Source: an uncultured Clostridia bacterium (GTDB lineage Bacteria; Bacillota; Clostridia; Christensenellales; Borkfalkiaceae). Taken from it: a stretch of 61,243 nt of DNA. Position numbers and translations under genes: made by a program. A model generated the notes under the pieces. The model did not search any database. It saw nothing but the letters and a program-made list of their open reading frames with translations, and was not told the origin of the DNA. Of the stretch, positions 1 through 61,243 are shown one piece after another. The stretch is taken from contig CALVWX010000009.1 in NCBI GenBank assembly GCA_944368215.1, positions 1-61,243 on the forward strand, written 5' to 3'. Each line of letters starts with the position of its first letter. Position 1 is the first letter of the stretch.

Positions 1-1620
1 GAATCCGACCGCGACGGCATGCGCATAGTCATCGAAGTCAAAAAGGACGCCAACGCCCAGGTCGTTTTAAACCTCCTGTACAAGCACACAAACCTTCAGA
101 TTTCCGACGGCCTGATAATGCTCGCCCTCGTGGACGGCACGCCCAAGCTTTTAAATTTAAAGGAATTCATCTATTACTACCTCGAACACCAGAAGGATAT
201 TATAATCCGCCGCACCAAGTACGATCTCGCAAAGACCGAAGAGCGCGCGCATATCCTGCGCGGCCTCGTCATTGCCGAAGCGTCCATAGACGAAGTGGTG
301 GAGGTATGTAAAAACGCCAAGGACAAGACCGACTGCGTCGAAAAGCTCGTCGCAAACTTCGTCCTCGACGAGCGCCAGGCCACAGCCGTCGCCGAACTCA
401 GGCTCTATCGCCTCTCCCATCTCGAGGTAGACAAGCTCAACGACGAGCTCGCCTCGCTGGAGGCGGCAATAGCCGATTATAAGGACATTCTCGCCAACGA
501 AAGCCGCGTTCTCGAAATAATAAAGAACGACCTTCTCGAAATCAAGCGCAAATATCCTTCGGAAAGAAAGACGGAAATAGCCGTCGACTACGGTGATATC
601 GAGGATGCCGACCTCATCCCCGTCGAACAGGTCGTCATCTCGCTCACTCATTCGGGTTATATCAAGCGTTTGCCCGTCGCCGAATACAAGGCCCAGCACC
701 GCGGCGGCATGGGCGTAACCGCCCACAAACCCAAGGAGGAGGACTTTGTGGAGCAGATGTTCGTATGCTCCTCGCACGACGACATTCTGCTGTTCTCGTC
801 CCTCGGCAAGGTCTATTCAATCAAGGGCTATCAGATTCCCGAAGCAGCGCGCACGGCGCGCGGCAGGGCTATAGTCAACCTCGTGCAGATAGCTCAGGAC
901 GAAAAAATAACCGCTCTCATCGCCGTAAAGGAAGGCGCCCAAGGCTATATCGCCTTCGCCACCAAAAACGGCCTCATGAAGAAGACCAACGTTGAAGAAT
1001 TCGCCCGCATCAACCGCAACGGCAAAATCGCTATAAAGCTCAACGAAGGCGACGAACTCATCTCCGTGCACTTCACAACGGGCAATGACGAAATAATGAT
1101 AGCCTCCCGCGCAGGCAAGTGCATCCGCTTTGCCGAAAGCGACGTCCGCGCCATGGGCCGCGACACGGCGGGCGTGCGTGCAATGACCCTTTCGGACGAA
1201 GGCGACTGCCTTGTAGACATGCTCGTCGTCGACCCTTCAAACGACATTCTCACCGTCGCCGCAAACGGCTACGGCAAGCGCTCAAGGCTCGAAGATTATC
1301 GCCTCCAGGGCAGGGCCGGCAAGGGTATCAAGGCCGGCGTGTTCAACGACGTAACCGGCAGTCTCGTCAACCTCAAACAGGTCACCGATGAAGACGACAT
1401 AATGATAATAACTGACGGCGGCACGATAATAAGAATGCACTGTTCTGATATCTCCACCATCGGCCGCGCCACAAAGGGCGTACGCCTCATGCGCATAAAG
1501 GACGGTCAGGTTGCAACTGTCGCCGTCACCGAGCGCGACGACGAAGCCGAAACCCAGGCTCCCGAAGAAAATGCCGCCGACGTCCGCGCCGAGGACGACG
1601 TTTTGGACGACGAAGAATAA
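1..1620 (+). CDS. gyrA: DNA gyrase subunit A, C-terminal part (5' end outside the window)
   Basis: The reading frame is open from base 1 and starts with ESDRDGMRIVIEVKKDA, a typical mid-GyrA sequence, so the ATG at 19 is internal. What remains is the end of the breakage-reunion domain with its long coiled coil, then the six-bladed beta-pinwheel that wraps DNA. A GyrA-box-like sequence QHRGGMG is present (usual form QRRGGxG), which argues for gyrase rather than ParC. The tail is highly acidic (ending DDEE), as in many GyrA proteins. Gyrase introduces negative supercoils using ATP together with GyrB. The N-terminal catalytic tyrosine region lies upstream of the window. It converges on the P-type ATPase gene, with two hairpins between them. 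Confidence 0.96.
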   Translation, partial: ESDRDGMRIVIEVKKDANAQVVLNLLYKHTNLQISDGLIMLALVDGTPKLLNLKEFIYYYLEHQKDIIIRRTKYDLAKTEERAHILRGLVIAEASIDEVVEVCKNAKDKTDCVEKLVANFVLDERQATAVAELRLYRLSHLEVDKLNDELASLEAAIADYKDILANESRVLEIIKNDLLEIKRKYPSERKTEIAVDYGDIEDADLIPVEQVVISLTHSGYIKRLPVAEYKAQHRGGMGVTAHKPKEEDFVEQMFVCSSHDDILLFSSLGKVYSIKGYQIPEAARTARGRAIVNLVQIAQDEKITALIAVKEGAQGYIAFATKNGLMKKTNVEEFARINRNGKIAIKLNEGDELISVHFTTGNDEIMIASRAGKCIRFAESDVRAMGRDTAGVRAMTLSDEGDCLVDMLVVDPSNDILTVAANGYGKRSRLEDYRLQGRAGKGIKAGVFNDVTGSLVNLKQVTDEDDIMIITDGGTIIRMHCSDISTIGRATKGVRLMRIKDGQVATVAVTERDDEAETQAPEENAADVRAEDDVLDDEE

Positions 1621-1690
1621 TTGCACGGCATATATGTGCCAACCAACGATAATAAACGATTAAAAGCCAATACAGATAATTAACTCTTAA

Positions 1691-1726
1691 AAGCCCCGCG
1701 CATTGCCATGGCAATGCGCGGGGCTT
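1691..1726. terminator. Perfect 36-bp palindrome between convergent genes
   Basis: The 18-bp arms (1691-1708 and 1709-1726) are exact complements and end in AAGCCCC/GGGGCTT. It lies 70 bp after the gyrA stop. Neither flank has a strong T-run, so it may be a bidirectional terminator or simply a stable 3'-end hairpin. Confidence 0.6.
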
Positions 1727-1747
1727 AAAACTTATCGCGGGCTCCCT

Positions 1748-1784
1748 TGAGTAAAGAAAGCGGCGCGCCTGTAGGGCGCGCCGC
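1748..1784 (-). terminator. Rho-independent terminator of the P-type ATPase gene
   Basis: A GC-only stem of 10 bp (1760-1769 with 1775-1784, 5-nt loop) is followed on the minus strand by TTTCTTTAC. It lies about 90 bp past the ATPase stop codon. Confidence 0.65.
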
Positions 1785-1874
1785 AAAGTCGAAAGATTTC
1801 GCTGTCCGCAAAATCAAACTGTACAGATGTAATTAAACCTGATTTGCGGAGTCTGGCCGCGGGGGGCACCCCGC

Positions 1875-4751
1875 TTATTGTCCGCTTCTTTCAATCTCCA
1901 GCACCTCGGGTTTTTTGCCCGTAGACGAGGGGAGAAGAATCTGCATTATCTTTATCAGACTGTTCGAAAGCGGGAATGCCGCCTCAATCGCCACGGCGAG
2001 TATAAGGAACTTGGTGTAATCCCAATGCAGCGTAGACCATTTAATTTCATCGCTGACTTTGTAAAGCATATCGCCTATGGTCGGTATGCTCAGCGCCAGC
2101 GCCGTTGCGCCTACCATGCACACAAACAATACAAGCCTGTATCCGTTGAAGGGCTGGCACACACGGTAAAGCATTACAAGTCCAGCAAATGTCATGGCCA
2201 TCATGCACATGGGCACATAAAAAGGTTCAAAATCCTGAGGGTTGAACACGTATACAAGATACATCGCCATAACGCAGCATATCATCAGTATCGCGCCGGG
2301 AATACTTCGGCTCATAACGTGCGTTATAAACTTGCCCTGCACTCGCTCCTTGTTCGGCTGGAGCGATAGCATAAACGAAGGTACGCCTATTACGCATATC
2401 TCAAGCAACAGCATGTTGCTCGGCATGAACAGATAGGGTTGCTGCAGGAACAGCATGCATATTATTGCAAGAATGGCCGTAAACAGAGTCTTCATGAGGT
2501 AGAGGGAGGAGGAGTTCTTGATATTGTTTATAACCCTTCGTCCCTCGCCCACAACCTTGGGCATGGAAGCAAAGTTGTTGTCCATCAGCACAAGGTGGCT
2601 TACGTTTCTCGCCGCTTCGCTGCCCGAAGCGACCGATATCGCGCAGTCGGCCTCTTTCAATGCCAGAATATCGTTTACGCCGTCGCCCGTCATGGCAACG
2701 GTGTTGCCTTCGCTCTTTATCGCGCGCACTAAAACGGCCTTCTGTTCGGGCGTAACCCTGCCGAACACCGTATATTTGTTTGCGACGCTCTCAACTTCCT
2801 TGTCGTTGAGTCCTTCAAGCGAAATAAATTTATCGGCGTGTTCAATGCCCGCTCTGCGCGCAACTTCCGCAACAGTCACGGGGTTGTCGCCAGAAATTAC
2901 CTTTACGGCCACGTCGTTCTGACGGAACCATTTAATGGTATCCACGGCGTCTTCGCGTATGTTGTCGGCTATCGAAATTATCGCCACGGGCTTTAAAAGC
3001 GAGGGCAGTTTGTCGCCCACTATTGGTGCGGGGGAGTGCGCCAGCACTATAACCCTCAGTCCCATCGTCGCATATTGCTTGACGATTCTGTCAACCTTTG
3101 CAGGCAGGGGTTTCAGTACAAATTCGGGCGCGCCCATAACAAAAGTTCCCACGTCCCCGAACGTCACGGCCGAAAGTTTTCTCTTCGAAGAAAATGGTAT
3201 CTTGGTCACGGGCGATAAAATATCGTTGTGTCCGAAGTGGTTGTAAAGTGCTATGGAAGTCTGGTTGTTGTCGTCGAGTGCGGACAGCATAGACCCCATA
3301 ATATCATTTAACGAATACTCTCCGACGGTATTTAAAATAACGCAGTCGCTCACCTTCATTCTGCCGTCGGTAATCGTTCCCGTCTTGTCGAGACATAAAA
3401 CGTTTACCCTCGCCAGCATTTCAAGCGAATACAAATCCTGCACAAGAGTGTTGTTCTTCGCCAGCCTTATAACGCCCACGGCCAGCGCCATTGTGGTAAG
3501 CAGCATCATGCCCGAAGGTATCATGCCTATAACAACGGTGCACGTTCTCTGTATGGCGTAGTTGACTTCTGCGGAGAATATGTAGTCGAAAACTCCGCTC
3601 ATCGCCGCGTCGGATAAGGGTGCGTTATAGGTTGTAAAGAACATGCCTATCGCTATGGGGATAATCAGAAAGCCTACGGCCTTTATAATCATCCTCGTCG
3701 AATTCATCAGTTCGGAATTGGGTCTGCGGTATTTCTTCGCCTTGGCCGTCAGCTTCTCAAGGTAGGTTTCCCTGCCCACCTTTTCAACGCGGAACTTGCC
3801 GCTGCCCGATGCTATAAAGCTTCCCGCATACAGCAAATCCCCCGGCTGTTTTTTTATGGCAATCGATTCGCCCGTCAGAAGACTTTCGTTTACTTCAACG
3901 CTGCCCTCTGCCAGAATACAGTCGGCGGGAACCTGATTTCCCAGCTCTAAAATAATTATATCGTCCAGAACAATCTCGGAGGAGGGTATCTCCGCAATCT
4001 CCCCGTCTCGCACGACTTTAGAAGTCGCCGAAGCGAGGATTGAAAGCTTATCTATCGATTTTTTGGAGCGGATTTCCTGAATTATTCCGAGAATAATGTT
4101 TGCCGAAGTTATTATTATTACGAGGTAATTGGTAAATCCGGTTGTCCCCGCAAGCAACAGAGCTATGAACGCGCACAGGCACAAGAGGTTGAAGAACGTG
4201 CAGATATTGCTTATAAAGATGCTCGCGTAAGACTTGGAATATTTTCTGTTCGTGTCGTTGAACGCAAACTGTCTGAATCTTTCCTCGACCTGCGCGGTAG
4301 AAAGTCCGCGGTTTATTTCGGGCGAAAACCTTTCAACCTTTGATGCCGCCACGGCTTTGCCGGGGTGGCGCTTGAAGTATTTGATTATCTTCTGCTTGTC
4401 AAACCCTGACGTTGACGGTGAAGAATGTTTCGTTTCGGGCGCCTCGCTTTCTGCGGTTATCTCCGCCGCGACAGACGTGTCGGCCACGGCCTCGGCGGTA
4501 GCGCTCTCGTCGTAAATCTCCAAATTTGTCGCCGCGCCCGCCCTCTTTCTCCTGACCGCGGGTCTTGTCGCCCCCGATGGCTTTGAGCCGCCGGCGGCAG
4601 ATGAAGCGCCCGCAGGCTTTGCCGCGTCTTTGGCTGTTGCAGTGCCGTCCGCGTTACTTTCCTTTCCGCTCGCCGCAGCCTCGTTTTTCGTCGCGTCGTC
4701 GGGGGAATCGTCGGACCCTTTTTTATATGGCTTGTAGTAAATTTTACTCAT
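1875..4751 (-). CDS. P-type cation-transporting ATPase with a long low-complexity N-terminus
   Basis: ATP-driven cation pump of the plasma membrane. The phosphorylation motif DKTGT has its aspartate at residue 455, the actuator motif TGES is at 293-296, and GDGVNDILALKEAD is in the hinge region. TM helices lie near 175-225, 355-375, 400-430 and in a C-terminal cluster. The transmembrane-4 motif reads PSGM (412-415) where Ca2+ pumps usually have PEG(L). The first ~115 residues are Ala/Ser/Lys/Glu-rich and probably disordered. The overall pattern resembles CtpE-like pumps, so calcium or another divalent cation is plausible, but the ion cannot be told from sequence. The start is supported by AAGGAT upstream. 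Transcribed divergently from serS. Confidence 0.88.
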   Translation of the reverse strand: MSKIYYKPYKKGSDDSPDDATKNEAAASGKESNADGTATAKDAAKPAGASSAAGGSKPSGATRPAVRRKRAGAATNLEIYDESATAEAVADTSVAAEITAESEAPETKHSSPSTSGFDKQKIIKYFKRHPGKAVAASKVERFSPEINRGLSTAQVEERFRQFAFNDTNRKYSKSYASIFISNICTFFNLLCLCAFIALLLAGTTGFTNYLVIIITSANIILGIIQEIRSKKSIDKLSILASATSKVVRDGEIAEIPSSEIVLDDIIILELGNQVPADCILAEGSVEVNESLLTGESIAIKKQPGDLLYAGSFIASGSGKFRVEKVGRETYLEKLTAKAKKYRRPNSELMNSTRMIIKAVGFLIIPIAIGMFFTTYNAPLSDAAMSGVFDYIFSAEVNYAIQRTCTVVIGMIPSGMMLLTTMALAVGVIRLAKNNTLVQDLYSLEMLARVNVLCLDKTGTITDGRMKVSDCVILNTVGEYSLNDIMGSMLSALDDNNQTSIALYNHFGHNDILSPVTKIPFSSKRKLSAVTFGDVGTFVMGAPEFVLKPLPAKVDRIVKQYATMGLRVIVLAHSPAPIVGDKLPSLLKPVAIISIADNIREDAVDTIKWFRQNDVAVKVISGDNPVTVAEVARRAGIEHADKFISLEGLNDKEVESVANKYTVFGRVTPEQKAVLVRAIKSEGNTVAMTGDGVNDILALKEADCAISVASGSEAARNVSHLVLMDNNFASMPKVVGEGRRVINNIKNSSSLYLMKTLFTAILAIICMLFLQQPYLFMPSNMLLLEICVIGVPSFMLSLQPNKERVQGKFITHVMSRSIPGAILMICCVMAMYLVYVFNPQDFEPFYVPMCMMAMTFAGLVMLYRVCQPFNGYRLVLFVCMVGATALALSIPTIGDMLYKVSDEIKWSTLHWDYTKFLILAVAIEAAFPLSNSLIKIMQILLPSSTGKKPEVLEIERSGQ

Positions 4752-4805
4752 TTTTTATCCTTTATATTTTAAAGTACGCCGCTGTCGGCAAAAATACTTA
4801 TTATA

Positions 4806-4834
4806 AGTATAACATAATGCGTCCGTTTTTTCAA
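4806..4834 (-). promoter_or_regulatory. Sigma-A promoter for the P-type ATPase
   Basis: On the minus strand TTGAAA (4829-4834) is separated by 17 nt from TATACT (4806-4811), leaving a leader of about 45 nt. Confidence 0.6.
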
Positions 4835-4853
4835 TTAAATAAAGGCAATTCAT

Positions 4854-4882
4854 TTGCATTAACTGTTTTTTTGGCGTATAAT
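4854..4882 (+). promoter_or_regulatory. Sigma-A promoter for serS
   Basis: TTGCAT (4854-4859), 17-nt spacer, TATAAT (4877-4882). The leader is only about 33 nt, too short for a T-box, so serS is not T-box controlled here. Confidence 0.7.
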
Positions 4883-4922
4883 ATTTTCACTCAATGTAAA
4901 CTAATGTAAAGTGTGGTAAATT

Positions 4923-6218
4923 ATGATAGACATCAATCTCATCCGTACCAATCCCGACAAAGTGAGGGAGAATATAAAAAAGAAGTTTCAGGACCATAAG
5001 CTTCACCTCGTAGACGAAGTTCTCGAACTCGACTCCCGCAGAAGAATGCTCCAGCAGGAGGGCGACAACCGCAGGGCGCAGCGCAACGCCATTGCCAAAA
5101 AGATAGGCCAGCTCATGCGCGAAGGCAAAAAGGAGGAGGGCGAACAGGCCAAGGAAGAAGCCAGACTCAACAACGACCGCATCGCCGAAATAGAAAGGGA
5201 GACGGCCGAAGTCGAAGAACAGCTCAAAAAGGACATGATGGCCATCCCCAATATCATTGCGGACGACGTGCCCATCGGCAAGGACGACAGCTGCAACGTT
5301 CAGTGGAACACCTATCTCACCCCCGAAGATAAACCCTTCGAAGTTCCCTACCACCTCGATATACTCGAAAACCTCGGCTGCATCGACCTCGATTCGGCAA
5401 GGCGCACCAGCGGCAACGGTTTTTATTATCTTTTGGGCGACGTGGCCCGTCTTCACTCGGCAGTTCTCGCCTATGCCCGCGATTTTATGATAAACAAGGG
5501 CTTCACATACTGCATCCCGCCCTTCATGATTCGCTCGGACGTCGTCTCGGGCGTAATGAGCTTCGAGGAAATGGACGGCATGATGTATAAAATAGAGGGC
5601 GAGGACCTCTATCTTATAGGTACCAGCGAACACTCCATGATAGGCAGATTCATGAACACCACTTTAAAGGAGAGCGACCTGCCTTTGACTTTAACTTCCT
5701 ATTCGCCTTGCTTCCGTAAGGAAAAGGGCGCGCACGGCATAGAGGAAAGGGGTATCTACCGCATTCACCAGTTTGAAAAGCAGGAGATGATAGTCATCTG
5801 CAAGCCCGAAGAATCGGACAGATGGTACGAAAAAATGTGGAACTACACTGTAGAGCTCTTCGTTTCCATGCAAATCCCCGTAAGAACGCTCGTCTGCTGC
5901 TCCGGCGACCTCGCCGACCTCAAATACAGGAGCCTCGACGTAGAAGCGTGGAGCCCCCGCAGAAAAGCTTACTTCGAAGTAGGCAGCTGCTCCAATCTTA
6001 CCGACGCCCAGGCCCGCCGCCTCGGCATAAAGTACAAGGATTCGGCAACCGGAAAAAATGTCTACGCGCACACCCTCAACAACACGGTGGTCGCTCCCCC
6101 CAGAATGCTTATCGCCTTCCTCGAAAATCATCTTCAGGCCGACGGCTCGGTATTCATTCCCGAAGTTCTGCGCCCCTACATGGGCGGCAAAGAATATATA
6201 ATGCCCAAAGCTAAATAA
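4923..6218 (+). CDS. serS: Seryl-tRNA synthetase
   Basis: Charges tRNA-Ser with serine in the cytoplasm. It has the usual class II SerRS layout at the usual length (431 aa). Residues ~1-105 form a charged antiparallel coiled coil that binds the tRNA long arm. The catalytic core follows, with TSEH near residue 237, motif 2 around PCFRKEKGAHG and HQFEKQEM, and motif 3 NNTVVAPPRML at the C-terminus. The first residues MIDINLIRTNPDKVRENI match the family start, so the ATG is secure although the ribosome binding site (GTGTGG) is poor. Monocistronic, ended by the hairpin at 6240. Confidence 0.97.
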   Translation: MIDINLIRTNPDKVRENIKKKFQDHKLHLVDEVLELDSRRRMLQQEGDNRRAQRNAIAKKIGQLMREGKKEEGEQAKEEARLNNDRIAEIERETAEVEEQLKKDMMAIPNIIADDVPIGKDDSCNVQWNTYLTPEDKPFEVPYHLDILENLGCIDLDSARRTSGNGFYYLLGDVARLHSAVLAYARDFMINKGFTYCIPPFMIRSDVVSGVMSFEEMDGMMYKIEGEDLYLIGTSEHSMIGRFMNTTLKESDLPLTLTSYSPCFRKEKGAHGIEERGIYRIHQFEKQEMIVICKPEESDRWYEKMWNYTVELFVSMQIPVRTLVCCSGDLADLKYRSLDVEAWSPRRKAYFEVGSCSNLTDAQARRLGIKYKDSATGKNVYAHTLNNTVVAPPRMLIAFLENHLQADGSVFIPEVLRPYMGGKEYIMPKAK

Positions 6219-6239
6219 ATTCAATTTGCCATTCCAAAG

Positions 6240-6275
6240 CGCGCCGTGATTGCTCACGGCGCGTAATTCTTACTT
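6240..6275 (+). terminator. Terminator after serS
   Basis: Perfect 10-bp GC stem (6240-6249 with 6254-6263) with a 4-nt loop, followed by TAATTCTTACTTTCCTT. Confidence 0.7.
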
Positions 6276-6314
6276 TCCTTACTTAAAAATTTACTTAAGT
6301 ATCGGGAGTTTTTC

Positions 6315-6788
6315 ATGGAAATAATTACTGATTTTGCGAAGAATAGCGACATTCCCGCCATAATGGCGCTATTAATGCAGGTGCATAAAGTCCATTCGGA
6401 CGGCCGCCCCGATTTGTTCGAATCGGGCACGACCAAATATGACCAAACGCAATTAAAGGAAATCCTTACCGATGCGTCGCGCCCTGTCATCGTGGCAAGG
6501 GAGGATGGAAAAGTGGTGGGCTACTCCATGTGTCAGTTAAAGGACGGACATTTTTCAAAAAGCATTGCCTCTCGCAACAGCTTATACATAGACGATTTGT
6601 GCGTGGACGAAAGCATGCGCGGCAGGGGCGTCGGCACAATTTTGTATAACGCCGCTCTGCGTTATGCAAAGGAGCACGGCTGTTACAATCTTACCCTCAA
6701 CGTGTGGGAGCTCAATTCCTCCGCAAAAGCCTTTTATAGCCGTATGGGCCTTAAGCCACAGCGCACCACGCTCGAAAAAATTTTATAA
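6315..6788 (+). CDS. GNAT family N-acetyltransferase
   Basis: Single-domain acetyl-CoA-dependent acetyltransferase of 157 aa. The acetyl-CoA pyrophosphate loop is RGRGVGT, preceded by the beta-4 strand SLYIDDLCVDES, and the C-terminal part has the family signature LNVWELNSSAKAFYSRMGL. It looks most like RimI-type or small-molecule acetyltransferases; the substrate is unknown. The start is supported by GGGAG about 8 nt upstream. It stands alone between two terminators. Confidence 0.88.
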   Translation: MEIITDFAKNSDIPAIMALLMQVHKVHSDGRPDLFESGTTKYDQTQLKEILTDASRPVIVAREDGKVVGYSMCQLKDGHFSKSIASRNSLYIDDLCVDESMRGRGVGTILYNAALRYAKEHGCYNLTLNVWELNSSAKAFYSRMGLKPQRTTLEKIL

Positions 6789-6801
6789 ATGTTGCAATGC
6801 C

Positions 6802-6846
6802 AAAGTGCGGCGGCGCGGACTTTTCTCCGCGCCGCCGCACTTTTTT
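6802..6846 (+). terminator. Strong terminator after the GNAT gene
   Basis: Perfect 18-bp stem (6802-6819 with 6826-6843), 6-nt loop, and a run of seven T including the stem end. Confidence 0.9.
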
Positions 6847-6929
6847 GTCAGCTTTTGCCGCCGTCGGTTGTTTAGTTATAAAAGAGGTTTCCCGAAAGGT
6901 GTATATTATTATAAGTAATATTTCCGCAG

Positions 6930-7054
6930 TGTCATACTGAGCGGAGTGAGGAACGGCGTGACGAACGCAGTCGAATGTATCTTGCCCGATTATTGTCCGG
7001 CAGACTCTTTTGGCTTCAGGCGTAGCTATGCTCCGCCTTTCGCTCAAGATGACA
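6930..7054. repeat. Inverted-repeat element resembling a dispersed REP/MITE-like unit
   Basis: The 125-bp unit is bounded by TGTCATACTGAGCG (6930-6943) and CGCTCAAGATGACA (7041-7054), which are inverted copies with two mismatches. Inside are further complementary stretches such as GCGGAG and CTCCGC. It fills most of the gene-free stretch 6847-7107, and no coding sequence is seen there. Units with GTCATNCTGAGCG ends are scattered through many bacterial genomes, so this is probably one copy of a dispersed family; other copies are not in this window. Confidence 0.6.
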
Positions 7055-7107
7055 AGGGGGGATAAAAATTAAACGTCATTCGTCAACTCTCATAATAAAA
7101 GACGGTA

Positions 7108-7136
7108 TTGAAATGCCCCGCAGAGTGTGTTACAAT
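7108..7136 (+). promoter_or_regulatory. Sigma-A promoter for the secreted membrane protein gene
   Basis: TTGAAA (7108-7113), 17-nt spacer, TACAAT (7131-7136). The leader is about 15 nt and carries GGAGGG. Confidence 0.65.
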
Positions 7137-7156
7137 AGGGCAAAGGAGGGCATAAG

Positions 7157-8584
7157 ATGAAGATTAAAACAAAAAGTTTTTTACGTATCTTCGCGGTATT
7201 TCTCGCGGCGGTCGTCGGCGCTTTCGCCCTTTCGGGCGCTGTCTCCGCCTTTGCAAGTGCCGACCCTAATTCCCGCGGCAGCCCTGTAAACGGCCTGTGC
7301 ATAACGAACGAAATCTCGCCCGCAGTTATTTCTTCGGCCGATTATCACTTTACCGTCGAAGATTTTCCTCTTACATATTACGACACATTGGCCGATCTCG
7401 CTCTCTGCAAGTCTTCCGTCACCGCCGGCTACAACATTTACAATCCCACCCGAAGCGATATAACGTTAAACATTGCATATCCTTTTATAAAGCTTCCCTC
7501 TTATGCTTATAACAGCACGTATCAGAATGATTATAAAGTCTCCGCTCTGAGCGCCCTGCACTCTGCAACCGTCGGCGGGAAGGAAGCTGAGGTTGAGTTG
7601 CGTGCCACGCTGTCGGTCTATTACGATTATTTGGATTTGTATGACGACCTTGCCCGCCTTATGCAAAGCGGGGAACGGAACGCACTTTTCGCACCGACGA
7701 CACCAGTCACCTGCTACAGCTACAGTGTAACCCTTCCCGATAGCTACGGCACAAGGTACGGCGAAATAGAAGCGCCCTTCCCGTCGTTCGACAGCTCTGT
7801 AACCGCCCTCATTTTTCCCGCGCACAGGCTGGACGAAAATGCAAATCTCGGCCTCTCCGTGCTCAACGGCCAAAGCTTCAACGTATATGCAGTCGGCCAA
7901 GCCATCGACCCCATATCGTGGTCGGGTGAAGATGGTGTCGTCTGCACCCTTGCCGGTCAGTCTCAAACAACCGTATATGACCTGTTCATGTCGGAATATG
8001 CGCTTTCGGAAATTTCTCAGAGCGACTGGTTCAATATCGTCTGCGACTATGTGGAGCGCAGCCGCAGAACGGTTGCGGGAGGGGGAGAGTTTTATAATAT
8101 TGAAAGTTTAAGCGTCGGACTCGGCGACCTTCAGTTATGGTATACATATCAGGTGCAAATCCCCGCGGGCGGCACGGTGCAGACGGCCGTAAAAAGCCCC
8201 GTCTGGCCGGACATAAGGGACGAAGGCGAATTTTATGATTATACGTTCAACGCGCCATATGTCGGGGACAATGACTATTCCGTGCCGGTAAATATAACGG
8301 TAAATTCCACGCATTTCGTAAACTATTGTCCCGTCGGTGAGTTTACAAGGGATGGGGATGAATACACCCTTTCGACCTCCGTTATGGCGGGAAGGGACGA
8401 CAGCATAAGCTTTATAATGTCCGATACGAATGCGCCATTCGTCGACGGCATTCCGCCGCGCGACCCGTACGAAAACTTAGGCGCATATATCGCCCTCGGC
8501 CTAATAATTGCGGGCGTTGTTGCGGCCGCCGTCTTCCTTATCGTCCGCGCTGTAAAAAAGCGGAAAAATCCTCCGCAGCAATAA
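7157..8584 (+). CDS. Secreted protein with a C-terminal membrane anchor, function unknown
   Basis: I do not recognise the family. The 475-aa product has an N-terminal signal peptide (about residues 1-34, cleavage near AFASA) and one C-terminal TM helix (about 440-463) followed by a basic tail, VKKRKNPPQQ. The ~400 residues between would be extracytoplasmic. They are rich in Tyr, Asp, Ser and Thr and look like beta-sandwich sequence (PVNITVNSTHFVNYCP). The start is supported by AGGAGGG 6 nt upstream. It has its own promoter, and the MoxR operon follows after a hairpin and a separate promoter, so a functional link to that operon is only possible. Confidence 0.7.
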   Translation: MKIKTKSFLRIFAVFLAAVVGAFALSGAVSAFASADPNSRGSPVNGLCITNEISPAVISSADYHFTVEDFPLTYYDTLADLALCKSSVTAGYNIYNPTRSDITLNIAYPFIKLPSYAYNSTYQNDYKVSALSALHSATVGGKEAEVELRATLSVYYDYLDLYDDLARLMQSGERNALFAPTTPVTCYSYSVTLPDSYGTRYGEIEAPFPSFDSSVTALIFPAHRLDENANLGLSVLNGQSFNVYAVGQAIDPISWSGEDGVVCTLAGQSQTTVYDLFMSEYALSEISQSDWFNIVCDYVERSRRTVAGGGEFYNIESLSVGLGDLQLWYTYQVQIPAGGTVQTAVKSPVWPDIRDEGEFYDYTFNAPYVGDNDYSVPVNITVNSTHFVNYCPVGEFTRDGDEYTLSTSVMAGRDDSISFIMSDTNAPFVDGIPPRDPYENLGAYIALGLIIAGVVAAAVFLIVRAVKKRKNPPQQ

Positions 8585-8619
8585 TTAAAATATAAATTTA
8601 TTCATGCATAAAATCGATG

Positions 8620-8650
8620 GCGGCGGGCGAAAAATAATTTCGCCCGCCGC
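8620..8650 (+). terminator. Terminator-like hairpin before the MoxR operon
   Basis: Perfect 13-bp stem (8620-8632 with 8638-8650), 5-nt loop AATAA. The T-run after it is weak. Confidence 0.5.
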
Positions 8651-8729
8651 AATGGTTTAATTTATCTCAAAAATAAGTTGAAGTTAATGTGATAATAAAG
8701 AAAACGAATGGCCATTATGAAAAAATCGT

Positions 8730-8758
8730 TTGACTAAAGCGTGTAATGATAGTATAAT
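8730..8758 (+). promoter_or_regulatory. Sigma-A promoter of the MoxR/VWA operon
   Basis: TTGACT (8730-8735), exactly 17 nt, TATAAT (8753-8758). A near-consensus promoter about 145 nt before the first operon start codon. Confidence 0.8.
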
Positions 8759-8779
8759 CTTCTAATGAATAATAGTAGC

Positions 8780-8798
8780 ATAAATTGTCACAATTTAT
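8780..8798. promoter_or_regulatory. Palindrome in the MoxR operon leader (operator candidate)
   Basis: ATAAATTGT-C-ACAATTTAT, perfect 9-bp arms around one base, about 15 nt after the expected transcription start. This suits a repressor site or an RNA hairpin; the binding protein is unknown. I see no other structure and no gene in 8799-8876. Confidence 0.45.
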
Positions 8799-8903
8799 CT
8801 GCATGGTTGCAAACTTATGCGCTGTAAATGATTTTTATGCTTAATTTATTCACTCCGTCCCTTCGGCGGAAGTCTCATGAAAAAATGTTCGGGAGAGCGT
8901 CCT

Positions 8904-10331
8904 ATGAACGAAAATTTCAAAAAATTCAAAAATAAAATAATACGCCATGCAATAATCGAAAGCGTAATTGCGGGAGTGGCGTCCGGGCTTTTAGTCGTCG
9001 CCGTATTGCTCTTTGCGTTTACGTTCATCGGTACAGACTTGGCCGTGTGGATTTACGTCGTGGCGGGAGTTGCCGTTGCCGCTGTTGTCGGCGGCGTTGT
9101 TTTTCTCATTCTGCGCCCCACCGACAAAAAGATTGCCCGCAGGCTGGATAAAGATCTTGCTTTTAACGAAAAAGTGCAGACCATGGTCGCATACAGCCGG
9201 TCACAGGATAGTCTTGCCGGCATTCAGCGCCATGACACGGCTGCCCGCCTCGCAGCTGCTGGCACTTCAAAGATAAAATTCAGAAGAACGTGGCAGTGCG
9301 CCGTCGCCTCCGTCCTCGCAGCGGGTGTCTTTGCCGGTGCAATCGTTTATTCCGTATTAAATGTAAAGGAACCTACATATGCCGATTTCACCGACTGGCA
9401 GGTTCTTGCTCTCCGCAATCTCATTGAAAGCGTCGAAAGCAATGCCCGCTTCGACGACGAGTGCAAGCAGTCCATAGTCGGCGAACTCAACCCTATTCTC
9501 GACGCCATTTACGACGAAGAGACGGATACGACCATCACGCTCGAGGAGAGCCAGATGCTCTCGCTCGTAACGGGAGCCATGGTCAATATCGACGCCGCAG
9601 TCGAAAATATGATAACCGCGGAGGAATTCGGCCTGGCTTTCAATCAGGCAGTCTCCGATACGTCGCTCATGGACATGGGTATTCACGTTGCGGCGCTCAA
9701 CACAAATACCGTCCGTACGGAATTCAGCAATATAAAATACAGGCTGGATGACAGTTCGGCTTCCGCCGCGTCCCAGTCTATAAAAGACATAGCCGCTGCA
9801 GTAGATTCAGCCCTTGCAACCGTCGGCGCAAGCACCGACGCAGGACTTTATGCCTCGTTCGCCGCATTTTCGGCCGGCATATCCGCCGTTGCGGACTCGT
9901 CCGACGAAATCGATGAAATTCAGTCGGCATACAGTGACGCGATAGACGCCGCGTCCATCGCAGTCAGCGCCGAGGTAGGCGTTCAGGCGAGCGTAAGGGA
10001 GAGCGGCAGGGAAGTTATATACCGCCTTCAGGAAATTTTTGAAATTTCCGATGAAAACATGCCTGAACTTCACGCCGCCGTTGAAGACGTCGTCTCCGAC
10101 AGCGGCTCGGGCGACGATAACAAGGGCGACGACGGCGGCGCAGGCAGGGGCGAAGTAGATTTTGCCGGCGATTCCACCATATACTGGCACAACGAGGGCC
10201 GCTACTGCGAATACGGCGAAGCCCTGACGGCATATTATGCCATCTACAGCTCGATTATGGACAGTCTCGGTCAGGAATATAACGACTTCCTGACGGCTTA
10301 TTTCAACGGCCTCACCGAGGGCGGAAACTGA
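8904..10331 (+). CDS. Membrane protein of the MoxR operon, function unknown
   Basis: The chosen start (ATG 8904) has GGGAGAG at good spacing; an in-frame ATG at 8877 is weaker. The product is about 475 aa. A basic N-terminus is followed by two TM helices (about residues 14-45 and 50-70), a third at about 140-160, and then a long soluble part rich in Ala, Asp and Glu with predicted helices. A Gly/Asp linker (SGSGDDNKGDDGGAGRG) precedes the last ~50 residues. MoxR/VWA operons often start with such a membrane partner, but I cannot name the family. Translation of moxR begins 70 nt downstream. Confidence 0.72.
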   Translation: MNENFKKFKNKIIRHAIIESVIAGVASGLLVVAVLLFAFTFIGTDLAVWIYVVAGVAVAAVVGGVVFLILRPTDKKIARRLDKDLAFNEKVQTMVAYSRSQDSLAGIQRHDTAARLAAAGTSKIKFRRTWQCAVASVLAAGVFAGAIVYSVLNVKEPTYADFTDWQVLALRNLIESVESNARFDDECKQSIVGELNPILDAIYDEETDTTITLEESQMLSLVTGAMVNIDAAVENMITAEEFGLAFNQAVSDTSLMDMGIHVAALNTNTVRTEFSNIKYRLDDSSASAASQSIKDIAAAVDSALATVGASTDAGLYASFAAFSAGISAVADSSDEIDEIQSAYSDAIDAASIAVSAEVGVQASVRESGREVIYRLQEIFEISDENMPELHAAVEDVVSDSGSGDDNKGDDGGAGRGEVDFAGDSTIYWHNEGRYCEYGEALTAYYAIYSSIMDSLGQEYNDFLTAYFNGLTEGGN

Positions 10332-10401
10332 TATATAAAAAGTTACCATGCGGCCAGACCGCTGTAAATATTCAAAGCAAATAAATATAAAGGAAAACAT
10401 C

Positions 10402-11391
10402 ATGGAAGATTTGGAAAAAGTTCAGAATTTCAGCCGCGCCATCTCCGACATAAAGACGGAGATACGCAAGGACGTCGTCGGTCAGGAGGACATAGTCGAT
10501 AACGTAATCACCGCAATAATCGCGGGCGGCAACGTGCTTCTGGAAGGCGTTCCCGGCGTAGGCAAAACAAGGCTCGTGCGCTCTTTCTCAAAGGCGCTTT
10601 CGCTGCCTTTCTCGCGCATCCAGTTCACGCCCGACCTTATGCCTTCGGACGTAACCGGCACCAACGTAATTGAAAAGGATGCAAACGGCAAAATGAAGAC
10701 GGTTTTCCGCCGCGGCCCCATATTTGCCAACCTCATTTTAGCCGATGAAATCAACCGCGCAACGCCCAAAACGCAGTCGGCCATGCTCGAGGTCATGCAG
10801 GAACACAACGTCACCGTCGGCGACACAACCTACCCCATGAGCGAACCCTTCTTTGTGCTCGCAACCGAAAACCCCATCGAGCAGGACGGTACATATCCCC
10901 TTCCCGAAGCGCAGATGGACCGTTTCATGTTCAAGCTCATAATGCAATTCCCTTCGGTTGAAGAGCTTGCAGACATAGTCAACATGACTCAGATTACCTT
11001 GGCAGAGAACGCTACCGCCGTAGTCGACGGTCAGACTATTCTCGAAATGAGGGAACTTGCAAAGCGCGTGCCCATCATCGATGAAGTGCTCTCTTATGCC
11101 ATGAATCTCGTAGCCAACACCCATCCCGAAGTTGAAAGCTCGCCCGAGGTTGCAAAAAAATATATCCGCTACGGCGCTTCTCCCCGCGCGGCGCAGAACC
11201 TCATCACGTGCGCCAAAGTGCGCGCGCTCATGAACGGCAACTACAACGTATCGTATGAAGACATCGATTCGCTCGCATACCCCGTTCTCCGCCACAGAAT
11301 CAAAATCAACTACAACGCCGTAAACGATCATCTTTCAATCGACGACGTAATCGGGCTCTTACTCAAACAGACAAAGAAAACTTCCAAATAA
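10402..11391 (+). CDS. MoxR-family AAA+ ATPase
   Basis: Cytoplasmic AAA+ ATPase thought to act as a chaperone on VWA-domain partners. Walker A is GVPGVGKTR, Walker B is LILADEINRATPK, and sensor 1 is ATENPIEQDGTYPLPEAQMDRF. All three are typical of the MoxR/RavA group. The C-terminal lid holds YGASPRAAQNL (sensor 2 Arg). The start at 10402 has AAAGGAAAA upstream and gives 329 aa, the usual length; an in-frame ATG at 10348 would add 18 residues without family similarity. It is followed 2 nt later by the DUF58 gene and then the VWA genes, the classic MoxR-DUF58-BatA order. Confidence 0.93.
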   Translation: MEDLEKVQNFSRAISDIKTEIRKDVVGQEDIVDNVITAIIAGGNVLLEGVPGVGKTRLVRSFSKALSLPFSRIQFTPDLMPSDVTGTNVIEKDANGKMKTVFRRGPIFANLILADEINRATPKTQSAMLEVMQEHNVTVGDTTYPMSEPFFVLATENPIEQDGTYPLPEAQMDRFMFKLIMQFPSVEELADIVNMTQITLAENATAVVDGQTILEMRELAKRVPIIDEVLSYAMNLVANTHPEVESSPEVAKKYIRYGASPRAAQNLITCAKVRALMNGNYNVSYEDIDSLAYPVLRHRIKINYNAVNDHLSIDDVIGLLLKQTKKTSK

Positions 11392-11393
11392 TA

Positions 11394-12278
11394 ATGGCTA
11401 AATTTGTTATAAACGAAGAGTTCCTGCAGCAGGTCGAAACGCTGCAGGTTCTCATCAAAAACAACATTGCCGGCCAGTTCGGCGGCAATCATCAGACGAG
11501 GAATTTCGGTTCATCCTGCGAATTTGCCGACCACCGCGACTATATTGCGGGCGACGATATAACCAAGATAGACTGGAACGCTTACGCGCGCTTCGAAAAG
11601 CTGTATTTAAAGCTGTATCTCGATGAAAGGCAGATGCATACACGCATTTATATCGACGCCAGCCGTTCCATGGATTACGGCAAGGGCAACAAGGCCGAAC
11701 AGGCCCTTCGCATTGCCGCGCTCATCGCTTACATATCAGTCTGCGAAATGGACAAAGTTTCAATTTACGCCATTCACGGCAAGAGTGTGGAGGAGGTCAT
11801 AACCGCAGTCCACGGCAAGGATATGTACCTCGAGGAAATAGGCAAGCTCAACGACATCGTTTTCGACGGCGAAAGCAGCATAAGCGACGCCATCATACCC
11901 ACAACCGTCGGGTACGGCGACGGACTTTCGGTCATAGTTTCAGATTTCCTCACAGACAGCAATTATGAAGATGCAATCGATTACCTGTGCGGCAAGCGCA
12001 GGGATGTTTTTTGCGTGCAGGTTCTTACAAGGGACGAGCTCAACCCCAAAATACGCGGCAAGTCCCATCTTTTCGACAGTGAAAATATTCAGAAGACCTA
12101 CCGCCGCAACATCGACAGGCAGATAATTGAAGCCTACCGCAGGGCAGTGGAATACGTCACTTCGCGCATACGCAACTATTGCGAGGCCCGCGGAGCAAAT
12201 TATATACTCGCAACGGCTGAACAGTCCGTCGGCGAAATTTTCCTCGGCCGCATGTTCGACATGGGGGTAGTAAAGTAA
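11394..12278 (+). CDS. DUF58 domain protein (VWA-like partner of MoxR)
   Basis: 294-aa soluble protein. The DUF58 core reads RDYIAGDDITKIDWNAYAR, followed by a VWA-like fold whose first strand carries IDASRSMDYG, so the DxSxS metal-binding pattern is kept (D-A-S-R-S). The C-terminal part predicts alternating strands and helices (LSVIVSDFLTDSNYEDAIDYL). DUF58 proteins are almost always encoded beside MoxR ATPases and are presumed substrates. The gene begins 2 nt after moxR stops and overlaps the next gene by one base (TAATG), so the three are translationally coupled. Confidence 0.9.
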   Translation: MAKFVINEEFLQQVETLQVLIKNNIAGQFGGNHQTRNFGSSCEFADHRDYIAGDDITKIDWNAYARFEKLYLKLYLDERQMHTRIYIDASRSMDYGKGNKAEQALRIAALIAYISVCEMDKVSIYAIHGKSVEEVITAVHGKDMYLEEIGKLNDIVFDGESSISDAIIPTTVGYGDGLSVIVSDFLTDSNYEDAIDYLCGKRRDVFCVQVLTRDELNPKIRGKSHLFDSENIQKTYRRNIDRQIIEAYRRAVEYVTSRIRNYCEARGANYILATAEQSVGEIFLGRMFDMGVVK

Positions 12279-14173
12279 TGAATTTTTTGTATCCTCTCGG
12301 ATTGCTCGGCCTTATCGGCATACCAATTCTCATCATTATATATATAATAAAGAATAAGTATACCGAACAGACCGTTTCGTCCACATATATCTGGACGCTC
12401 TCCGAAAGATTTTTAAAAAGAAAAAATCCTATAAATAAAATAGCCGGCATTATCAGTCTTATTCTGCAGATTCTCGCCGTGCTCTTTCTTTCGTTCGGAA
12501 TCGCGCATCCCGTGTTCACGGTTCCGGGCATGGCTAACAAGTACTGCATAGTGCTCGATTGCTCGGGCAGCATGCGCACTGAACAGGGTTCGTCCACGCG
12601 CTTCGACCACGCAAAGGATGAAATACGCAACCTCGTCAACGGCGCCACGGACGGCAGCGCTTTCACGCTCGTATGTGCCGGCGACGCCACGACCGTCTAC
12701 GAAGAAACTACCGATAAAAAGCGCGTGCTCTCCATGCTCGACCAGACCGAGGCGGGTTACGCCGGCGCGTCTCTCGACAGTGCTCTTTCCATGGCGCAGG
12801 AAATTTTCGATGCCGATACTTCGACTCTGACCTATCTTTATACCGATAAAAATTACGAAAATCACCAGAACGTCGAAGTTGTAAACCTTTCGAACGGCGA
12901 GCAGAACTATGCTCTCAGCGAGGTCACATACACCATGGACGGCGGCCTCGAAGTCAGCGGCACCGTCACTTCGTACGAAAGCGACGCCACGCTCACGCTC
13001 AATCTTTCCGTAGTTTCGGGCGAACAGACTTACACCGAACAGCTTACGGTTGAGACCGGCAGTCAGGGCACGACGTTTACGTTCGACACGCAATATTCAT
13101 CGTTCGACGTCTTATCCGTATCGATCGCGCAGGAAGACGCCCAGCCCCTCGACAACACTGTAGTGGTGTACAGCGCGGCAGCGGAAAATTCCTACAGCGT
13201 GCTCATCGTCAGCGATAATCCTTTCTTTCTTCAGATGATGTTCAACAGCACTGGCAACGCCGTGTTTGAAACTATTTCGACGGAAGATTACACGCTTGAG
13301 TACGGCACGGATACGGGCGCGCCCTCATACCCCAGCGGTTACGGACTGTACGTTTACGATTCGTTTAACCCCCAGGTATTGCCCCGCGACGGCTCCATCT
13401 GGCTCTTCGGACTTGACAGCAACCTTCCCGACGCAAACTTCAGCGTTCAGACCGAGGTCGAGCTTGAAAGCTCGGTAAGTCTTGAATTTTCCACTTCCAC
13501 GTCCTCAACCGTTACGGCCCTTTTAAATGGTGTCATAAGGGGACAGGAAGGTGCGGCGGGCGATACTAATATACATGTTTATAAGTATATAAAGTGCAGC
13601 CCTTACCGCAACTATACTTCGCTCGCAACCTGTCAGGGCTCTCCCGTAATATTCACCACGCAGAGCGCTTACGGCAACCGTGAAGTTGTTTTTGCGACTA
13701 CTTTTACAGATTCTGATATGTCCGTCACGCCCAATTTCCTCGTGCTTTTCCTAAACCTTCTCGAATATTCTTTCCCCTCGGTAGTGGAAAATCCTCTGTA
13801 TAATTGCGGCGATACGGCAACGGTCAACGTGGTCGGTTCGGTCGAAAGTATAAGGGTGGACAGCCCCGGCTCCGAAACAACCTATCTCGACACCTCAGGC
13901 GTCGAAGCCAAGTTCCTTCTCGACGAAGTGGGCACATATACAATTACTGTCGAAACGGCGGGCACGCAGCGCGTTTACCGCTTATATTCGGCTTTTCCTC
14001 AGGAAGAAAGCGTCGTCACCGCAACCGAGTACGCATTCTCCCTCTCAGGCGAACAAAGTTACGACGGATACGACGGCACTTACGACGCCCTCATAATTCT
14101 GTTCTCGTTGCTCGCTGTCGTATTTATTGCAGATTGGGTGGTATACTGTTATGAACAATATCAGCTTCGATAA
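12278..14173 (+). CDS. BatA-like membrane protein with a VWA domain
   Basis: 631 aa. Two N-terminal TM helices (about 4-24 and 55-78) carry the aerotolerance/BatA N-terminal signature FLYPLGLLGLIGIPILIIIY. A VWA domain follows with an intact MIDAS start, DCSGSM (DxSxS). The rest (about 200-600) is extracytoplasmic beta-rich sequence, and one C-terminal TM helix (about 605-625) ends the protein. It is probably displayed outside the membrane and remodelled by MoxR. The gene overlaps the DUF58 gene by 1 nt and the next VWA gene by 23 nt. Confidence 0.87.
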   Translation: MNFLYPLGLLGLIGIPILIIIYIIKNKYTEQTVSSTYIWTLSERFLKRKNPINKIAGIISLILQILAVLFLSFGIAHPVFTVPGMANKYCIVLDCSGSMRTEQGSSTRFDHAKDEIRNLVNGATDGSAFTLVCAGDATTVYEETTDKKRVLSMLDQTEAGYAGASLDSALSMAQEIFDADTSTLTYLYTDKNYENHQNVEVVNLSNGEQNYALSEVTYTMDGGLEVSGTVTSYESDATLTLNLSVVSGEQTYTEQLTVETGSQGTTFTFDTQYSSFDVLSVSIAQEDAQPLDNTVVVYSAAAENSYSVLIVSDNPFFLQMMFNSTGNAVFETISTEDYTLEYGTDTGAPSYPSGYGLYVYDSFNPQVLPRDGSIWLFGLDSNLPDANFSVQTEVELESSVSLEFSTSTSSTVTALLNGVIRGQEGAAGDTNIHVYKYIKCSPYRNYTSLATCQGSPVIFTTQSAYGNREVVFATTFTDSDMSVTPNFLVLFLNLLEYSFPSVVENPLYNCGDTATVNVVGSVESIRVDSPGSETTYLDTSGVEAKFLLDEVGTYTITVETAGTQRVYRLYSAFPQEESVVTATEYAFSLSGEQSYDGYDGTYDALIILFSLLAVVFIADWVVYCYEQYQLR

Positions 14174-16850
14174 TGTATATTTGCTGTTTCTGATAATACC
14201 ACTCGTCGCATTGACGGCGGTGCCATTCGCTCTCGCCATCCGCAGGGAAAACGTCAACGGACACAACGTGGCGTCCTTAGTAATACACATACTTATAGCA
14301 GTTCTGGTAAGCTTTGCAATCGCCGGCACTATGGTGACGACAGTCATAACCGAAACCGAAGTATATGTAGTTGCCGATGTCTCATATTCGGCTAACCGAA
14401 ATCTCGACACGGTCGACAGTTATATTCAGAACGTCCGCTCGTCTCTCCCCGCCAACTCGCGGATGGGAGTGGTGGCATTCGGTAAAGATTACGAGCTTCT
14501 TTCCGACCTCGGAGAAGACCTTGTCAGCGTAAGGCAGGCCGACGTCGACGACAGCGCAACCGACATTTCAGGCGCTCTCTCGTATACGTCGGGGCTCTTC
14601 CACGACGGCGTAATCAAGCGCATAGTGCTTATAACCGACGGCAGGGAAACCGATCCCAACGCTTTTTCAACCCTCATGGGAACGGTTAATTCGCTTTACG
14701 ACAATAATATTTATGTCGATGCTATTTATCTCAACGACAATATCCCCGCCGACACCCCCGAAGTTCAGGTTTCGTCTGTAGATTTCAATCAATCGGCTTT
14801 CATGGGAAGGGCGTCTGATGTCGATGTTATCGTGCGCTCTGGCAGCACGCGCAACGTAACGATTACCTTCTCTGTTTGCGAAGAAGGCAGCGACCAGAGC
14901 CGCGTCATTCAACGGCTCGCTCCCACGCTTACTACAGGAGACAACGTGTTCACGTTCGAGCTCGATACTTCCGCCCCCGGCACGTTCAATTATACCGTGG
15001 ACGTGGCGTACGACGGAAGCGAGGATGTCAATACATTGAACGACAGCTACACCTTCACGCAGACTGTAACCGAAAAAATGAAGGTCTGCCTCGTCATTCC
15101 CTCGGGTACATACCGCGACGAAAGCAATCTTCTCGAAGAACTCTATGGCGAAGATGCCGAAGTAGAAACATACCTCGCTGCAAGAAACGATGTTCCCGTA
15201 ATAGTGGAAGACCTCTGTCAGTACGACCAGATAGTTCTCTCTAATACAGACCTCACGGTATTCAGCAACTATGAATCGTTAATCGACGCGCTCAATATCG
15301 TCGTGTCTCTCTATGGCAAAAGTCTCATAACACTCGGCGACATGGCTATTCAGAGCAAGGAAGACGATTCTCTCACCGACCTTCAGGACATGCTGCCCGT
15401 AAACTTCGGAAACAACAGTCTCGAAAGCAAGCACATTATCTTCGTGCTCGATAACTCTTTCAGCATGACTGATTCGGGCTATCTGACGGCGGCAAAAAAT
15501 GCCATAACCAAAATAGTCGATAACTTTGTCAGCGCCGAAAGCGCAATTTCGCTCGTCAACTTCTATGGCGATGCCTCGTTCATGAACTGGCCAAACCTCG
15601 GCGAACAGAACTATAATTCCTTCATGGCCAGACTTGAAAATATCGAAGGCCAGCAGGGCACCGATATCGGCCTCGGCCTTGAAGTCGCCATGAATAACTG
15701 CGTAGGCATTTATCCCGATAAAAACAGCGAAATTTTCCTGATAAGCGACGGCGTAAGCTTCGGCGGCTCGACGACAGATCCCCGCGCCCTTGCAGAGGAA
15801 ATGTACAACAGCGGCGTCGTCACGTCGTGCATCTATGTCGGCCCCTCCGACGATTACGCCGAACGTCCCGGCATTGATATAATGGAATCGGTGGCCTCTG
15901 CTGGCCGCGGCGGCGACGACAGCGTTATTACAAATTTTTATGAAATAACAAGCGGCGACGAAGTCGACGACGTAATAGTCGGACAAATGGGTCCCGTCAT
16001 CAACGAATCGGAAATCCACGGTCAGACTGCCGTAAACATTGAAATCGAAAACGATTCCGTCGTAGAAGACATATCGTCCGTTCCCGACGTGAGCGGCTAT
16101 TATTTCTCAAGGCTTAAAAACAGTGCCGTCAACGTGCTTACCATGCAGTACACAAGCACTCAGTCGGGAGTCTCTACCGATGTCCCCCTGTACTCATACT
16201 GGAATTACGGCAACGGGCGCGTGGCTTCGTTCACAAGCAGTCTGCACGACGGCTGGTTGGCCGACTGGACGGAGGAAAACGGCGGCCTTGAGCTCATACG
16301 CAACATATTGTTCACCAATACTCCTGAACAGCGCGTAGACCATCCGTTCATTTTCAACGCCGACTATACCGACGGTTACGCTTCGTTCGAGCTCATGCCT
16401 TATTATCTAACCGCCTCGGCGACGGCTACCATACAGATAACCTTCCCCGACGGGCAGACGGTACAGACAAACTCCATGGCGTTCGGTTCCGAACTCTATT
16501 CTTACGGCTTTGTCCCCGAACAGGTTGGCAGATATTCCATAGATGTGACTTATAGTGTTTCCGGCAGGGAGTTTACGGCTCATGCGTATCTTGCCGTTCC
16601 TTTCCTTTCAGAATACGATTCGTTCGCATATTACAGTGCAGCCACATTAAACCGTTTGCTCAGCGGAAGGGGAACTGTAAGCGAGGATGGAACTATCGAG
16701 TTGATAAATCCCGAAGACGAGTTGTCAACATACTCCGTAAGTCTTACAATGCCCCTTCTAATCGCTGCGGTCGCGCTGTTCGTCGTGGATATCGTCATCC
16801 GAAAACTTAAGTGGAACGACATAAAGAGCATATTTGTCAAAATCAAGTAA
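14151..16850 (+). CDS. Large membrane protein with two VWA domains
   Basis: About 899 aa from ATG 14151 (GGGTGG upstream); an in-frame ATG at 14127 would add 8 residues. N-terminal TM helices (about 8-30 and 42-62) precede a first VWA-like domain with DVSYS. A second VWA domain near residue 440 carries DNSFSM. Both keep the DxSxS pattern. The segment between has a glutamine-amidotransferase-like look (MKVCLVIPSG, then a second Rossmann-like part), as in large BatA/BatB-related proteins. A C-terminal TM helix (about 865-885) ends in a basic tail. It is the largest extracytoplasmic component of the operon. Its ligand is unknown. Confidence 0.82.
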   Translation: MNNISFDNVYLLFLIIPLVALTAVPFALAIRRENVNGHNVASLVIHILIAVLVSFAIAGTMVTTVITETEVYVVADVSYSANRNLDTVDSYIQNVRSSLPANSRMGVVAFGKDYELLSDLGEDLVSVRQADVDDSATDISGALSYTSGLFHDGVIKRIVLITDGRETDPNAFSTLMGTVNSLYDNNIYVDAIYLNDNIPADTPEVQVSSVDFNQSAFMGRASDVDVIVRSGSTRNVTITFSVCEEGSDQSRVIQRLAPTLTTGDNVFTFELDTSAPGTFNYTVDVAYDGSEDVNTLNDSYTFTQTVTEKMKVCLVIPSGTYRDESNLLEELYGEDAEVETYLAARNDVPVIVEDLCQYDQIVLSNTDLTVFSNYESLIDALNIVVSLYGKSLITLGDMAIQSKEDDSLTDLQDMLPVNFGNNSLESKHIIFVLDNSFSMTDSGYLTAAKNAITKIVDNFVSAESAISLVNFYGDASFMNWPNLGEQNYNSFMARLENIEGQQGTDIGLGLEVAMNNCVGIYPDKNSEIFLISDGVSFGGSTTDPRALAEEMYNSGVVTSCIYVGPSDDYAERPGIDIMESVASAGRGGDDSVITNFYEITSGDEVDDVIVGQMGPVINESEIHGQTAVNIEIENDSVVEDISSVPDVSGYYFSRLKNSAVNVLTMQYTSTQSGVSTDVPLYSYWNYGNGRVASFTSSLHDGWLADWTEENGGLELIRNILFTNTPEQRVDHPFIFNADYTDGYASFELMPYYLTASATATIQITFPDGQTVQTNSMAFGSELYSYGFVPEQVGRYSIDVTYSVSGREFTAHAYLAVPFLSEYDSFAYYSAATLNRLLSGRGTVSEDGTIELINPEDELSTYSVSLTMPLLIAAVALFVVDIVIRKLKWNDIKSIFVKIK

Positions 16851-16863
16851 CAGGACTTAGAAA

Positions 16864-18498
16864 ATGAAAATCAAAAAGTTTTTGTTCAGCTTAATAGTGT
16901 GCATATCGGCGTTTGCTTTCGCGTTTGCCGCGGCGGGGTGCGATATCGGCACCCGTTCTGACGCAACACAGACGCCGGGTTCGGGAGCGGGCAACGGAAA
17001 TAACAATCAGGGAGGAGGCGATACTCCTTCCGAGGACGACCCTTTCACCGTTACGCTTGTTACTACACGTCTGGACGCTGAAGGCAATGAGGTAAGCGAA
17101 GTGTTCCTTTATACCGACGGCCTTTCTGCGCAGTGGCGCTCTATGGAGACGGGCGCTTTGGTCACCGCAGAATTCGATTCAAACCACGTGGCTTCCACAA
17201 CCGGGCTTGACGGCGAATACAGCGTAACCATTGTCGGTCTCGACCCCGAAGAGTATACTTACGATACCAACAGCCAGACAAATATAGCTACCAATGCCAG
17301 CCGTGATGTTCAGATAGAAGTTCTCGAAGTAGGCACATATACCAAGAATTCCAGACAGAACGGCACAGAGTATAATCCTTACAGACTGAACAGCCCCGGC
17401 TATTACAGCGTTGTCATTGAAAACGCTTCGGATCAGATTTACTTCACGTTCAGTCCGTCGAGCAACGGCGTATATGTATTAACTTCATGGGTCAACGCCA
17501 ACGAAAATCTGGTAAATCCGATAGCCCGTCAGTACAGCGGTGAGTTTTTCTCGGGTAGTTACACCATTTATAACGGAATAACTGACGCCGAATATGCCCA
17601 TACGCAAAATTCTTTCACAAAAAATTTCATGTTCTCGTTTGAATTTGATGATTCGATGGTCGGCGGCGGTTATAAGTTCAGCATTTCAGCCGAACAGCGT
17701 TACGACGAATATCCGGTAACTATCAATTTTGCCATCGTCCGCGAAACTGATTATTCTTTCGATGAAATGGAAGTCGGCGTAGTTCTTCCGATGGAGGAGT
17801 TTGTAGATGCAAATACACTCCCCGGATACGGCGAACTCACCTATGTCTACAGCGTAGCCGAGGGTAATTCTGACTACAGAATATTCGACCAAAGCTTAGT
17901 CTATTACAATGAGGAAGACGGTTACTATTATGTCCGCAGCGACTCCGGCGAAGATAAAATTTTGTACGCATATATCAATTCGTTGAATCCCATCTTCGAA
18001 CGGATTAATCAGGACAGCGGCGACAGTCCTTCTGTGCCCCCCATTCAACCGATAAGCAGTTTTGATATAATGGGCGACACTCTGGCTATGTACGACGATG
18101 ATTTAGACATAAGGCTTGATTACCGTTTATTTGTGCGCGGCTTTGCGGATGCCGGTTCGCAGGGCAACGAGGGGGTATACGAAGCGTATACGGGCGATTT
18201 CTACTATACGAGCGTGGAAGTCAATTCAAGCGGCTACCCCGTAACTACAAGAAAGTTGTATGAAGGCTCTGTTTCGGAAGAACAATTCCATGGTTGGAGC
18301 GGATATTCATTGCATTGTAACCGCGACGGAATGTATCCCGTAACGGCCGAACTCAAGGATTTCTTCGATTTCTTATGCCGTACAAACACATATTTCTATG
18401 ACGGCAACGGCTATGAAAATACACCGGACCTTGATGGCTACACCTACGATGCATACGACGATTCCATGTGGCTGATGTTCTGCGCTTATTACACATGA
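16864..18498 (+). CDS. Lipoprotein closing the MoxR/VWA operon
   Basis: A signal sequence ends in the lipobox AAGC, with Cys26 the expected lipidation site. A flexible Gly/Asn/Gln linker follows (about residues 35-55) and then about 490 residues of acidic, Tyr-rich extracellular sequence of no family I know. The start has AGGA upstream, 13 nt after the two-VWA gene, so it is very likely in the same transcript. Its position suggests a surface partner or client of the VWA proteins; this is inference. A terminator-like hairpin follows at 18530. Confidence 0.75.
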   Translation: MKIKKFLFSLIVCISAFAFAFAAAGCDIGTRSDATQTPGSGAGNGNNNQGGGDTPSEDDPFTVTLVTTRLDAEGNEVSEVFLYTDGLSAQWRSMETGALVTAEFDSNHVASTTGLDGEYSVTIVGLDPEEYTYDTNSQTNIATNASRDVQIEVLEVGTYTKNSRQNGTEYNPYRLNSPGYYSVVIENASDQIYFTFSPSSNGVYVLTSWVNANENLVNPIARQYSGEFFSGSYTIYNGITDAEYAHTQNSFTKNFMFSFEFDDSMVGGGYKFSISAEQRYDEYPVTINFAIVRETDYSFDEMEVGVVLPMEEFVDANTLPGYGELTYVYSVAEGNSDYRIFDQSLVYYNEEDGYYYVRSDSGEDKILYAYINSLNPIFERINQDSGDSPSVPPIQPISSFDIMGDTLAMYDDDLDIRLDYRLFVRGFADAGSQGNEGVYEAYTGDFYYTSVEVNSSGYPVTTRKLYEGSVSEEQFHGWSGYSLHCNRDGMYPVTAELKDFFDFLCRTNTYFYDGNGYENTPDLDGYTYDAYDDSMWLMFCAYYT

Positions 18499-18529
18499 CC
18501 TAATGTCTCAGATTTATAACAGCACAAAT

Positions 18530-18558
18530 GCCCGTGCGGTCTGATTGACCGCGCGGGC
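18530..18558 (+). terminator. Terminator of the MoxR/VWA operon
   Basis: 12-bp GC-rich stem (18530-18541 with 18547-18558, one G-T pair), 5-nt loop, followed by ATCGTTTAATAA. Confidence 0.6.
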
Positions 18559-18617
18559 ATCGTTTAATAATCAGTTTTTCTCTGACGGGCAATGCTTGTC
18601 GCATTGCGTGCCTATGG

Positions 18618-18646
18618 TTGACAAATCGCCGCATTTAGAGTATATT
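18618..18646 (+). promoter_or_regulatory. Sigma-A promoter for the LOG-family gene
   Basis: TTGACA (18618-18623), 17 nt, TATATT (18641-18646). Consensus -35. Confidence 0.75.
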
Positions 18647-18685
18647 ATATATGTATCGCACAAAATAAAATAAGGAAATAATTAT

Positions 18686-19270
18686 ATGAAAATTTGTGTT
18701 TTCGGCGCTTCCAGCGCTCATATCGACGATATCTATATCAAAAAGGTCGAAGACCTCGGCGAAAAACTTGCTGAACGCGGCCATTCGCTTGTATTCGGCG
18801 CCGGCGGCACGGGCCTTATGGGTGCGGCGGCCCGCGGCTTCAAAAGGGGCGGCGGTTATATTCACGGCGTGGTTCCGTCTTTCTTCCGCGACGACGGCAT
18901 TGAACAGCTCTATGCCGAATGCGACGAAGTAACCTATACCGAAACCATGCGCGAGCGCAAGGCCATAATGGAGGACGTCTCCGATATATTTGTCGTCGTT
19001 CCCGGCGGCATAGGCACGTTTGAAGAACTCTTCGAGGTCTTAACATTGAAGCAGCTCAACCGCCACGACAAAGGCATTGTCATCTTCGATATCGACGGAT
19101 ATTACGACGGCATGGAAATTTTTATGGAAACGGCATACAAGCGCAAGTTCATTACCGAAAAATGCCGTCACCTATATGAGAATTACGACAATATTGACGA
19201 CGTAATAAACTACGTCGAAAATTACAAGCCCGACGGCACGCCCTGGCAGAAACTTAAACTCGGCGACTGA
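18686..19270 (+). CDS. LOG family protein (TIGR00730), cytokinin riboside 5'-monophosphate phosphoribohydrolase-like
   Basis: 194-aa Rossmann-fold protein. The family motif PGGIGTFEELFEVLT is complete (PGGxGTxxE), and GAGGTGLMGAAARG forms the nucleotide loop. Members split the N-glycosidic bond of nucleoside 5'-monophosphates, releasing a free base; the bacterial physiological substrate is often unknown. AAGGAAA supports the start. The phosphatase gene begins 2 nt after its stop, so the two form one operon. Confidence 0.9.
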   Translation: MKICVFGASSAHIDDIYIKKVEDLGEKLAERGHSLVFGAGGTGLMGAAARGFKRGGGYIHGVVPSFFRDDGIEQLYAECDEVTYTETMRERKAIMEDVSDIFVVVPGGIGTFEELFEVLTLKQLNRHDKGIVIFDIDGYYDGMEIFMETAYKRKFITEKCRHLYENYDNIDDVINYVENYKPDGTPWQKLKLGD

Positions 19271-19272
19271 AA

Positions 19273-19767
19273 ATGCTCAACATATCCTTCATTTGTCTCG
19301 GCAATATCTGCCGTTCGCCCATGGCCGAGGCCATATTCAAAAAAATGGCGGAGGAGAGGGGTATCTCATCTTCTCTCAACATAAAGTCATTTGCCACATC
19401 CGACTACGAAGAAGGTAACCCCGTCTATCCGCCCGCGGCCCGCACGATGGCACAGCACGGCATTGTCGGCTTTTCCCACCGTTCGCGGCAGGTCACGCTC
19501 GCGGATATAAAAAATTCCGATTACGTTCTTTTAATGGACCACATGAACATGACCGACGTCGTCCGCTTTACGGGAGGCATGTACGGCGACAGAATATTTC
19601 TGCTCGGCCATTTTCTGACCCCGCAGATTGAAATCGCCGACCCCTATTACACGCGTGATTTCGAGGGCGCTTACCGCGAAATTTATGCTTCGTGCTCGGC
19701 TTTTGCAGATTATCTCATGGAAAAGCACGCCGAAGCTTTCGGCTACGATAAACGCCATAATCCATAA
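19273..19767 (+). CDS. Low-molecular-weight protein-tyrosine phosphatase
   Basis: 164 aa, the normal size. The active-site loop is at the very N-terminus: CLGNICRSPMAE (C-x5-R-S), whose first Cys is the nucleophile. The acid/base aspartate is in IADPYYTRDF near residue 121. It may dephosphorylate phosphotyrosine on proteins, or phosphoarginine, which some Firmicutes members of this family attack. Cotranscribed with the LOG-family gene. Confidence 0.93.
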   Translation: MLNISFICLGNICRSPMAEAIFKKMAEERGISSSLNIKSFATSDYEEGNPVYPPAARTMAQHGIVGFSHRSRQVTLADIKNSDYVLLMDHMNMTDVVRFTGGMYGDRIFLLGHFLTPQIEIADPYYTRDFEGAYREIYASCSAFADYLMEKHAEAFGYDKRHNP

Positions 19768-19773
19768 AATTGA

Positions 19774-19821
19774 AACAGAGCGCGCCCCGCGCCGCAGTTG
19801 CGGCGCGGGGCGCGCTCTGTT
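19774..19821. terminator. Very long bidirectional hairpin between convergent genes
   Basis: 23-bp perfect GC-rich stem (19774-19796 with 19799-19821) around two bases. It separates the phosphatase gene (+) from the DegV gene (-). Confidence 0.65.
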
Positions 19822-19888
19822 CAAAACGCCGCAGAAAAAATATCTTCCGCGGCGTATATATTTAATATAAAATTGCTTTTATCCGCGC

Positions 19889-20827
19889 TTAACGCTTGAA
19901 TTTTGCGGCAATGGTCTTAAGTGTCGAAAGCTTTTCCTTAGCCGCCGCTATGCGCCTGTCGTCGCCCATGAAGAAGAGCGCCACGGTGCCGGGCCCAACG
20001 TGCGAACCGGTGCATATATCGTATACTTCAATAACTATGTCGTTTGCGCCCTTCTGTCTTATAAGGTCGGCCAGACAATTTGCGTCTTCCTCGCAGTCTG
20101 CATGGCAGATTGATACCGTCTGTCCGGAAGGATTGACGACCTCTTCTCCGAACAGCTCGGCAAGGCGTGCAAGCGCCTTTCTTCTGCCGCGCACCGTCTC
20201 GCACATTTCAATGGTGCCGTTCGGCCCGGCAATTAGTATGGGTTTAATATTTAAAAGCGTGCCCGCAATGGCCTTGGTTGCCGAAACTCTGCCGCCCTTT
20301 TTAAGATATTTTAAGTCGCTGACGGTGAACACCGAATGTATATTCAGCTTGTGCGCTTCAAGCCAGTCGCACACCTCGTCAAAGCTCTTTCCGTCCTGCC
20401 TCATGCGCGCGGCGTAAAGTCCGAACAACCCTTCGCCCATTGAGGCGTTGAATGCGTCAAAAACATGCACTTTGGTGCCGGGATGCTGCGCCATGGCCTC
20501 TTCGGCCGCGTCGCATGCCTGCTTGTAGGTGCCCGAAATTCCCGAAGATATGGTGGTTATAAGCACATTTCTTCCAGCTTCGAGCGAAGGTTTTATCTCC
20601 TCCAAAAACCTTTGGCTGTTTATAAGCGAGGTGGAGGTATCGCTCCCGGCGCGCATGGCCGCGTAAAATTTAATCGCCATCTCGCGCGAAGATTTGCCCT
20701 TTTCATAGCACGCCGTCTCCGTGCCGTCAATGTTGCACATAAACGATATAACGTTTATGCCGTATTTTTCCACAAGTTCGTCTGGTATGTTCGCTCCCGA
20801 ATCGACGTATATGTCAAAGTTTTCCAT
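19889..20827 (-). CDS. DegV family fatty-acid-binding protein
   Basis: 312 aa, a full DegV protein. The N-terminal lobe starts IYVDSGANIPDELVEKYGI, and the fatty-acid contact region TSTSLINSQRF is followed by ISSGISGTYKQA. The C-terminal lobe has YLKKGGRVSATKA and ends near GSHVGPGTVALFF. In Gram-positive bacteria these proteins hand a bound fatty acid to the FakA kinase, which feeds phospholipid synthesis; no fakA is in this window. GGAGG lies 6 nt before the start. Confidence 0.93.
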   Translation of the reverse strand: MENFDIYVDSGANIPDELVEKYGINVISFMCNIDGTETACYEKGKSSREMAIKFYAAMRAGSDTSTSLINSQRFLEEIKPSLEAGRNVLITTISSGISGTYKQACDAAEEAMAQHPGTKVHVFDAFNASMGEGLFGLYAARMRQDGKSFDEVCDWLEAHKLNIHSVFTVSDLKYLKKGGRVSATKAIAGTLLNIKPILIAGPNGTIEMCETVRGRRKALARLAELFGEEVVNPSGQTVSICHADCEEDANCLADLIRQKGANDIVIEVYDICTGSHVGPGTVALFFMGDDRRIAAAKEKLSTLKTIAAKFKR

Positions 20828-20938
20828 CTCTGCCTCCCGAATGTGCCGCCTTTTTTATTATTATTTCAGCGTACGCAAAATTATATAAAAGCAGTCACGC
20901 GCGGCCGTATTTTTGTGCCGCGCGCTTTCTTTTTAAAT

Positions 20939-20967
20939 AGTATAATTCATTTGTATTCTTTTTACAA
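20939..20967 (-). promoter_or_regulatory. Sigma-A promoter for the minus-strand DegV gene
   Basis: On the minus strand TTGTAA (20962-20967), 17 nt, TATACT (20939-20944). Confidence 0.6.
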
Positions 20968-21028
20968 TTTTTTACAGCTCTGCCGCCCTCTATTGTTGTG
21001 TTCTCAAGGTAAACAAATGAAAAGAAAC

Positions 21029-21068
21029 ACTCTACTGTAAAATTTTCACACTCTACTTACAGTAGAGT
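21029..21068. promoter_or_regulatory. Operator candidate: repeated CTCTACT/AGTAGAG sites
   Basis: ACTCTACTGTAA (21029-21040) and TTACAGTAGAGT (21057-21068) are exact inverted copies. Nested inside, ACTCTACT-TAC-AGTAGAGT (21050-21068) is itself a perfect inverted repeat. So three half-sites sit 13 bp upstream of the -35 box of the XRE gene. Autoregulation by the XRE protein is the simplest idea. Confidence 0.6.
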
Positions 21069-21080
21069 TGCTCATTTTTA

Positions 21081-21109
21081 TTGATTTTTACCGTCTGACA
21101 TGTTAAAAT
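21081..21109 (+). promoter_or_regulatory. Promoter giving a probable leaderless XRE mRNA
   Basis: TTGATT (21081-21086), 17 nt, TAAAAT (21104-21109). Only 6 nt lie between the -10 box and the ATG, and there is no ribosome binding site. Confidence 0.6.
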
Positions 21110-21115
21110 ACGTGT

Positions 21116-21712
21116 ATGGAAGACTTGAAAGAGATAATAGCAAAAAATCTCGTGCGCCTTCGCCAGCAGGCGGGACTCACCCAGCTTAAACTCGCTGAAA
21201 TGCTCAACTATTCCGATAAAGCCGTCTCCAAGTGGGAGAGGGGGGAATCAATTCCCGACCTGCGCGTGCTCATTCAGCTGGCCGAAATTTATCACATCAA
21301 GGTGGATGATATCATAACAGAACACCCTGAAGGCGCTGTAAAGCCCAAAGTAAACCTCGGCAAAAAGCGCCTTTTAATCGTCCTTCTCTCTGTCGGCCTC
21401 GTCTGGTTTGTCGCCACGGGCGTCTTTGCCATAGTCTATTTTTACCCCGCACTCGAAAGATTTGCGTGGCTGACTTATGTCGTCGCGCCCTTCGTCAGCA
21501 GCATAGTTTTAACCGTTTTTTCGGCTCTGTGGGGCAACAAGCTTACAAACGCAATAACGTGTACTATGATTTTATGGTCGGTGGTCGCCATATTCCACGT
21601 CTTTTTCGCTGTGTTCGCGCCCGCCGTCGATAAATGGTGGCTGTTCTATCTCGTCGCCGCGCCTTTCCAGATTCTAATCGTATTCTGGTTCCTTCTGCGC
21701 AAAGTCAAGTAA
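21116..21712 (+). CDS. XRE-family regulator with a C-terminal membrane domain
   Basis: 198 aa. Residues ~7-62 form a Cro/C1-type helix-turn-helix (QAGLTQLKLAEMLNYSDKAVSKWERGESIPDL). Four TM helices fill the C-terminal half (about 85-108, 116-138, 143-167 and 172-192). Such membrane-tethered XRE regulators are common in Clostridia; the signal they sense is unknown. It lies between two degV genes, with inverted repeats upstream that could be its own operator. The -10 box is 6 nt before the ATG, suggesting a leaderless message. Confidence 0.88.
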   Translation: MEDLKEIIAKNLVRLRQQAGLTQLKLAEMLNYSDKAVSKWERGESIPDLRVLIQLAEIYHIKVDDIITEHPEGAVKPKVNLGKKRLLIVLLSVGLVWFVATGVFAIVYFYPALERFAWLTYVVAPFVSSIVLTVFSALWGNKLTNAITCTMILWSVVAIFHVFFAVFAPAVDKWWLFYLVAAPFQILIVFWFLLRKVK

Positions 21713-21726
21713 GATAGCGTAAATGC

Positions 21727-21755
21727 TTGCGTTTTGCAACATTTGGTTTTATAAT
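21727..21755 (+). promoter_or_regulatory. Promoter for the second DegV gene
   Basis: TTGCGT (21727-21732), 17 nt, TATAAT (21750-21755), then a leader of about 48 nt with AAGGAGAG. Confidence 0.6.
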
Positions 21756-21809
21756 GTCTATAAAGTATGTTTTATGCATACATTACATTGTAAGACAAAG
21801 GAGAGATAA

Positions 21810-22673
21810 ATGTACAAATTATTTTGTGACAGCAACTGCGAGTTGTGGTATAAGACGGTTGCCGAACTCGGACTCGAAGTCATAAAAATGCCCTATACGC
21901 TCAACGAAAAAGAGTACTTTTACGACATGGGCGAACACACCGATTTTGAAGGTTTTTTCAAGGCCATGCGCGGCGGCGCCGTACCCAAGACGAGCGCGCT
22001 AAACGAATACGCTTATACCGAATACTTCGAGCCCGTCCTCGCCGCTGGCAACGATATCTTTTACATAACCTTTTCTCACGCGATGAGCGCCACCTTCAAC
22101 GCCATGGAAGCCGCCATATCTGCGCTTAAAGAAAAATATCCCGACCGCGAAATCCGCACGGTCGACACAAAAACCATATCGCTCGGCGCGGGATTCATCG
22201 TCTACTATGCCGCACTTAAATATAAAGAGGGCGCAACTATGGACGAACTCGAATCGTACGTGAACGAACTCGTTCCCCACACTGCAACGTACTTTGCAGT
22301 AGAAGATTTAACCTATCTCTACAGGGGAGGAAGAGTGTCGGGCGTTTCCAAGGTTTTCGGCAATCTCCTCGGCATTAAGCCCATACTATGCTTTAACGAC
22401 GAGGGCAAAATAATCAACGTCGACAAGCAGAAGGGCTTCAAAAAAGCCATGGCGGCTCTCCGCGGATACCTGCGCGAAAAGGGCAGCGAACTCGATAAAT
22501 ACAAAATTTTCGTTCTTCAGGCCGATTGCGAAGAAGCGGCAAAAAATTTCGTCGCGGACATAAAGGCCGAATTTCCCGCGGCGGACGTCGTCGTTCAGCC
22601 CGTCGGCCCCGTAATCGGCTCCCACTGCGGCCCCGGCACGATAGGTTTAATCTTCCACGCCGAGGAAAGATAA
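21810..22673 (+). CDS. DegV family fatty-acid-binding protein (second copy)
   Basis: 287 aa, diverged from the copy at 19889. It has the DegV pattern TSALNEYAYTEYFEPVL, ITFSHAMSATFNAM, DLTYLYRGGRVSGVSK and the terminal GSHCGPGTIGLIF. The N-terminus YKLFCDSNCEL replaces the usual VDSxxDL start, so the lipid preference may differ. AAAGGAGAG precedes the ATG. It has its own promoter and terminator. Confidence 0.91.
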   Translation: MYKLFCDSNCELWYKTVAELGLEVIKMPYTLNEKEYFYDMGEHTDFEGFFKAMRGGAVPKTSALNEYAYTEYFEPVLAAGNDIFYITFSHAMSATFNAMEAAISALKEKYPDREIRTVDTKTISLGAGFIVYYAALKYKEGATMDELESYVNELVPHTATYFAVEDLTYLYRGGRVSGVSKVFGNLLGIKPILCFNDEGKIINVDKQKGFKKAMAALRGYLREKGSELDKYKIFVLQADCEEAAKNFVADIKAEFPAADVVVQPVGPVIGSHCGPGTIGLIFHAEER

Positions 22674-22713
22674 TTATAAACGAAGATTATTACTAATTCT
22701 TAAATTTAAAAAA

Positions 22714-22748
22714 GTTAAATGCGCGGTTTGTCCGCGCATTTTTTTTAT
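22714..22748 (+). terminator. Terminator after the second DegV gene
   Basis: 9-bp stem AATGCGCGG/CCGCGCATT (22718-22726 with 22732-22740) followed by eight T including the stem end. Confidence 0.9.
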
Positions 22749-22778
22749 TATTGCGCCGGGCGTCCTTTGCATATTTAA

Positions 22779-22806
22779 TTGACTTTGTTGCCTTATTTGA
22801 TATAAT
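22779..22806 (+). promoter_or_regulatory. Promoter giving a probable leaderless thrE-like mRNA
   Basis: TTGACT (22779-22784), 16 nt, TATAAT (22801-22806). The ATG is only 8 nt further on, with no Shine-Dalgarno sequence. Confidence 0.65.
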
Positions 22807-22814
22807 AATTGCGT

Positions 22815-24191
22815 ATGGATATTATCAAAGATAATATAGCTCCGCCGGAACAACCCGTTGCTGAAAATATAGCTTATTCATACGACGCCGAGCGTGAAAG
22901 ACGGCACTTTGACCGCATAGTCGCGCTGGCTTTGGGCGTCGGCGCGGGACTGCTTTCATGCGGCGCGTCCGTTTCGCGCGTCGAACTGGCCGTCAAGCTT
23001 ATTTGTCTTTCGTGCGGCGCCAAGGAAGTAAACGTTATGTCTCTTCCTTCGGTGATAATATGCAGCATAAAACTCGCCGACGGCAGTGAAGTATCCCAGC
23101 TCAAGCGCTGTTATGAGGTCAGCAACAACTTCCGCAGAATGGAACAGTACAACCAGCTTTCCCGCGATATATGCTCAAAAAAACTTACGGCTGAGGAAGC
23201 GGAGGAAGAGCTTGAAGCAATCAGCTGCTCCAAAGGCTATTCTATGCCCGTTCTCGTCGTCAGCGGCGGCCTCGTCGCGGGCATATTCACCGTATATTTC
23301 GGCGGCTCGCTCATAGACGGAATACCGTCGTTTATAATCGGCTGTCTGATGATGTTCGTCAACATTCTGCTGTCGCGCAGGGACTTCAACTCCTACGCCC
23401 GCACATTCGTGCTTTCCTTAATGGGCGGCACGCTGGCAATACTTTTAACCGCTCTGTTCGTCGTCTGCGGCGCTCAGTGTTCGGTCTCCATGGTGTCCAT
23501 AGGCACTATAATGGTGGTGGTGCCCGGGCTCCTCATCTGCAACGCCGTGCGCGATATGTTCTCGGGCGATATTTACTCGGGTGCATTCGAGCTTTTAAAC
23601 GGCCTTTTAACCATTCTCGCCATAGCCGCGGGCTACAGTGCGTCAATAATAATTCTGCGCTCCGTTATGGTCGACCTTCCCCCCATAGGCCGTTCGCAGG
23701 TAGAAGATTATATCTACCGCATAATCACATGCCTCTTCGGCGCGTGTTCCGTGGGCGTAATGTTCAACTGCCGCGTCAAAAAAATACTTTTCGGCGTAGG
23801 CAACATTCTCGCAACGTTTGCTCTGTACCTCGTAATCGAACACTATTTTGCCGATGATTATTTTCTTCAGTTTTTTGTCCCCACTTTGCTTGCGGCGCTC
23901 ATCGCCGAACTTCTGGCGCGTCTCTTCAAAGCGCCCTCAACAATCTTTCTCGTCCCGGCAATAATAGTTCTCGTCCCGGGCGGATCGCTCTATTACACAG
24001 TCAATTACATAGTCAACTCAAATATGGCTCAGGCGCAGATCTGGGGCGAGCGCGCGCTTTTATCCCTGCTCGGCATTGCCGTAGGCATTTCGGTAATAAC
24101 CGCGCTCTTCCAGATAATTCACCCCGTCAAGGGCAAAGCCGCTTTAAAGCGCATCATCGCCCGCAGAAATAAACTAAAAGGAAAAGACTAA
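22815..24191 (+). CDS. ThrE-type threonine/serine exporter family membrane protein
   Basis: About 458 aa. The N-terminal ThrE domain (PF06738 type) begins RHFDRIVALALGVGAGLLSCGASVSRVE, with the conserved soluble stretch SEVSQLKRCYEVSNNFRRME, followed by about ten TM helices. The C-terminal half is the second ThrE domain (PF12821 type), so both halves are fused as in the full-length exporters. It likely exports threonine, serine or related small solutes. I take ATG 22815; a TTG two codons upstream is less likely. It overlaps gltX by one base (TAATG). Confidence 0.88.
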   Translation: MDIIKDNIAPPEQPVAENIAYSYDAERERRHFDRIVALALGVGAGLLSCGASVSRVELAVKLICLSCGAKEVNVMSLPSVIICSIKLADGSEVSQLKRCYEVSNNFRRMEQYNQLSRDICSKKLTAEEAEEELEAISCSKGYSMPVLVVSGGLVAGIFTVYFGGSLIDGIPSFIIGCLMMFVNILLSRRDFNSYARTFVLSLMGGTLAILLTALFVVCGAQCSVSMVSIGTIMVVVPGLLICNAVRDMFSGDIYSGAFELLNGLLTILAIAAGYSASIIILRSVMVDLPPIGRSQVEDYIYRIITCLFGACSVGVMFNCRVKKILFGVGNILATFALYLVIEHYFADDYFLQFFVPTLLAALIAELLARLFKAPSTIFLVPAIIVLVPGGSLYYTVNYIVNSNMAQAQIWGERALLSLLGIAVGISVITALFQIIHPVKGKAALKRIIARRNKLKGKD

Positions 24192-25837
24192 TGGATCTCA
24201 AAAAACTTGCCGCAACGCTCATACCCGACCAAGACCTTTTACCCCTCGGAAAGTACGAGGAAATGTACCCTCCCCGTAACCTCCCGCCCAAGGCCGAAGT
24301 CACCCGCCTTGCGCCTTCGCCCACGGGCTTTATCCACCTCGGCAATCTCTATTCGGCCCTCGCCGACGAGCGCATCGCACACACCACGGTCGGCATTTTC
24401 TATCTGCGCATAGAGGACACCGACGAAAAGAGAAAGGTGGAGGGCGCGGTCGAATCGGTCATACGCTCCTTAAAATACTTTAACGTCAATTTCGATGAAG
24501 GCGCGGAGATTGATTCCCCTCTCAATAAGTACGGCCCGTATTATCAGCGGCAGCGCGCCTCAATTTACCGCGCGTTCGCAAAGGACTTAATCGAGCGCGG
24601 CCTCGCCTATCCCTGCTTCTGCACTGAAGACGAACTCAACGCGGTCAGGGAGGAACAGACGGCGCAAAAATTAATTACAGGCTATTACGGCAAATATGCA
24701 AAGTGCCGCAACTTAACCGAAGAGCAAATCTACGCCAACCTCGCCGCAGGCAAACCTTTCGTCATAAGGCTTAAATCTCAGGGCGACACTTCGCACAAAA
24801 TAACCTTCCGCGACCGCATAAAGGGCGAAATCACCGTCACCGAAAACGATCAGGACGTCGTCATCTTAAAGTCGGACGGCATCCCCACGTATCACTTCGC
24901 GCACGCCATCGACGACCACTTTATGCGCACAACGCTCGTCATCCGCGGCGAAGAATGGCTCTCCAGCCTGCCCGTGCATATCGAGCTTTTTAAAGTGCTC
25001 GGCTTCCCCATGCCCGCATACGGCCATACATGCTCGCTCATGAAGGTCGATAACGGCACCAAACGCAAGCTGTCAAAGCGCAAAGACCCCGAACTATCCC
25101 TCGATTATTACCGCAAGGCGGGCTATTACCCCGTCGCCGTGGTCAAGTATCTCATGACCATTTTAAACTCCAATTTCGAGGAGTGGGAGCGCAAAAATCC
25201 TCAATCCGACTATACGCAGTTCAAATTTACCATCGAAAAGATGGGCAAGAGCGGCGCGCTTTTCGACCTCGATAAACTCAACGACATCTCGAAAACCGAG
25301 CTGTCCAAAATTTCGCCCGAAGACATGTACGCCTTCTTAAAGGGCTGGGCGGACGAATTCGGCTCCGAAAGCGACAAGGCGCACTTCGCCGATAAGGATT
25401 ATGTAATTTCCATACTCAATCTCGTCATGGGCATAGGCGGCAAAAAGCGCCGCAAGGACATCGAACGCGCCGAACAGGCCGCCGCCATGATATGTTACTT
25501 CTTCGACGACACATTCTCGCCCGTCTACGAGTACCGCTTCGATAAGGACACGGTAAACGCCGTTCTCTCAGGTTTTTCTGCCGTATACGACCCCGCCGAC
25601 GACAATTCCGCGTGGTTTGCAAAGGTCAAGGAAGTTGCGGCAAGCAACGGTTTCGCCGCTGAGATGAGCGACTACAAGGCAAATCCTTCCGCCTACAAGG
25701 GCAGCGTTGCCGACGTTGCGGAAATCCTCCGCATTGCGGTGACTGGCAGCCCCAACTCGCCCGACCTTTGCACCATCATGGCTATACTCGGCAAGCAAAG
25801 AAGCCTTTCCCGCCTTGCGGCCGCGCGCGTGAACTGA
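24191..25837 (+). CDS. gltX: Glutamyl-tRNA synthetase
   Basis: Class I aminoacyl-tRNA synthetase of 548 aa, some 60 residues longer than most bacterial GluRS. The HIGH-type motif is RLAPSPTGFIHLGNLYSA near residue 37, preceded by an N-terminal extension of about 35 residues. The KMSKS-type loop is KRKLSKRKDPE. The C-terminal anticodon-binding domain is present. Most Clostridia lack GlnRS, so the enzyme could also misacylate tRNA-Gln for GatCAB, but nothing here tests that. Its start overlaps the exporter gene, so the two are coupled. Confidence 0.95.
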   Translation: MDLKKLAATLIPDQDLLPLGKYEEMYPPRNLPPKAEVTRLAPSPTGFIHLGNLYSALADERIAHTTVGIFYLRIEDTDEKRKVEGAVESVIRSLKYFNVNFDEGAEIDSPLNKYGPYYQRQRASIYRAFAKDLIERGLAYPCFCTEDELNAVREEQTAQKLITGYYGKYAKCRNLTEEQIYANLAAGKPFVIRLKSQGDTSHKITFRDRIKGEITVTENDQDVVILKSDGIPTYHFAHAIDDHFMRTTLVIRGEEWLSSLPVHIELFKVLGFPMPAYGHTCSLMKVDNGTKRKLSKRKDPELSLDYYRKAGYYPVAVVKYLMTILNSNFEEWERKNPQSDYTQFKFTIEKMGKSGALFDLDKLNDISKTELSKISPEDMYAFLKGWADEFGSESDKAHFADKDYVISILNLVMGIGGKKRRKDIERAEQAAAMICYFFDDTFSPVYEYRFDKDTVNAVLSGFSAVYDPADDNSAWFAKVKEVAASNGFAAEMSDYKANPSAYKGSVADVAEILRIAVTGSPNSPDLCTIMAILGKQRSLSRLAAARVN

Positions 25838-25838
25838 C

Positions 25839-26624
25839 ATGACAGTTTTTTTATCCCTCTGTTTTCTGTTCTTTGTCGGCAGCTGCCTCGGCTGGTGCGT
25901 CGAAGTTCTGTTCCGTCGCTTCGTTTCGGCAAAAAAGTGGATTAACCCCGGCTTTTTAACGGGGCCGTACCTGCCCATCTACGGGTTCGGCCTCGTCGGG
26001 CTGTACGCCATATGCTCCATTCCCGTAAACACGGGCAATTTTTGGGGCGATGCCGTCGTAACCATAGTCCTGATGGGCGTTACAATGACGGTTATAGAAT
26101 ATATCGCGGGTTTAATATTCATCAAAGGCATGAAGATAAAGCTGTGGGATTATTCTCAGCAATGGGGCAACGTTCAGGGCATAATCTGTCCGCTGTTTTC
26201 CCTCATATGGACGGCGGCGGGCGCAGTTTACTACTTCGCCGTCGACCCGTTCGTTATAGCGTGGGTGGAGTGGTTTGTCTCCAACATTGCATTCTCGTTC
26301 GTCGTCGGCATATTTTTCGGCGTGTTCTTCGTCGACCTCGCTCATGCCGTCAATCTCTCCGTGCGCATACGCGCTTTCGCCAAGGAGCGCGGCATCGTCG
26401 TCGCGTATGAAAAGTTAAAAGTCAGCATAAAGACCCGCCTCGACGACCTGCGCGCAAAATCGCGCATCGACGAACTTCGCGCCAAAGTGGAGGAAGGCAA
26501 GAAAAAGTTTAAAAAGTCAAGCTTCTTTTTCCCTTTTCGTTCGGATAAAAGCATCGAAGAGAGTCTGGCCGACTACGCCGAAACGGCTTCCGACAATGAC
26601 GGCAAATCAAAGAAAAATAAATAG
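25839..26624 (+). CDS. CmpB-like putative ABC transporter type IV membrane protein
   Basis: 261 aa. It matches the PF06541 pattern: an N-terminal membrane region with SCLGWCVEVLFRRF and KWINPGFLTGPYLPIYGFG, then four more TM helices containing LWDYSQQWGNVQGIICPLFS. The C-terminal ~75 residues are a charged cytoplasmic helix ending in a Lys-rich tail. The family's function is unproven despite the ABC name. It starts one base after the gltX stop, so it belongs to the same operon. Confidence 0.85.
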   Translation: MTVFLSLCFLFFVGSCLGWCVEVLFRRFVSAKKWINPGFLTGPYLPIYGFGLVGLYAICSIPVNTGNFWGDAVVTIVLMGVTMTVIEYIAGLIFIKGMKIKLWDYSQQWGNVQGIICPLFSLIWTAAGAVYYFAVDPFVIAWVEWFVSNIAFSFVVGIFFGVFFVDLAHAVNLSVRIRAFAKERGIVVAYEKLKVSIKTRLDDLRAKSRIDELRAKVEEGKKKFKKSSFFFPFRSDKSIEESLADYAETASDNDGKSKKNK

Positions 26625-26658
26625 ATTGTTGAAAATCTCGTGAATTTAAACAAACAGA

Positions 26659-26695
26659 CCGCGCCTGACGTTGACATTTAAGTCGGCGCGGTGAT
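26659..26695 (+). terminator. Terminator-like hairpin after the gltX operon
   Basis: ACCGCGCC and GGCGCGGT arms with a GAC/GTC extension across one bulge, loop about 11 nt, followed by GATATTATTATTG. Confidence 0.5.
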
Positions 26696-26735
26696 ATTAT
26701 TATTGTGGTATTTGTCATAACATAAAAAGACTTGC

Positions 26736-26751
26736 GTCACGCCCGCGTGAC
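26736..26751. promoter_or_regulatory. Palindrome upstream of the ABC-FtsX gene
   Basis: GTCACGC-CC-GCGTGAC with perfect 7-bp arms, about 30 nt before the start codon. A possible operator or leader hairpin; no convincing promoter hexamers were found next to it. Confidence 0.35.
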
Positions 26752-26783
26752 AACGCCATAAAAATCAGAAAGAGGCGCAATAT

Positions 26784-29687
26784 ATGCTCGAATTAGTTAA
26801 CATCAAAAAAGATTACGACGTCGCAGGCGGCGCCGTCCATGCGCTCAAGGGTGTTTCTTTAAGCTTCCGCAAGAGCGAATTCGTATCCATTCTCGGCCCT
26901 TCGGGATGCGGTAAAACCACCCTTTTAAATATTATCGGAGGTCTTGACCATTACACGTCGGGCGATCTCATTATCAACGGCAAGAGCACAAATGAGTATA
27001 CCGACAGGGACTGGGACACCTACCGCAACCATTCTATAGGGTTTATATTCCAGAGCTATCACCTCATTCCCCATCAGACCATTCTTCAGAACGTCGAGCT
27101 GGCTTTGATGATTTCGGGCGTACACAAGCGCGAGCGCAGGCGCAGGGCAATCGAAGCGCTCGAAAAAGTCGGCCTCAAGGACAGAATTCACAATCTTCCC
27201 AGCCAGCTTTCCGGCGGCCAGGCACAGCGCGTGGCCATCGCCCGCGCCCTCATAAACGACCCCGAAATAGTGCTCGCCGACGAACCCACCGGCGCGCTCG
27301 ACTCCAAGACGAGCGTGCAGATAATGGAGCTTTTGAAGGAGATTTCGCGCGACCGCCTCGTAATAATGGTCACGCACAATCCAGACCTCGCCCGCCGCTA
27401 TTCAACGCGCATAATAAATCTTTTGGACGGCGCTGTAATCGGCGACAGCCGCCCCTTCAGACCCGGCCCCGCGCCAGCACCTGAAGAGCTGACAAAAAAG
27501 GAGCTCAAGGAACTCAAAAAGAAGAAGGGCGGCAAAAAGCAATCGTCAATGCCGCTCGCAATGGCCTTTTCGCTGTCGCTCAAAAACCTTTTATCCAAGC
27601 GCAAGCGCACTGTAATGGTGTCGGTTGCGGGCTCCATAGGCATAATAGGCGTGTCCATGGTTCTGGCAATCTCCTCGGGCGTTCATGCGTACATAGACGA
27701 CATGCAGAACGACATGCTCTCGGGCAACCCCGTTTCCGTGACAGAAACGGCAATCGACTACACGTCGCTCCTTTCGCTGTCGTCCGCGGCGGACACCTCT
27801 GTCGACATTACCCGTCTGGACGATAAAGTTTACATCAACTCGCTTATGGAAACGCTCGGTTCCTTTGCGCAGGGCTTCAGCACCACGAACAACATAAGCG
27901 ACATGTATTTAAGTTATGTAAACGCCGTTCCTCAGGAATATTACAACGTCATTCAGTATGACTACGGCTTCGACGTGGCAAACAACATATATACCGACTT
28001 CCGTGTAGATAACTCTGCGGATACCGTTGCCGACGGCACCATATCGGTTACCGCAATCCGCGGCATGTATACCGAAATTCTCCGTCAGCAGGAAGAATAC
28101 AGCGATTTCGCCGGCACGATATCTACCGTCGCAACGTTTGATGAACTTCCGGACAATTATCAGTACATTTTAAGCCAGTACGACATTGTCGCGGCATACA
28201 CCGACGAAAACGGAATCGTCACCGATTCTTCCGCTTTCACCGACGAACAGCTCAAGAGCATATTTGAAGACAAGAGCACGCTCATAATGGTCACCAGCGA
28301 CGACACCATATCCGACCTCATGATGGGTCAGTTCGGCTACCTTACCCAGAAGGAGTTTTTGAATTACGCCTTCGACGCCGTCGACAGCGACATGTACGAC
28401 CCGTCTGTCGGTCTCGTCGGCAGCGGGCAGAACGGCGACACCGGTTTCGATTATACAAAATTCATCGGTCCCGATTCCAAAACATTCACTTGGTATTCCA
28501 ACGATGACGTCTACTATAAGGTTTCCGACTATTATAACATGCCGGGTATACCTGATATGTGGCTGTATAAAACATATACCGACGGCAATTTTGTCATGGT
28601 CGATTCGGACGACGATAACGAATACGACACGGTCATTCCCATGCCTGCGGCAACAATAGATACCTCTTCGGAAAGCTCGGTAGATTTGTCCGTCAGGCTC
28701 ATTCTCCAGAAGAAGGAGGATATCTCATACGGCTGCCTTACCACTGGATTCTATCACACTCAGGCTTTGACCGAATACGCCAGAGAAGACGCCCTGCAAA
28801 GCCGCATCGTCAGCGAGATAAACTCGTCAGATGAAGGATACTTAAGCATGCTGCCTTATTTCTTCGAATACGTCAATTTCTCCGACACAAACGGCGACGG
28901 CGTCATCGATTCTGTCGACTACGCCGCAAACTCCGGCCATGCGGGCAGTGCAATTTACGATTCAGGCAGCTTAATGGATATGCTTCTTTCGGGTCTTTCG
29001 GGAAGCGGCGCAGACCAGAGCGCCATGCTCCGCGTCGATGCCAGTCTGCTCGGCGGGGCGGCGCTGCCTTCGGCAATCTATATTTATCCCGTAGACTTCG
29101 ACAGCAAAACGGCCATAACCGATTACCTCGACGAATGGAACAATATGTGCGAAAGCGGCGTGCAGTACACTTGGACCGGCACCGACGGCGCCGAGCATAC
29201 CGACACGCTCGCCGAAGCCGATAAAATAACCTATACCGACACAGTCGGCCTCATCATCAACATGGTCAACACCATGATTCAGATGGTTACCATCGCGCTC
29301 GTTGCATTCACGGCTCTGTCGCTCGTCGTCTCTACGGTAATGATAGGCATAATAACATACGTGTCCGTAGTCGAACGAATAAAGGAAATAGGCATTCTCC
29401 GCGCGGTCGGCGCAAGGAAGAAAGATATCAAGCGCCTGTTCAATGCCGAAACATTCATAATCGGCCTCGTCGCGGGTCTTATCGGCATAGCGATAACTTA
29501 TATTCTTTCGTTCATTGTTAACATTGTCGTGCTCTTCATAGCCGGTATATGGGGCATCGCGGCTCTGCCTTGGTGGCAGGCGCTCATAATGGTTGCGCTG
29601 TCAGTCGTTCTCACGCTCATCTCGGGTCTCATTCCCGCGGCTGCGGCGGCGAGAAAGGATCCGGTAGTCGCGCTCAGAACGGAGTAA
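26784..29687 (+). CDS. ABC transporter: ATPase fused to an FtsX-like permease
   Basis: 967 aa, a MacB-like fusion. The ABC domain (about 1-225) has Walker [10 protein letters not shown], signature [15 protein letters not shown] and Walker [14 protein letters not shown] Lys-rich cytoplasmic linker (KKGGKKQ) leads to TM1 near 275-300. A large external domain of about 500 residues follows, and then three TM helices near 830-960 with the FtsX signature [20 protein letters not shown]. The external domain contains an EF-hand-like loop, [12 protein letters not shown]. Such pumps use mechanotransmission to work on periplasmic or surface substrates (lipoproteins, peptides). AGAGG lies before the start. 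The FMN lipoprotein gene follows after a terminator-like hairpin. Confidence 0.92.
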
Positions 29688-29699
29688 TTTGAATTGCTT

Positions 29700-29736
29700 A
29701 AAAAAATCGTACTGCTTATCGGCGGTGCGATTTTTT
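29700..29736 (+). terminator. Terminator after the ABC-FtsX gene
   Basis: AAAAAATCG and CGATTTTTT arms around a 19-nt partly paired loop, ending in a T-run. Confidence 0.6.
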
Positions 29737-29781
29737 GTTGCAAAATATACAATTTTTTGGGCTGAAAACCCCCGACAATCA

Positions 29782-29810
29782 TTGACATAAATCAGTTAAA
29801 CTGATAAAAT
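29782..29810 (+). promoter_or_regulatory. Promoter of the FMN-repeat lipoprotein with a palindrome in its spacer
   Basis: TTGACA (29782-29787), 17 nt, TAAAAT (29805-29810). The spacer is almost filled by ATCAGTT-A-AACTGAT (29791-29805), a perfect inverted repeat well placed for a repressor. It does not match the Fur or Rex consensus that I know. Confidence 0.7.
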
Positions 29811-29832
29811 AATGGCAATAACAGGAGCAGAT

Positions 29833-31803
29833 ATGAAGACTAAAAAGATTTTAAAAATAACAGCGGCCGCCTGCCTTGCAGGCGCTCTCCTTTCGGGTAG
29901 CTTAGCCGTTGCCGGATGCGGCTGGACTACGCAGACGGTGGAAGGCGAGTATCATTACACTAATTACGGCGTCGATTACGGCGTAAAAGTCAACGTCGAA
30001 ATTCAGACTGATGACAAGGGCGACCGTATCCGCAAAGTAACCATCGCAGACAGCGAATACAAACAGCTCTCCGACGCCAATCCCGATTATGGCTGGACGG
30101 ACGAAAACAGACAAAACTACCTCGACAATGAGCAGTCTTTGCTCAATGCCTACCGCGGCCTGTACGTCGCCGACGTGCTCGCGATGACGGCTTCAACCAA
30201 TGCCGCGGGCGAACCTTCGTCCGTATCCGACAGTGCGGTAGTAATTTCCGGCGCGACACAGAGCTCGGGCAGGCTTCTTCTTGCCGTGCAGGACGCTCTC
30301 AAGCAGTTCGGTTACAGCGTCTGCGAGGGCGAATACAGCTACCTCAATCCATGGTCGCCTTCCTCGCGCTACGGTATTGCAGTAAAGGTAATTTTAAAGG
30401 GCGATACAATCGCCAAAGTCGTCACGGTCGACAGCGCTTACGAGGAAGTTTCTTCGGGCTGGGAAGATAAAAATATATGGACGAGCGGTCTCGCGGGTCT
30501 TCTTGAATCATACGCAGGCAAAACGCGCAGCGAAATTCTCGCCGTCAACGTCACAACCGACGCAAACGGTCAGCCTTCCGCCGTTTCCGATGCAACTTAT
30601 GTAATCACGGGCGCAACTCAGGGCTCGGGCAGGCTCATGCTCGCCGTCCAGAACGCCCTCCGCACGGACGGTCAGGCCGTCGGTACCGTTTACGAAGGCG
30701 AATATCATTACACAAACTACGGCACTGAATACGGCGTAAAAGTTAATGTCACTGTCAACGGCGGCGTAATAACAAAGGTTGCCATTGCCGACAGCGATTA
30801 CACCCAGCTTTCGCCCGCCAACCCCGATTATGGCTGGACGGACGAAAACAGGCAGAATTATCTCGACAACGAAGATAAGTTGCTCGCCGCGTATATGGAT
30901 AAAACTGTGGGAGAGGTACTAGCCATGTCGGTCACAACAAACGACAACGGCGAACCTTCGGGCGTATCGGACAGCTCAGTTTTACTCTCCGGCGCAACGC
31001 AGAGTTCGGGCAGGTTGCTTCTTGCCGTTCAGAACGCTCTCTCCAAGATAGAAGGCTACAGCGTCTGTGAAGGCGAATATCATTACACAAATTACGGGGT
31101 AGATTACGGCGTAAAGGTAAAGGTTGCCCTGCAGGGCGACACAATCATGGGTCTTGCAATTGCGCCCAGCTCCTATACCCAGCTTTCGCCCGCCAATCCC
31201 GACTACGGCTGGACGGACGAAAACAGGCAGAACTATCTCGACAACGAAGCATCGCTCCTCAAAGCCTATATCGGTAAAAACGTGCAGGATGTGCTTTTAA
31301 TGTCTGTTACTACAAACGACAACGGCGAACCTTCGTCCGTATCCGATGATTCGGTTATAATATCGGGTGCAACGCAAAGTTCGGGCAGGTTGCTTTTAGC
31401 TGTTCAGAATGCAATTTCCTCGCTTGGCAACTATCAGCTCTGCGAGGGCGAATATAGTTATACAAATTATGGAACGCAGTACGGCGTAAAGGTAAAGGTG
31501 CTCGTGCAAGATGGTGCTATAGTCAAAGTTGCAATCGCGCCCAGCTCTTATACTCAGCTTTCACCCGCCAACCCCGACTACGGCTGGACGGACGAAAACA
31601 GGCAGAATTACCTTAATAACGAGCAATCGCTTCTCAATGCCTACAGCGGCAAAAAGGTGCAGGATATTCTTGCTATGTCTGTTGCAACCGACAATATCGG
31701 TCAGCCTACTTCTGTATCTGACAGCTCGCTTTTAATATCGGGCGCGACACAGAGTTCCGGCAGGCTTCTTCTGGCCGTACAGAACGCCCTCGGCAAGCTC
31801 TAA
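29833..31803 (+). CDS. Lipoprotein with five tandem FMN-binding domains
   Basis: 656 aa from ATG 29833 (AGGAG upstream). The in-frame ATG at 29812 would fall at the transcription start and is rejected. The signal peptide ends in AVAGC, with Cys29 lipidated. Five FMN-bind repeats of 115-128 residues follow, each ending in the covalent flavin motif SGATQSSGR (TGATQGSGR in repeat 2). The acceptor threonines are expected at 142, 262, 389, 514 and 639. Repeats 1, 3, 4 and 5 share NPDYGWTDENRQNYL, while repeat 2 has diverged. ApbE, encoded next, would attach FMN by a phosphoester bond. Role by inference: a surface electron carrier, like the flavinylated lipoprotein PplA of Listeria but with five rather than two sites. 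Confidence 0.9.
   Translation: MKTKKILKITAAACLAGALLSGSLAVAGCGWTTQTVEGEYHYTNYGVDYGVKVNVEIQTDDKGDRIRKVTIADSEYKQLSDANPDYGWTDENRQNYLDNEQSLLNAYRGLYVADVLAMTASTNAAGEPSSVSDSAVVISGATQSSGRLLLAVQDALKQFGYSVCEGEYSYLNPWSPSSRYGIAVKVILKGDTIAKVVTVDSAYEEVSSGWEDKNIWTSGLAGLLESYAGKTRSEILAVNVTTDANGQPSAVSDATYVITGATQGSGRLMLAVQNALRTDGQAVGTVYEGEYHYTNYGTEYGVKVNVTVNGGVITKVAIADSDYTQLSPANPDYGWTDENRQNYLDNEDKLLAAYMDKTVGEVLAMSVTTNDNGEPSGVSDSSVLLSGATQSSGRLLLAVQNALSKIEGYSVCEGEYHYTNYGVDYGVKVKVALQGDTIMGLAIAPSSYTQLSPANPDYGWTDENRQNYLDNEASLLKAYIGKNVQDVLLMSVTTNDNGEPSSVSDDSVIISGATQSSGRLLLAVQNAISSLGNYQLCEGEYSYTNYGTQYGVKVKVLVQDGAIVKVAIAPSSYTQLSPANPDYGWTDENRQNYLNNEQSLLNAYSGKKVQDILAMSVATDNIGQPTSVSDSSLLISGATQSSGRLLLAVQNALGKL
29941..31803 (+). 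repeat. Five tandem in-frame repeats of 369-384 bp encoding FMN domains
   Basis: Units start at 29941, 30325, 30694, 31069 and 31444 at codons for EGEY. Spacings are 384, 369, 375 and 375 bp, all multiples of three. Units 3, 4 and 5 are closest to each other at DNA level, for example around the codons for PDYGWTDENRQN, which suggests recent expansion or gene conversion. Confidence 0.85.
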
Positions 31804-31829
31804 ATTAAAATTTTAATAAAATAATCACG

Positions 31830-31847
31830 GCCCGCCGCGCGGCGGGC
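31830..31847 (+). terminator. GC palindrome between the FMN lipoprotein and apbE
   Basis: 18-bp perfect palindrome of G and C only, followed by TTGATTTATG. It directly abuts the -35 box of the apbE promoter, so it may end the first transcript just before the second starts. Confidence 0.5.
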
Positions 31848-31876
31848 TTGATTTATGCCTTTTAAATCTATATAAT
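31848..31876 (+). promoter_or_regulatory. Promoter giving a probable leaderless apbE mRNA
   Basis: TTGATT (31848-31853), 17 nt, TATAAT (31871-31876), then 6 nt and the ATG, with no ribosome binding site. It has the same geometry as the XRE gene promoter. Confidence 0.65.
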
Positions 31877-31882
31877 ATATCT

Positions 31883-33118
31883 ATGAAAAAAATGCTTGCT
31901 GTTGCGGCAGCTTTTGCCGCCGCGTGTATAATGGCTCTGCCCGCATGCAATAATTCAGGGCATGGCAACGGGGGAGATTATTCCTCGCTGGCGAGATACT
32001 ACAATAAATTCGACACCGTCGCAACGCTCGTCGTCACGGCGGATTTTACTAACTCCGAGAACACCGAAAAGCTCTCAAATCTCGGTGCCGCCGTAGAAAA
32101 TTTTCTCACCGGGCTCGAAAACAGCCTCTCCACAACCGTTGCAACTTCGTGCATTTCGCGCTTCAACGCGGCCGCCGCGGGAGAAGAGGTGCCCTTGGAC
32201 GAGCTCACCTATACCGTCCTCTCCGAGGCCGTCGCAATGTACGAATATACCGACGGGTATTACAATCCCGCCGTCTACTACAGCGTCGATTTATTCGGTT
32301 TTTCGCCCCGCTTCAACGACCTTACGTGGAGCGCTTCGCTCCCCGCGCAGCCTTACGACAGACTGTCCGAGGACGGCACTTATGTGACCGCCCTGGCGGA
32401 ACCCGACGAACGCTATGTGGAGCTCTTCAAAGACCTCGCCTCGCACATGTCCGAGCTTGAAATTTACGAGCGCGACGGCGCTTACTACGCGCTCAAGCCC
32501 GATTACACCGTAACTGGCCCCAACGGCGACTCTTACACGCTCGCCCTCGACCTCGGCGGAATAGGCAAGGGCTACGCCGCCGACGTTGTCACCTCGATGA
32601 TGGAGGAGTACGGTTTCGAATACGGCTTCTTCGATTTCGGCTCGTCCTCTGTCTCTGCAAGACAGTCGTACGAGGGTGAAGACGGAAAGTGGGAACTCAA
32701 CCTCGTCAACCCCGACTCGTCGTTATCCGGCACATATGCGCGGGTGTATGTGTCCTCCGCGTCGCTCTCCACCAGCGGCGACTACGAAAAATGTTACACC
32801 CTCGGCGATGCAACTTATTGCCACATCATCGACCCGTTCACGGGCAGGCCTAAATCAATAGGCATAGCCGCATGCACGGTAATCGGCGGCACGGCCGCGC
32901 GCGACGACGCGCTTACAACCGCCCTCAGCGTAATGGGCGAGGAGAAGGCCGTGCAGTTCATAAACGATAATTTAAAAGATTATCAGGTCGTTATGATAGT
33001 CCGCGGTGATGACGGTCCCTGCGACCATGTCGTCACCAACGTTGAAAATCTCGAATACAACCCGGCATATACCCTCGGCAATACAATCGACGGTCAGGGC
33101 AATATAGTGCTCAATTAA
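31883..33118 (+). CDS. apbE: FAD:protein FMN transferase (ApbE), lipoprotein
   Basis: 411 aa with a signal peptide and lipobox LPAC (Cys22), so it is anchored outside the membrane. It transfers FMN from FAD to a Thr or Ser in (S/T)GAT-type motifs. Family landmarks are LDLGGIGKGYAAD, the catalytic-core stretch HIIDPFTGRP and the metal-binding ARDDALTTALSVMG. Its targets are at hand: the five-repeat lipoprotein just upstream, RnfG and RnfD. The NusG-II gene begins 4 nt after its stop. This copy has a variable N-terminal ~60 residues. Confidence 0.94.
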   Translation: MKKMLAVAAAFAAACIMALPACNNSGHGNGGDYSSLARYYNKFDTVATLVVTADFTNSENTEKLSNLGAAVENFLTGLENSLSTTVATSCISRFNAAAAGEEVPLDELTYTVLSEAVAMYEYTDGYYNPAVYYSVDLFGFSPRFNDLTWSASLPAQPYDRLSEDGTYVTALAEPDERYVELFKDLASHMSELEIYERDGAYYALKPDYTVTGPNGDSYTLALDLGGIGKGYAADVVTSMMEEYGFEYGFFDFGSSSVSARQSYEGEDGKWELNLVNPDSSLSGTYARVYVSSASLSTSGDYEKCYTLGDATYCHIIDPFTGRPKSIGIAACTVIGGTAARDDALTTALSVMGEEKAVQFINDNLKDYQVVMIVRGDDGPCDHVVTNVENLEYNPAYTLGNTIDGQGNIVLN

Positions 33119-33122
33119 AATA

Positions 33123-33605
33123 ATGTCTCAAAAAAAGGTAGAACAAGTAAAGGCCGATAAGGGCTTCAGAATATGGGATTTAGCCGTCTACGCGGCGCTT
33201 ATTGCGCTTATTGTCGCGCTCTTCATCGCGTTTGTCTTCACGCGCGATTCCTCGCCTCTCACCTCTGTTTCCGTCTCCATCGGCTTCGGCGAAGAACAGC
33301 GCACTGTCTGCACTTATAACTTTACAACGCAGTCGTTAAACGTAATCGACGACAGCGTCATTACGGTAAATTATCCCGAAGACGGCGGCATAGAACTGAC
33401 CTTCCACGGCGAAGGGGAGGGAGAGGAGAATATAATTTTCATCGATACCCGCAATGTCAGCGTTTCGGTCACGCAGGCAAATTGTCCCGCGCTCGACTGC
33501 GTCTATACCGCTGCCATAACAAACAATTCGTCCCTTCCCATAATATGTTCCACCCACCGCATGATAATCCGCCCAGACCACGTCAGCGGTTCGGTAATAC
33601 AATAA
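33123..33605 (+). CDS. NusG domain II-containing membrane-anchored protein
   Basis: 160 aa. A basic N-terminus and one TM helix (about 22-43) are followed by an external NusG-II domain (PF07009 type). It keeps the pattern of conserved Cys residues NCPALDC ... PIICSTHRM that could form a disulfide or bind a cofactor. Such proteins are regularly encoded beside ApbE, Gx transporters and flavin-binding proteins, which suggests a role in extracytosolic redox chemistry; the biochemical function is unproven. Same transcript as apbE. Confidence 0.88.
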   Translation: MSQKKVEQVKADKGFRIWDLAVYAALIALIVALFIAFVFTRDSSPLTSVSVSIGFGEEQRTVCTYNFTTQSLNVIDDSVITVNYPEDGGIELTFHGEGEGEENIIFIDTRNVSVSVTQANCPALDCVYTAAITNNSSLPIICSTHRMIIRPDHVSGSVIQ

Positions 33606-33621
33606 AGGTTATAAATAATAC

Positions 33622-33656
33622 GGGCGCCGCGCAAAACTTTGCGCGGCGCCCTTTTT
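33622..33656 (+). terminator. Terminator of the apbE-nusG-II unit
   Basis: 14-bp perfect stem (33622-33635 with 33638-33651) followed by TTTTT. Confidence 0.88.
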
Positions 33657-33681
33657 CTGCAATCGAGCTGTGCACGTCATG

Positions 33682-33711
33682 AAAAAAGGAAGGCCTGAGC
33701 CTTCCTTTTTT
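33682..33711 (-). terminator. Terminator of the rnf operon
   Basis: 13-bp stem AAAAAAGGAAGGC/GCCTTCCTTTTTT with a 4-nt loop, 7 bp past the rnfB stop. It has T-runs on both strands. Confidence 0.88.
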
Positions 33712-33717
33712 ATTGCT

Positions 33718-34551
33718 TTATCTTTCAAGTATTATGTGTCTGGGGCAGACGGCCACGCAGGTCTTGCAACCCGTGCACTTTTCGTAATCGAAAACAGGCA
33801 GGTTGTCTACCATGGTGATCGCGCCGTGGGGGCACTTTCTCGCGCAGGCGCCGCAGCCTATGCAGCCCACTTTGCAGGCGTTCATAACTTCCTTTGCCTT
33901 GCAGTGCGAAGAGCATGCAACGTATACGGGCGCGTCGGCGGGTATGCGCTCTATAATGTGCTTGGGACACGCCAGAATGCATGCGCCGCAGTTGATGCAT
34001 TTGTCGGGGTCCACTTTGGCCAGTCTGTTCTCAACGTCTATCGCGCCTTCGGGACATACATTCTTGCAGTCGCCGCAGCCGAGGCAGGCGTATTTGCATA
34101 CTTTATTGCCGTCGAAAAGGGTGGAGCACGCCGCGCACGTCTGGCTGCCGTTGTATTCAAACGCGTCCGCCGCGTTGAGCGCGCCGCCGTTGCACTTTAC
34201 AATCGCAACCTGCGGCTGTTCTTGTTTGAGTTCCACGCCGAGCAGCGCTGCAATTTCCGCCTTCTTTTCCGGCGAGGTTACGTGGCAGGCCGAAAGATCG
34301 CCGCTGCCGTCTGCAAGTTTTGCGGCAAAGCCCGCGCAGCCGCTGCATCCGCAACCGCCGCAGTTGGCGCCGGCAAGGTTTTCAAGTATCTTGGTAACCT
34401 TTTCGTCCATGTTTACTTTAAAAACTTTGCCTACGACAAGTATGGCGATTACAATCACAAGGGCTATGCCGAAGAGTATGCCCGCAACAATTCCTACAGT
34501 TGTCCACGTGTCGGCGGTTATTGCGCCGAGCGAGGCTAATAAATTAAACAT
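33718..34551 (-). CDS. rnfB: Rnf complex subunit B, ferredoxin-like
   Basis: 277 aa. An N-terminal TM helix (about 15-40) anchors it. Next comes the RnfB cluster motif CGGCGCSGCAGFA, and then several ferredoxin-type motifs, CLGCGDCKNVCP, CINCGACILACP, CIGCGACARKCP and CTGCKTCVAVCP. It receives electrons from reduced ferredoxin on the cytoplasmic side and passes them into the Rnf chain. The last gene of rnfCDGEAB, 15 nt after rnfA. Confidence 0.96.
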   Translation of the reverse strand: MFNLLASLGAITADTWTTVGIVAGILFGIALVIVIAILVVGKVFKVNMDEKVTKILENLAGANCGGCGCSGCAGFAAKLADGSGDLSACHVTSPEKKAEIAALLGVELKQEQPQVAIVKCNGGALNAADAFEYNGSQTCAACSTLFDGNKVCKYACLGCGDCKNVCPEGAIDVENRLAKVDPDKCINCGACILACPKHIIERIPADAPVYVACSSHCKAKEVMNACKVGCIGCGACARKCPHGAITMVDNLPVFDYEKCTGCKTCVAVCPRHIILER

Positions 34552-34566
34552 TTTCCTGCGGCCTCC

Positions 34567-35172
34567 TTATGCAATATAGGTGAATACCATAAACGCCATG
34601 CATATCAGCGAGGCCGTCACCATCGAAATGGGGAACCCGTTGAGGTATTTGGCAATCTTCACATTGTTCAGTTTTTCGCGCATGCCGCTCATTATAACCA
34701 TTATGAGCGTAAAGCCGAGGCCTGCGAACAGCGAATACAGCACCGCCCAGCCGAAGTTAACGGCAGCGCCGCCCAGAAGTCCGGCCATTGCCGTCTTGTC
34801 TATAACCAGTTCGCAAACGCCTAAAACGGCGCAGTTTGTGGTTATAAGGGGCAGGTATACACCCATGGCGTTGTACAGCGAGGGCGAAAGCTTTTGTATT
34901 ATCTTCTCAAGCATCTGCACAAGCGAAGCTATTATAAAGATGAATACGATAATTTCAAGGAATGCAAAGTTCAGGGGCACCATCACATATTCGTAAATGG
35001 GCCACGTAACCGCTGCGGCCAGCGCCATAACCACCGTTACGGCCACGCCCATGCCGAGTGCGGAAGAAGTCTTTTTGGAAACGCCCAAAAACGGGCAAAT
35101 ACCCAGCGTCTGCACCGTTATAAAGTTATTGGTGAGCACTGCGGAAAGTACCATTGCAATAAAAGTAGCCAT
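34567..35172 (-). CDS. rnfA: Rnf complex subunit A
   Basis: 201 aa, six TM helices. The landmark TNNFITVQTLGICPFLGVSKK includes the Cys that, with RnfE, is thought to hold an intramembrane iron-sulfur cluster. It is an inverted-topology homologue of RnfE. The start overlaps the rnfE stop by one base. Confidence 0.96.
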   Translation of the reverse strand: MATFIAMVLSAVLTNNFITVQTLGICPFLGVSKKTSSALGMGVAVTVVMALAAAVTWPIYEYVMVPLNFAFLEIIVFIFIIASLVQMLEKIIQKLSPSLYNAMGVYLPLITTNCAVLGVCELVIDKTAMAGLLGGAAVNFGWAVLYSLFAGLGFTLIMVIMSGMREKLNNVKIAKYLNGFPISMVTASLICMAFMVFTYIA

Positions 35173-35840
35173 TATGCCTTGACCTCCTCGGCCTGTGCGC
35201 CATCGTCAAGCATGTTTTCGCGTGCCAGCCTGTTTGCTTTTACGCGCCTTGCGCGCTGGAATGCGTCGATTATCGCGGTGAATGCGCAAATCGAAAGTCC
35301 GAACACTATGAACGCGCCGGCAGGGGTGGAGAACATGCCCACGCTGAAGTCCATTATCTTGAATCCGAACAGACTTCCGCTGCCTATAAATTCGCATATA
35401 ATGCCCATAACCGTCAGAGCCATGGTAAAGCCGATGCCGTTGGCAATGCCGTCCACCGCGCTCTCTAAAACGGTGTGTTTGTTTGCAAAGGCTTCCGCCC
35501 TGCCGAGAATAATGCAGTTAACTACAATAAGCGCCAGCAGGTTGCCCAATGCTTCGTAAACGTCGGGCAGGAATTTGTCCAGCACCATTCTTATCAACGT
35601 TACAAGCGTGGCAATAACCACTATATAGCAAGGTATGCGCACTTCGTTGGGAATGAGCTTTCTCAGCGCCGAAATAATCATGTTGCTCAGAGTCAGTATT
35701 ACTATAACGGCAAGTCCCATTTCCAGCGCGGGAAGGGCGGAGGAGATGAGCCCCAGCGTCGGGCAGGTGCCCAGCACCAGCATGAACGTGGGGTTGTTGA
35801 AAATAATGCCGTCCAGAGTTATCTTTTTATACTTGTTCAT
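35172..35840 (-). CDS. rnfE: Rnf complex subunit E
   Basis: 222 aa, six TM helices. It has the subunit E marks NPTFMLVLGTCPTLGLISSA and VVNCIILGRAEAFA. It pairs with RnfA around the membrane cluster. A 30-residue charged C-terminal tail (RRVKANRLARENMLDDGAQ) is cytoplasmic. It overlaps rnfG and rnfA by one base each, so translation is coupled. Confidence 0.96.
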   Translation of the reverse strand: MNKYKKITLDGIIFNNPTFMLVLGTCPTLGLISSALPALEMGLAVIVILTLSNMIISALRKLIPNEVRIPCYIVVIATLVTLIRMVLDKFLPDVYEALGNLLALIVVNCIILGRAEAFANKHTVLESAVDGIANGIGFTMALTVMGIICEFIGSGSLFGFKIMDFSVGMFSTPAGAFIVFGLSICAFTAIIDAFQRARRVKANRLARENMLDDGAQAEEVKA

Positions 35841-36835
35841 TATTCGGCACCTCCTTCGGCGTATTGTGCAACCGCGCGGTCATAGTTGGCCGTTGCAAAC
35901 AGCGCGGCGGAAAGAAGCAGATAGTTGGATCTCGTCGCGCCGATGGCAATTCCGTTCGCTGCGTAGTTGGAGTTGTTGCTTATATCGCCGTTTTCGCCTA
36001 TTACGCCGGCAAAGAAGTCTGCGCCCTTGCCTGCAAAGTCGGTATAAACGTTTTCTGTTGACCAGCTATGCGTCGTGTCCGATTTGGTGGTGAACGAAGT
36101 TATCGTCTTGTCCGCGCCAACAACTATTTCAATGGTGATGGAGGGAGCGGGGCTGTTTGCCGCCGTTATTATATTGTACGTTACCACGCCGTTTTCAACC
36201 GTGTATGTGGTGGCTGAGGTAATGTTTGTGTTTGCCGTCCAGTCGGCATAGGGATTTACGACGCCGCAGTAAACGCTTTCAACATAATCCTTCGCGCCGT
36301 TCATGGCGTTGGCTATCGCACCTAAGGAGAATGTCGCGCCCGTGCTTATTCCCGAGCTGCTGTAAGCCGTAAACCCGTCTTCGTTCTGCCCGTCTATAAC
36401 CGCCTGAATGTCGCTGTCGCCTATTTTGTTTATGAACGACTGCTTTTCGTTGCCGGTAACTACAAGCTTTTCAAGCCCTGCAAAGGCGTTGTCTTCGGTC
36501 AACGCAACAACCCAGCACGTAACCGTGCCGCTGTTGTATCCGTTTTTGCCGATTATGCTCAGAAGGTACTGACCTTCGCGCTCGCCCGTCAGGGTGAACG
36601 CCTGTTCAACCCTGTAGTTGGCAGTTTCGGCATAATTTTCGTCCACTTCGTCCTCTTCAAAAGTAACTTCTTCGTCGGGGAATACTTTTGCAACCGCTCT
36701 TGCCGTGCGCTCGTCGTCGGTGACATATAAAAGCGCGTTGCACAGCGTTAAAAGTATGCCGCATATGAGGACTATCGAAAGCAGTACGGCTATGCACTTG
36801 AAAGCCGTGCTCTTAAAAAATTCTTTTGCCGTCAT
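35840..36835 (-). CDS. rnfG: Rnf complex subunit G, enlarged, with two FMN-binding motifs
   Basis: 331 aa, while RnfG is normally near 190-210. One N-terminal TM helix (about 14-36) precedes the usual FMN-bind domain, whose motif STGATFS puts the flavin threonine at 168. The extra ~150 residues contain a second FMN-bind-like module (NGVVTYNIITAANS...) ending in AIGATRSN, with Thr301 as a second candidate site. This looks like internal duplication, so RnfG may carry two covalent FMN. ApbE is encoded 3 kb away. The stop abuts the rnfE start. Confidence 0.93.
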   Translation of the reverse strand: MTAKEFFKSTAFKCIAVLLSIVLICGILLTLCNALLYVTDDERTARAVAKVFPDEEVTFEEDEVDENYAETANYRVEQAFTLTGEREGQYLLSIIGKNGYNSGTVTCWVVALTEDNAFAGLEKLVVTGNEKQSFINKIGDSDIQAVIDGQNEDGFTAYSSSGISTGATFSLGAIANAMNGAKDYVESVYCGVVNPYADWTANTNITSATTYTVENGVVTYNIITAANSPAPSITIEIVVGADKTITSFTTKSDTTHSWSTENVYTDFAGKGADFFAGVIGENGDISNNSNYAANGIAIGATRSNYLLLSAALFATANYDRAVAQYAEGGAE

Positions 36836-37876
36836 TTATTTGCCCTCCTTTGCCTTCTTTTCGCGCCTGTAGCCGAAGGGCCTTCTCACAATATAAGTAT
36901 CGATGAGGGGCACTATAAGGTTCACTATCATTATCACGAAGGAAACGACTTCTATCTTGGTGTAGAACCTTAAAAGCGACGTCAGCACCGCAAGCAATAC
37001 ATAGTAAACTATCTGTCCGTATATACCCTTGGGCGAAGTTACGTAATCCGTCGCCATAAATATCGCGCCGAACATCAGCCCGCCGGAAAGAGCATAGTCA
37101 ACGAAAAGCGAAATATCAAAGCTTGCGCCCTCCGCAGTCGCCGCCATGCATACCGAAAGGAATGCCGAAAGCACTACGTACAGGAGGGGCTGCCACCACT
37201 TGATTACCTGCCTTGCGACGAGGTATATATAGCCTATTAAAAGCGCCAGCTTGCATGTTTCGCCTATGCATCCCGCAAGGCCCGTGCCGAGGAATAAATC
37301 AAGCCAGTCCATTCTGGCGCCCGACTGTCCTCCCAGCAGCCATCCCGAAAGGTGCGTCGCACCGGTGAACAGCTGGCTGTCAAGGCTGATGGGTTCAAAG
37401 TTTGTGGCGATGTAAGTGGTAAGGGTAAAGCTCAAAAACATCATTACCCTGCCCGCCGCGGCGGGGTTTACAAGATTTCTGCCCGTGCCGCCGAAGATCA
37501 TCTTTACGATGATTATGGCGAACATCGCGCCTATTAGTATTTCGTACCAGTTAACCGTCGAAGGCACTATAAGCGCAAGTACGAGGCCGGTCACCACCGA
37601 CGTGAAGTCGAACTGCTTGAGCCAGTTTACGCACACGTCCTTTGCCTTGGCGCACTTCTTTGTGAATCCGCCGTTATATATAAAGTAATATACGAACTCC
37701 GAAGCCACTGCGGCGAGTATGGAAGTTATAATCAGAACAAACGCCTGCACGCCGAAAAAGACTATGCCCGCAATCGTCGCGGGGAGAAGGGCGATTATTA
37801 CGTCGAGCATTATGCTCTTGGTCGTCCTGCGCGATTTTACGTGGGGAGGCGTAGAAACAACAATAGTATTATCCAT
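36836..37876 (-). CDS. rnfD: Rnf complex subunit D
   Basis: 346 aa integral membrane subunit with about nine TM helices. The covalent FMN motif is FTGATHLSGW, with Thr174 as acceptor. GGTGRNLVNPAAAGRVMMF is another family landmark. With RnfG it links the flavins to ion translocation (Na+ or H+; not decidable here). GGAGG precedes the ATG, 15 nt after rnfC. Confidence 0.96.
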   Translation of the reverse strand: MDNTIVVSTPPHVKSRRTTKSIMLDVIIALLPATIAGIVFFGVQAFVLIITSILAAVASEFVYYFIYNGGFTKKCAKAKDVCVNWLKQFDFTSVVTGLVLALIVPSTVNWYEILIGAMFAIIIVKMIFGGTGRNLVNPAAAGRVMMFLSFTLTTYIATNFEPISLDSQLFTGATHLSGWLLGGQSGARMDWLDLFLGTGLAGCIGETCKLALLIGYIYLVARQVIKWWQPLLYVVLSAFLSVCMAATAEGASFDISLFVDYALSGGLMFGAIFMATDYVTSPKGIYGQIVYYVLLAVLTSLLRFYTKIEVVSFVIMIVNLIVPLIDTYIVRRPFGYRREKKAKEGK

Positions 37877-37891
37877 TTTCTTTTACCTCCT

Positions 37892-39190
37892 TCAGTTCTT
37901 TTTGGCGCGTATCGCGGCCTTGGTCTTTCTTATGGCCTGAATAAGCGGCCTTCTCGCGGGGCACACGTATTCGCACGCGCCGCACTCTATGCAGTACATG
38001 GTGTTGCCCAGTTTTGCCGCCGTCTCGAAATCTCCCGCAGAGGAGTAAAAGGCCGTCTGCATTGGCATCAGATGCATGGGGCACACGTCCGCGCACTTGC
38101 CGCAGTTCAGGCAGGGGGTGGGGGCAAGGCAGTCCGCTTCCTTTGCCGTCATAAGCAGCACTCCGCCCGTCGTTTTGCCGATGTAATTGTCGTAACCCGT
38201 CGCGGCAACGCCCGTCATGGGGCCGCCGTCTACAATTTTCTTGGGCTCGGTGCCTTCGCCGCCGCAATATTCTATGATGTCTTTAATGCACGTGCCCACC
38301 TTCACCCAAAGGTTCTTGGGCTCTTTTACGGCTCTGCCGGAAACGGTTATTTCCCTTTCATACAGCGGCTTGCCGAGTTCTATCGCCTGACATATTGCGT
38401 ACGTCGTGCCTACGTTGTGGACTATAACGCCCACGTCGGCCGGAAGTTGCCCGGCATGCACCTTTCTTCCCGTGCAGGAATATATTATGTGCTTTTCGCT
38501 TCCCTGAGGGTAGCTCTTTGCAAGGCGTACAACCTTTACGTCGTCGTATTTTTCAAAGGCGGCTATGCAGTCTGGCTTGTTTTTTTCAATGCCAATAATT
38601 ATGGCCGCTCCGCCCAGCGCCTTGGCAATATACCTCGCGCCGCGCACAATGTCGTCGGTGTGCTCAATCATCAGCCTGTGGTCGCAGGTCAGATAGGGTT
38701 CGCACTCCGCGCCGTTGAGTATCAGCGTGTCCACGCTGCACTTGGGCGCGTCCTTTACCGCCGCGGTGAATCCCGCGCCGCCCAGACCTACAATTCCCGC
38801 CTGTCCGATTCTCTCTGTAATCTCCTCGGCGGAAGGCTCTGCAAGGGGGGTAAGATACTCTTTTTCCCCGCTTCCGTCCGACGCAATGACTATAAACGTC
38901 TGCTCGTCGCCCGCGGCCGAAGGCATTTTAACAATGCCCGTGACCTCGCCCGCAACGCTCGCAAAGACGTTTGATGAAATCGCGCCGTCGGCCTTTGCAA
39001 TCAGTTGGCCTTCCTTAACTTTTTGTCCCACCTCAACGCAGGGCAGCGCGGGTCGCCCCGCCGACTGCTGTGTGGAGATGCGCACTTCGGAAGGCTCGGG
39101 AAGCACTTCAGTGGGCTTGTCGCACGTCAGAGCCTTTTCGTCCCTCAGTCGCACGCCGCCGAAGAAGATTTTTCCTTTAACAGCTTTCAA
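37892..39190 (-). CDS. rnfC: Rnf complex subunit C
   Basis: Peripheral subunit holding the NAD(H)-reacting FMN site and two [4Fe-4S] clusters. The Nqo1-like region has GIVGLGGAGFTAAVKD, LILNGAECEPYLTCDHRLM and PTPCLNCGKCADVCP, with a second cluster CIECGACEYVCP near the C-terminus. I place the start at TTG 39190, because GGAGG (39197-39201) then lies 6 nt upstream; a TTG at 39196 would directly touch it. No ATG fits. First gene of rnfCDGEAB. Confidence 0.95.
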   Translation of the reverse strand: MKAVKGKIFFGGVRLRDEKALTCDKPTEVLPEPSEVRISTQQSAGRPALPCVEVGQKVKEGQLIAKADGAISSNVFASVAGEVTGIVKMPSAAGDEQTFIVIASDGSGEKEYLTPLAEPSAEEITERIGQAGIVGLGGAGFTAAVKDAPKCSVDTLILNGAECEPYLTCDHRLMIEHTDDIVRGARYIAKALGGAAIIIGIEKNKPDCIAAFEKYDDVKVVRLAKSYPQGSEKHIIYSCTGRKVHAGQLPADVGVIVHNVGTTYAICQAIELGKPLYEREITVSGRAVKEPKNLWVKVGTCIKDIIEYCGGEGTEPKKIVDGGPMTGVAATGYDNYIGKTTGGVLLMTAKEADCLAPTPCLNCGKCADVCPMHLMPMQTAFYSSAGDFETAAKLGNTMYCIECGACEYVCPARRPLIQAIRKTKAAIRAKKN

Positions 39191-39209
39191 AATCAACCTC
39201 CGGTAATTC

Positions 39210-39235
39210 AGCGGACTTATTAAAAAACGTCCGCT
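39210..39235 (-). other. Hairpin in the rnfC leader
   Basis: AGCGGAC (39210-39216) pairs with GTCCGCT (39229-39235) across an A/T-rich 12-nt loop, just upstream of the rnfC ribosome binding site. It could be a processing or attenuation hairpin. A GC-rich imperfect hairpin at about 39247-39273 may end the Gx transporter transcript, but without a T-run read-through into rnf is likely. Confidence 0.4.
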
Positions 39236-39292
39236 TTTGTATTATGTGCCCGCGCGGTTTGGCCCGCGCGCGGCTGTTGCCGATAATAATTA

Positions 39293-39856
39293 TTATTTGT
39301 CTTCAGTTCCGTTTTTTTTCGGCGGCTTTTGCCCCAGCGCCCGCTCGAATACGGAAAGGGGCACCTTTTTAAAAATAAGCATCACCGCCGCGCCGACTAT
39401 AGCGCCCGAAAGCACCCCTAAAAGCGCCAGATACGGCATGTATGAAAAGACGAGCGGAGTGCCGGAAATTGCAACGAATACCAGATTCTGCACAATATTG
39501 TGCGCCACCGCCGCGACGATGCTCACCGCCATCACAGAAACTCTTGGATAGACAAGGTAAACAAGCAGAGCCGAAATTGCCATCGCCGCAACTCCGCCCG
39601 TAAACGAGTACAAAAGAGAGGATATGTTTCCCGCAAAAAGCGAGCCCAATACAGTCCTCACAACGACTACGGCGAACGCGTCGGCGGGGCCGAACAGTAT
39701 TAGCGCCGCAAGCGAAAATATATTTGAAAGTCCCATCTTCGCCCCCGGGAAAAACAGGGGAGGGAAAAGGCTTTCTATTAAAAATGTAATAAGCCCCAGC
39801 GCCGCAAACAGCGCGTCGGCGGCTATGCGCTTGGCCGCGCCGTTACCTTTTGCCAT
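39293..39856 (-). CDS. Gx transporter family protein (heptaprenyl diphosphate synthase component I-like)
   Basis: 187 aa, about five TM helices, S-component-like. It has the PF07456 landmarks FFPGAKMGLSNIFSLAALILFGP and VVVVRTVLGSLFAG. The family is named after component I of heptaprenyl diphosphate synthase but is more likely a small-molecule (possibly redox cofactor) transporter. It commonly neighbours ApbE, NusG-II and Rnf genes, as here. There is no ribosome binding site, and the -10 box sits 9 nt before the ATG. Confidence 0.87.
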   Translation of the reverse strand: MAKGNGAAKRIAADALFAALGLITFLIESLFPPLFFPGAKMGLSNIFSLAALILFGPADAFAVVVVRTVLGSLFAGNISSLLYSFTGGVAAMAISALLVYLVYPRVSVMAVSIVAAVAHNIVQNLVFVAISGTPLVFSYMPYLALLGVLSGAIVGAAVMLIFKKVPLSVFERALGQKPPKKNGTEDK

Positions 39857-39865
39857 ACACGTACA

Positions 39866-39894
39866 ATTATATATTAAAATTGTAAAATAGTAAA
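39866..39894 (-). promoter_or_regulatory. Promoter of the Gx transporter gene, probably leaderless
   Basis: On the minus strand TTTACT (39889-39894), 17 nt, TATAAT (39866-39871), and the ATG 9 nt later. It probably also drives rnfCDGEAB, since no better rnfC promoter was found. Confidence 0.55.
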
Positions 39895-39961
39895 CAGAAA
39901 TTGCTCAAAAATTATCCGAAAATTATCCAAAATTTTCACGTTTTCCTCAACATATTTGCTG

Positions 39962-39990
39962 TTGACAAATAATTTGCGTTAATATATAAT
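39962..39990 (+). promoter_or_regulatory. Sigma-A promoter of the aminopeptidase gene
   Basis: TTGACA (39962-39967), 17 nt, TATAAT (39985-39990). Full consensus, with a short leader carrying AAAGGAGA. Confidence 0.85.
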
Positions 39991-40014
39991 ACCTACCGAA
40001 AGGAGATTTTACTT

Positions 40015-41382
40015 ATGGAATACGAATATACCAAACAAAACTATTTCAAGCAGGCGGACGAAAAGGAACGCAAAGCAATCTTCGACTATGCCGAAGGCTA
40101 TAAAAAATTCCTCTTCACGTCCAAAACCGAACGCGGCGCGTGCGCAACGGCTGCTCAGCTCTGCCGCGAACGCGGCTACAAGCCCTATATGTTCGGCGAT
40201 AAAATCAAGGCCGGCGATAAGCTCTACTTTGTCAACCGCGACAAAAACATCTTTATCATCAAGGTGGGCACCAACGATATATCGAAGTGCGGCATCAAAA
40301 TCATGGCAGCGCACGTCGACAGCCCCCGCCTCGATTTAAAGCCCAATCCCCTCTATGAGGACGCGGGCCTCGCATTCTTCAAAACACACTATTACGGCGG
40401 CATCAAAAAGTACCAGTGGCCGACAATAGCGCTCGCCCTCGAAGGCGTCGTAGTCCTTCGCGGCGGCAAGCGCGTTTCGGTCAACGTCGGCGATGACGAA
40501 AACGACCCTATATTCTACATAACCGACCTTCTGCCCCATCTTTCGCAGGAGCAGAACGAACAAAAACTTTCCAAGGCCATCTCGGGCGAAAGCTTAAACG
40601 CAATCGTCGGCGCAATGCCCGACGGCAGCGAGGAGAAGGAGGGTGTAAAGGCGGCCGTTTTAAAGCTTCTTCACGATAAATACGGCATCACCGAAATCGA
40701 CTTCCAGTCCTCAGAACTCTGCTTCGTTCCCGCGGGCAAACCCCGCGACGTCGGTTTCGACCGCGCCCTCATCTCGGCTTACGGCCACGACGACAAGGTC
40801 TGCGCCTATCCCGAAATGACCGCCCTCTTCGAAAGCGACGGCAAGGATACCGTAATGTCCATCTTCGCCGATAAGGAGGAGACGGGCAGCCAGGGTACCA
40901 CGGGCATGCAGTCCCGCGTAATAGTCGACCTCATCGACAGCATAAGCCGCGCCCTCGGCGCCGACCCCATACTCGTGCGTTACAATTCCAAGTGCATATC
41001 TGCCGACGTATGCTCGGCATTCGACCCCGAATATGCATCCGTCTACGAAAAGAGGAATGCTTCCTTCATCAACTGCGGCGCGTCTGTCACCAAATACCAC
41101 GGCGCGCGCGGCAAGTCTTCCACAAACGACGCCTCTGCCGAAATGGTCGGCTACGTGCGCGACGCTCTGGAAGATAACGGCGTAATCTATCAGACGGGCG
41201 AACTCGGCAAAATCGATATAGGCGGAGGCGGCACGGTCGCAATGTATATCGCCGACCTCGGCATCGACACCCTCGACATGGGCGTCCCCGTGCTCTCCAT
41301 GCACGCCCCTTACGAAGTAATCTCCAAGGCTGACCTTTACTCCATGCACAAAGCCATGGTCGCCTTCTGCAACAAGCACTGA
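40015..41382 (+). CDS. M18 family zinc aminopeptidase
   Basis: 455 aa cytoplasmic metallopeptidase of the aspartyl/lysine aminopeptidase type (Clostridia lysine-type M18). The two-zinc site is visible as AAHVDSPRLDLKP (His), GHDDKVCAYPEM (Asp), DKEETGSQGTTGM (Glu pair) and SMHAPYEV (His) near the C-terminus. It trims N-terminal residues from peptides, so it fits peptide turnover, but no peptidase operon is seen. AAAGGAG is 11 nt before the start. Monocistronic. Confidence 0.94.
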   Translation: MEYEYTKQNYFKQADEKERKAIFDYAEGYKKFLFTSKTERGACATAAQLCRERGYKPYMFGDKIKAGDKLYFVNRDKNIFIIKVGTNDISKCGIKIMAAHVDSPRLDLKPNPLYEDAGLAFFKTHYYGGIKKYQWPTIALALEGVVVLRGGKRVSVNVGDDENDPIFYITDLLPHLSQEQNEQKLSKAISGESLNAIVGAMPDGSEEKEGVKAAVLKLLHDKYGITEIDFQSSELCFVPAGKPRDVGFDRALISAYGHDDKVCAYPEMTALFESDGKDTVMSIFADKEETGSQGTTGMQSRVIVDLIDSISRALGADPILVRYNSKCISADVCSAFDPEYASVYEKRNASFINCGASVTKYHGARGKSSTNDASAEMVGYVRDALEDNGVIYQTGELGKIDIGGGGTVAMYIADLGIDTLDMGVPVLSMHAPYEVISKADLYSMHKAMVAFCNKH

Positions 41383-41407
41383 TTAAATTGTAAAACATAA
41401 TGAAATG

Positions 41408-41445
41408 CGGCGCGGCGATTTAAAAAATCGCCGCGCCGTTTCTTT
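41408..41445 (+). terminator. Terminator after the aminopeptidase gene
   Basis: 14-bp stem (41408-41421 with 41425-41438), AAA loop, then TTTCTTTTAA. Confidence 0.8.
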
Positions 41446-41510
41446 TAATTATCGTCACAACAATAACGTCAAATCGCAAGCCGCCTCAAGGCGAGATTTG
41501 TGTTAATAGT

Positions 41511-43280
41511 TTATATGTTCTTAAATTGATAATTATACAAATCTTTATATATGCCGTTCAACGCCATCAGCTCCTCGTGCGTGCCGCGCTCTGCAATTCC
41601 GCCGGGTGTAATCACTATAATCTCGTCGGCGTTCTTTATGGTCGAAAGTCTGTGCGCCACGACTATAGTCGTCCTGCCCTCCGAAAGGCTGTTGAGCGAA
41701 TCCTGTATCATCATCTCGGTGGCGTTGTCCAAAGCGCTCGTCGCCTCGTCGAGGATAAGGATTGGCGGATTTTTCAAAAACGCCCTCGCAATCGAAATGC
41801 GCTGTTTCTGTCCGCCTGAAAGTTTAACGCCCCTTTCGCCCACGTTGGTGTCATAGCCGTCAGGCAGAGTCATTATATAATCGTGTATGTTTGCCTTCTT
41901 TGCCGCCTCAATTATTTGTTCGTCGCCCGCGCTGAAGTCGCCGTAGGCTATGTTTTCCTTTATTGTGCCGTTGAACAGAAAAACGTCCTGCTGGACAATG
42001 CCGATGTTTGTGCGCAGCGATTTTCTCGTCATCTTTCTTATATCCGTGCCGTCTATCGAAATTGTTCCTTCGTCAATTTCGTAAAAGCGGGGTATAAGGT
42101 GGCAAAGCGTAGTCTTGCCCCCGCCCGAAGGCCCCACAAGCGCCACGGTCTTGCCCGCGCTTATCGCGCAGGTGAATCCTGAAATTACTTTCTTCGCGCT
42201 GTCGTCGTTTTTATAGCTGAAGCTTATGTTGTCAAACAGTATGTCGCCCTTCAGTCTGCCGCAGTCGATTGCGTTTTCGTCCTCGGGCTCTGTTGGTTTG
42301 TCCATTATGTTGCAGAAGCGGTTGAACCCCGTCAGCCCCTGCTGTATCTGCTCGTAAATGGTCGTCAGCGTCCAGATGGGATTGGAGAAAGTCGTAACAT
42401 ACATTATGAATGCCGAAAACACGCCCGCTTCTATCCGTCCGTTGAAAAAGAACACGCCGCCGATTATTATTACTGCAAAATTCATAAAGTCGAGCATGAA
42501 CCGCATAGAGGAGTAGTACTGCCCCATTACCTTGTATTGCTTTCCCTTGCACTTTGCAAAGGCGTCGTTGCCGCGCTCGAATTTTACCTTTTCATGCTCT
42601 TCGGCCGTGTAAGCGCGCGCCACGCGTATGCCAGAAACGGCGCTTTCAACGTCGCTGTTAATTTCACCCTGCACAACTCTCATCTCGTCGTAAACGGTCA
42701 AAAACCGCTTACGCATAAGTATCGTGTAAATCAATATCATGGGCACCAGGGCGAGCAGAATGAGCGCCAGCCACACGTCGTATGTGAACATAATGGCTAT
42801 CGCGCCTATCAGGGTTACCACCGATAACAGCACGTCCTCGGGGCCGTGGTGCGCAAGTTCCGAAATTTCAAACAGATCGTTCGTCAGCCTGCTCATAATA
42901 ACGCCCGTCTTGTTTTCGTCGAAGAATGTCAGCGGCATCTTTTCCAGATGGTCAAAAAGCTGGCTGCGCAGAGTTTTCTGTATGCGCACGCCCACAATGT
43001 GCCCCCAGTACTGCAAAAAGTAGTTCAGTCCGGCTTTTATTATATAAAATACAAGCAGGGCGCAGGCGCTTATAAGCAGCCAGTTCAAAAGCCCGTTGGG
43101 CACGTAGTTGTCTATTATTTCTCCTGTAATGTAGGGGTATATCAGGTTGAATGCCGAAATTAACCCCGCGCAGATTATGTCCGTAACAAACAGTTTCATG
43201 TGCGGGCGGTAGTAGGGTATAAACCTGCGTATAAGCCCCTTCTGCAATTTTTCCTTGTTGTCGCTTTTCATAAGCCGCAT
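41511..43280 (-). CDS. ABC exporter, half-transporter (TM domain fused to ATPase)
   Basis: About 589 aa from ATG 43280 (AGGT upstream); a TTG at 43307 would add 9 residues and is less likely. Six TM helices occupy about 20-300. The ATPase has Walker A GPSGGGKTTL, the Q-loop, signature LSGGQKQRISIARA and Walker B ILILDEATSAL, and the linker LFNGTIKENIAYG is typical of ABCB-type exporters. It probably acts as a homodimer exporting lipids or drugs; the substrate is unknown. The upstream region contains a promoter, a short leader ORF and a terminator, suggesting attenuation control. Confidence 0.9.
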   Translation of the reverse strand: MRLMKSDNKEKLQKGLIRRFIPYYRPHMKLFVTDIICAGLISAFNLIYPYITGEIIDNYVPNGLLNWLLISACALLVFYIIKAGLNYFLQYWGHIVGVRIQKTLRSQLFDHLEKMPLTFFDENKTGVIMSRLTNDLFEISELAHHGPEDVLLSVVTLIGAIAIMFTYDVWLALILLALVPMILIYTILMRKRFLTVYDEMRVVQGEINSDVESAVSGIRVARAYTAEEHEKVKFERGNDAFAKCKGKQYKVMGQYYSSMRFMLDFMNFAVIIIGGVFFFNGRIEAGVFSAFIMYVTTFSNPIWTLTTIYEQIQQGLTGFNRFCNIMDKPTEPEDENAIDCGRLKGDILFDNISFSYKNDDSAKKVISGFTCAISAGKTVALVGPSGGGKTTLCHLIPRFYEIDEGTISIDGTDIRKMTRKSLRTNIGIVQQDVFLFNGTIKENIAYGDFSAGDEQIIEAAKKANIHDYIMTLPDGYDTNVGERGVKLSGGQKQRISIARAFLKNPPILILDEATSALDNATEMMIQDSLNSLSEGRTTIVVAHRLSTIKNADEIIVITPGGIAERGTHEELMALNGIYKDLYNYQFKNI

Positions 43281-43316
43281 TATATCATTACCTATTATAA
43301 AAAGCAACTCAAAACA

Positions 43317-43354
43317 AAAGGCCGCGCGGGCAAATATTTGCCCGCGCGGCCTTT
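43317..43354 (-). terminator. Perfect 38-bp palindrome: terminator or attenuator before the ABC exporter
   Basis: The arms (43317-43335 and 43336-43354) are exactly complementary, AAAGGCCGCGCGGGCAAAT and its complement. On the minus strand it is followed by TTGTTTTGAG, so it resembles an intrinsic terminator 37 nt before the exporter start. Confidence 0.75.
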
Positions 43355-43364
43355 AACTTATTTT

Positions 43365-43394
43365 TTACTGCTCTCTTAAAATATCTATTTGCAT
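43365..43394 (-). CDS. Candidate 9-residue leader peptide (MQIDILREQ)
   Basis: On the minus strand an ATG with AGGTG 4 nt upstream opens a 9-codon frame that stops 10 nt before the palindromic terminator. It lies between promoter and terminator, where leader peptides that control antibiotic-resistance ABC genes are found. It contains a stretch, GCAAATA, that could pair with TATTTGC in the terminator's 3' arm. There is no protein-level support. Confidence 0.4.
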   Translation of the reverse strand: MQIDILREQ

Positions 43395-43419
43395 AAAACA
43401 CCTATTACACTTTAGATTA

Positions 43420-43447
43420 ATTTTATCACGACTGACAAATTTGTCAA
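43420..43447 (-). promoter_or_regulatory. Promoter of the ABC exporter leader, overlapped by a palindrome
   Basis: On the minus strand TTGACA (43442-43447), 16 nt, TAAAAT (43420-43425). The perfect palindrome TGACAAATTTGTCA (43433-43446) overlaps the -35 box and could be an operator. Confidence 0.6.
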
Positions 43448-43524
43448 TTATTTTTATTCTCTAACGTAATAAAGCCAAATATATTATACATTGTTATTGC
43501 AAATATGCGTACGCAACAAAAAAT

Positions 43525-43557
43525 AGGAATTCCTTACGTAAATAAGGAATTCCTTAC
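43525..43557. repeat. Two copies of GGAATTCCTTAC forming palindromes
   Basis: AGGAATTCCTTAC (43525-43537) and AGGAATTCCTTAC (43545-43557). The second lies in the perfect palindrome TAAGGAATTCCTTA (43543-43556). It is 45 bp past the stop of the small membrane protein gene. It may be an operator or a weak terminator. Otherwise 43448-43601 holds nothing I can identify. Confidence 0.4.
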
Positions 43558-43601
43558 AATAATAAAACGTGTGAATGAACAAAAATAGCACGGCAGAGGG
43601 G

Positions 43602-43964
43602 TTATCCGCCTGCAATAGCTTTTAATATGAGGCCGAAAATAAAAGTGGCAAGCGCGCCTATAAAAGCCAGACCGATTTTATAAAAAACGTCGCGTGTACG
43701 CTGTTTTTTTGCGCGGCGGAAGTTCAAGCCGCTCTCCTTTAAGGTTATAACATACATTCTTTCGCCAGCGCGGCTTGAAGTTATCAAATCAAAATATCCG
43801 TCTGCATGCAGGTTGTAAAGTGCTTCGTCCACGCCGTCGGCGTTGAATTTTTTTGTGTGCGGCAGTACCGAAAGTATTTCCGCGCCCGAAACAAGGCATC
43901 CGTCCGTACCGTCGCACAGGATGTATACGGCGTTCATAACGTCGCTTTCGTATTTAGACAGCAT
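43602..43964 (-). CDS. Small winged-helix-like protein with a C-terminal TM helix (paralogue 1)
   Basis: 120 aa. Residues ~1-75 look like a winged helix (DGVDEALYNLHADGYFDLITS, then a beta wing), a basic stretch RRAKKQRTRD follows, and one TM helix (about 95-116) ends the protein. I do not recognise a named family. It overlaps the neighbour at 43954 by 11 nt, and the two share the same layout, so they may form a heterodimer. Confidence 0.7.
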   Translation of the reverse strand: MLSKYESDVMNAVYILCDGTDGCLVSGAEILSVLPHTKKFNADGVDEALYNLHADGYFDLITSSRAGERMYVITLKESGLNFRRAKKQRTRDVFYKIGLAFIGALATFIFGLILKAIAGG

Positions 43965-44331
43965 AAAAAATCATCCCGCAGATATAGCTTCCCAGCGCTC
44001 CGCCCAGTGCCGCCGCGGCGCATTGAATGGCTACAAGCGTTGTGTAAGACAATCTTTTTTTGGTGGGCTTAGCAGGCGGCAGTGGAGGAGGCTCGGGTTC
44101 TTCGTATTGTTTAAGCCCCATAATGCAGAATGCGTTGCCCTTGGCGTATTTTACTTCTGCATACCCGTCGTTTACAAGTTGTTTCAAAACGGCTTCCAAG
44201 GTCTCCCGCGTGCGGTTTTCTTCGGGCAGAATGTCCAAAAGTTCGTCCTCGTAAAAAATGCCGTAGCCCTCGCGCGTAGACGAAAATATTTTATTGCAAA
44301 TTGACCTGCACAACTCTTCCACACTATACAT
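43954..44331 (-). CDS. Small winged-helix-like protein with a C-terminal TM helix (paralogue 2)
   Basis: 125 aa. It has the same plan as its downstream neighbour: a winged-helix-like N-terminus (RETLEAVLKQLVNDGYAEVKYAKGNAF), a proline-rich linker (PEPPPLPPAKPTKKR) and one or two C-terminal hydrophobic helices (about 92-123). The function is unknown. The ribosome binding site is poor, so the ATG is uncertain. The overlap of 11 nt with the next gene implies coupled translation. Confidence 0.68.
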   Translation of the reverse strand: MYSVEELCRSICNKIFSSTREGYGIFYEDELLDILPEENRTRETLEAVLKQLVNDGYAEVKYAKGNAFCIMGLKQYEEPEPPPLPPAKPTKKRLSYTTLVAIQCAAAALGGALGSYICGMIFYAV

Positions 44332-44349
44332 ATTGACAAAAAAATTGCA

Positions 44350-44384
44350 AAAATATACCGCCCGCGATTTTTAGTCGCTGGCGG
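44350..44384 (-). terminator. Terminator after rqcH
   Basis: CCGCC-GCGA and TCGC-GGCGG arms (44358-44367 with 44375-44384, one mismatch), followed on the minus strand by TATATTTTTGC. Confidence 0.7.
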
Positions 44385-44405
44385 CTTAAAAATTCATGAC
44401 AATAC

Positions 44406-46079
44406 TTAGTTTTTCGCGTCCTCTCTGTGCGCGTCGGGGGTGACTATTATATTGCTGTAGTCGGTGTATATGACAAAACCCGCGTTGGCTTTGGGAGGTT
44501 TTTTGACGAATTTTTTAAATGCGTAATCAACCGTCACTTTATCGCGCCCGCGCGCCTCGGAATAGTATGCGCATATCTCGGCGGCTTTGGCAATGGTCTC
44601 GTCGGGCACTTTCCCGCCGCGCGCAACAATGCCCACGTGGGAGGAGTGGTACCTGTTGGTGTGCAGCCATATATCGTCGGGCGCAAGGCTTTTTAAAAGT
44701 CTGTCGTTCTGCACGTTGTTTCTGCCCGCAAGCACCTTAAAGCCGTTTATTTCATACTCCCTCAAAGGAGCGGATTCGCTCGTCTTTTTCTTTTTGTTGC
44801 CCTTTTCCGCAGGCTGTTTTATAAGCCCGTCGGCTATGAGCTCTTCGTTAATCTCTTTAAGGTCGTCAATGCATTCGGCGGCACATATGTGGGCGCTAAT
44901 CGAAGTCAGATAGTCCAAACGCTCCTCGGTTTCGGCCCTCTGAACAGAAAGAATTTCAACCGTCCTCTTCATTTTTGCATACTTTTTGTAATACTTTTGC
45001 GCGTTCTGCGAAGGGCTTAGCTGTCTGTCGAGCTTTATGGCGATTTTTCTCGGTTCTTCGCTGTAATAATTGTCGGCTTCAAAACTCGTCATGCCCCGTT
45101 CAAGGCGGTATATGTTGGCGGTAATCAGTTCGCCCTTGAGCTTTATTTCATCTGCAGACTCGCATTCCAGAAGTTTTTCGTTTATCTGCGCCAGACGCTT
45201 TTCAACCTTTTTGGTCGCCGCGTGCAGGGCGGTAGTCAGCTTTCTCTTCGCATCCTCGAAAGTCTTTTTAACGTATACGTAATCGTAGTAGGCCCTTTGG
45301 GCGTCTAAAATGCTGTCGTACGTCTTCGCGTCCGGTTTTATCGTGCGGACCTTGAAGTCTTCGGGCTCGCCGTTTTCGTTATAAGTCACGCACGGCGCCG
45401 AATACTCCGAATTGACGTATTCATAAACCTGCCCGGCCGTAACGTTTCCGCCGTAAAAGGCGCACATCTCGAGCGCGGTGGAGTAAGCTATGCCCTCGAC
45501 GTTCGCACATATGAATTTTTCGTCATGCGCTTCGCCGCCGAAAGCGCTTTCAAGGGCGCCGGGGTCTGTGGGGTCGGCCTTGCCCTGAGGGGGAGGAAGA
45601 GTGTATTTCGCCCCCGAAAAAAGCACGCGCTTTGCGTTTTCTTCAAGCGTCGTCTGCTTCAGCGCGCCTAAAATTATTCCCTTTTCAACGAGTATAAGGT
45701 TGGAATATTTGCCCATAATTTCGCAGTAAAGGATCATGTGCGTCTGCGAAAATTCTGAAAAGCAGTCCAGTTCTATGGCTATGATTCTTTCAAATCCCGC
45801 CTGCCTTAAGTGGGTTATCTGCGCGTTCTGCAGATGTTTTCTTAAAAGCATGCAAAAATTGGGCGCGACGGGCGGGTTGGGTTTTTCGCCGTCGGCAAGG
45901 CTTATTCTGTTATTTTTTGCCGAAGTCGAAATTTCAAGTTTAACCGAGCCCGAACGAGTGTATATAATTAAAGACAGCTCGTCTTTCTCCGGCATATTTA
46001 TTTTTGAAATTTTTCCGCCGACGAGCAGTTGCTTCAGCTCGCCCGCAACGTGTCGCAATGTAAATGCGTCCTGCGGCAT
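44406..46079 (-). CDS. rqcH: Ribosome quality control factor RqcH (NFACT/FbpA family)
   Basis: 557 aa. The NFACT-N domain starts DAFTLRHVAGELKQLLVGGKI and contains EIMGKYSNLILV. A long coiled coil follows (about 260-420), and the NFACT-R domain carries DDIWLHTNRYHSSHVGI. RqcH binds stalled 50S-peptidyl-tRNA and adds C-terminal alanine tails that mark the peptide for ClpXP and other proteases. The clp genes lie just across the divergent promoter. It was historically annotated as fibronectin-binding protein. AAAGGA supports the start. Confidence 0.93.
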   Translation of the reverse strand: MPQDAFTLRHVAGELKQLLVGGKISKINMPEKDELSLIIYTRSGSVKLEISTSAKNNRISLADGEKPNPPVAPNFCMLLRKHLQNAQITHLRQAGFERIIAIELDCFSEFSQTHMILYCEIMGKYSNLILVEKGIILGALKQTTLEENAKRVLFSGAKYTLPPPQGKADPTDPGALESAFGGEAHDEKFICANVEGIAYSTALEMCAFYGGNVTAGQVYEYVNSEYSAPCVTYNENGEPEDFKVRTIKPDAKTYDSILDAQRAYYDYVYVKKTFEDAKRKLTTALHAATKKVEKRLAQINEKLLECESADEIKLKGELITANIYRLERGMTSFEADNYYSEEPRKIAIKLDRQLSPSQNAQKYYKKYAKMKRTVEILSVQRAETEERLDYLTSISAHICAAECIDDLKEINEELIADGLIKQPAEKGNKKKKTSESAPLREYEINGFKVLAGRNNVQNDRLLKSLAPDDIWLHTNRYHSSHVGIVARGGKVPDETIAKAAEICAYYSEARGRDKVTVDYAFKKFVKKPPKANAGFVIYTDYSNIIVTPDAHREDAKN

Positions 46080-46114
46080 AATATAAAATCCTTTTTATTT
46101 GTAAGTTTTACGCT

Positions 46115-46143
46115 ATTATATCCCAAAAAAATTGACTTGTAAA
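46115..46143 (-). promoter_or_regulatory. Promoter of rqcH
   Basis: On the minus strand TTTACA (46138-46143), 17 nt, TATAAT (46115-46120). Confidence 0.55.
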
Positions 46144-46258
46144 TAAAAAAATTGCGTGTAAATTAATTAAAGCGTCGTCAAAACGCTTTTCAAAATAATC
46201 TACATGTGCTAAAATGTTAAAGTTGAAAATATTATTACCATAATTTAGGAGAATAAAA

Positions 46259-47551
46259 ATGAAGTACACAACCACGGCGGGCGAAAAGAGCACCGTAAAA
46301 GTAACCATCGACTTTTCAAAGGAGGAGTGGGAAGGAGCCATCGCCGAAGCATACCAAAGGACGCGCGGCAAGTACACCGTTCCCGGTTTCAGAAAGGGCA
46401 AAGCTCCCAAGGCCGTCGTAGAAAATTACTACGGCAAAGCGGTATTCTTTGACGAAGCTTTCAACGTACTTTATTCCAAGCACTATCCCGAAATTCTCGA
46501 AAAAGAAAGGGAAAACTTCACCGCAGTCGGCGATCCCGAACTTTCCGTCGACGACCTTTCCGACGAAAAGGTCACTTTGAGCGCAGTCATTCCCGTAAAG
46601 CCCGATGTCAAAATCGGCGCATATAAGGGCCTCGACATCAAAAAGTACGAATACACCGTCTCCGGCGAGGACGTTACAAAGGAAGTCAATAAGATTCTCG
46701 ACAGAGAGGCTAAGTCCGTCGATGTCACAGACCGCGCCTGCGCAGACGGCGACACCGTAAACATCAATTTCTCCGGCTCTGTAGACGGCGAAAAATTCCC
46801 CGGCGGCACGGCTGAAAACTACGACCTCGTTTTAGGTTCCGGCTCATTCATTCCCGGTTTCGAATCTCAGGTCGTCGGCATGAACATAGGCGACGACAGG
46901 GACATCACCGTCAAATTTCCCGAAGATTATCAGGCGGAAAACCTTCGCGGCAAGGATGCGGTTTTCGCTATTCACCTCAATTCAATCAAGGGCAAGGAAC
47001 TTCCCGAACTGACCGATGAATACGTCAAAAAGCACACCGGCAGCGAAACCATCGCAGATTACACCGCAAAGGTAAAGGAGCGCCTCGAAAAGCAGGCCGA
47101 AAGCCGCGGCAGGGACGAGACCGAAAACGCGATAGTCGAAGCCATCTGCAAAACTGCCGAATGCGAAATTCCCCAGGCCATGATTGAGCACGAAATCGAC
47201 AGAATGGTTCAGGATTTCTCATACCGTCTCATGTATCAGGGCCTTAAGCTCGAAGACTACATCAAATACATGGGCCAGACCATGCCCCAGTTCCGCGCCC
47301 AGTTCGAAGAGCAGGCAAAATCGCGCGTTCTTTCCCAGCTCGTAATCGAAAAGATCGTAAGGGAAGAAAAGATTACCGCATCGCCCGAAGAAATCGACGC
47401 CAAAATCGCCGAACAGGCAAGCTCCGTCGGAAAGACGGCCGAAGAATACAAAAAGAACATCGACCCCCGCCAGCAGGAGTATATCACCAACGACATAGTT
47501 ATCACCAAGCTGTTCTCTTTCCTTGAAGAGAATAACAACATGCAGAAATAA
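46259..47551 (+). CDS. tig: Trigger factor
   Basis: 430 aa ribosome-bound chaperone and prolyl isomerase. The N-terminal ribosome-binding domain has the signature PGFRKGKAPKAVVENYYG (GFRxGxxP). The central FKBP-type isomerase domain is near 150-240 (ADGDTVNINFSGSVDG). The C-terminal arms are helical. The start is supported by TTAGGAG. It heads the tig-clpP-clpX-lon-engB cluster, the usual Firmicutes order. Confidence 0.96.
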   Translation: MKYTTTAGEKSTVKVTIDFSKEEWEGAIAEAYQRTRGKYTVPGFRKGKAPKAVVENYYGKAVFFDEAFNVLYSKHYPEILEKERENFTAVGDPELSVDDLSDEKVTLSAVIPVKPDVKIGAYKGLDIKKYEYTVSGEDVTKEVNKILDREAKSVDVTDRACADGDTVNINFSGSVDGEKFPGGTAENYDLVLGSGSFIPGFESQVVGMNIGDDRDITVKFPEDYQAENLRGKDAVFAIHLNSIKGKELPELTDEYVKKHTGSETIADYTAKVKERLEKQAESRGRDETENAIVEAICKTAECEIPQAMIEHEIDRMVQDFSYRLMYQGLKLEDYIKYMGQTMPQFRAQFEEQAKSRVLSQLVIEKIVREEKITASPEEIDAKIAEQASSVGKTAEEYKKNIDPRQQEYITNDIVITKLFSFLEENNNMQK

Positions 47552-47583
47552 AAAGCCATCTTTGGCTGTGGGATAAAACCCTT

Positions 47584-47616
47584 GCGGGGCGGCTTTGTAC
47601 ATAAGTCCGCCCCGTT
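47584..47616 (+). terminator. Hairpin after tig
   Basis: GCGGGGCGG (47584-47592) pairs with CCGCCCCG (from about 47608), loop about 15 nt. The following sequence TTGTCATAATC is only weakly T-rich. Confidence 0.45.
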
Positions 47617-47656
47617 GTCATAATCAGGTCCTGCCGCTTTCAGATGCGGTTGACCC

Positions 47657-47666
47657 GCATATATGC
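47657..47666. promoter_or_regulatory. Palindrome between tig and clpP
   Basis: GCATATATGC, flanked by GGTTGA and TTAACC, makes a larger imperfect dyad (about 47647-47673) upstream of clpP. It does not match CtsR (GGTCAAA repeats) or CIRCE. It may be an operator for clpP. Confidence 0.35.
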
Positions 47667-47728
47667 CTTAACCAACGCACTTTTTGCGTCGGATATTCAA
47701 TAAAAACCTTATATAAGGAGGATATTTT

Positions 47729-48325
47729 ATGCATAGCGAAAAATCGGCACTCGTGCCCTATATCGTCGAACAGACTTCGCGCGGCGAGCGTTCGTACGAC
47801 ATTTATTCAAGACTTTTGGAGGACAGAATAATCTTTTTAAGCGGCGAGATTGACGACGCCACGGCCAACACCGTCGTAGCCCAGCTCATCTATCTCGAAG
47901 CCAAGGACCCTTCCAAGGACATTTCGCTCTATATCAACAGCCCCGGCGGTTCGGTTTCTGCGGGCCTCGCCATTTACGACACCATGAACTACGTCAAGTG
48001 CGACGTATCCACCATCTGTATAGGCATGGCGGCTTCAATGGGCGCGTTCCTTCTCTCCAGCGGCGCAAAGGGCAAAAGGTACGCCCTTCCCAACAGCGAG
48101 ATAATGATTCACCAGCCCCTCGGAGGCGCTCAGGGTCAGGCCAGCGACATAAAAATTGCCGCAGAGCACATTTTAAAGACTAAGGATAAACTCAATAAAA
48201 TTCTCGCGGAAAATTCGGGCAAGCCCATCGAAGTGCTCGAAAAGGACACCGACAGGGACAATTACCTCTCCGCGCAGGAAGCCCTCGAATACGGCCTTAT
48301 AGACAAAGTTTTTTATAAGAGATAA
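47729..48325 (+). CDS. clpP: ATP-dependent Clp protease proteolytic subunit
   Basis: 198 aa serine peptidase, the normal length. The nucleophile is in [19 protein letters not shown], the catalytic His in [10 protein letters not shown], and the Asp in the C-terminal third ([18 protein letters not shown]). It forms two heptameric rings docked by ClpX, encoded next. A short propeptide is likely. A strong AAGGAGG precedes the ATG. Confidence 0.97.
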
Positions 48326-48393
48326 TTGTTTTATAAATAGCTCGTTTAGGGTAAAATATAAAGGGGGAGCAATTTTTCCTCAATAAACTTTAC

Positions 48394-48409
48394 GGGCGCA
48401 AAAGCGCCC
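48394..48409 (+). other. Hairpin just before the clpX ribosome binding site
   Basis: GGGCGC-AAAA-GCGCCC, a perfect 6-bp stem with a tetraloop, ending 4 nt before GGAG. It may tune clpX translation or stabilise the processed mRNA. Confidence 0.4.
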
Positions 48410-48422
48410 CAACGGAGTTATA

Positions 48423-49658
48423 ATGAAAGATCAGCACAGATACTGTTCGTTCTGCGGCAAGCCCGAGGACCTCGTTCAAAGGCTTATATCCGGACAGAAC
48501 GGCGCGTATATCTGCAACGAATGCGTTGAGATATGCGAGGACATGATAAAGGATACCGAGGAGCAGGACACCGCTCCCGTGCCCTTGAAAAAGCCCGCCG
48601 AAATAAAGGCGGAGCTCGATAAATACATCGTAGGCCAGAACGAGGCCAAAAAGGTGCTCTCCGTCGCGGTGTACAATCATTACAAACGCATCAACAACCT
48701 CGGCAAAAAGGAAGATAACGACCTTTCCGACGTCGAAATCGAAAAGAGCAACATTCTCCTTCTCGGTCCCACGGGCTGCGGCAAGACTCTGCTTGCGCGC
48801 ACGCTCGCCAAAATTTTAAACGTTCCCTTCGCCACTACGGACGCAACCACTTTAACCGAAGCGGGCTACGTCGGCGAGGATGTCGAAAACATTCTCTTAA
48901 AGCTCATACAAAACGCCGATTATGACATAGCAAAGGCCCAGCGCGGTATAATCTACATCGATGAAATCGATAAAATCGCGCGCAAGGGCGAAAACGTCTC
49001 CATCACCCGCGACGTATCGGGCGAAGGCGTGCAGCAGGCGCTTTTGAAGATTATCGAAAGCACGGTTGCCAACGTTCCCCCTCAGGGCGGCAGAAAGCAC
49101 CCCCAGCAGGAATGCCTGCGCATAGATACCACCAACATTCTCTTCATCTGCGGCGGAGCGTTCGTCGGCCTCGATAAAATCGTCCGCGCCCGCAGGGACA
49201 CAACCACCCTTGGTTTCGGCGGCGACGTCAAGAGCGACGAAAACGAAGGCGTTTACGAAATGCTTGCAGACGTCAAGCCTCAGGATCTGACCAAATTCGG
49301 TCTCATTCCCGAATTTGTCGGCCGCGTTCCCATCGTCGTTGCCCTTCATCCCCTCGACGAAGACGCGCTCGTCAATATACTCACCAAGCCCAAGAACGCC
49401 ATAATCAAGCAGTACCAGAAGCTTCTCGCCCTCGACGGCGTAAAACTTACTGTCGAAGACGGCGCCGTGCGCGAAATCGCCAAAACGGCCATCAAGCTTA
49501 AAACGGGCGCAAGGGGCTTAAGAACGATTATCGAAGGCTTCATGACTTCTGTCATGTACCGCATTCCTTCCGAGCACGACGTCGAGGAAGTAATCGTCAC
49601 GCGCGACTGCATATCGGATAAGGCCGAACCGGTAATCATTTATAAAAAATCGGCATAA
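48423..49658 (+). CDS. clpX: ATP-dependent Clp protease ATP-binding subunit ClpX
   Basis: 411 aa AAA+ unfoldase. The N-terminal zinc-binding domain has [10 protein letters not shown] and CNECVE. Walker A is [11 protein letters not shown], Walker B is [14 protein letters not shown], and the RKH-type pore loop and sensor regions are intact ([14 protein letters not shown]). It recognises tagged proteins, including RqcH alanine tails, and feeds them to ClpP. Confidence 0.97.
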
Positions 49659-49727
49659 AATCAAAAGGGACTTTGTCCCCTTAAAATTCAATAGGTGCCG
49701 CAATATGCGGCAATCAACGCACAAAAA

Positions 49728-49767
49728 CAGGGGGAAGGCGCTTTGGCTTTTCCCCTGCGTTTTTTTA
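49728..49767 (+). terminator. Terminator after clpX
   Basis: CAGGGGG-AA and TT-CCCCTG arms with a loop of about 12 nt, followed by CGTTTTTTT. A smaller GGGAC/GTCCC hairpin lies just after the clpX stop (about 49668-49680). Confidence 0.75.
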
Positions 49768-49818
49768 ATTTGTTCCGCTTGAATTTATCTTCTTGCGGAC
49801 ATGATACAGGTAAAACAT

Positions 49819-52128
49819 ATGGCAAACGAAAGACTTCAGCTGCCCCTCGTCGCCCTGCGCGACAGGGTGGTTTTCCCCAATATTTCCTCGGGCTTCGACG
49901 CCGGCCGCACGGCAACGCTCTATGCTATAAAAGCCGCCACCGAAAACGACCGCACAATCTTTATCTGCGCCCAGCTCGACGGTACCAAGACCGACGTCAC
50001 GCCGGAGGATTTGTACGACGTGGGCACCGTCGCCCGCATAGAGCGCGTGGCTCCCATCTCGGGCGACAGACTGCGCGTCACCTGCCGCGGCTTGTACCGT
50101 GCGCGCACGCTCTCGGTCTATGAGCAGGACGGCGCTCTTTGCGCCACGATAGAAAAAATGCCCGTCGAACGCACCGACCCCGTGTTCGAGGAGGCCTATT
50201 TCCGCACGGCCAAGGGCATACTTCACGATATCGCCCAGTCCGATTCGCGCTTTTCCAAAGAGGCGGTCCAGCGGCTCGATTCGTGCACCGATCCCGAACA
50301 GTTCATTTATCTCGCCCTCGACGGACTGCAATTAAAGTGCGAAGAACAGCAGTCCATATATTCCCGCCTGCGCCTGTCGGACATGTTCTCCGACCTCGAC
50401 AAGCGGCTCAATTCCGAACTTGAAATTTCCCGCCTCGAGCGCAAAATCCAGAGCGCGGTAAGGCAGAATATAGAAAAGAACCAGAAGGAATATTACCTGC
50501 GCGAACAGCTCAAGGCCATCCACACCGAACTCGGCGACGACGAGGACGAAAAAGCCGCGCTCGAAGAGCAGATAAAGGCCAAGCACATGCCGGCCGAAGT
50601 GGAAGAAAAGGCGCTTAAAGAACTTTCGCGCATGTCGCGCATGCAGCCTACTTCGCCCGATTATAACGTTTTAAGGACTTATCTCGACTGGCTTTTAGAC
50701 CTCGAGTGGGAAAACGCCACCGTGGATACTCCCGACCTTGCGGATGCAGTAAAAATCCTCGAAGAAGATCACTACGGCCTGCAGAAAATCAAGGAGCGCA
50801 TAACCGAGTACCTCGCCGTGCTCAAACTCACCAATTCATTGAACGCTCCCGTTCTCTGTTTCGTCGGCCCTCCCGGCGTCGGTAAAACATCAATTGCGGC
50901 GTCCGTCGCGCGCGCCCTCGGCCGCAAATTCGTGCGCATGTCGCTTGGCGGCGTAAAGGACGAATCGGAAATCCGCGGCCACCGCAAAACTTATGTCGGC
51001 GCAATGCCCGGGCGCATAATTACCGCCCTTAAAAACGCGGGCTCGGTAAATCCTGTGTTCCTGCTCGACGAAATAGATAAACTTTCCTCCGACTCCTTCC
51101 GCGGCGACCCCGCCAGCGCCCTTCTGGAAGTTCTGGACCCCGCGCAGAATTCAACCTTCCGCGACAGATATCTCGAAGTTCCTTACGACCTTTCAAAGGT
51201 GCTCTTCATTACCACGGCCAACTCGGTCGATACCATACCGGAACCTCTGCTCGACAGAATGGAGCTCATCCGCATAGAAGGCTACACTCAGGACGAAAAG
51301 AGGGAGATAGCCAAGCGCTATCTCATTCCCAAACGCGCCAAGGCAAACGGCCTCAAGGACGGAGATATTCTCTTCGACGACGGCGGCATAGACGAAATTA
51401 TCGACGGTTACACCCGCGAAGCGGGCGTGCGCGACCTCGAACGCCGCATAGACGCATGCTGCCGCAAGGCGGCCGTCGCCAAGGCCAACGGCCGCAAACG
51501 CAAGGTGCGCATAACCAAAGATACCGTAAAGGAAGCGCTCGGTTCACGCCGCTACGAGCGCGACGAAATGCTCGACAGCGATCAGATAGGCGCGGCCACG
51601 GGCCTCGCGTGGACGGCAGTCGGCGGCACAACGCTGACTATCGAAGTTTCGGCAATGCACGGCAAGGGCGACGTGCTCTTAACCGGCAAGCTCGGCGACG
51701 TCATGAAGGAGAGCGCCCGCGCGGCAATAAGCTACATCCGCTCCAACTCGGATGAATACGGCATCTCCCCCGAAACGTTTGAAAATACCGATATCCACAT
51801 TCACGTGCCCGAAGGCGCAACGCCCAAGGACGGCCCCAGCGCGGGCATTACCATGGCCACGGCCATTTTGTCGGCCTTTACGCACAAACCCGTAAAGCGC
51901 TCCATAGCCATGACGGGCGAAATTACCCTGCGCGGCAAGGTTCTGCCCATCGGCGGACTCAAGGAAAAGGCCCTCGCCGCCTACCGCATAGGCATTCACG
52001 ACGTAATAATCCCCAAGGACAACCAGAAGGACCTTGAAGAAATTCCTCAGACTCTCAAGGATTCAATCAACTTCATTCCCGTCTCCGACGTGGATACAGT
52101 TTTTAGGACTGCAATAGTAAACTTATGA
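49819..52128 (+). CDS. lon: ATP-dependent protease Lon
   Basis: 769 aa from ATG 49819 (AGGT upstream, and the family start [16 protein letters not shown] follows); an in-frame ATG at 49801 would add 6 residues. The N-terminal substrate domain and a coiled coil (about 175-260) are followed by the AAA+ module with Walker [10 protein letters not shown]. The C-terminal Ser-Lys protease has [14 protein letters not shown] with the catalytic Ser, and the Lys in [15 protein letters not shown]. It degrades misfolded proteins. It overlaps engB by 4 nt (ATGA). Confidence 0.96.
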
Positions 52129-52742
52129 AGATAACAAAAGCCGAATTCATTACAAGCGCGGCCGAAAAAAAGCAGTTTTTAACCGCGCAAAAGCCGATAA
52201 TAGCCGTCTGCGGGCGTTCAAACGTGGGTAAAAGCTCGTTTATCAACATGCTCGCAGGCCGCAAAAAGCTCGCGCGCGTCTCCCAGCAACCGGGGCGCAC
52301 GCGCCTTGTAAATTATTTCGATTTCGGCTCTTTTATCCTTGCCGACCTCCCCGGCTACGGCTACGCCCGCGTCAGCAAACAGGAAAAAGCCAGATGGGCA
52401 AAAATGCTCGACGACTTTTTTGCCGACAAGGGCAACATAGCCCACGTATTCTCGCTGTGCGATATACGTCACGAACCCACCGCCGACGATAAGACGATGG
52501 TGGAGTACTTATACTATAATTTAATACCCTTTACCGTCGTCGCCACAAAGGCCGACAAGCTCTCCCGCGCTCAGGTCGATAGGAGCATAACGGCCATAGC
52601 CGCAACTTATAAATGCGGCAGGGACAATATTATTGCAACCTCTTCCGTGACGCGCAAGGGTCTGGATGAAATTTTAACCGCCCTCGACGGCATAGTGGCC
52701 GCCGCGGACAGAAACACAAAAGACGATGAAACGGACGCTTAA
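52125..52742 (+). CDS. engB: Ribosome biogenesis GTP-binding protein EngB/YsxC
   Basis: 205 aa TRAFAC GTPase needed for 50S subunit assembly. G1 is GRSNVGKSSFINML, G2 lies at GRTRLVNYF, G3 is DLPGYGYA, G4 is TKADKLS and G5 is TSSVTRKG. The start overlaps the lon stop. The lon-engB pairing is widespread in Firmicutes. The next gene overlaps its 3' end by 17 nt. Confidence 0.96.
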   Translation: MKITKAEFITSAAEKKQFLTAQKPIIAVCGRSNVGKSSFINMLAGRKKLARVSQQPGRTRLVNYFDFGSFILADLPGYGYARVSKQEKARWAKMLDDFFADKGNIAHVFSLCDIRHEPTADDKTMVEYLYYNLIPFTVVATKADKLSRAQVDRSITAIAATYKCGRDNIIATSSVTRKGLDEILTALDGIVAAADRNTKDDETDA

Positions 52743-53568
52743 AATAATTGTTGCAATCTGCATATCGTTTGCGCTTGTTGTCTTCTGCGGCTGTCAGCGC
52801 GAACTGCCCGTCGGCGATAGCGGCGACGACTACATAGATGTCCCCGATGAAGGAGTGCCTCCCTCTGACGGAGACGGACTTGACGACGAGGATGATCAGC
52901 CGACCACGCCTTCAGACGAATTCCCCCAACAGCCTTCGGACGACGACGGTTCCGGGAGCGTGCAGCCTCCTTCGGAAGATGGCGCGTCAGACGGACAAGG
53001 CGATAACGGCGGCGATGGCTCCGACGGTCAAGAGGAGGAAGGCGGTTCAACTCCGCCAGATACTTCTCCCGAAGTTCCGCCCGAAAATCCTCCTCCGGAT
53101 GAAGATGTTGAAGACGACGAAGATGCCAGCCCGTCATTTTCGGCAGAGTGCAATTTATCTCAATTCGCCGGAGATGAAATAGCCTGCGGAACTGCGCTCG
53201 TTGAAGGATATGTGTGGGTCAACGACATAAACGGCGGCTCATCTGCTGTCGGGTTACGCGACGTTGAGTGCGGTCAGTATTCCCGCTGCGCGCTCATTCA
53301 GAACGGTGCGGCAATTACATTAAGCGTGCCCGTAGGCGCAACATTGACAATCCACGCCCGTAACCTCTATATGCTTGAAAGCTGTCTTTCATTATCCGGC
53401 AATGATTATATGCAAAGCTTTGCTTTGTCTGCCGGCTCTAACGATGGCGGAGCGACGGATGATTATCTGGTATTCACGGCGGAACTTTCTGCGGGCGAAT
53501 ACACATTGCACGCATCCCAAGGTTCGGTCGGCATTTTCTATGTCGGGCTCTTTACTTCACAGGATTGA
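52726..53568 (+). CDS. Lipoprotein with a long acidic linker, function unknown
   Basis: 280 aa. The signal peptide ends VVFCGC, with Cys23 the likely lipidated residue (an imperfect lipobox). Residues ~28-138 are almost only Asp, Glu, Gly, Ser, Pro and Gln, a disordered stalk typical of Gram-positive surface proteins. The globular end (about 140-280) is predicted beta-sheet with Cys residues in ECGQYSRCALIQNG. No family recognised. It begins inside engB (17-nt overlap), so it sits at the tail of a housekeeping operon, and a hairpin terminator follows. Confidence 0.72.
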   Translation: MKRTLKIIVAICISFALVVFCGCQRELPVGDSGDDYIDVPDEGVPPSDGDGLDDEDDQPTTPSDEFPQQPSDDDGSGSVQPPSEDGASDGQGDNGGDGSDGQEEEGGSTPPDTSPEVPPENPPPDEDVEDDEDASPSFSAECNLSQFAGDEIACGTALVEGYVWVNDINGGSSAVGLRDVECGQYSRCALIQNGAAITLSVPVGATLTIHARNLYMLESCLSLSGNDYMQSFALSAGSNDGGATDDYLVFTAELSAGEYTLHASQGSVGIFYVGLFTSQD

Positions 53569-53596
53569 TAGGTAAAGTTTTTTAACGTGCACAACG

Positions 53597-53629
53597 CTGC
53601 GCGGCGGGCGATTGACGCCCGCCGCGCAG
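53597..53629 (+). terminator. Terminator of the lon-engB-lipoprotein unit
   Basis: Perfect 14-bp GC stem (53597-53610 with 53616-53629), loop ATTGA. The T-run is weak (CAACAATTTT). Confidence 0.6.
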
Positions 53630-53659
53630 ACTCAACAATTTTCCGGGGAGCCAAAGGAT

Positions 53660-54553
53660 ATGCTCTTAAGGCAAATGAAATATTTCGTCGCCGTAGTTGA
53701 AAGCAATGGCTTCACCGCCGCGGCCGAACGCTGTTACATTTCGCAGTCGGCAATCTCTCAGCAGATAAGCGCGCTCGAAAACGAATTGGGCGTGTCGCTT
53801 CTTTCGCGCGACGGCAGAAAAATTTCTCTTACTCCCGCGGGCGAATATTTCTATCGCCGCAGCAAGGCCATAATCTCCGATGCGGAGGAGGTGAAAGCCG
53901 AAACCATCCGCATAGGTTCAGACAGCGAACTGCGTTTAAGCATAGGTTATCTCGCAGGGTACGATGGCAACGAACTTCAGAACGCCGTAATAAATTTCTC
54001 GCGCGTCTATCCCGAAGTTATAGTCAGCGTATTCAGGGGCACGCACGAAGATTTGTACGAAGCTCTTCTGAACGGCAAGGCAGATTTGCTGCTGAGCGAC
54101 CAGCGCCGCGCCTTTTCGCCCGAGGCCGAAAATTTAGTCCTCAAACGCAGCCCGACATATATCGATATCGCCGCGGCGAGCCCCATAGCTGCGCACGGCG
54201 ATTTTGTCACCACCGACAGAATATGCGATATGCCTTGCATAATTATGGCTACTAAAGGCACCGAGCAGATAGAGCGCGATTTTTACGAAAAATATCTGCG
54301 CATCGGCAAGCAGTTTCTCTTCGCCGCCAGCATGGACGAAGCCCGCCTGATGGCCATGAGCGGCAGGGGATACGTCGCTGTAGAAAGCGTGCAAAAAACT
54401 ACCTGCCCGCCCCTTAAAAGGCTTGAAGTGCGACGCCCGGACGGCAGCACGATAGAGCGCGTATACTGCGCGTTCTGGTATAAACAGCACACGAATTATT
54501 ACATAGAAGAATTTGCAAACCTTCTTCGCGCAAGCTATTCGGCTGAGCAATAA
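53660..54553 (+). CDS. LysR family transcriptional regulator
   Basis: 297 aa from ATG 53660 with AAAGGA upstream; an earlier in-frame ATG at 53612 lies inside the terminator hairpin. The N-terminal winged helix-turn-helix reads FTAAAERCYISQSAISQQISALENELGVSLL, and the effector domain follows (about 90-290). The effector is unknown. It lies beside the flavodoxin and aldo/keto reductase genes, which are likely targets. Confidence 0.93.
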   Translation: MLLRQMKYFVAVVESNGFTAAAERCYISQSAISQQISALENELGVSLLSRDGRKISLTPAGEYFYRRSKAIISDAEEVKAETIRIGSDSELRLSIGYLAGYDGNELQNAVINFSRVYPEVIVSVFRGTHEDLYEALLNGKADLLLSDQRRAFSPEAENLVLKRSPTYIDIAAASPIAAHGDFVTTDRICDMPCIIMATKGTEQIERDFYEKYLRIGKQFLFAASMDEARLMAMSGRGYVAVESVQKTTCPPLKRLEVRRPDGSTIERVYCAFWYKQHTNYYIEEFANLLRASYSAEQ

Positions 54554-54555
54554 AA

Positions 54556-54587
54556 TGCAAAAGCCCCGCGTCATGCGGGGTTTTTTT
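54556..54587 (+). terminator. Terminator after the LysR gene
   Basis: GCCCCGC-GTCAT-GCGGGG stem followed by seven T. Confidence 0.9.
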
Positions 54588-54634
54588 ATGCCCTTTTTAT
54601 AAGTTTTGCTTATCGAAAGCGGGTAAAAAGCATA

Positions 54635-54663
54635 TTGCCCCCGCATGCTTTCAATGCTATAAT
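54635..54663 (+). promoter_or_regulatory. Promoter of the flavodoxin gene
   Basis: TTGCCC (54635-54640), 17 nt, TATAAT (54658-54663). An inverted pair GCCGCGCG/CGCGCGGC lies in the leader just upstream of the ribosome binding site. Confidence 0.65.
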
Positions 54664-54731
54664 TAAGCCGAAAAAGCAAATTGTTTGCATATGCCGCGCA
54701 CAAAAAATGGCGCGCGGCAGGGAGGTTAAAA

Positions 54732-55244
54732 ATGTCAACAGCCATAATATATTATTCCCGCAGGGGACAAAATTACTGCAACGGCGTCATTAAAAATCTT
54801 GCTCAGGGCAACACGCAGCTCGCCGCGCAGTTCATTCAGCGCGCAGTCGGCGGCGACCTTATAGAGGTGCGCACAAAGGACGAATATCCCGCCGATTACT
54901 ACGCATGCATTGACAAGGCAAAGGCCGAACTCAATTCAAACGCCCGTCCCGAACTTGTTTCGACGCCTGAAAATCTCGACAAGTACGATACCGTTTTTCT
55001 AGGCTATCCCAACTGGTGGGGCACAATGCCCATGGCAATGTTCTCCTTTCTTGAAAAATACGACTGGAACGGCAAAAAAATTATTCCTTTCTGCTCAAAC
55101 GAGGGCAGCGGAATGGGCTCTTCCGAGCGCGACATCGCAAAAATTTGCAAGGGCGCGCAAATTGGCCGCGGCCTTTCAATCCACGGCGCCGAAACGGCGC
55201 AGTCGGAGAAGAGAATCTGCGACTGGGCGAAAAAATCTTTATAA
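54732..55244 (+). CDS. Flavodoxin family protein
   Basis: 170 aa from ATG 54732 (GGGAGG 6 nt upstream). It has the flavodoxin_4 layout: the phosphate loop YYSRRGQNYCNG, the FMN-stacking region LGYPNWWGTMPMAMFSFLEKY and the third loop FCSNEGSGMGSSERDI. It carries electrons between iron-sulfur or flavin proteins, and probable partners are the ferredoxin-tailed aldo/keto reductases downstream. Downstream (55245-55393) I see only a 22-codon frame at 55296 with no recognisable product. Confidence 0.9.
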   Translation: MSTAIIYYSRRGQNYCNGVIKNLAQGNTQLAAQFIQRAVGGDLIEVRTKDEYPADYYACIDKAKAELNSNARPELVSTPENLDKYDTVFLGYPNWWGTMPMAMFSFLEKYDWNGKKIIPFCSNEGSGMGSSERDIAKICKGAQIGRGLSIHGAETAQSEKRICDWAKKSL

Positions 55245-55393
55245 CGCGCGGGTCTGCATGCAGGCAACAATGACATTATTCAATGATGTGAAAGAATGAA
55301 ATACGTAATTTTGTGGACGGAGCCAAGGCAGACAGAGATGACCGCCGCGCGCCGCATGAAATAGGCAAAAAGATAGTTGCCGGAGATAAAAAC

Positions 55394-55422
55394 TTGCACA
55401 ACGCCCAAAGAATTGCTACAAT
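55394..55422 (+). promoter_or_regulatory. Promoter of the aldo/keto reductase operon
   Basis: TTGCAC (55394-55399), 17 nt, TACAAT (55417-55422). The leader of about 85 nt holds a small GCCG/CGGC hairpin. Confidence 0.6.
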
Positions 55423-55510
55423 AATTAATGAGACTGGGTTTTTTACGTATCTTTGAGGCCGTAATCCGGCTTAAAAATTGAGTATAGTGATAAATTGTGG
55501 AGGAAAACGT

Positions 55511-56620
55511 ATGAAGCAATATTTTAACATCAAAGGCAACTTCGGATTCGGTTGTATGCGCCTTCCCGAAGTCGGAGACGGAATAGATACCGAACTCTGC
55601 AAAGCCATGTTCGATAAATTCCTCGCCGAAGGTTTCAATTATTTCGATACCGCCCACGGCTATCTTGGCGGAAAGAGCGAAACTACCCTGCGCGAATGTC
55701 TCACTTCCCGTCACCCCCGCGAAAGTTTCGTTCTGACGGATAAACTCACCGAGCCCTATTTCAATAAGCGCGAAGACATAAGGCCTTTTTTCGAAAGTCA
55801 GCTCAAAGCCTGCGGCGTCGATTATTTCGATTTCTACTTAATGCATGCTCAGGATAAGAGAATATTTCAAAAATTCAAGCGCTGTCAGGCCTATGAGGAA
55901 GCATTAAAGCTCAAGGAAGAGGGCAAGATAAAGCACTTCGGCATATCCTTCCACGACAAATCCGAAGTCCTCGACGAAATTCTCACCCAATATCCTCAGG
56001 TTGAGGTTGTGCAGATTCAGTTCAACTATATCGACTACGAAGACCCTTCCGTTGAAAGCCGCAAGTGCTACGAAGTGTGCGTAAAGCACGGCAAGCCCGT
56101 AATAGTAATGGAGCCCGTAAAGGGCGGCAGTTTGGTAAACCTCCCCGAGGAGGCAAAAAAGGTCTTTGACGAACTCGGCGGCACTCCCGCGTCATATGCA
56201 ATCCGCTTTGCGGCGGGATTCGACAATATCATGATGGTGCTCTCGGGCATGGGCAGCATGGAGATGGTGGAGGAGAATACTTCGTTCATGAAGAATTTCC
56301 GTCCCCTCGATAAAAAGGAAATGGAAGCTATAGACAAAGTGCGCTCAATTTTCCGCGCGCAGAACCTCATTCCCTGCACCGCCTGCCGCTATTGCACGGA
56401 CGGTTGCTCCAAGCATATTCCCATTCCCGATCTGTTCGCCTGCCTCAACGCCATGCGCGCCTTCAAAACGTGGAATGCAAGCTATTATTACGACGTACAT
56501 ACTGCAGGCAAGGGCCGCGCGTCCGACTGCATACAGTGCGGCAAGTGCGAAGCTTCCTGCCCCCAGCATCTGCCCATCCGCAATCTTTTAAAGGACGTCG
56601 CAAAGGAGTTCGATAAATAA
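55511..56620 (+). CDS. Aldo/keto reductase with a ferredoxin-like C-terminus (1)
   Basis: 369 aa from ATG 55511 (GTGGAGG upstream). The TIM-barrel AKR domain has FGCMRLP, the catalytic Tyr in FDTAHGYLGGKSE and a Lys in FVLTDKL. The last ~80 residues carry CTACRYCTDGCSKHIPI and CIQCGKCEASCPQHL, cluster-binding motifs seen in a large Clostridia family of oxidoreductases. The substrate is unknown. It overlaps the next reductase gene by one base (TAATG). Confidence 0.92.
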   Translation: MKQYFNIKGNFGFGCMRLPEVGDGIDTELCKAMFDKFLAEGFNYFDTAHGYLGGKSETTLRECLTSRHPRESFVLTDKLTEPYFNKREDIRPFFESQLKACGVDYFDFYLMHAQDKRIFQKFKRCQAYEEALKLKEEGKIKHFGISFHDKSEVLDEILTQYPQVEVVQIQFNYIDYEDPSVESRKCYEVCVKHGKPVIVMEPVKGGSLVNLPEEAKKVFDELGGTPASYAIRFAAGFDNIMMVLSGMGSMEMVEENTSFMKNFRPLDKKEMEAIDKVRSIFRAQNLIPCTACRYCTDGCSKHIPIPDLFACLNAMRAFKTWNASYYYDVHTAGKGRASDCIQCGKCEASCPQHLPIRNLLKDVAKEFDK

Positions 56621-57720
56621 TGGAGTACAGAAAACTTCCCCGCGGCGGCGAAACGATAGGTACACTCGGCATCGGCATGGGCGGGATTCAGAATGCCCCC
56701 GAAGGTGAAATACAGGCCGTCGTCGAAAAAGCCGTAGAAAACGGCATAAATTATTTCGACCTCTGCGCCGGCGGCTACTCCGTCTACCGTCCGTTCGGCA
56801 GAGCCGTAAAGGGCGGCAGGGACAAGGTGAAATTTCAGCTCCACTTCGGCGCCGTATATAACGACAAGGGCGAATACGGCTGGTCTCGCGACCTCGACGA
56901 AATCAAGCGCACCTTCGAGCGCGAGATGAACGACCTCGGCACCGACTACGTCGATTTCGGCTTTTTGCACTGCGTCGACGAACAGAGCGACATAGACGAT
57001 ATCTATAAAAACGGCATATTCGATTATGTCAGTCATTTGCATAAATCGGGCGTCGTGCGCCACATGGGTTTTTCCTCGCATACCCCGTCGGTCGCAAACA
57101 AACTCCTCGACACGGGCGTCATGGACATGATGATGTTCTCCGTCAATGCCGCTTACGACCTTGAATTCAACGATGAACTCGGCATAGGTTCAAGCGGCGA
57201 AAGGAGCGCGCTCTGCAGGCGCTGTCAGGCAGAGGGAGTGGGCATATCCGTCATGAAGCCCTTCCACGGCGGTCAGCTGCTTGCAGACAATACATCGCCG
57301 TTCAGACATGCGCTCACCAAAAACCAGTGCATACAGTACTGTCTCGACCGCCCCGCCGTACTCACCGTAGTGCCGGGCGTCAGGGGGCTCAACGACCTCA
57401 TAGAACTTTTAAGATATCCCGCCAGCAGCCGCGAGGAGCGCGACTATTCGGTAATAGCTCAATTCACTCCCCAATCGGCCGTCGGCAACTGCGTGTATTG
57501 CAATCATTGCCAGCCCTGCCCCGCAGGTATAGATATCGGCATAGTTAATAAATATTACGACCTCGCCCTCGCAGGCGACAAAATGGCGGAAAACCACTAT
57601 TCAAAACTCGAAGTCGGCGCGGACGCCTGCCTGCAGTGCGGTCATTGCAACTCGCGCTGTCCTTTCAAGGTAGACCAGCAGGCCAAAATGCTTGCAATCG
57701 CTCAATATTTCAATAAATAA
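56620..57720 (+). CDS. Aldo/keto reductase with a ferredoxin-like C-terminus (2)
   Basis: 366 aa, a distant paralogue of the gene before it. It has the barrel start IGTLGIGMGGIQNAP, an active-site region NYFDLCAGGYSVYRPFG, and C-terminal CVYCNHCQPCPAGIDI and CLQCGHCNSRCPF. The tyrosine lies one position off the usual DTAxxY spacing, so substrate chemistry may differ from paralogue 1. The pair could form a heteromer. The ECF gene follows 13 nt later. Confidence 0.9.
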   Translation: MEYRKLPRGGETIGTLGIGMGGIQNAPEGEIQAVVEKAVENGINYFDLCAGGYSVYRPFGRAVKGGRDKVKFQLHFGAVYNDKGEYGWSRDLDEIKRTFEREMNDLGTDYVDFGFLHCVDEQSDIDDIYKNGIFDYVSHLHKSGVVRHMGFSSHTPSVANKLLDTGVMDMMMFSVNAAYDLEFNDELGIGSSGERSALCRRCQAEGVGISVMKPFHGGQLLADNTSPFRHALTKNQCIQYCLDRPAVLTVVPGVRGLNDLIELLRYPASSREERDYSVIAQFTPQSAVGNCVYCNHCQPCPAGIDIGIVNKYYDLALAGDKMAENHYSKLEVGADACLQCGHCNSRCPFKVDQQAKMLAIAQYFNK

Positions 57721-57733
57721 AAAGGAGACTTAT

Positions 57734-58000
57734 ATGTTAGAAGATATCCTCGCAAGAAAAAACTGTTCGCTTAAAGTAAGGCTGACGGCAAAGGGCATAG
57801 CCACCATAATCGCAATCGCGCTGGCCGTCGCCCTGCCCGAACTTTTCCATCTGCTCGGCAGGGTCACCGATATGGGCACTACCCTCGGCGAAACCTTCCT
57901 TCCCATGCACATAGCCGTGTTCATGGTCGGTCTTATCGCCGGCCCCGCAGCAGGCGTAATCACGGGCCTTGCCGCTCCCGCAATCAGCTTCGGGCTTTAG
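57734..58000 (+). pseudogene. ECF transporter S component, N-terminal part (frame broken)
   Basis: 88 codons with AAAGGAG before ATG 57734. They encode a short N-terminus and the first TM helices of a substrate-capturing S component (VFMVGLIAGPAAGVITGLAAPAISFGL). The frame ends at TAG 57998, exactly where homologues continue with a GMP-containing loop that is encoded from 58000 in another frame. A one-base change near the TTTAG restores one protein, SFGL-x-GMPSVVMLPYMMIE. So this is either a real frameshift or a sequence error. Confidence 0.75.
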
Positions 58001-58002
58001 GC

Positions 58003-58302
58003 ATGCCCTCGGTCGTCATGCTTCCCTATATGATGATAGAACTCGCCGCTTACGGCGGAGTGTGCGGCCTTCTTGCCCGCGTAAAAATGCCCTGCATATT
58101 AAAGGTGCTCGCCGCTCAGGTTGCCGGCCGTGCACTGCGCGCCGTTGCAATAGTCATCGGTGCATATGCTTTCGGCTCGCCAGTAAACGTTGCAGTCATC
58201 TGGACGAGCATTGCGGCAGGACTGCCCGGCCTCATTCTGCAGTGGGTGGTAATTCCCCTTTTAATGTTCTATATCTCCCGCAAGGTTGGCAGCAATGAAT
58301 AA
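58003..58302 (+). pseudogene. ECF transporter S component, C-terminal part (frame broken)
   Basis: 100 codons from ATG 58003, two bases after the stop of the N-terminal part. It encodes MLPYMMIELAAYGGVCGLLAR and three further TM helices, ending in a basic tail (ISRKVGSNE). With the preceding fragment it makes an S component of normal size (about 189 aa). The ATG could in principle restart translation as a split protein, but it has no ribosome binding site of its own. Confidence 0.7.
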
Positions 58303-58717
58303 CGATATCCAAAGGGCAAAAAGTTTTTTAAACGAAGGCGCAACTTGCGCGATAGTTAAAGACGTCGAAATTTTCACCACCGACCGCAGGGGGATAGCGC
58401 CCCTTCTCGAACTCGCCGAACAGGGCAAGGATTTGAGCGGCTACAGCGCCGCCGATAAAATTGTCGGCAAGGCTGCGGCTCTGCTGTATGTTCTGACGGG
58501 CGTGGAGGAGGTTTATTCCGAAGTCATGTCCCGCCCCGCGGCGGAAGTGCTCAAACTAAACGGCGTAAAATACTCGTGCGATAAGCTCGTCGACTATATC
58601 GTCAACCGCAAGGGGGACGGCATGTGCCCCATGGAACGCACGGTAGAAAATATCTCCGATCCCGCAACGGCCGCACGCGCCCTGCGTCAAACGCTGAATA
58701 ACCTTTCAAAAGGGTAA
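58295..58717 (+). CDS. DUF1893 domain protein
   Basis: 140 aa from ATG 58295 with AAGG upstream (an ATG at 58286 would add 3 residues). The family pattern is visible in CAIVKDVEIFTTDRRGIAPLLELAEQGKDL, SAADKIVGKAAALLYVLTGVEEVYS and CPMERTVENI. The fold is related to cytidine deaminases, but the function is unknown. It overlaps the end of the ECF gene by 8 nt, so it is part of the reductase operon. Confidence 0.87.
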   Translation: MNNDIQRAKSFLNEGATCAIVKDVEIFTTDRRGIAPLLELAEQGKDLSGYSAADKIVGKAAALLYVLTGVEEVYSEVMSRPAAEVLKLNGVKYSCDKLVDYIVNRKGDGMCPMERTVENISDPATAARALRQTLNNLSKG

Positions 58718-58749
58718 AATGCAATAAGCAATTAAGCCAAGCAATTAAG

Positions 58750-58780
58750 CCGCCGCAGGTTTCGAAGCCTGCGGCGGCGC
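58750..58780 (+). terminator. Terminator of the aldo/keto reductase operon
   Basis: 11-bp stem GCCGCCGCAGG/CCTGCGGCGGC with a 7-nt loop, followed by GCGTTTATTGTTTG. Confidence 0.7.
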
Positions 58781-58789
58781 GTTTATTGT

Positions 58790-58818
58790 TTGACATTTTC
58801 CAGCGGCTGTTATATCCT
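58790..58818 (+). promoter_or_regulatory. Promoter of the deoxyribosyltransferase gene
   Basis: TTGACA (58790-58795), 17 nt, TATCCT (58813-58818). The ~90-nt leader contains a CCGCCG-TAAT-CGGCGG hairpin followed by CTTT, which could act as a weak attenuator. Confidence 0.6.
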
Positions 58819-58914
58819 TGTATTTGTAATTACCTTTTAAGAAGCCGTATGTGTTAGCTATGTCCGCCGTAATCGGCGGCTTTCGGAAGCTTAATAAAAT
58901 TTAAGGAGATGTCT

Positions 58915-59358
58915 ATGACAAAAGTTTACTTCGCCGCGCCCCTTTTCAACGATGCCGAAAAGTCTTTCAATCTCGCTCTCACCGCCATACTGGAGGATGC
59001 GGGCTATAATGTATTCCTGCCCCAGCGCGATGGCTACGAAGCTCCAAAAATGCTCGGCATGACGGAAGAAGAAAAGAGCAAAAAAATCTTCGCTGCGGAT
59101 ATCGCCGCAATCGACGGGTGCGACGTGCTTTTCATGGTTCTCGACGGGCGCGTTCCCGACGAGGGCGCCTGCGTGGAACTCGGCTACGCATACGCAAAGA
59201 GCAAAAGGTGTTACGGCGTCAAAACTGACGTCCGCGCCGCCGAGCGCGGCCTCGATTTAAACCCAATGCTCAGCGGCTGTTTTATTCACATTCTCGACGA
59301 CAAAACCCTCCCCGCCGCCGACTCTTTAAAATCCTACCTCGCCGCCCATACCCTGTAA
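58915..59358 (+). CDS. Nucleoside 2-deoxyribosyltransferase
   Basis: 147 aa. It moves a 2-deoxyribosyl group between bases, a salvage reaction. The N-terminus KVYFAAPLFNDAEKSFN and the motif DGRVPDEGACVELGYAYA, with the nucleophilic Glu in the second half, define the family (PF05014 type). AAGGAG ends 6 nt before ATG 58915; an ATG at 58909 would touch it. The lipoprotein gene follows 4 nt later. Confidence 0.92.
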   Translation: MTKVYFAAPLFNDAEKSFNLALTAILEDAGYNVFLPQRDGYEAPKMLGMTEEEKSKKIFAADIAAIDGCDVLFMVLDGRVPDEGACVELGYAYAKSKRCYGVKTDVRAAERGLDLNPMLSGCFIHILDDKTLPAADSLKSYLAAHTL

Positions 59359-59362
59359 AAGT

Positions 59363-59974
59363 ATGAAAAACTTATTTAAAAGATTATACAAAATTATAAT
59401 ATTATCCTCTGTATTTTCGGCGGGCATGTCGGCTATTTTGACAACGGCCGCGTGCGCAACCTCTCCCGCAACATATAGCGGCGCACAAATTTACATTGAG
59501 CAACAATTCAGCGATGAGGAGCAATTCGGTGACGAGGTTTACCACACCGGTCTTTCCGCCATGCATTTTCTGCCCCGATATGAAGATGTTCAATACAACT
59601 ATTCTGATATTGATTTTTATATCTTCGACGGCACGGCCACTATGGATAAAACTGCGGTGACATTTGCTCTTGATTTATCTTTCGATAATATTGACGCCTA
59701 TAATGAGGCAAAAAGCAGCGAGTTTGAGTCGCGCACGTTCATGACGGACTACTCCGAAAATAACCGTTACGAGAACGCCGAATTTGAATTTACAACAGGC
59801 GATTTTTCGTGTAAAACCGTTTATGACGACGATTACCCCAGGCGCTTCGGGCTGATTTGTTTTAACGACGGCACTTATACTTTGCGTTATTTGTTTTTCG
59901 AGGAATGGGAAGCCTGGGAATACGCGCAGGATAAGGATTATATCATTAACTGCACAAATTGCCCTTGGCGCTGA
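59363..59974 (+). CDS. Small lipoprotein, function unknown
   Basis: 203 aa. The signal peptide ends TTAAC, with Cys31 the expected lipidation site. The mature part is acidic and Tyr/Phe-rich without a recognised domain and ends in CTNCPWR. The ribosome binding site is weak and the stop of the previous gene is 4 nt upstream, so translation may be coupled. The codon composition is more A/T-rich than in neighbouring genes. Confidence 0.65.
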   Translation: MKNLFKRLYKIIILSSVFSAGMSAILTTAACATSPATYSGAQIYIEQQFSDEEQFGDEVYHTGLSAMHFLPRYEDVQYNYSDIDFYIFDGTATMDKTAVTFALDLSFDNIDAYNEAKSSEFESRTFMTDYSENNRYENAEFEFTTGDFSCKTVYDDDYPRRFGLICFNDGTYTLRYLFFEEWEAWEYAQDKDYIINCTNCPWR

Positions 59975-60002
59975 ATTTTTTAATTTGTATTCAAAGTAAA
60001 AT

Positions 60003-60084
60003 AATGTTGACTTTTTGCTAAAAAATTCAACATTGGTAAAAAAATTGTACGTTGAACTGATGTTGAACCGGAGGCTCGTTCAAC
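60003..60084. repeat. Cluster of GTTGAAC/GTTCAAC elements
   Basis: AATGTTGA (60003-60010) pairs with TTCAACATT (60026-60034), and then GTTGAAC (60051-60057), GTTGAAC (60062-60068) and GTTCAAC (60078-60084). The last two form a 7-bp stem with a 9-nt loop. It lies in the gap between the convergent lipoprotein and GGGtGRT genes and could be an RNA element or a protein-binding cluster. Confidence 0.4.
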
Positions 60085-60108
60085 CCTATGGTCGTGAATA
60101 AATGAATA

Positions 60109-60143
60109 AAAGTGGTTTTGGAAAATTTCCAAAACCACTTTAT
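60109..60143. terminator. Bidirectional terminator between convergent genes
   Basis: AAAGTGGTTTTGGAAA and its complement (60110-60125 with 60127-60142), A/T-rich flanks and T-runs on both strands. It serves the lipoprotein gene (+) and the GGGtGRT gene (-). Confidence 0.85.
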
Positions 60144-60183
60144 TTTGTTATTTGATTAAGTTAATCACAATATCTTGTGTCTA

Positions 60184-61185
60184 TTATTTGCTCATGCCTT
60201 CCTGAACTGCAACTGCAACAGCAACGGTAGCGCCAACCATGGGGTTGTTGCCCATGCCTATAAGACCCATCATTTCAACGTGAGCGGGAACGGAGGAGGA
60301 ACCTGCGAACTGTGCATCGGAGTGCATTCTGCCCATCGTATCGGTCATGCCGTAGCTTGCGGGGCCTGCAGCCATGTTGTCGGGGTGGAGCGTTCTGCCC
60401 GTGCCGCCGCCCGATGCAACCGAGAAGTACTTGACGCCGTTTTCAACGCACCACTTCTTGTAGGTGCCTGCAACGGGGTGCTGGAAACGGGTGGGGTTGG
60501 TCGAGTTGCCTGTAATGGAAACGGATACGTTTTCAAGCTTCATGATTGAGACGCCTTCGGGAACGCTGTCCGCACCGTAGCATTTTACTTTTGCGCGGGG
60601 GCCGTCGGAGAATGCAACGGTATCTACAACTTTAACCGTTTCGGTGTAGGGGTCGAACTGCGTCTTGCAATAGGTGAAGCCGTTGATTCTTGAAATAATA
60701 TATGCTGCGTCTTTGCCGAGGCCGTTGAGAATAACGCGGAGGGGCTTTACGCGTACCTTATTTGCGTTTTCGGCAATTTTGATTGCGCCTTCAGCGGCGG
60801 CAAAGCTTTCGTGGCCTGCAAGGAAGCAGAAGCAATCAGTCTCTTCAGAAAGAAGCATTGCGCCAAGGTTGCCGTGGCCGAGACCGACCTTTCTGTTTTC
60901 TGCAACCGAACCGGGAACGCAGAAGCTCTGAAGGCCGATGCCTATTGCCGCAGCTGCGTCGGCAGCCTTTTTGCAACCCTTTTTGATTGCGATGGCTGCG
61001 CCTACCGTGTAAGCCCAGACGGCGTTATCGAAGCAGATGGGCTGGGTGCCGCGGACGATTTTTTCGCAGTCAACGCCCTTCGAAAGCGCGATATCTTTGC
61101 ACTCCTCGATGGAGTTAATGCCGTATTCCTTAAGAACGCCTAAAATTTTGGCTTCTCTTCTCTCATATCCTTCAAAAAGTGCCAT
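60184..61185 (-). CDS. GGGtGRT family protein
   Basis: 333 aa. It contains the sequence that names the family, SGGGTGRTLHPDNMAAGP, plus the conserved LAGHESFAAAEGAIKIAENA and CFDNAVWAYTVGAAIAIKKGCKKA. Conserved Cys and His residues suggest metal or cofactor binding, but the function is not known. In Clostridia it commonly follows an iron-sulfur/NifU-like scaffold gene. GGAGG lies 13 nt before the ATG, unusually far. The preceding frame ends 5 nt upstream. Confidence 0.9.
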   Translation of the reverse strand: MALFEGYERREAKILGVLKEYGINSIEECKDIALSKGVDCEKIVRGTQPICFDNAVWAYTVGAAIAIKKGCKKAADAAAAIGIGLQSFCVPGSVAENRKVGLGHGNLGAMLLSEETDCFCFLAGHESFAAAEGAIKIAENANKVRVKPLRVILNGLGKDAAYIISRINGFTYCKTQFDPYTETVKVVDTVAFSDGPRAKVKCYGADSVPEGVSIMKLENVSVSITGNSTNPTRFQHPVAGTYKKWCVENGVKYFSVASGGGTGRTLHPDNMAAGPASYGMTDTMGRMHSDAQFAGSSSVPAHVEMMGLIGMGNNPMVGATVAVAVAVQEGMSK

Positions 61186-61190
61186 AGTAA

Positions 61191-61241
61191 TCAGTCAACC
61201 TCCTTGTCGTTTCTGGGGTCGATGTGTTTAACCGCACCCTG
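61191..61241 (-). CDS. 3' end of the gene upstream of the GGGtGRT gene (partial)
   Basis: On the minus strand the last 16 codons of a frame, ending KHIDPRNDKEVD and a stop at 61191-61193, 5 nt before the GGGtGRT start. Its end holds the GGAGG used by that gene. An NifU-like iron-sulfur scaffold is the expected neighbour, but too little is visible to name it. Confidence 0.5.
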   Translation of the reverse strand, partial: QGAVKHIDPRNDKEVD

Positions 61242-61243
61242 TT

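Follow-up and report, generated by a model that had tools for sequence, protein, structure and literature searches.

A surface lipoprotein with five candidate flavin sites beside the rnf genes of a Clostridia bacterium, and its copy-number series within the genus

The 61,243-nucleotide stretch of DNA analysed here (the window) encodes a 656-residue lipoprotein composed of five FMN_bind-like repeats, and the number of flavin sites in this protein ranges from 1 to 9 in one genus, often at the same gene neighbourhood. The best reading of the protein, which we hold to be fairly probable, is a membrane-anchored, surface-exposed flavin relay fed by Rnf. This reading rests on the anatomy of the protein, the residues of its sites, a fold model, the gene neighbourhood and the copy-number series, which are all presented below.

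Table 1. Coordinates of the lipoprotein gene, its repeats and the neighbouring features of the window.
Feature	Position	Strand	Remarks
Promoter-like site, TTGACA-17-TAAAAT	29782..29810	+	11/12, extended TG; consensus match only
Lipoprotein, five FMN_bind-like repeats	29833..31803	+	656 aa; lipobox VAGC, Cys29; sequence, Pfam
Repeat 1, type A (long)	29941..30324	+	Tyr49, Trp88, Thr142
Repeat 2, type B (short)	30325..30693	+	Tyr180, Trp210, Thr262
Repeat 3, type A	30694..31068	+	Tyr300, Trp335, Thr389
Repeat 4, type A	31069..31443	+	Tyr425, Trp460, Thr514
Repeat 5, type A	31444..31800	+	Tyr550, Trp585, Thr639
GC-rich hairpin, lipoprotein gene/apbE gap	31829..31848	+	consensus match only
ApbE	31883..33118	+	Pfam; starts 79 bases past lipoprotein gene
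NusG_II-like protein (PF07009)	33123..33605	+	25.6 bits, below 29.6 cut-off; 4 bases past ApbE
13-pair hairpin separating convergent units	33622..33651	.	terminator-like on both strands; consensus match only
rnfB	33718..34551	-	
rnfA (Rnf-Nqr membrane subunit)	34567..35172	-	A vs E from gene order
rnfE (Rnf-Nqr membrane subunit)	35172..35840	-	A vs E from gene order
rnfG	35840..36835	-	331 aa; two GAT motifs (STGATFSL, AIGATRSN); named by position
rnfD	36836..37876	-	FTGATHLSG site
rnfC	37892..39196	-	
PF07456 protein, EetB family	39293..39856	-	

Anatomy of the lipoprotein and residues of its candidate flavin sites

A signal sequence and a lipobox, both read from the sequence, support the description of the protein as a surface lipoprotein, and the lipobox pattern occurs in 49 of the 55 ORFs, from relatives and window, whose 5' end is complete. 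The five repeats are 119-128 residues long and each carries the flavinylation-site motif [S/T]GA[S/T] close to its end; the coordinates, length, repeat number and site threonines given in a first-pass annotation were all correct. Pairwise identity is 70-75% among repeats 1, 3, 4 and 5, and 47-49% between repeat 2 and each of them. Judged by sequence, five copies at such identity are not a matter of chance. Pfam FMN_bind (PF04205) matched the whole lipoprotein with an E-value of 3e-17 and a score of 63.4 bits, the cut-off being 22, and one stretch passed alone; searched singly, repeat 1 scored above this cut-off (27.6 bits) and repeats 2-5 under it (16.8-19.1 bits, E 0.0021-0.011). The family-profile search of the genome returned five matches, all inside the lipoprotein gene. 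With the lipoprotein as query, phmmer gave no match in the PDB, and Foldseek, run with the whole protein, gave nothing at E 0.001 or better, its top rows being unrelated. Repeat 3 modelled singly reached a pLDDT of 92.3; in the whole-protein model (pTM 0.58, the relative placement of the domains being uncertain) the gap from the last helix of one domain to the first strand of the next is about 2-8 residues. A lone cysteine ends repeats 1, 3 and 4 (Cys164, Cys412 and Cys537), at domain joints of the protein.

The five repeats are candidate flavin sites that share key residues with solved domains carrying covalent FMN, as the following lines of evidence suggest. First, the flavin sits on Thr72 and is stacked by Tyr14 in SaFMN3-D2, and sits on Thr67 with Tyr11 in CbFMN4-D1, according to the part of the published account that deals with these residues (PMC10339131). 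In a profile alignment with weak scores (E-values of 0.44 and 0.31), positions being counted in the printed alignment, the threonine and the YG tyrosine of the repeats fall exactly on the threonine and the stacking tyrosine of these two domains. Second, this threonine, the aligned tyrosine and a tryptophan are kept in all five repeats; our guess is that the tryptophan might cover the other face of the flavin. Third, conservation extends to a set of 116 domains from 49 sources, window included, each matching more than 75 profile positions (the set originates from 41 sources plus 10 of 17 further loci, without the remaining 7 loci and without shorter fragments). Its threonine column holds 112 T, 2 S, 1 K and one gap, and its tryptophan column 114 W and two gaps. 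The two domains lacking the tryptophan (L037 domain 3 and L081 domain 3) are the same two that have neither Thr nor Ser. Four domains fail in the Arg column, these two among them, and we regard the two as dead domains; the residues of a site are thus retained as a group and disappear as a group. Two departures from the motif were seen elsewhere: five of the six repeats of L076:9998-12388 have EGAT, that is Glu for Ser/Thr at -3, and the single-domain orthologues L053, L054, L056 and L069 have Asp, Lys or Asn for the Gly of GAT, with the threonine retained.

The motif given in a review is D-x-x-[S/T]-G-A-[S/T], whose Asp is termed strictly conserved in the same section that ascribes only minor effects to its replacement by Ala (PMC12052999). 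The earlier account of the sites rightly listed five GAT motifs and overlooked that this Asp, six residues ahead of the threonine (position -6), is absent from all five, hydrophobic or aromatic residues standing there instead. A motif of this kind could make some sites poor substrates or non-substrates, the repeats then being mainly spacer. The published conservation of the Asp and its presence in SaFMN3-D2, CbFMN4-D1 and the solved RnfD and NqrB would favour such incomplete flavinylation, which we nevertheless consider very unlikely: besides the minor effects of the Ala replacement and the retention of Thr, Tyr and Trp, the Asp is also missing from RnfG and RnfD of the window genome, from the solved RnfG 7zc6_G as aligned here, and from most sites in the order's 30 best-matching RnfD loci. 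These loci (L132-L161, taken out of 171 genomes with a match) have it in 2 of 23 RnfD sites (one of the 23 looks spurious) and in 2 of 36 RnfG sites, the site pattern giving nothing in 8 of 30 RnfD and 4 of 29 RnfG ORFs. In the domain set it occurs in one of the 114 Thr/Ser sites. A genus-specific shift of ApbE specificity, to which the missing Asp might point, is weakened by the rarity of the Asp in these 30 loci and by RnfG 7zc6_G.

Gene neighbourhood and the proposed electron route

The lipoprotein, ApbE and NusG_II-like genes form one unit, towards which rnfB, A, E, G, D, C and the PF07456 gene run convergently (Table 1); rnfA and rnfE were told apart by gene order. ApbE and Rnf both lie close to the lipoprotein gene. 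Promoter-like sites numbered 7, against a mean of 3.7 in the shuffled region, and the hairpin between the lipoprotein gene and apbE may be a weak terminator or processing site. Upstream on the same strand lies a 967-aa ABC/FtsX fusion (window 26784-29687, +), the usual upstream neighbour in relatives.

Searches of the genome gave a single ApbE and a single PF07456 gene, and an EcfT-type subunit is encoded elsewhere in it. The catalytic Ser, His and Asp of ApbE align with those of 6nxi_A, which match Ser241, His257 and Asp285 of Vc_ApbE at one constant numbering offset (counted by hand). The Rnf complex has its own RnfG, a separate gene in this locus, and the lipoprotein lies on the strand opposite rnf, which distinguishes it from RnfG/NqrC. 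RnfG had no FMN_bind match in Pfam and, searched alone against the PDB with phmmer, no match there; its first half aligns weakly with RnfG 7zc6_G (E 0.47), the second half being extra. Its second GAT motif has Ile for Ser/Thr (AIGAT), several RnfGs of the genus likewise have two GAT motifs, and L089:16915-18852 is an RnfG-like ORF (646 aa) in which four TGAT sites occur; RNF clusters whose RnfG is multi-flavinylated already appear in the published survey (PMC8238504).

The PplA/FLEET loci of Listeria, Enterococcus and Lactiplantibacillus comprise a flavinylated surface protein, ApbE (FmnB), and EetB-family and EetA-like proteins. The window locus has the corresponding gene content, with both ApbE and an EetB-family gene, which supports the likeness to PplA-type systems proposed earlier; PplA has two sites and the window protein five. 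The NusG_II-like protein we take to be EetA-like, on the assumption that NusG_II is the EetA family. In FLEET the donor is Ndh2 with demethylmenaquinone, whereas the window locus has rnf genes. UbiA (DmkA family, demethylmenaquinone synthesis) had 0 matches in the genome, which is about 92% complete, with controls at 14 of 14, and the donor is therefore probably Rnf, not a quinone. The sections of PMC9973259 that concern the export genes describe PF07456 as the EetB family, an FAD-binding export subunit in Listeria where flavinylation needs EetB for flavin export, count eetB next to Rnf in 572 Clostridia genomes, and report no phenotype for the eetA deletion.

We propose the following route. 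The lipoprotein would be secreted and tethered at Cys29, the PF07456/NusG_II transporter module would bring FAD outside, and ApbE would add one FMN to the threonine of each of the five domains. Electrons of reduced ferredoxin or NADH would enter via Rnf as the presumed donor, exit at the outward RnfG flavins (two candidate sites), if the direction is as we suppose, and then run from flavin to flavin through the five domains to an acceptor outside the cell, which may be ferric iron, another surface protein, or a flavin or quinone in solution. Both flavinylation of the window protein and electron transfer by it are thus predictions of this scheme. As for a fumarate-reductase-like outside acceptor, the genome has seven FAD_binding_2 matches, of which the sole full-length one looks like NadB and adjoins a NadC-like gene; we rejected this candidate.

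Comparison with known multi-flavin proteins

Proteins with more than one FMN-binding domain, extracytosolic like the window protein, are known: the survey section of PMC8238504 lists 2081 of them across 1530 genomes, with as many as 13 sites. It thereby answers in part how common five-repeat proteins near rnf may be, a point raised in the first-pass annotation, as that section gives no frequency for five sites beside rnf. In the passages that describe them (PMC8238504, PMC11334425), such proteins often cluster with known transmembrane electron-transfer systems and are drawn as 'beads on a string' models; the published counts span distant genomes. In print, multi-flavinylated proteins are labelled 'functionally uncharacterized'. 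The window repeats, taken singly, are mostly under the Pfam cut-off. Members with three and four FMNs have been purified (PMC10339131). These two proteins, SaFMN3 and CbFMN4 (8p2a, 8p2b), share with the window protein the tandem FMN domains, an ApbE neighbour, and the matching threonine and stacking tyrosine. They differ from it, as far as the same account describes them, in having three and four domains of over 80% identity on flexible linkers, the solved ones being cut at 84-88 residues, whereas the window protein has five longer repeats of two domain types, separated by short gaps and lacking the Asp at -6.

The three flavins of SaFMN3 show a single potential of -184 mV in the part of that work reporting it (PMC10339131), and the identity of repeats 1, 3, 4 and 5 makes similar potentials likely in the window protein as well. 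Flavins of near-equal potential on one anchor might form an electron store instead of a wire, that is a buffer or docking array reducing soluble shuttles, in which further copies add capacity and not reach. The uncertain arrangement of the domains in the model leaves room for this alternative, which we judge unlikely, as the short modelled gaps suit neighbour-to-neighbour transfer, unlike the linkers described as flexible in SaFMN3 and CbFMN4, and one uniform pool is not certain, repeat 2 being of another type. We keep the Rnf-fed relay as the preferred reading.

Copy number and history of the repeats within the genus

Among 101 genomes, made up of the window genome and 100 relatives, 40 had a match to the protein; the region was fetched for 37 of the 39 other matching genomes, G004 and G049 being left out, and 17 of 36 loci from named records were added, the other 19 repeating genomes already in the set. 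Genus-wide, the domain profile matches 55 of 93 genomes, 12 of them, the window's included, with five or more domain matches, in counts that include several partial matches to a single domain and overlook diverged domains. Site counts by pattern come from 59 ORFs, 9 of them cut by contig ends and a few from outside the genus. The maximum in a whole ORF is nine (L039, L040), followed by 8, 7 and 6; five sites occur in the window, in its nearest relative G001 and in L081; and 33 of the 50 whole ORFs have one. The pattern over-counted L063 by one and perhaps under-counted L038 by one, the "whole" ORF of L035 is part of a split gene, and the counts of G026 (L034, L035), G036 (L041, L042) and G038 (L043, L044), whose contigs end within the array, are lower bounds. 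Orthologues of about 400 aa (L050, L064 and L048) have a differing C-terminal half with a GATW motif.

Where the contig leaves room, the ABC/FtsX gene lies upstream in 41 of 52 places, ApbE downstream in 39 of 50, and RnfB on the opposite strand in 24 of 36. The misses include loci outside the genus, genes with two to five sites (L045, L046, L047 and L081), and one, L033, which is an overlap of stop-to-stop ORFs. Site number thus ranges from 1 to 9 in one genus, often at the same neighbourhood. What is new is this within-genus length series, the kind of protein itself being known (PMC8238504, PMC11334425, PMC10339131, in the portions concerned with it); we met no account of copy number varying at one locus within a genus in the literature searched, including the relevant portions of PMC8238504 and PMC11334425.

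In a domain tree built on few columns, with a bootstrap that had not settled, one clade (99/99) unites the first domains of 11 proteins with several domains, that of the window included. The second domains of 13 proteins, again with the window's, group with five later copies at weaker support (88/82). L045, L046, L076 and L081 have their first domains in a separate group (91/75), and the later domains mostly have no between-species correspondence. In the window protein and that of G001, domains 3-5 are 66-74% identical to domain 1 and 47-51% to domain 2, so that the window array reads A-B-A-A-A. Outside these two, 29 of 34 extra copies (the cut array L042 excluded) are nearer, often narrowly, to the second, short B domain of their own protein, the exceptions being L033 d3, L036 d3, L039 d6, L047 d3 and L081 d4. 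Repeat 2 does lack NPDYGWTDENRQNYL, as first described; that it lost this stretch is probably the wrong history, given the grouping of second domains and the 29 of 34 copies that lean towards type B. We rejected this loss as the likelier history, since repeat 2 has its closest company in the tree among second domains from other species; type B is probably not a worn-down A. Weak matches at the first ~50 positions of profile A2, which contained signal peptides, were set aside.

Copies pair within the protein in L090, L047 and L089, which points to several independent gains. A GltX+ApbE tree (FastTree, mixed support), which served only to check whether many-site species form one clade, does not unite them, L076 and L081 standing apart. 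Copy number might mostly reflect neutral drift by unequal crossing-over in the tandem array, with one working flavin and the other domains as passengers. The interspecies range of 1 to 9 agrees with drift, as do the two dead domains and some adjacent copies of up to 90% identity, which indicate recent exchange or duplication. Repeats 4 and 5 also fit, as they lack a one-to-one match in G001 and are 68-71% identical to every type A domain there. Neutral copies should however lose more sites than they have, the Thr/Ser being kept in 114 of 116 domains, including all five of the window, and we regard drift as improbable.

Tentatively, and as one possibility that we hold to be less probable than not, the number of flavins may be an evolvable dial. 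Selection would change a surface chain of 1 to 9 sites, at one conserved locus of a gut genus, by duplicating type A (anchor-side) or type B domains, thereby fitting its reach or potential profile to the envelope or acceptor of each species. If so, the genus would offer chains of graded natural length on which flavin-based wires could be tested. Since its members have from 1 to 9 sites, often with the same neighbouring genes, one could ask directly whether added flavins bring reach, capacity or nothing, and such a within-genus series makes the function of multi-flavin chains testable.
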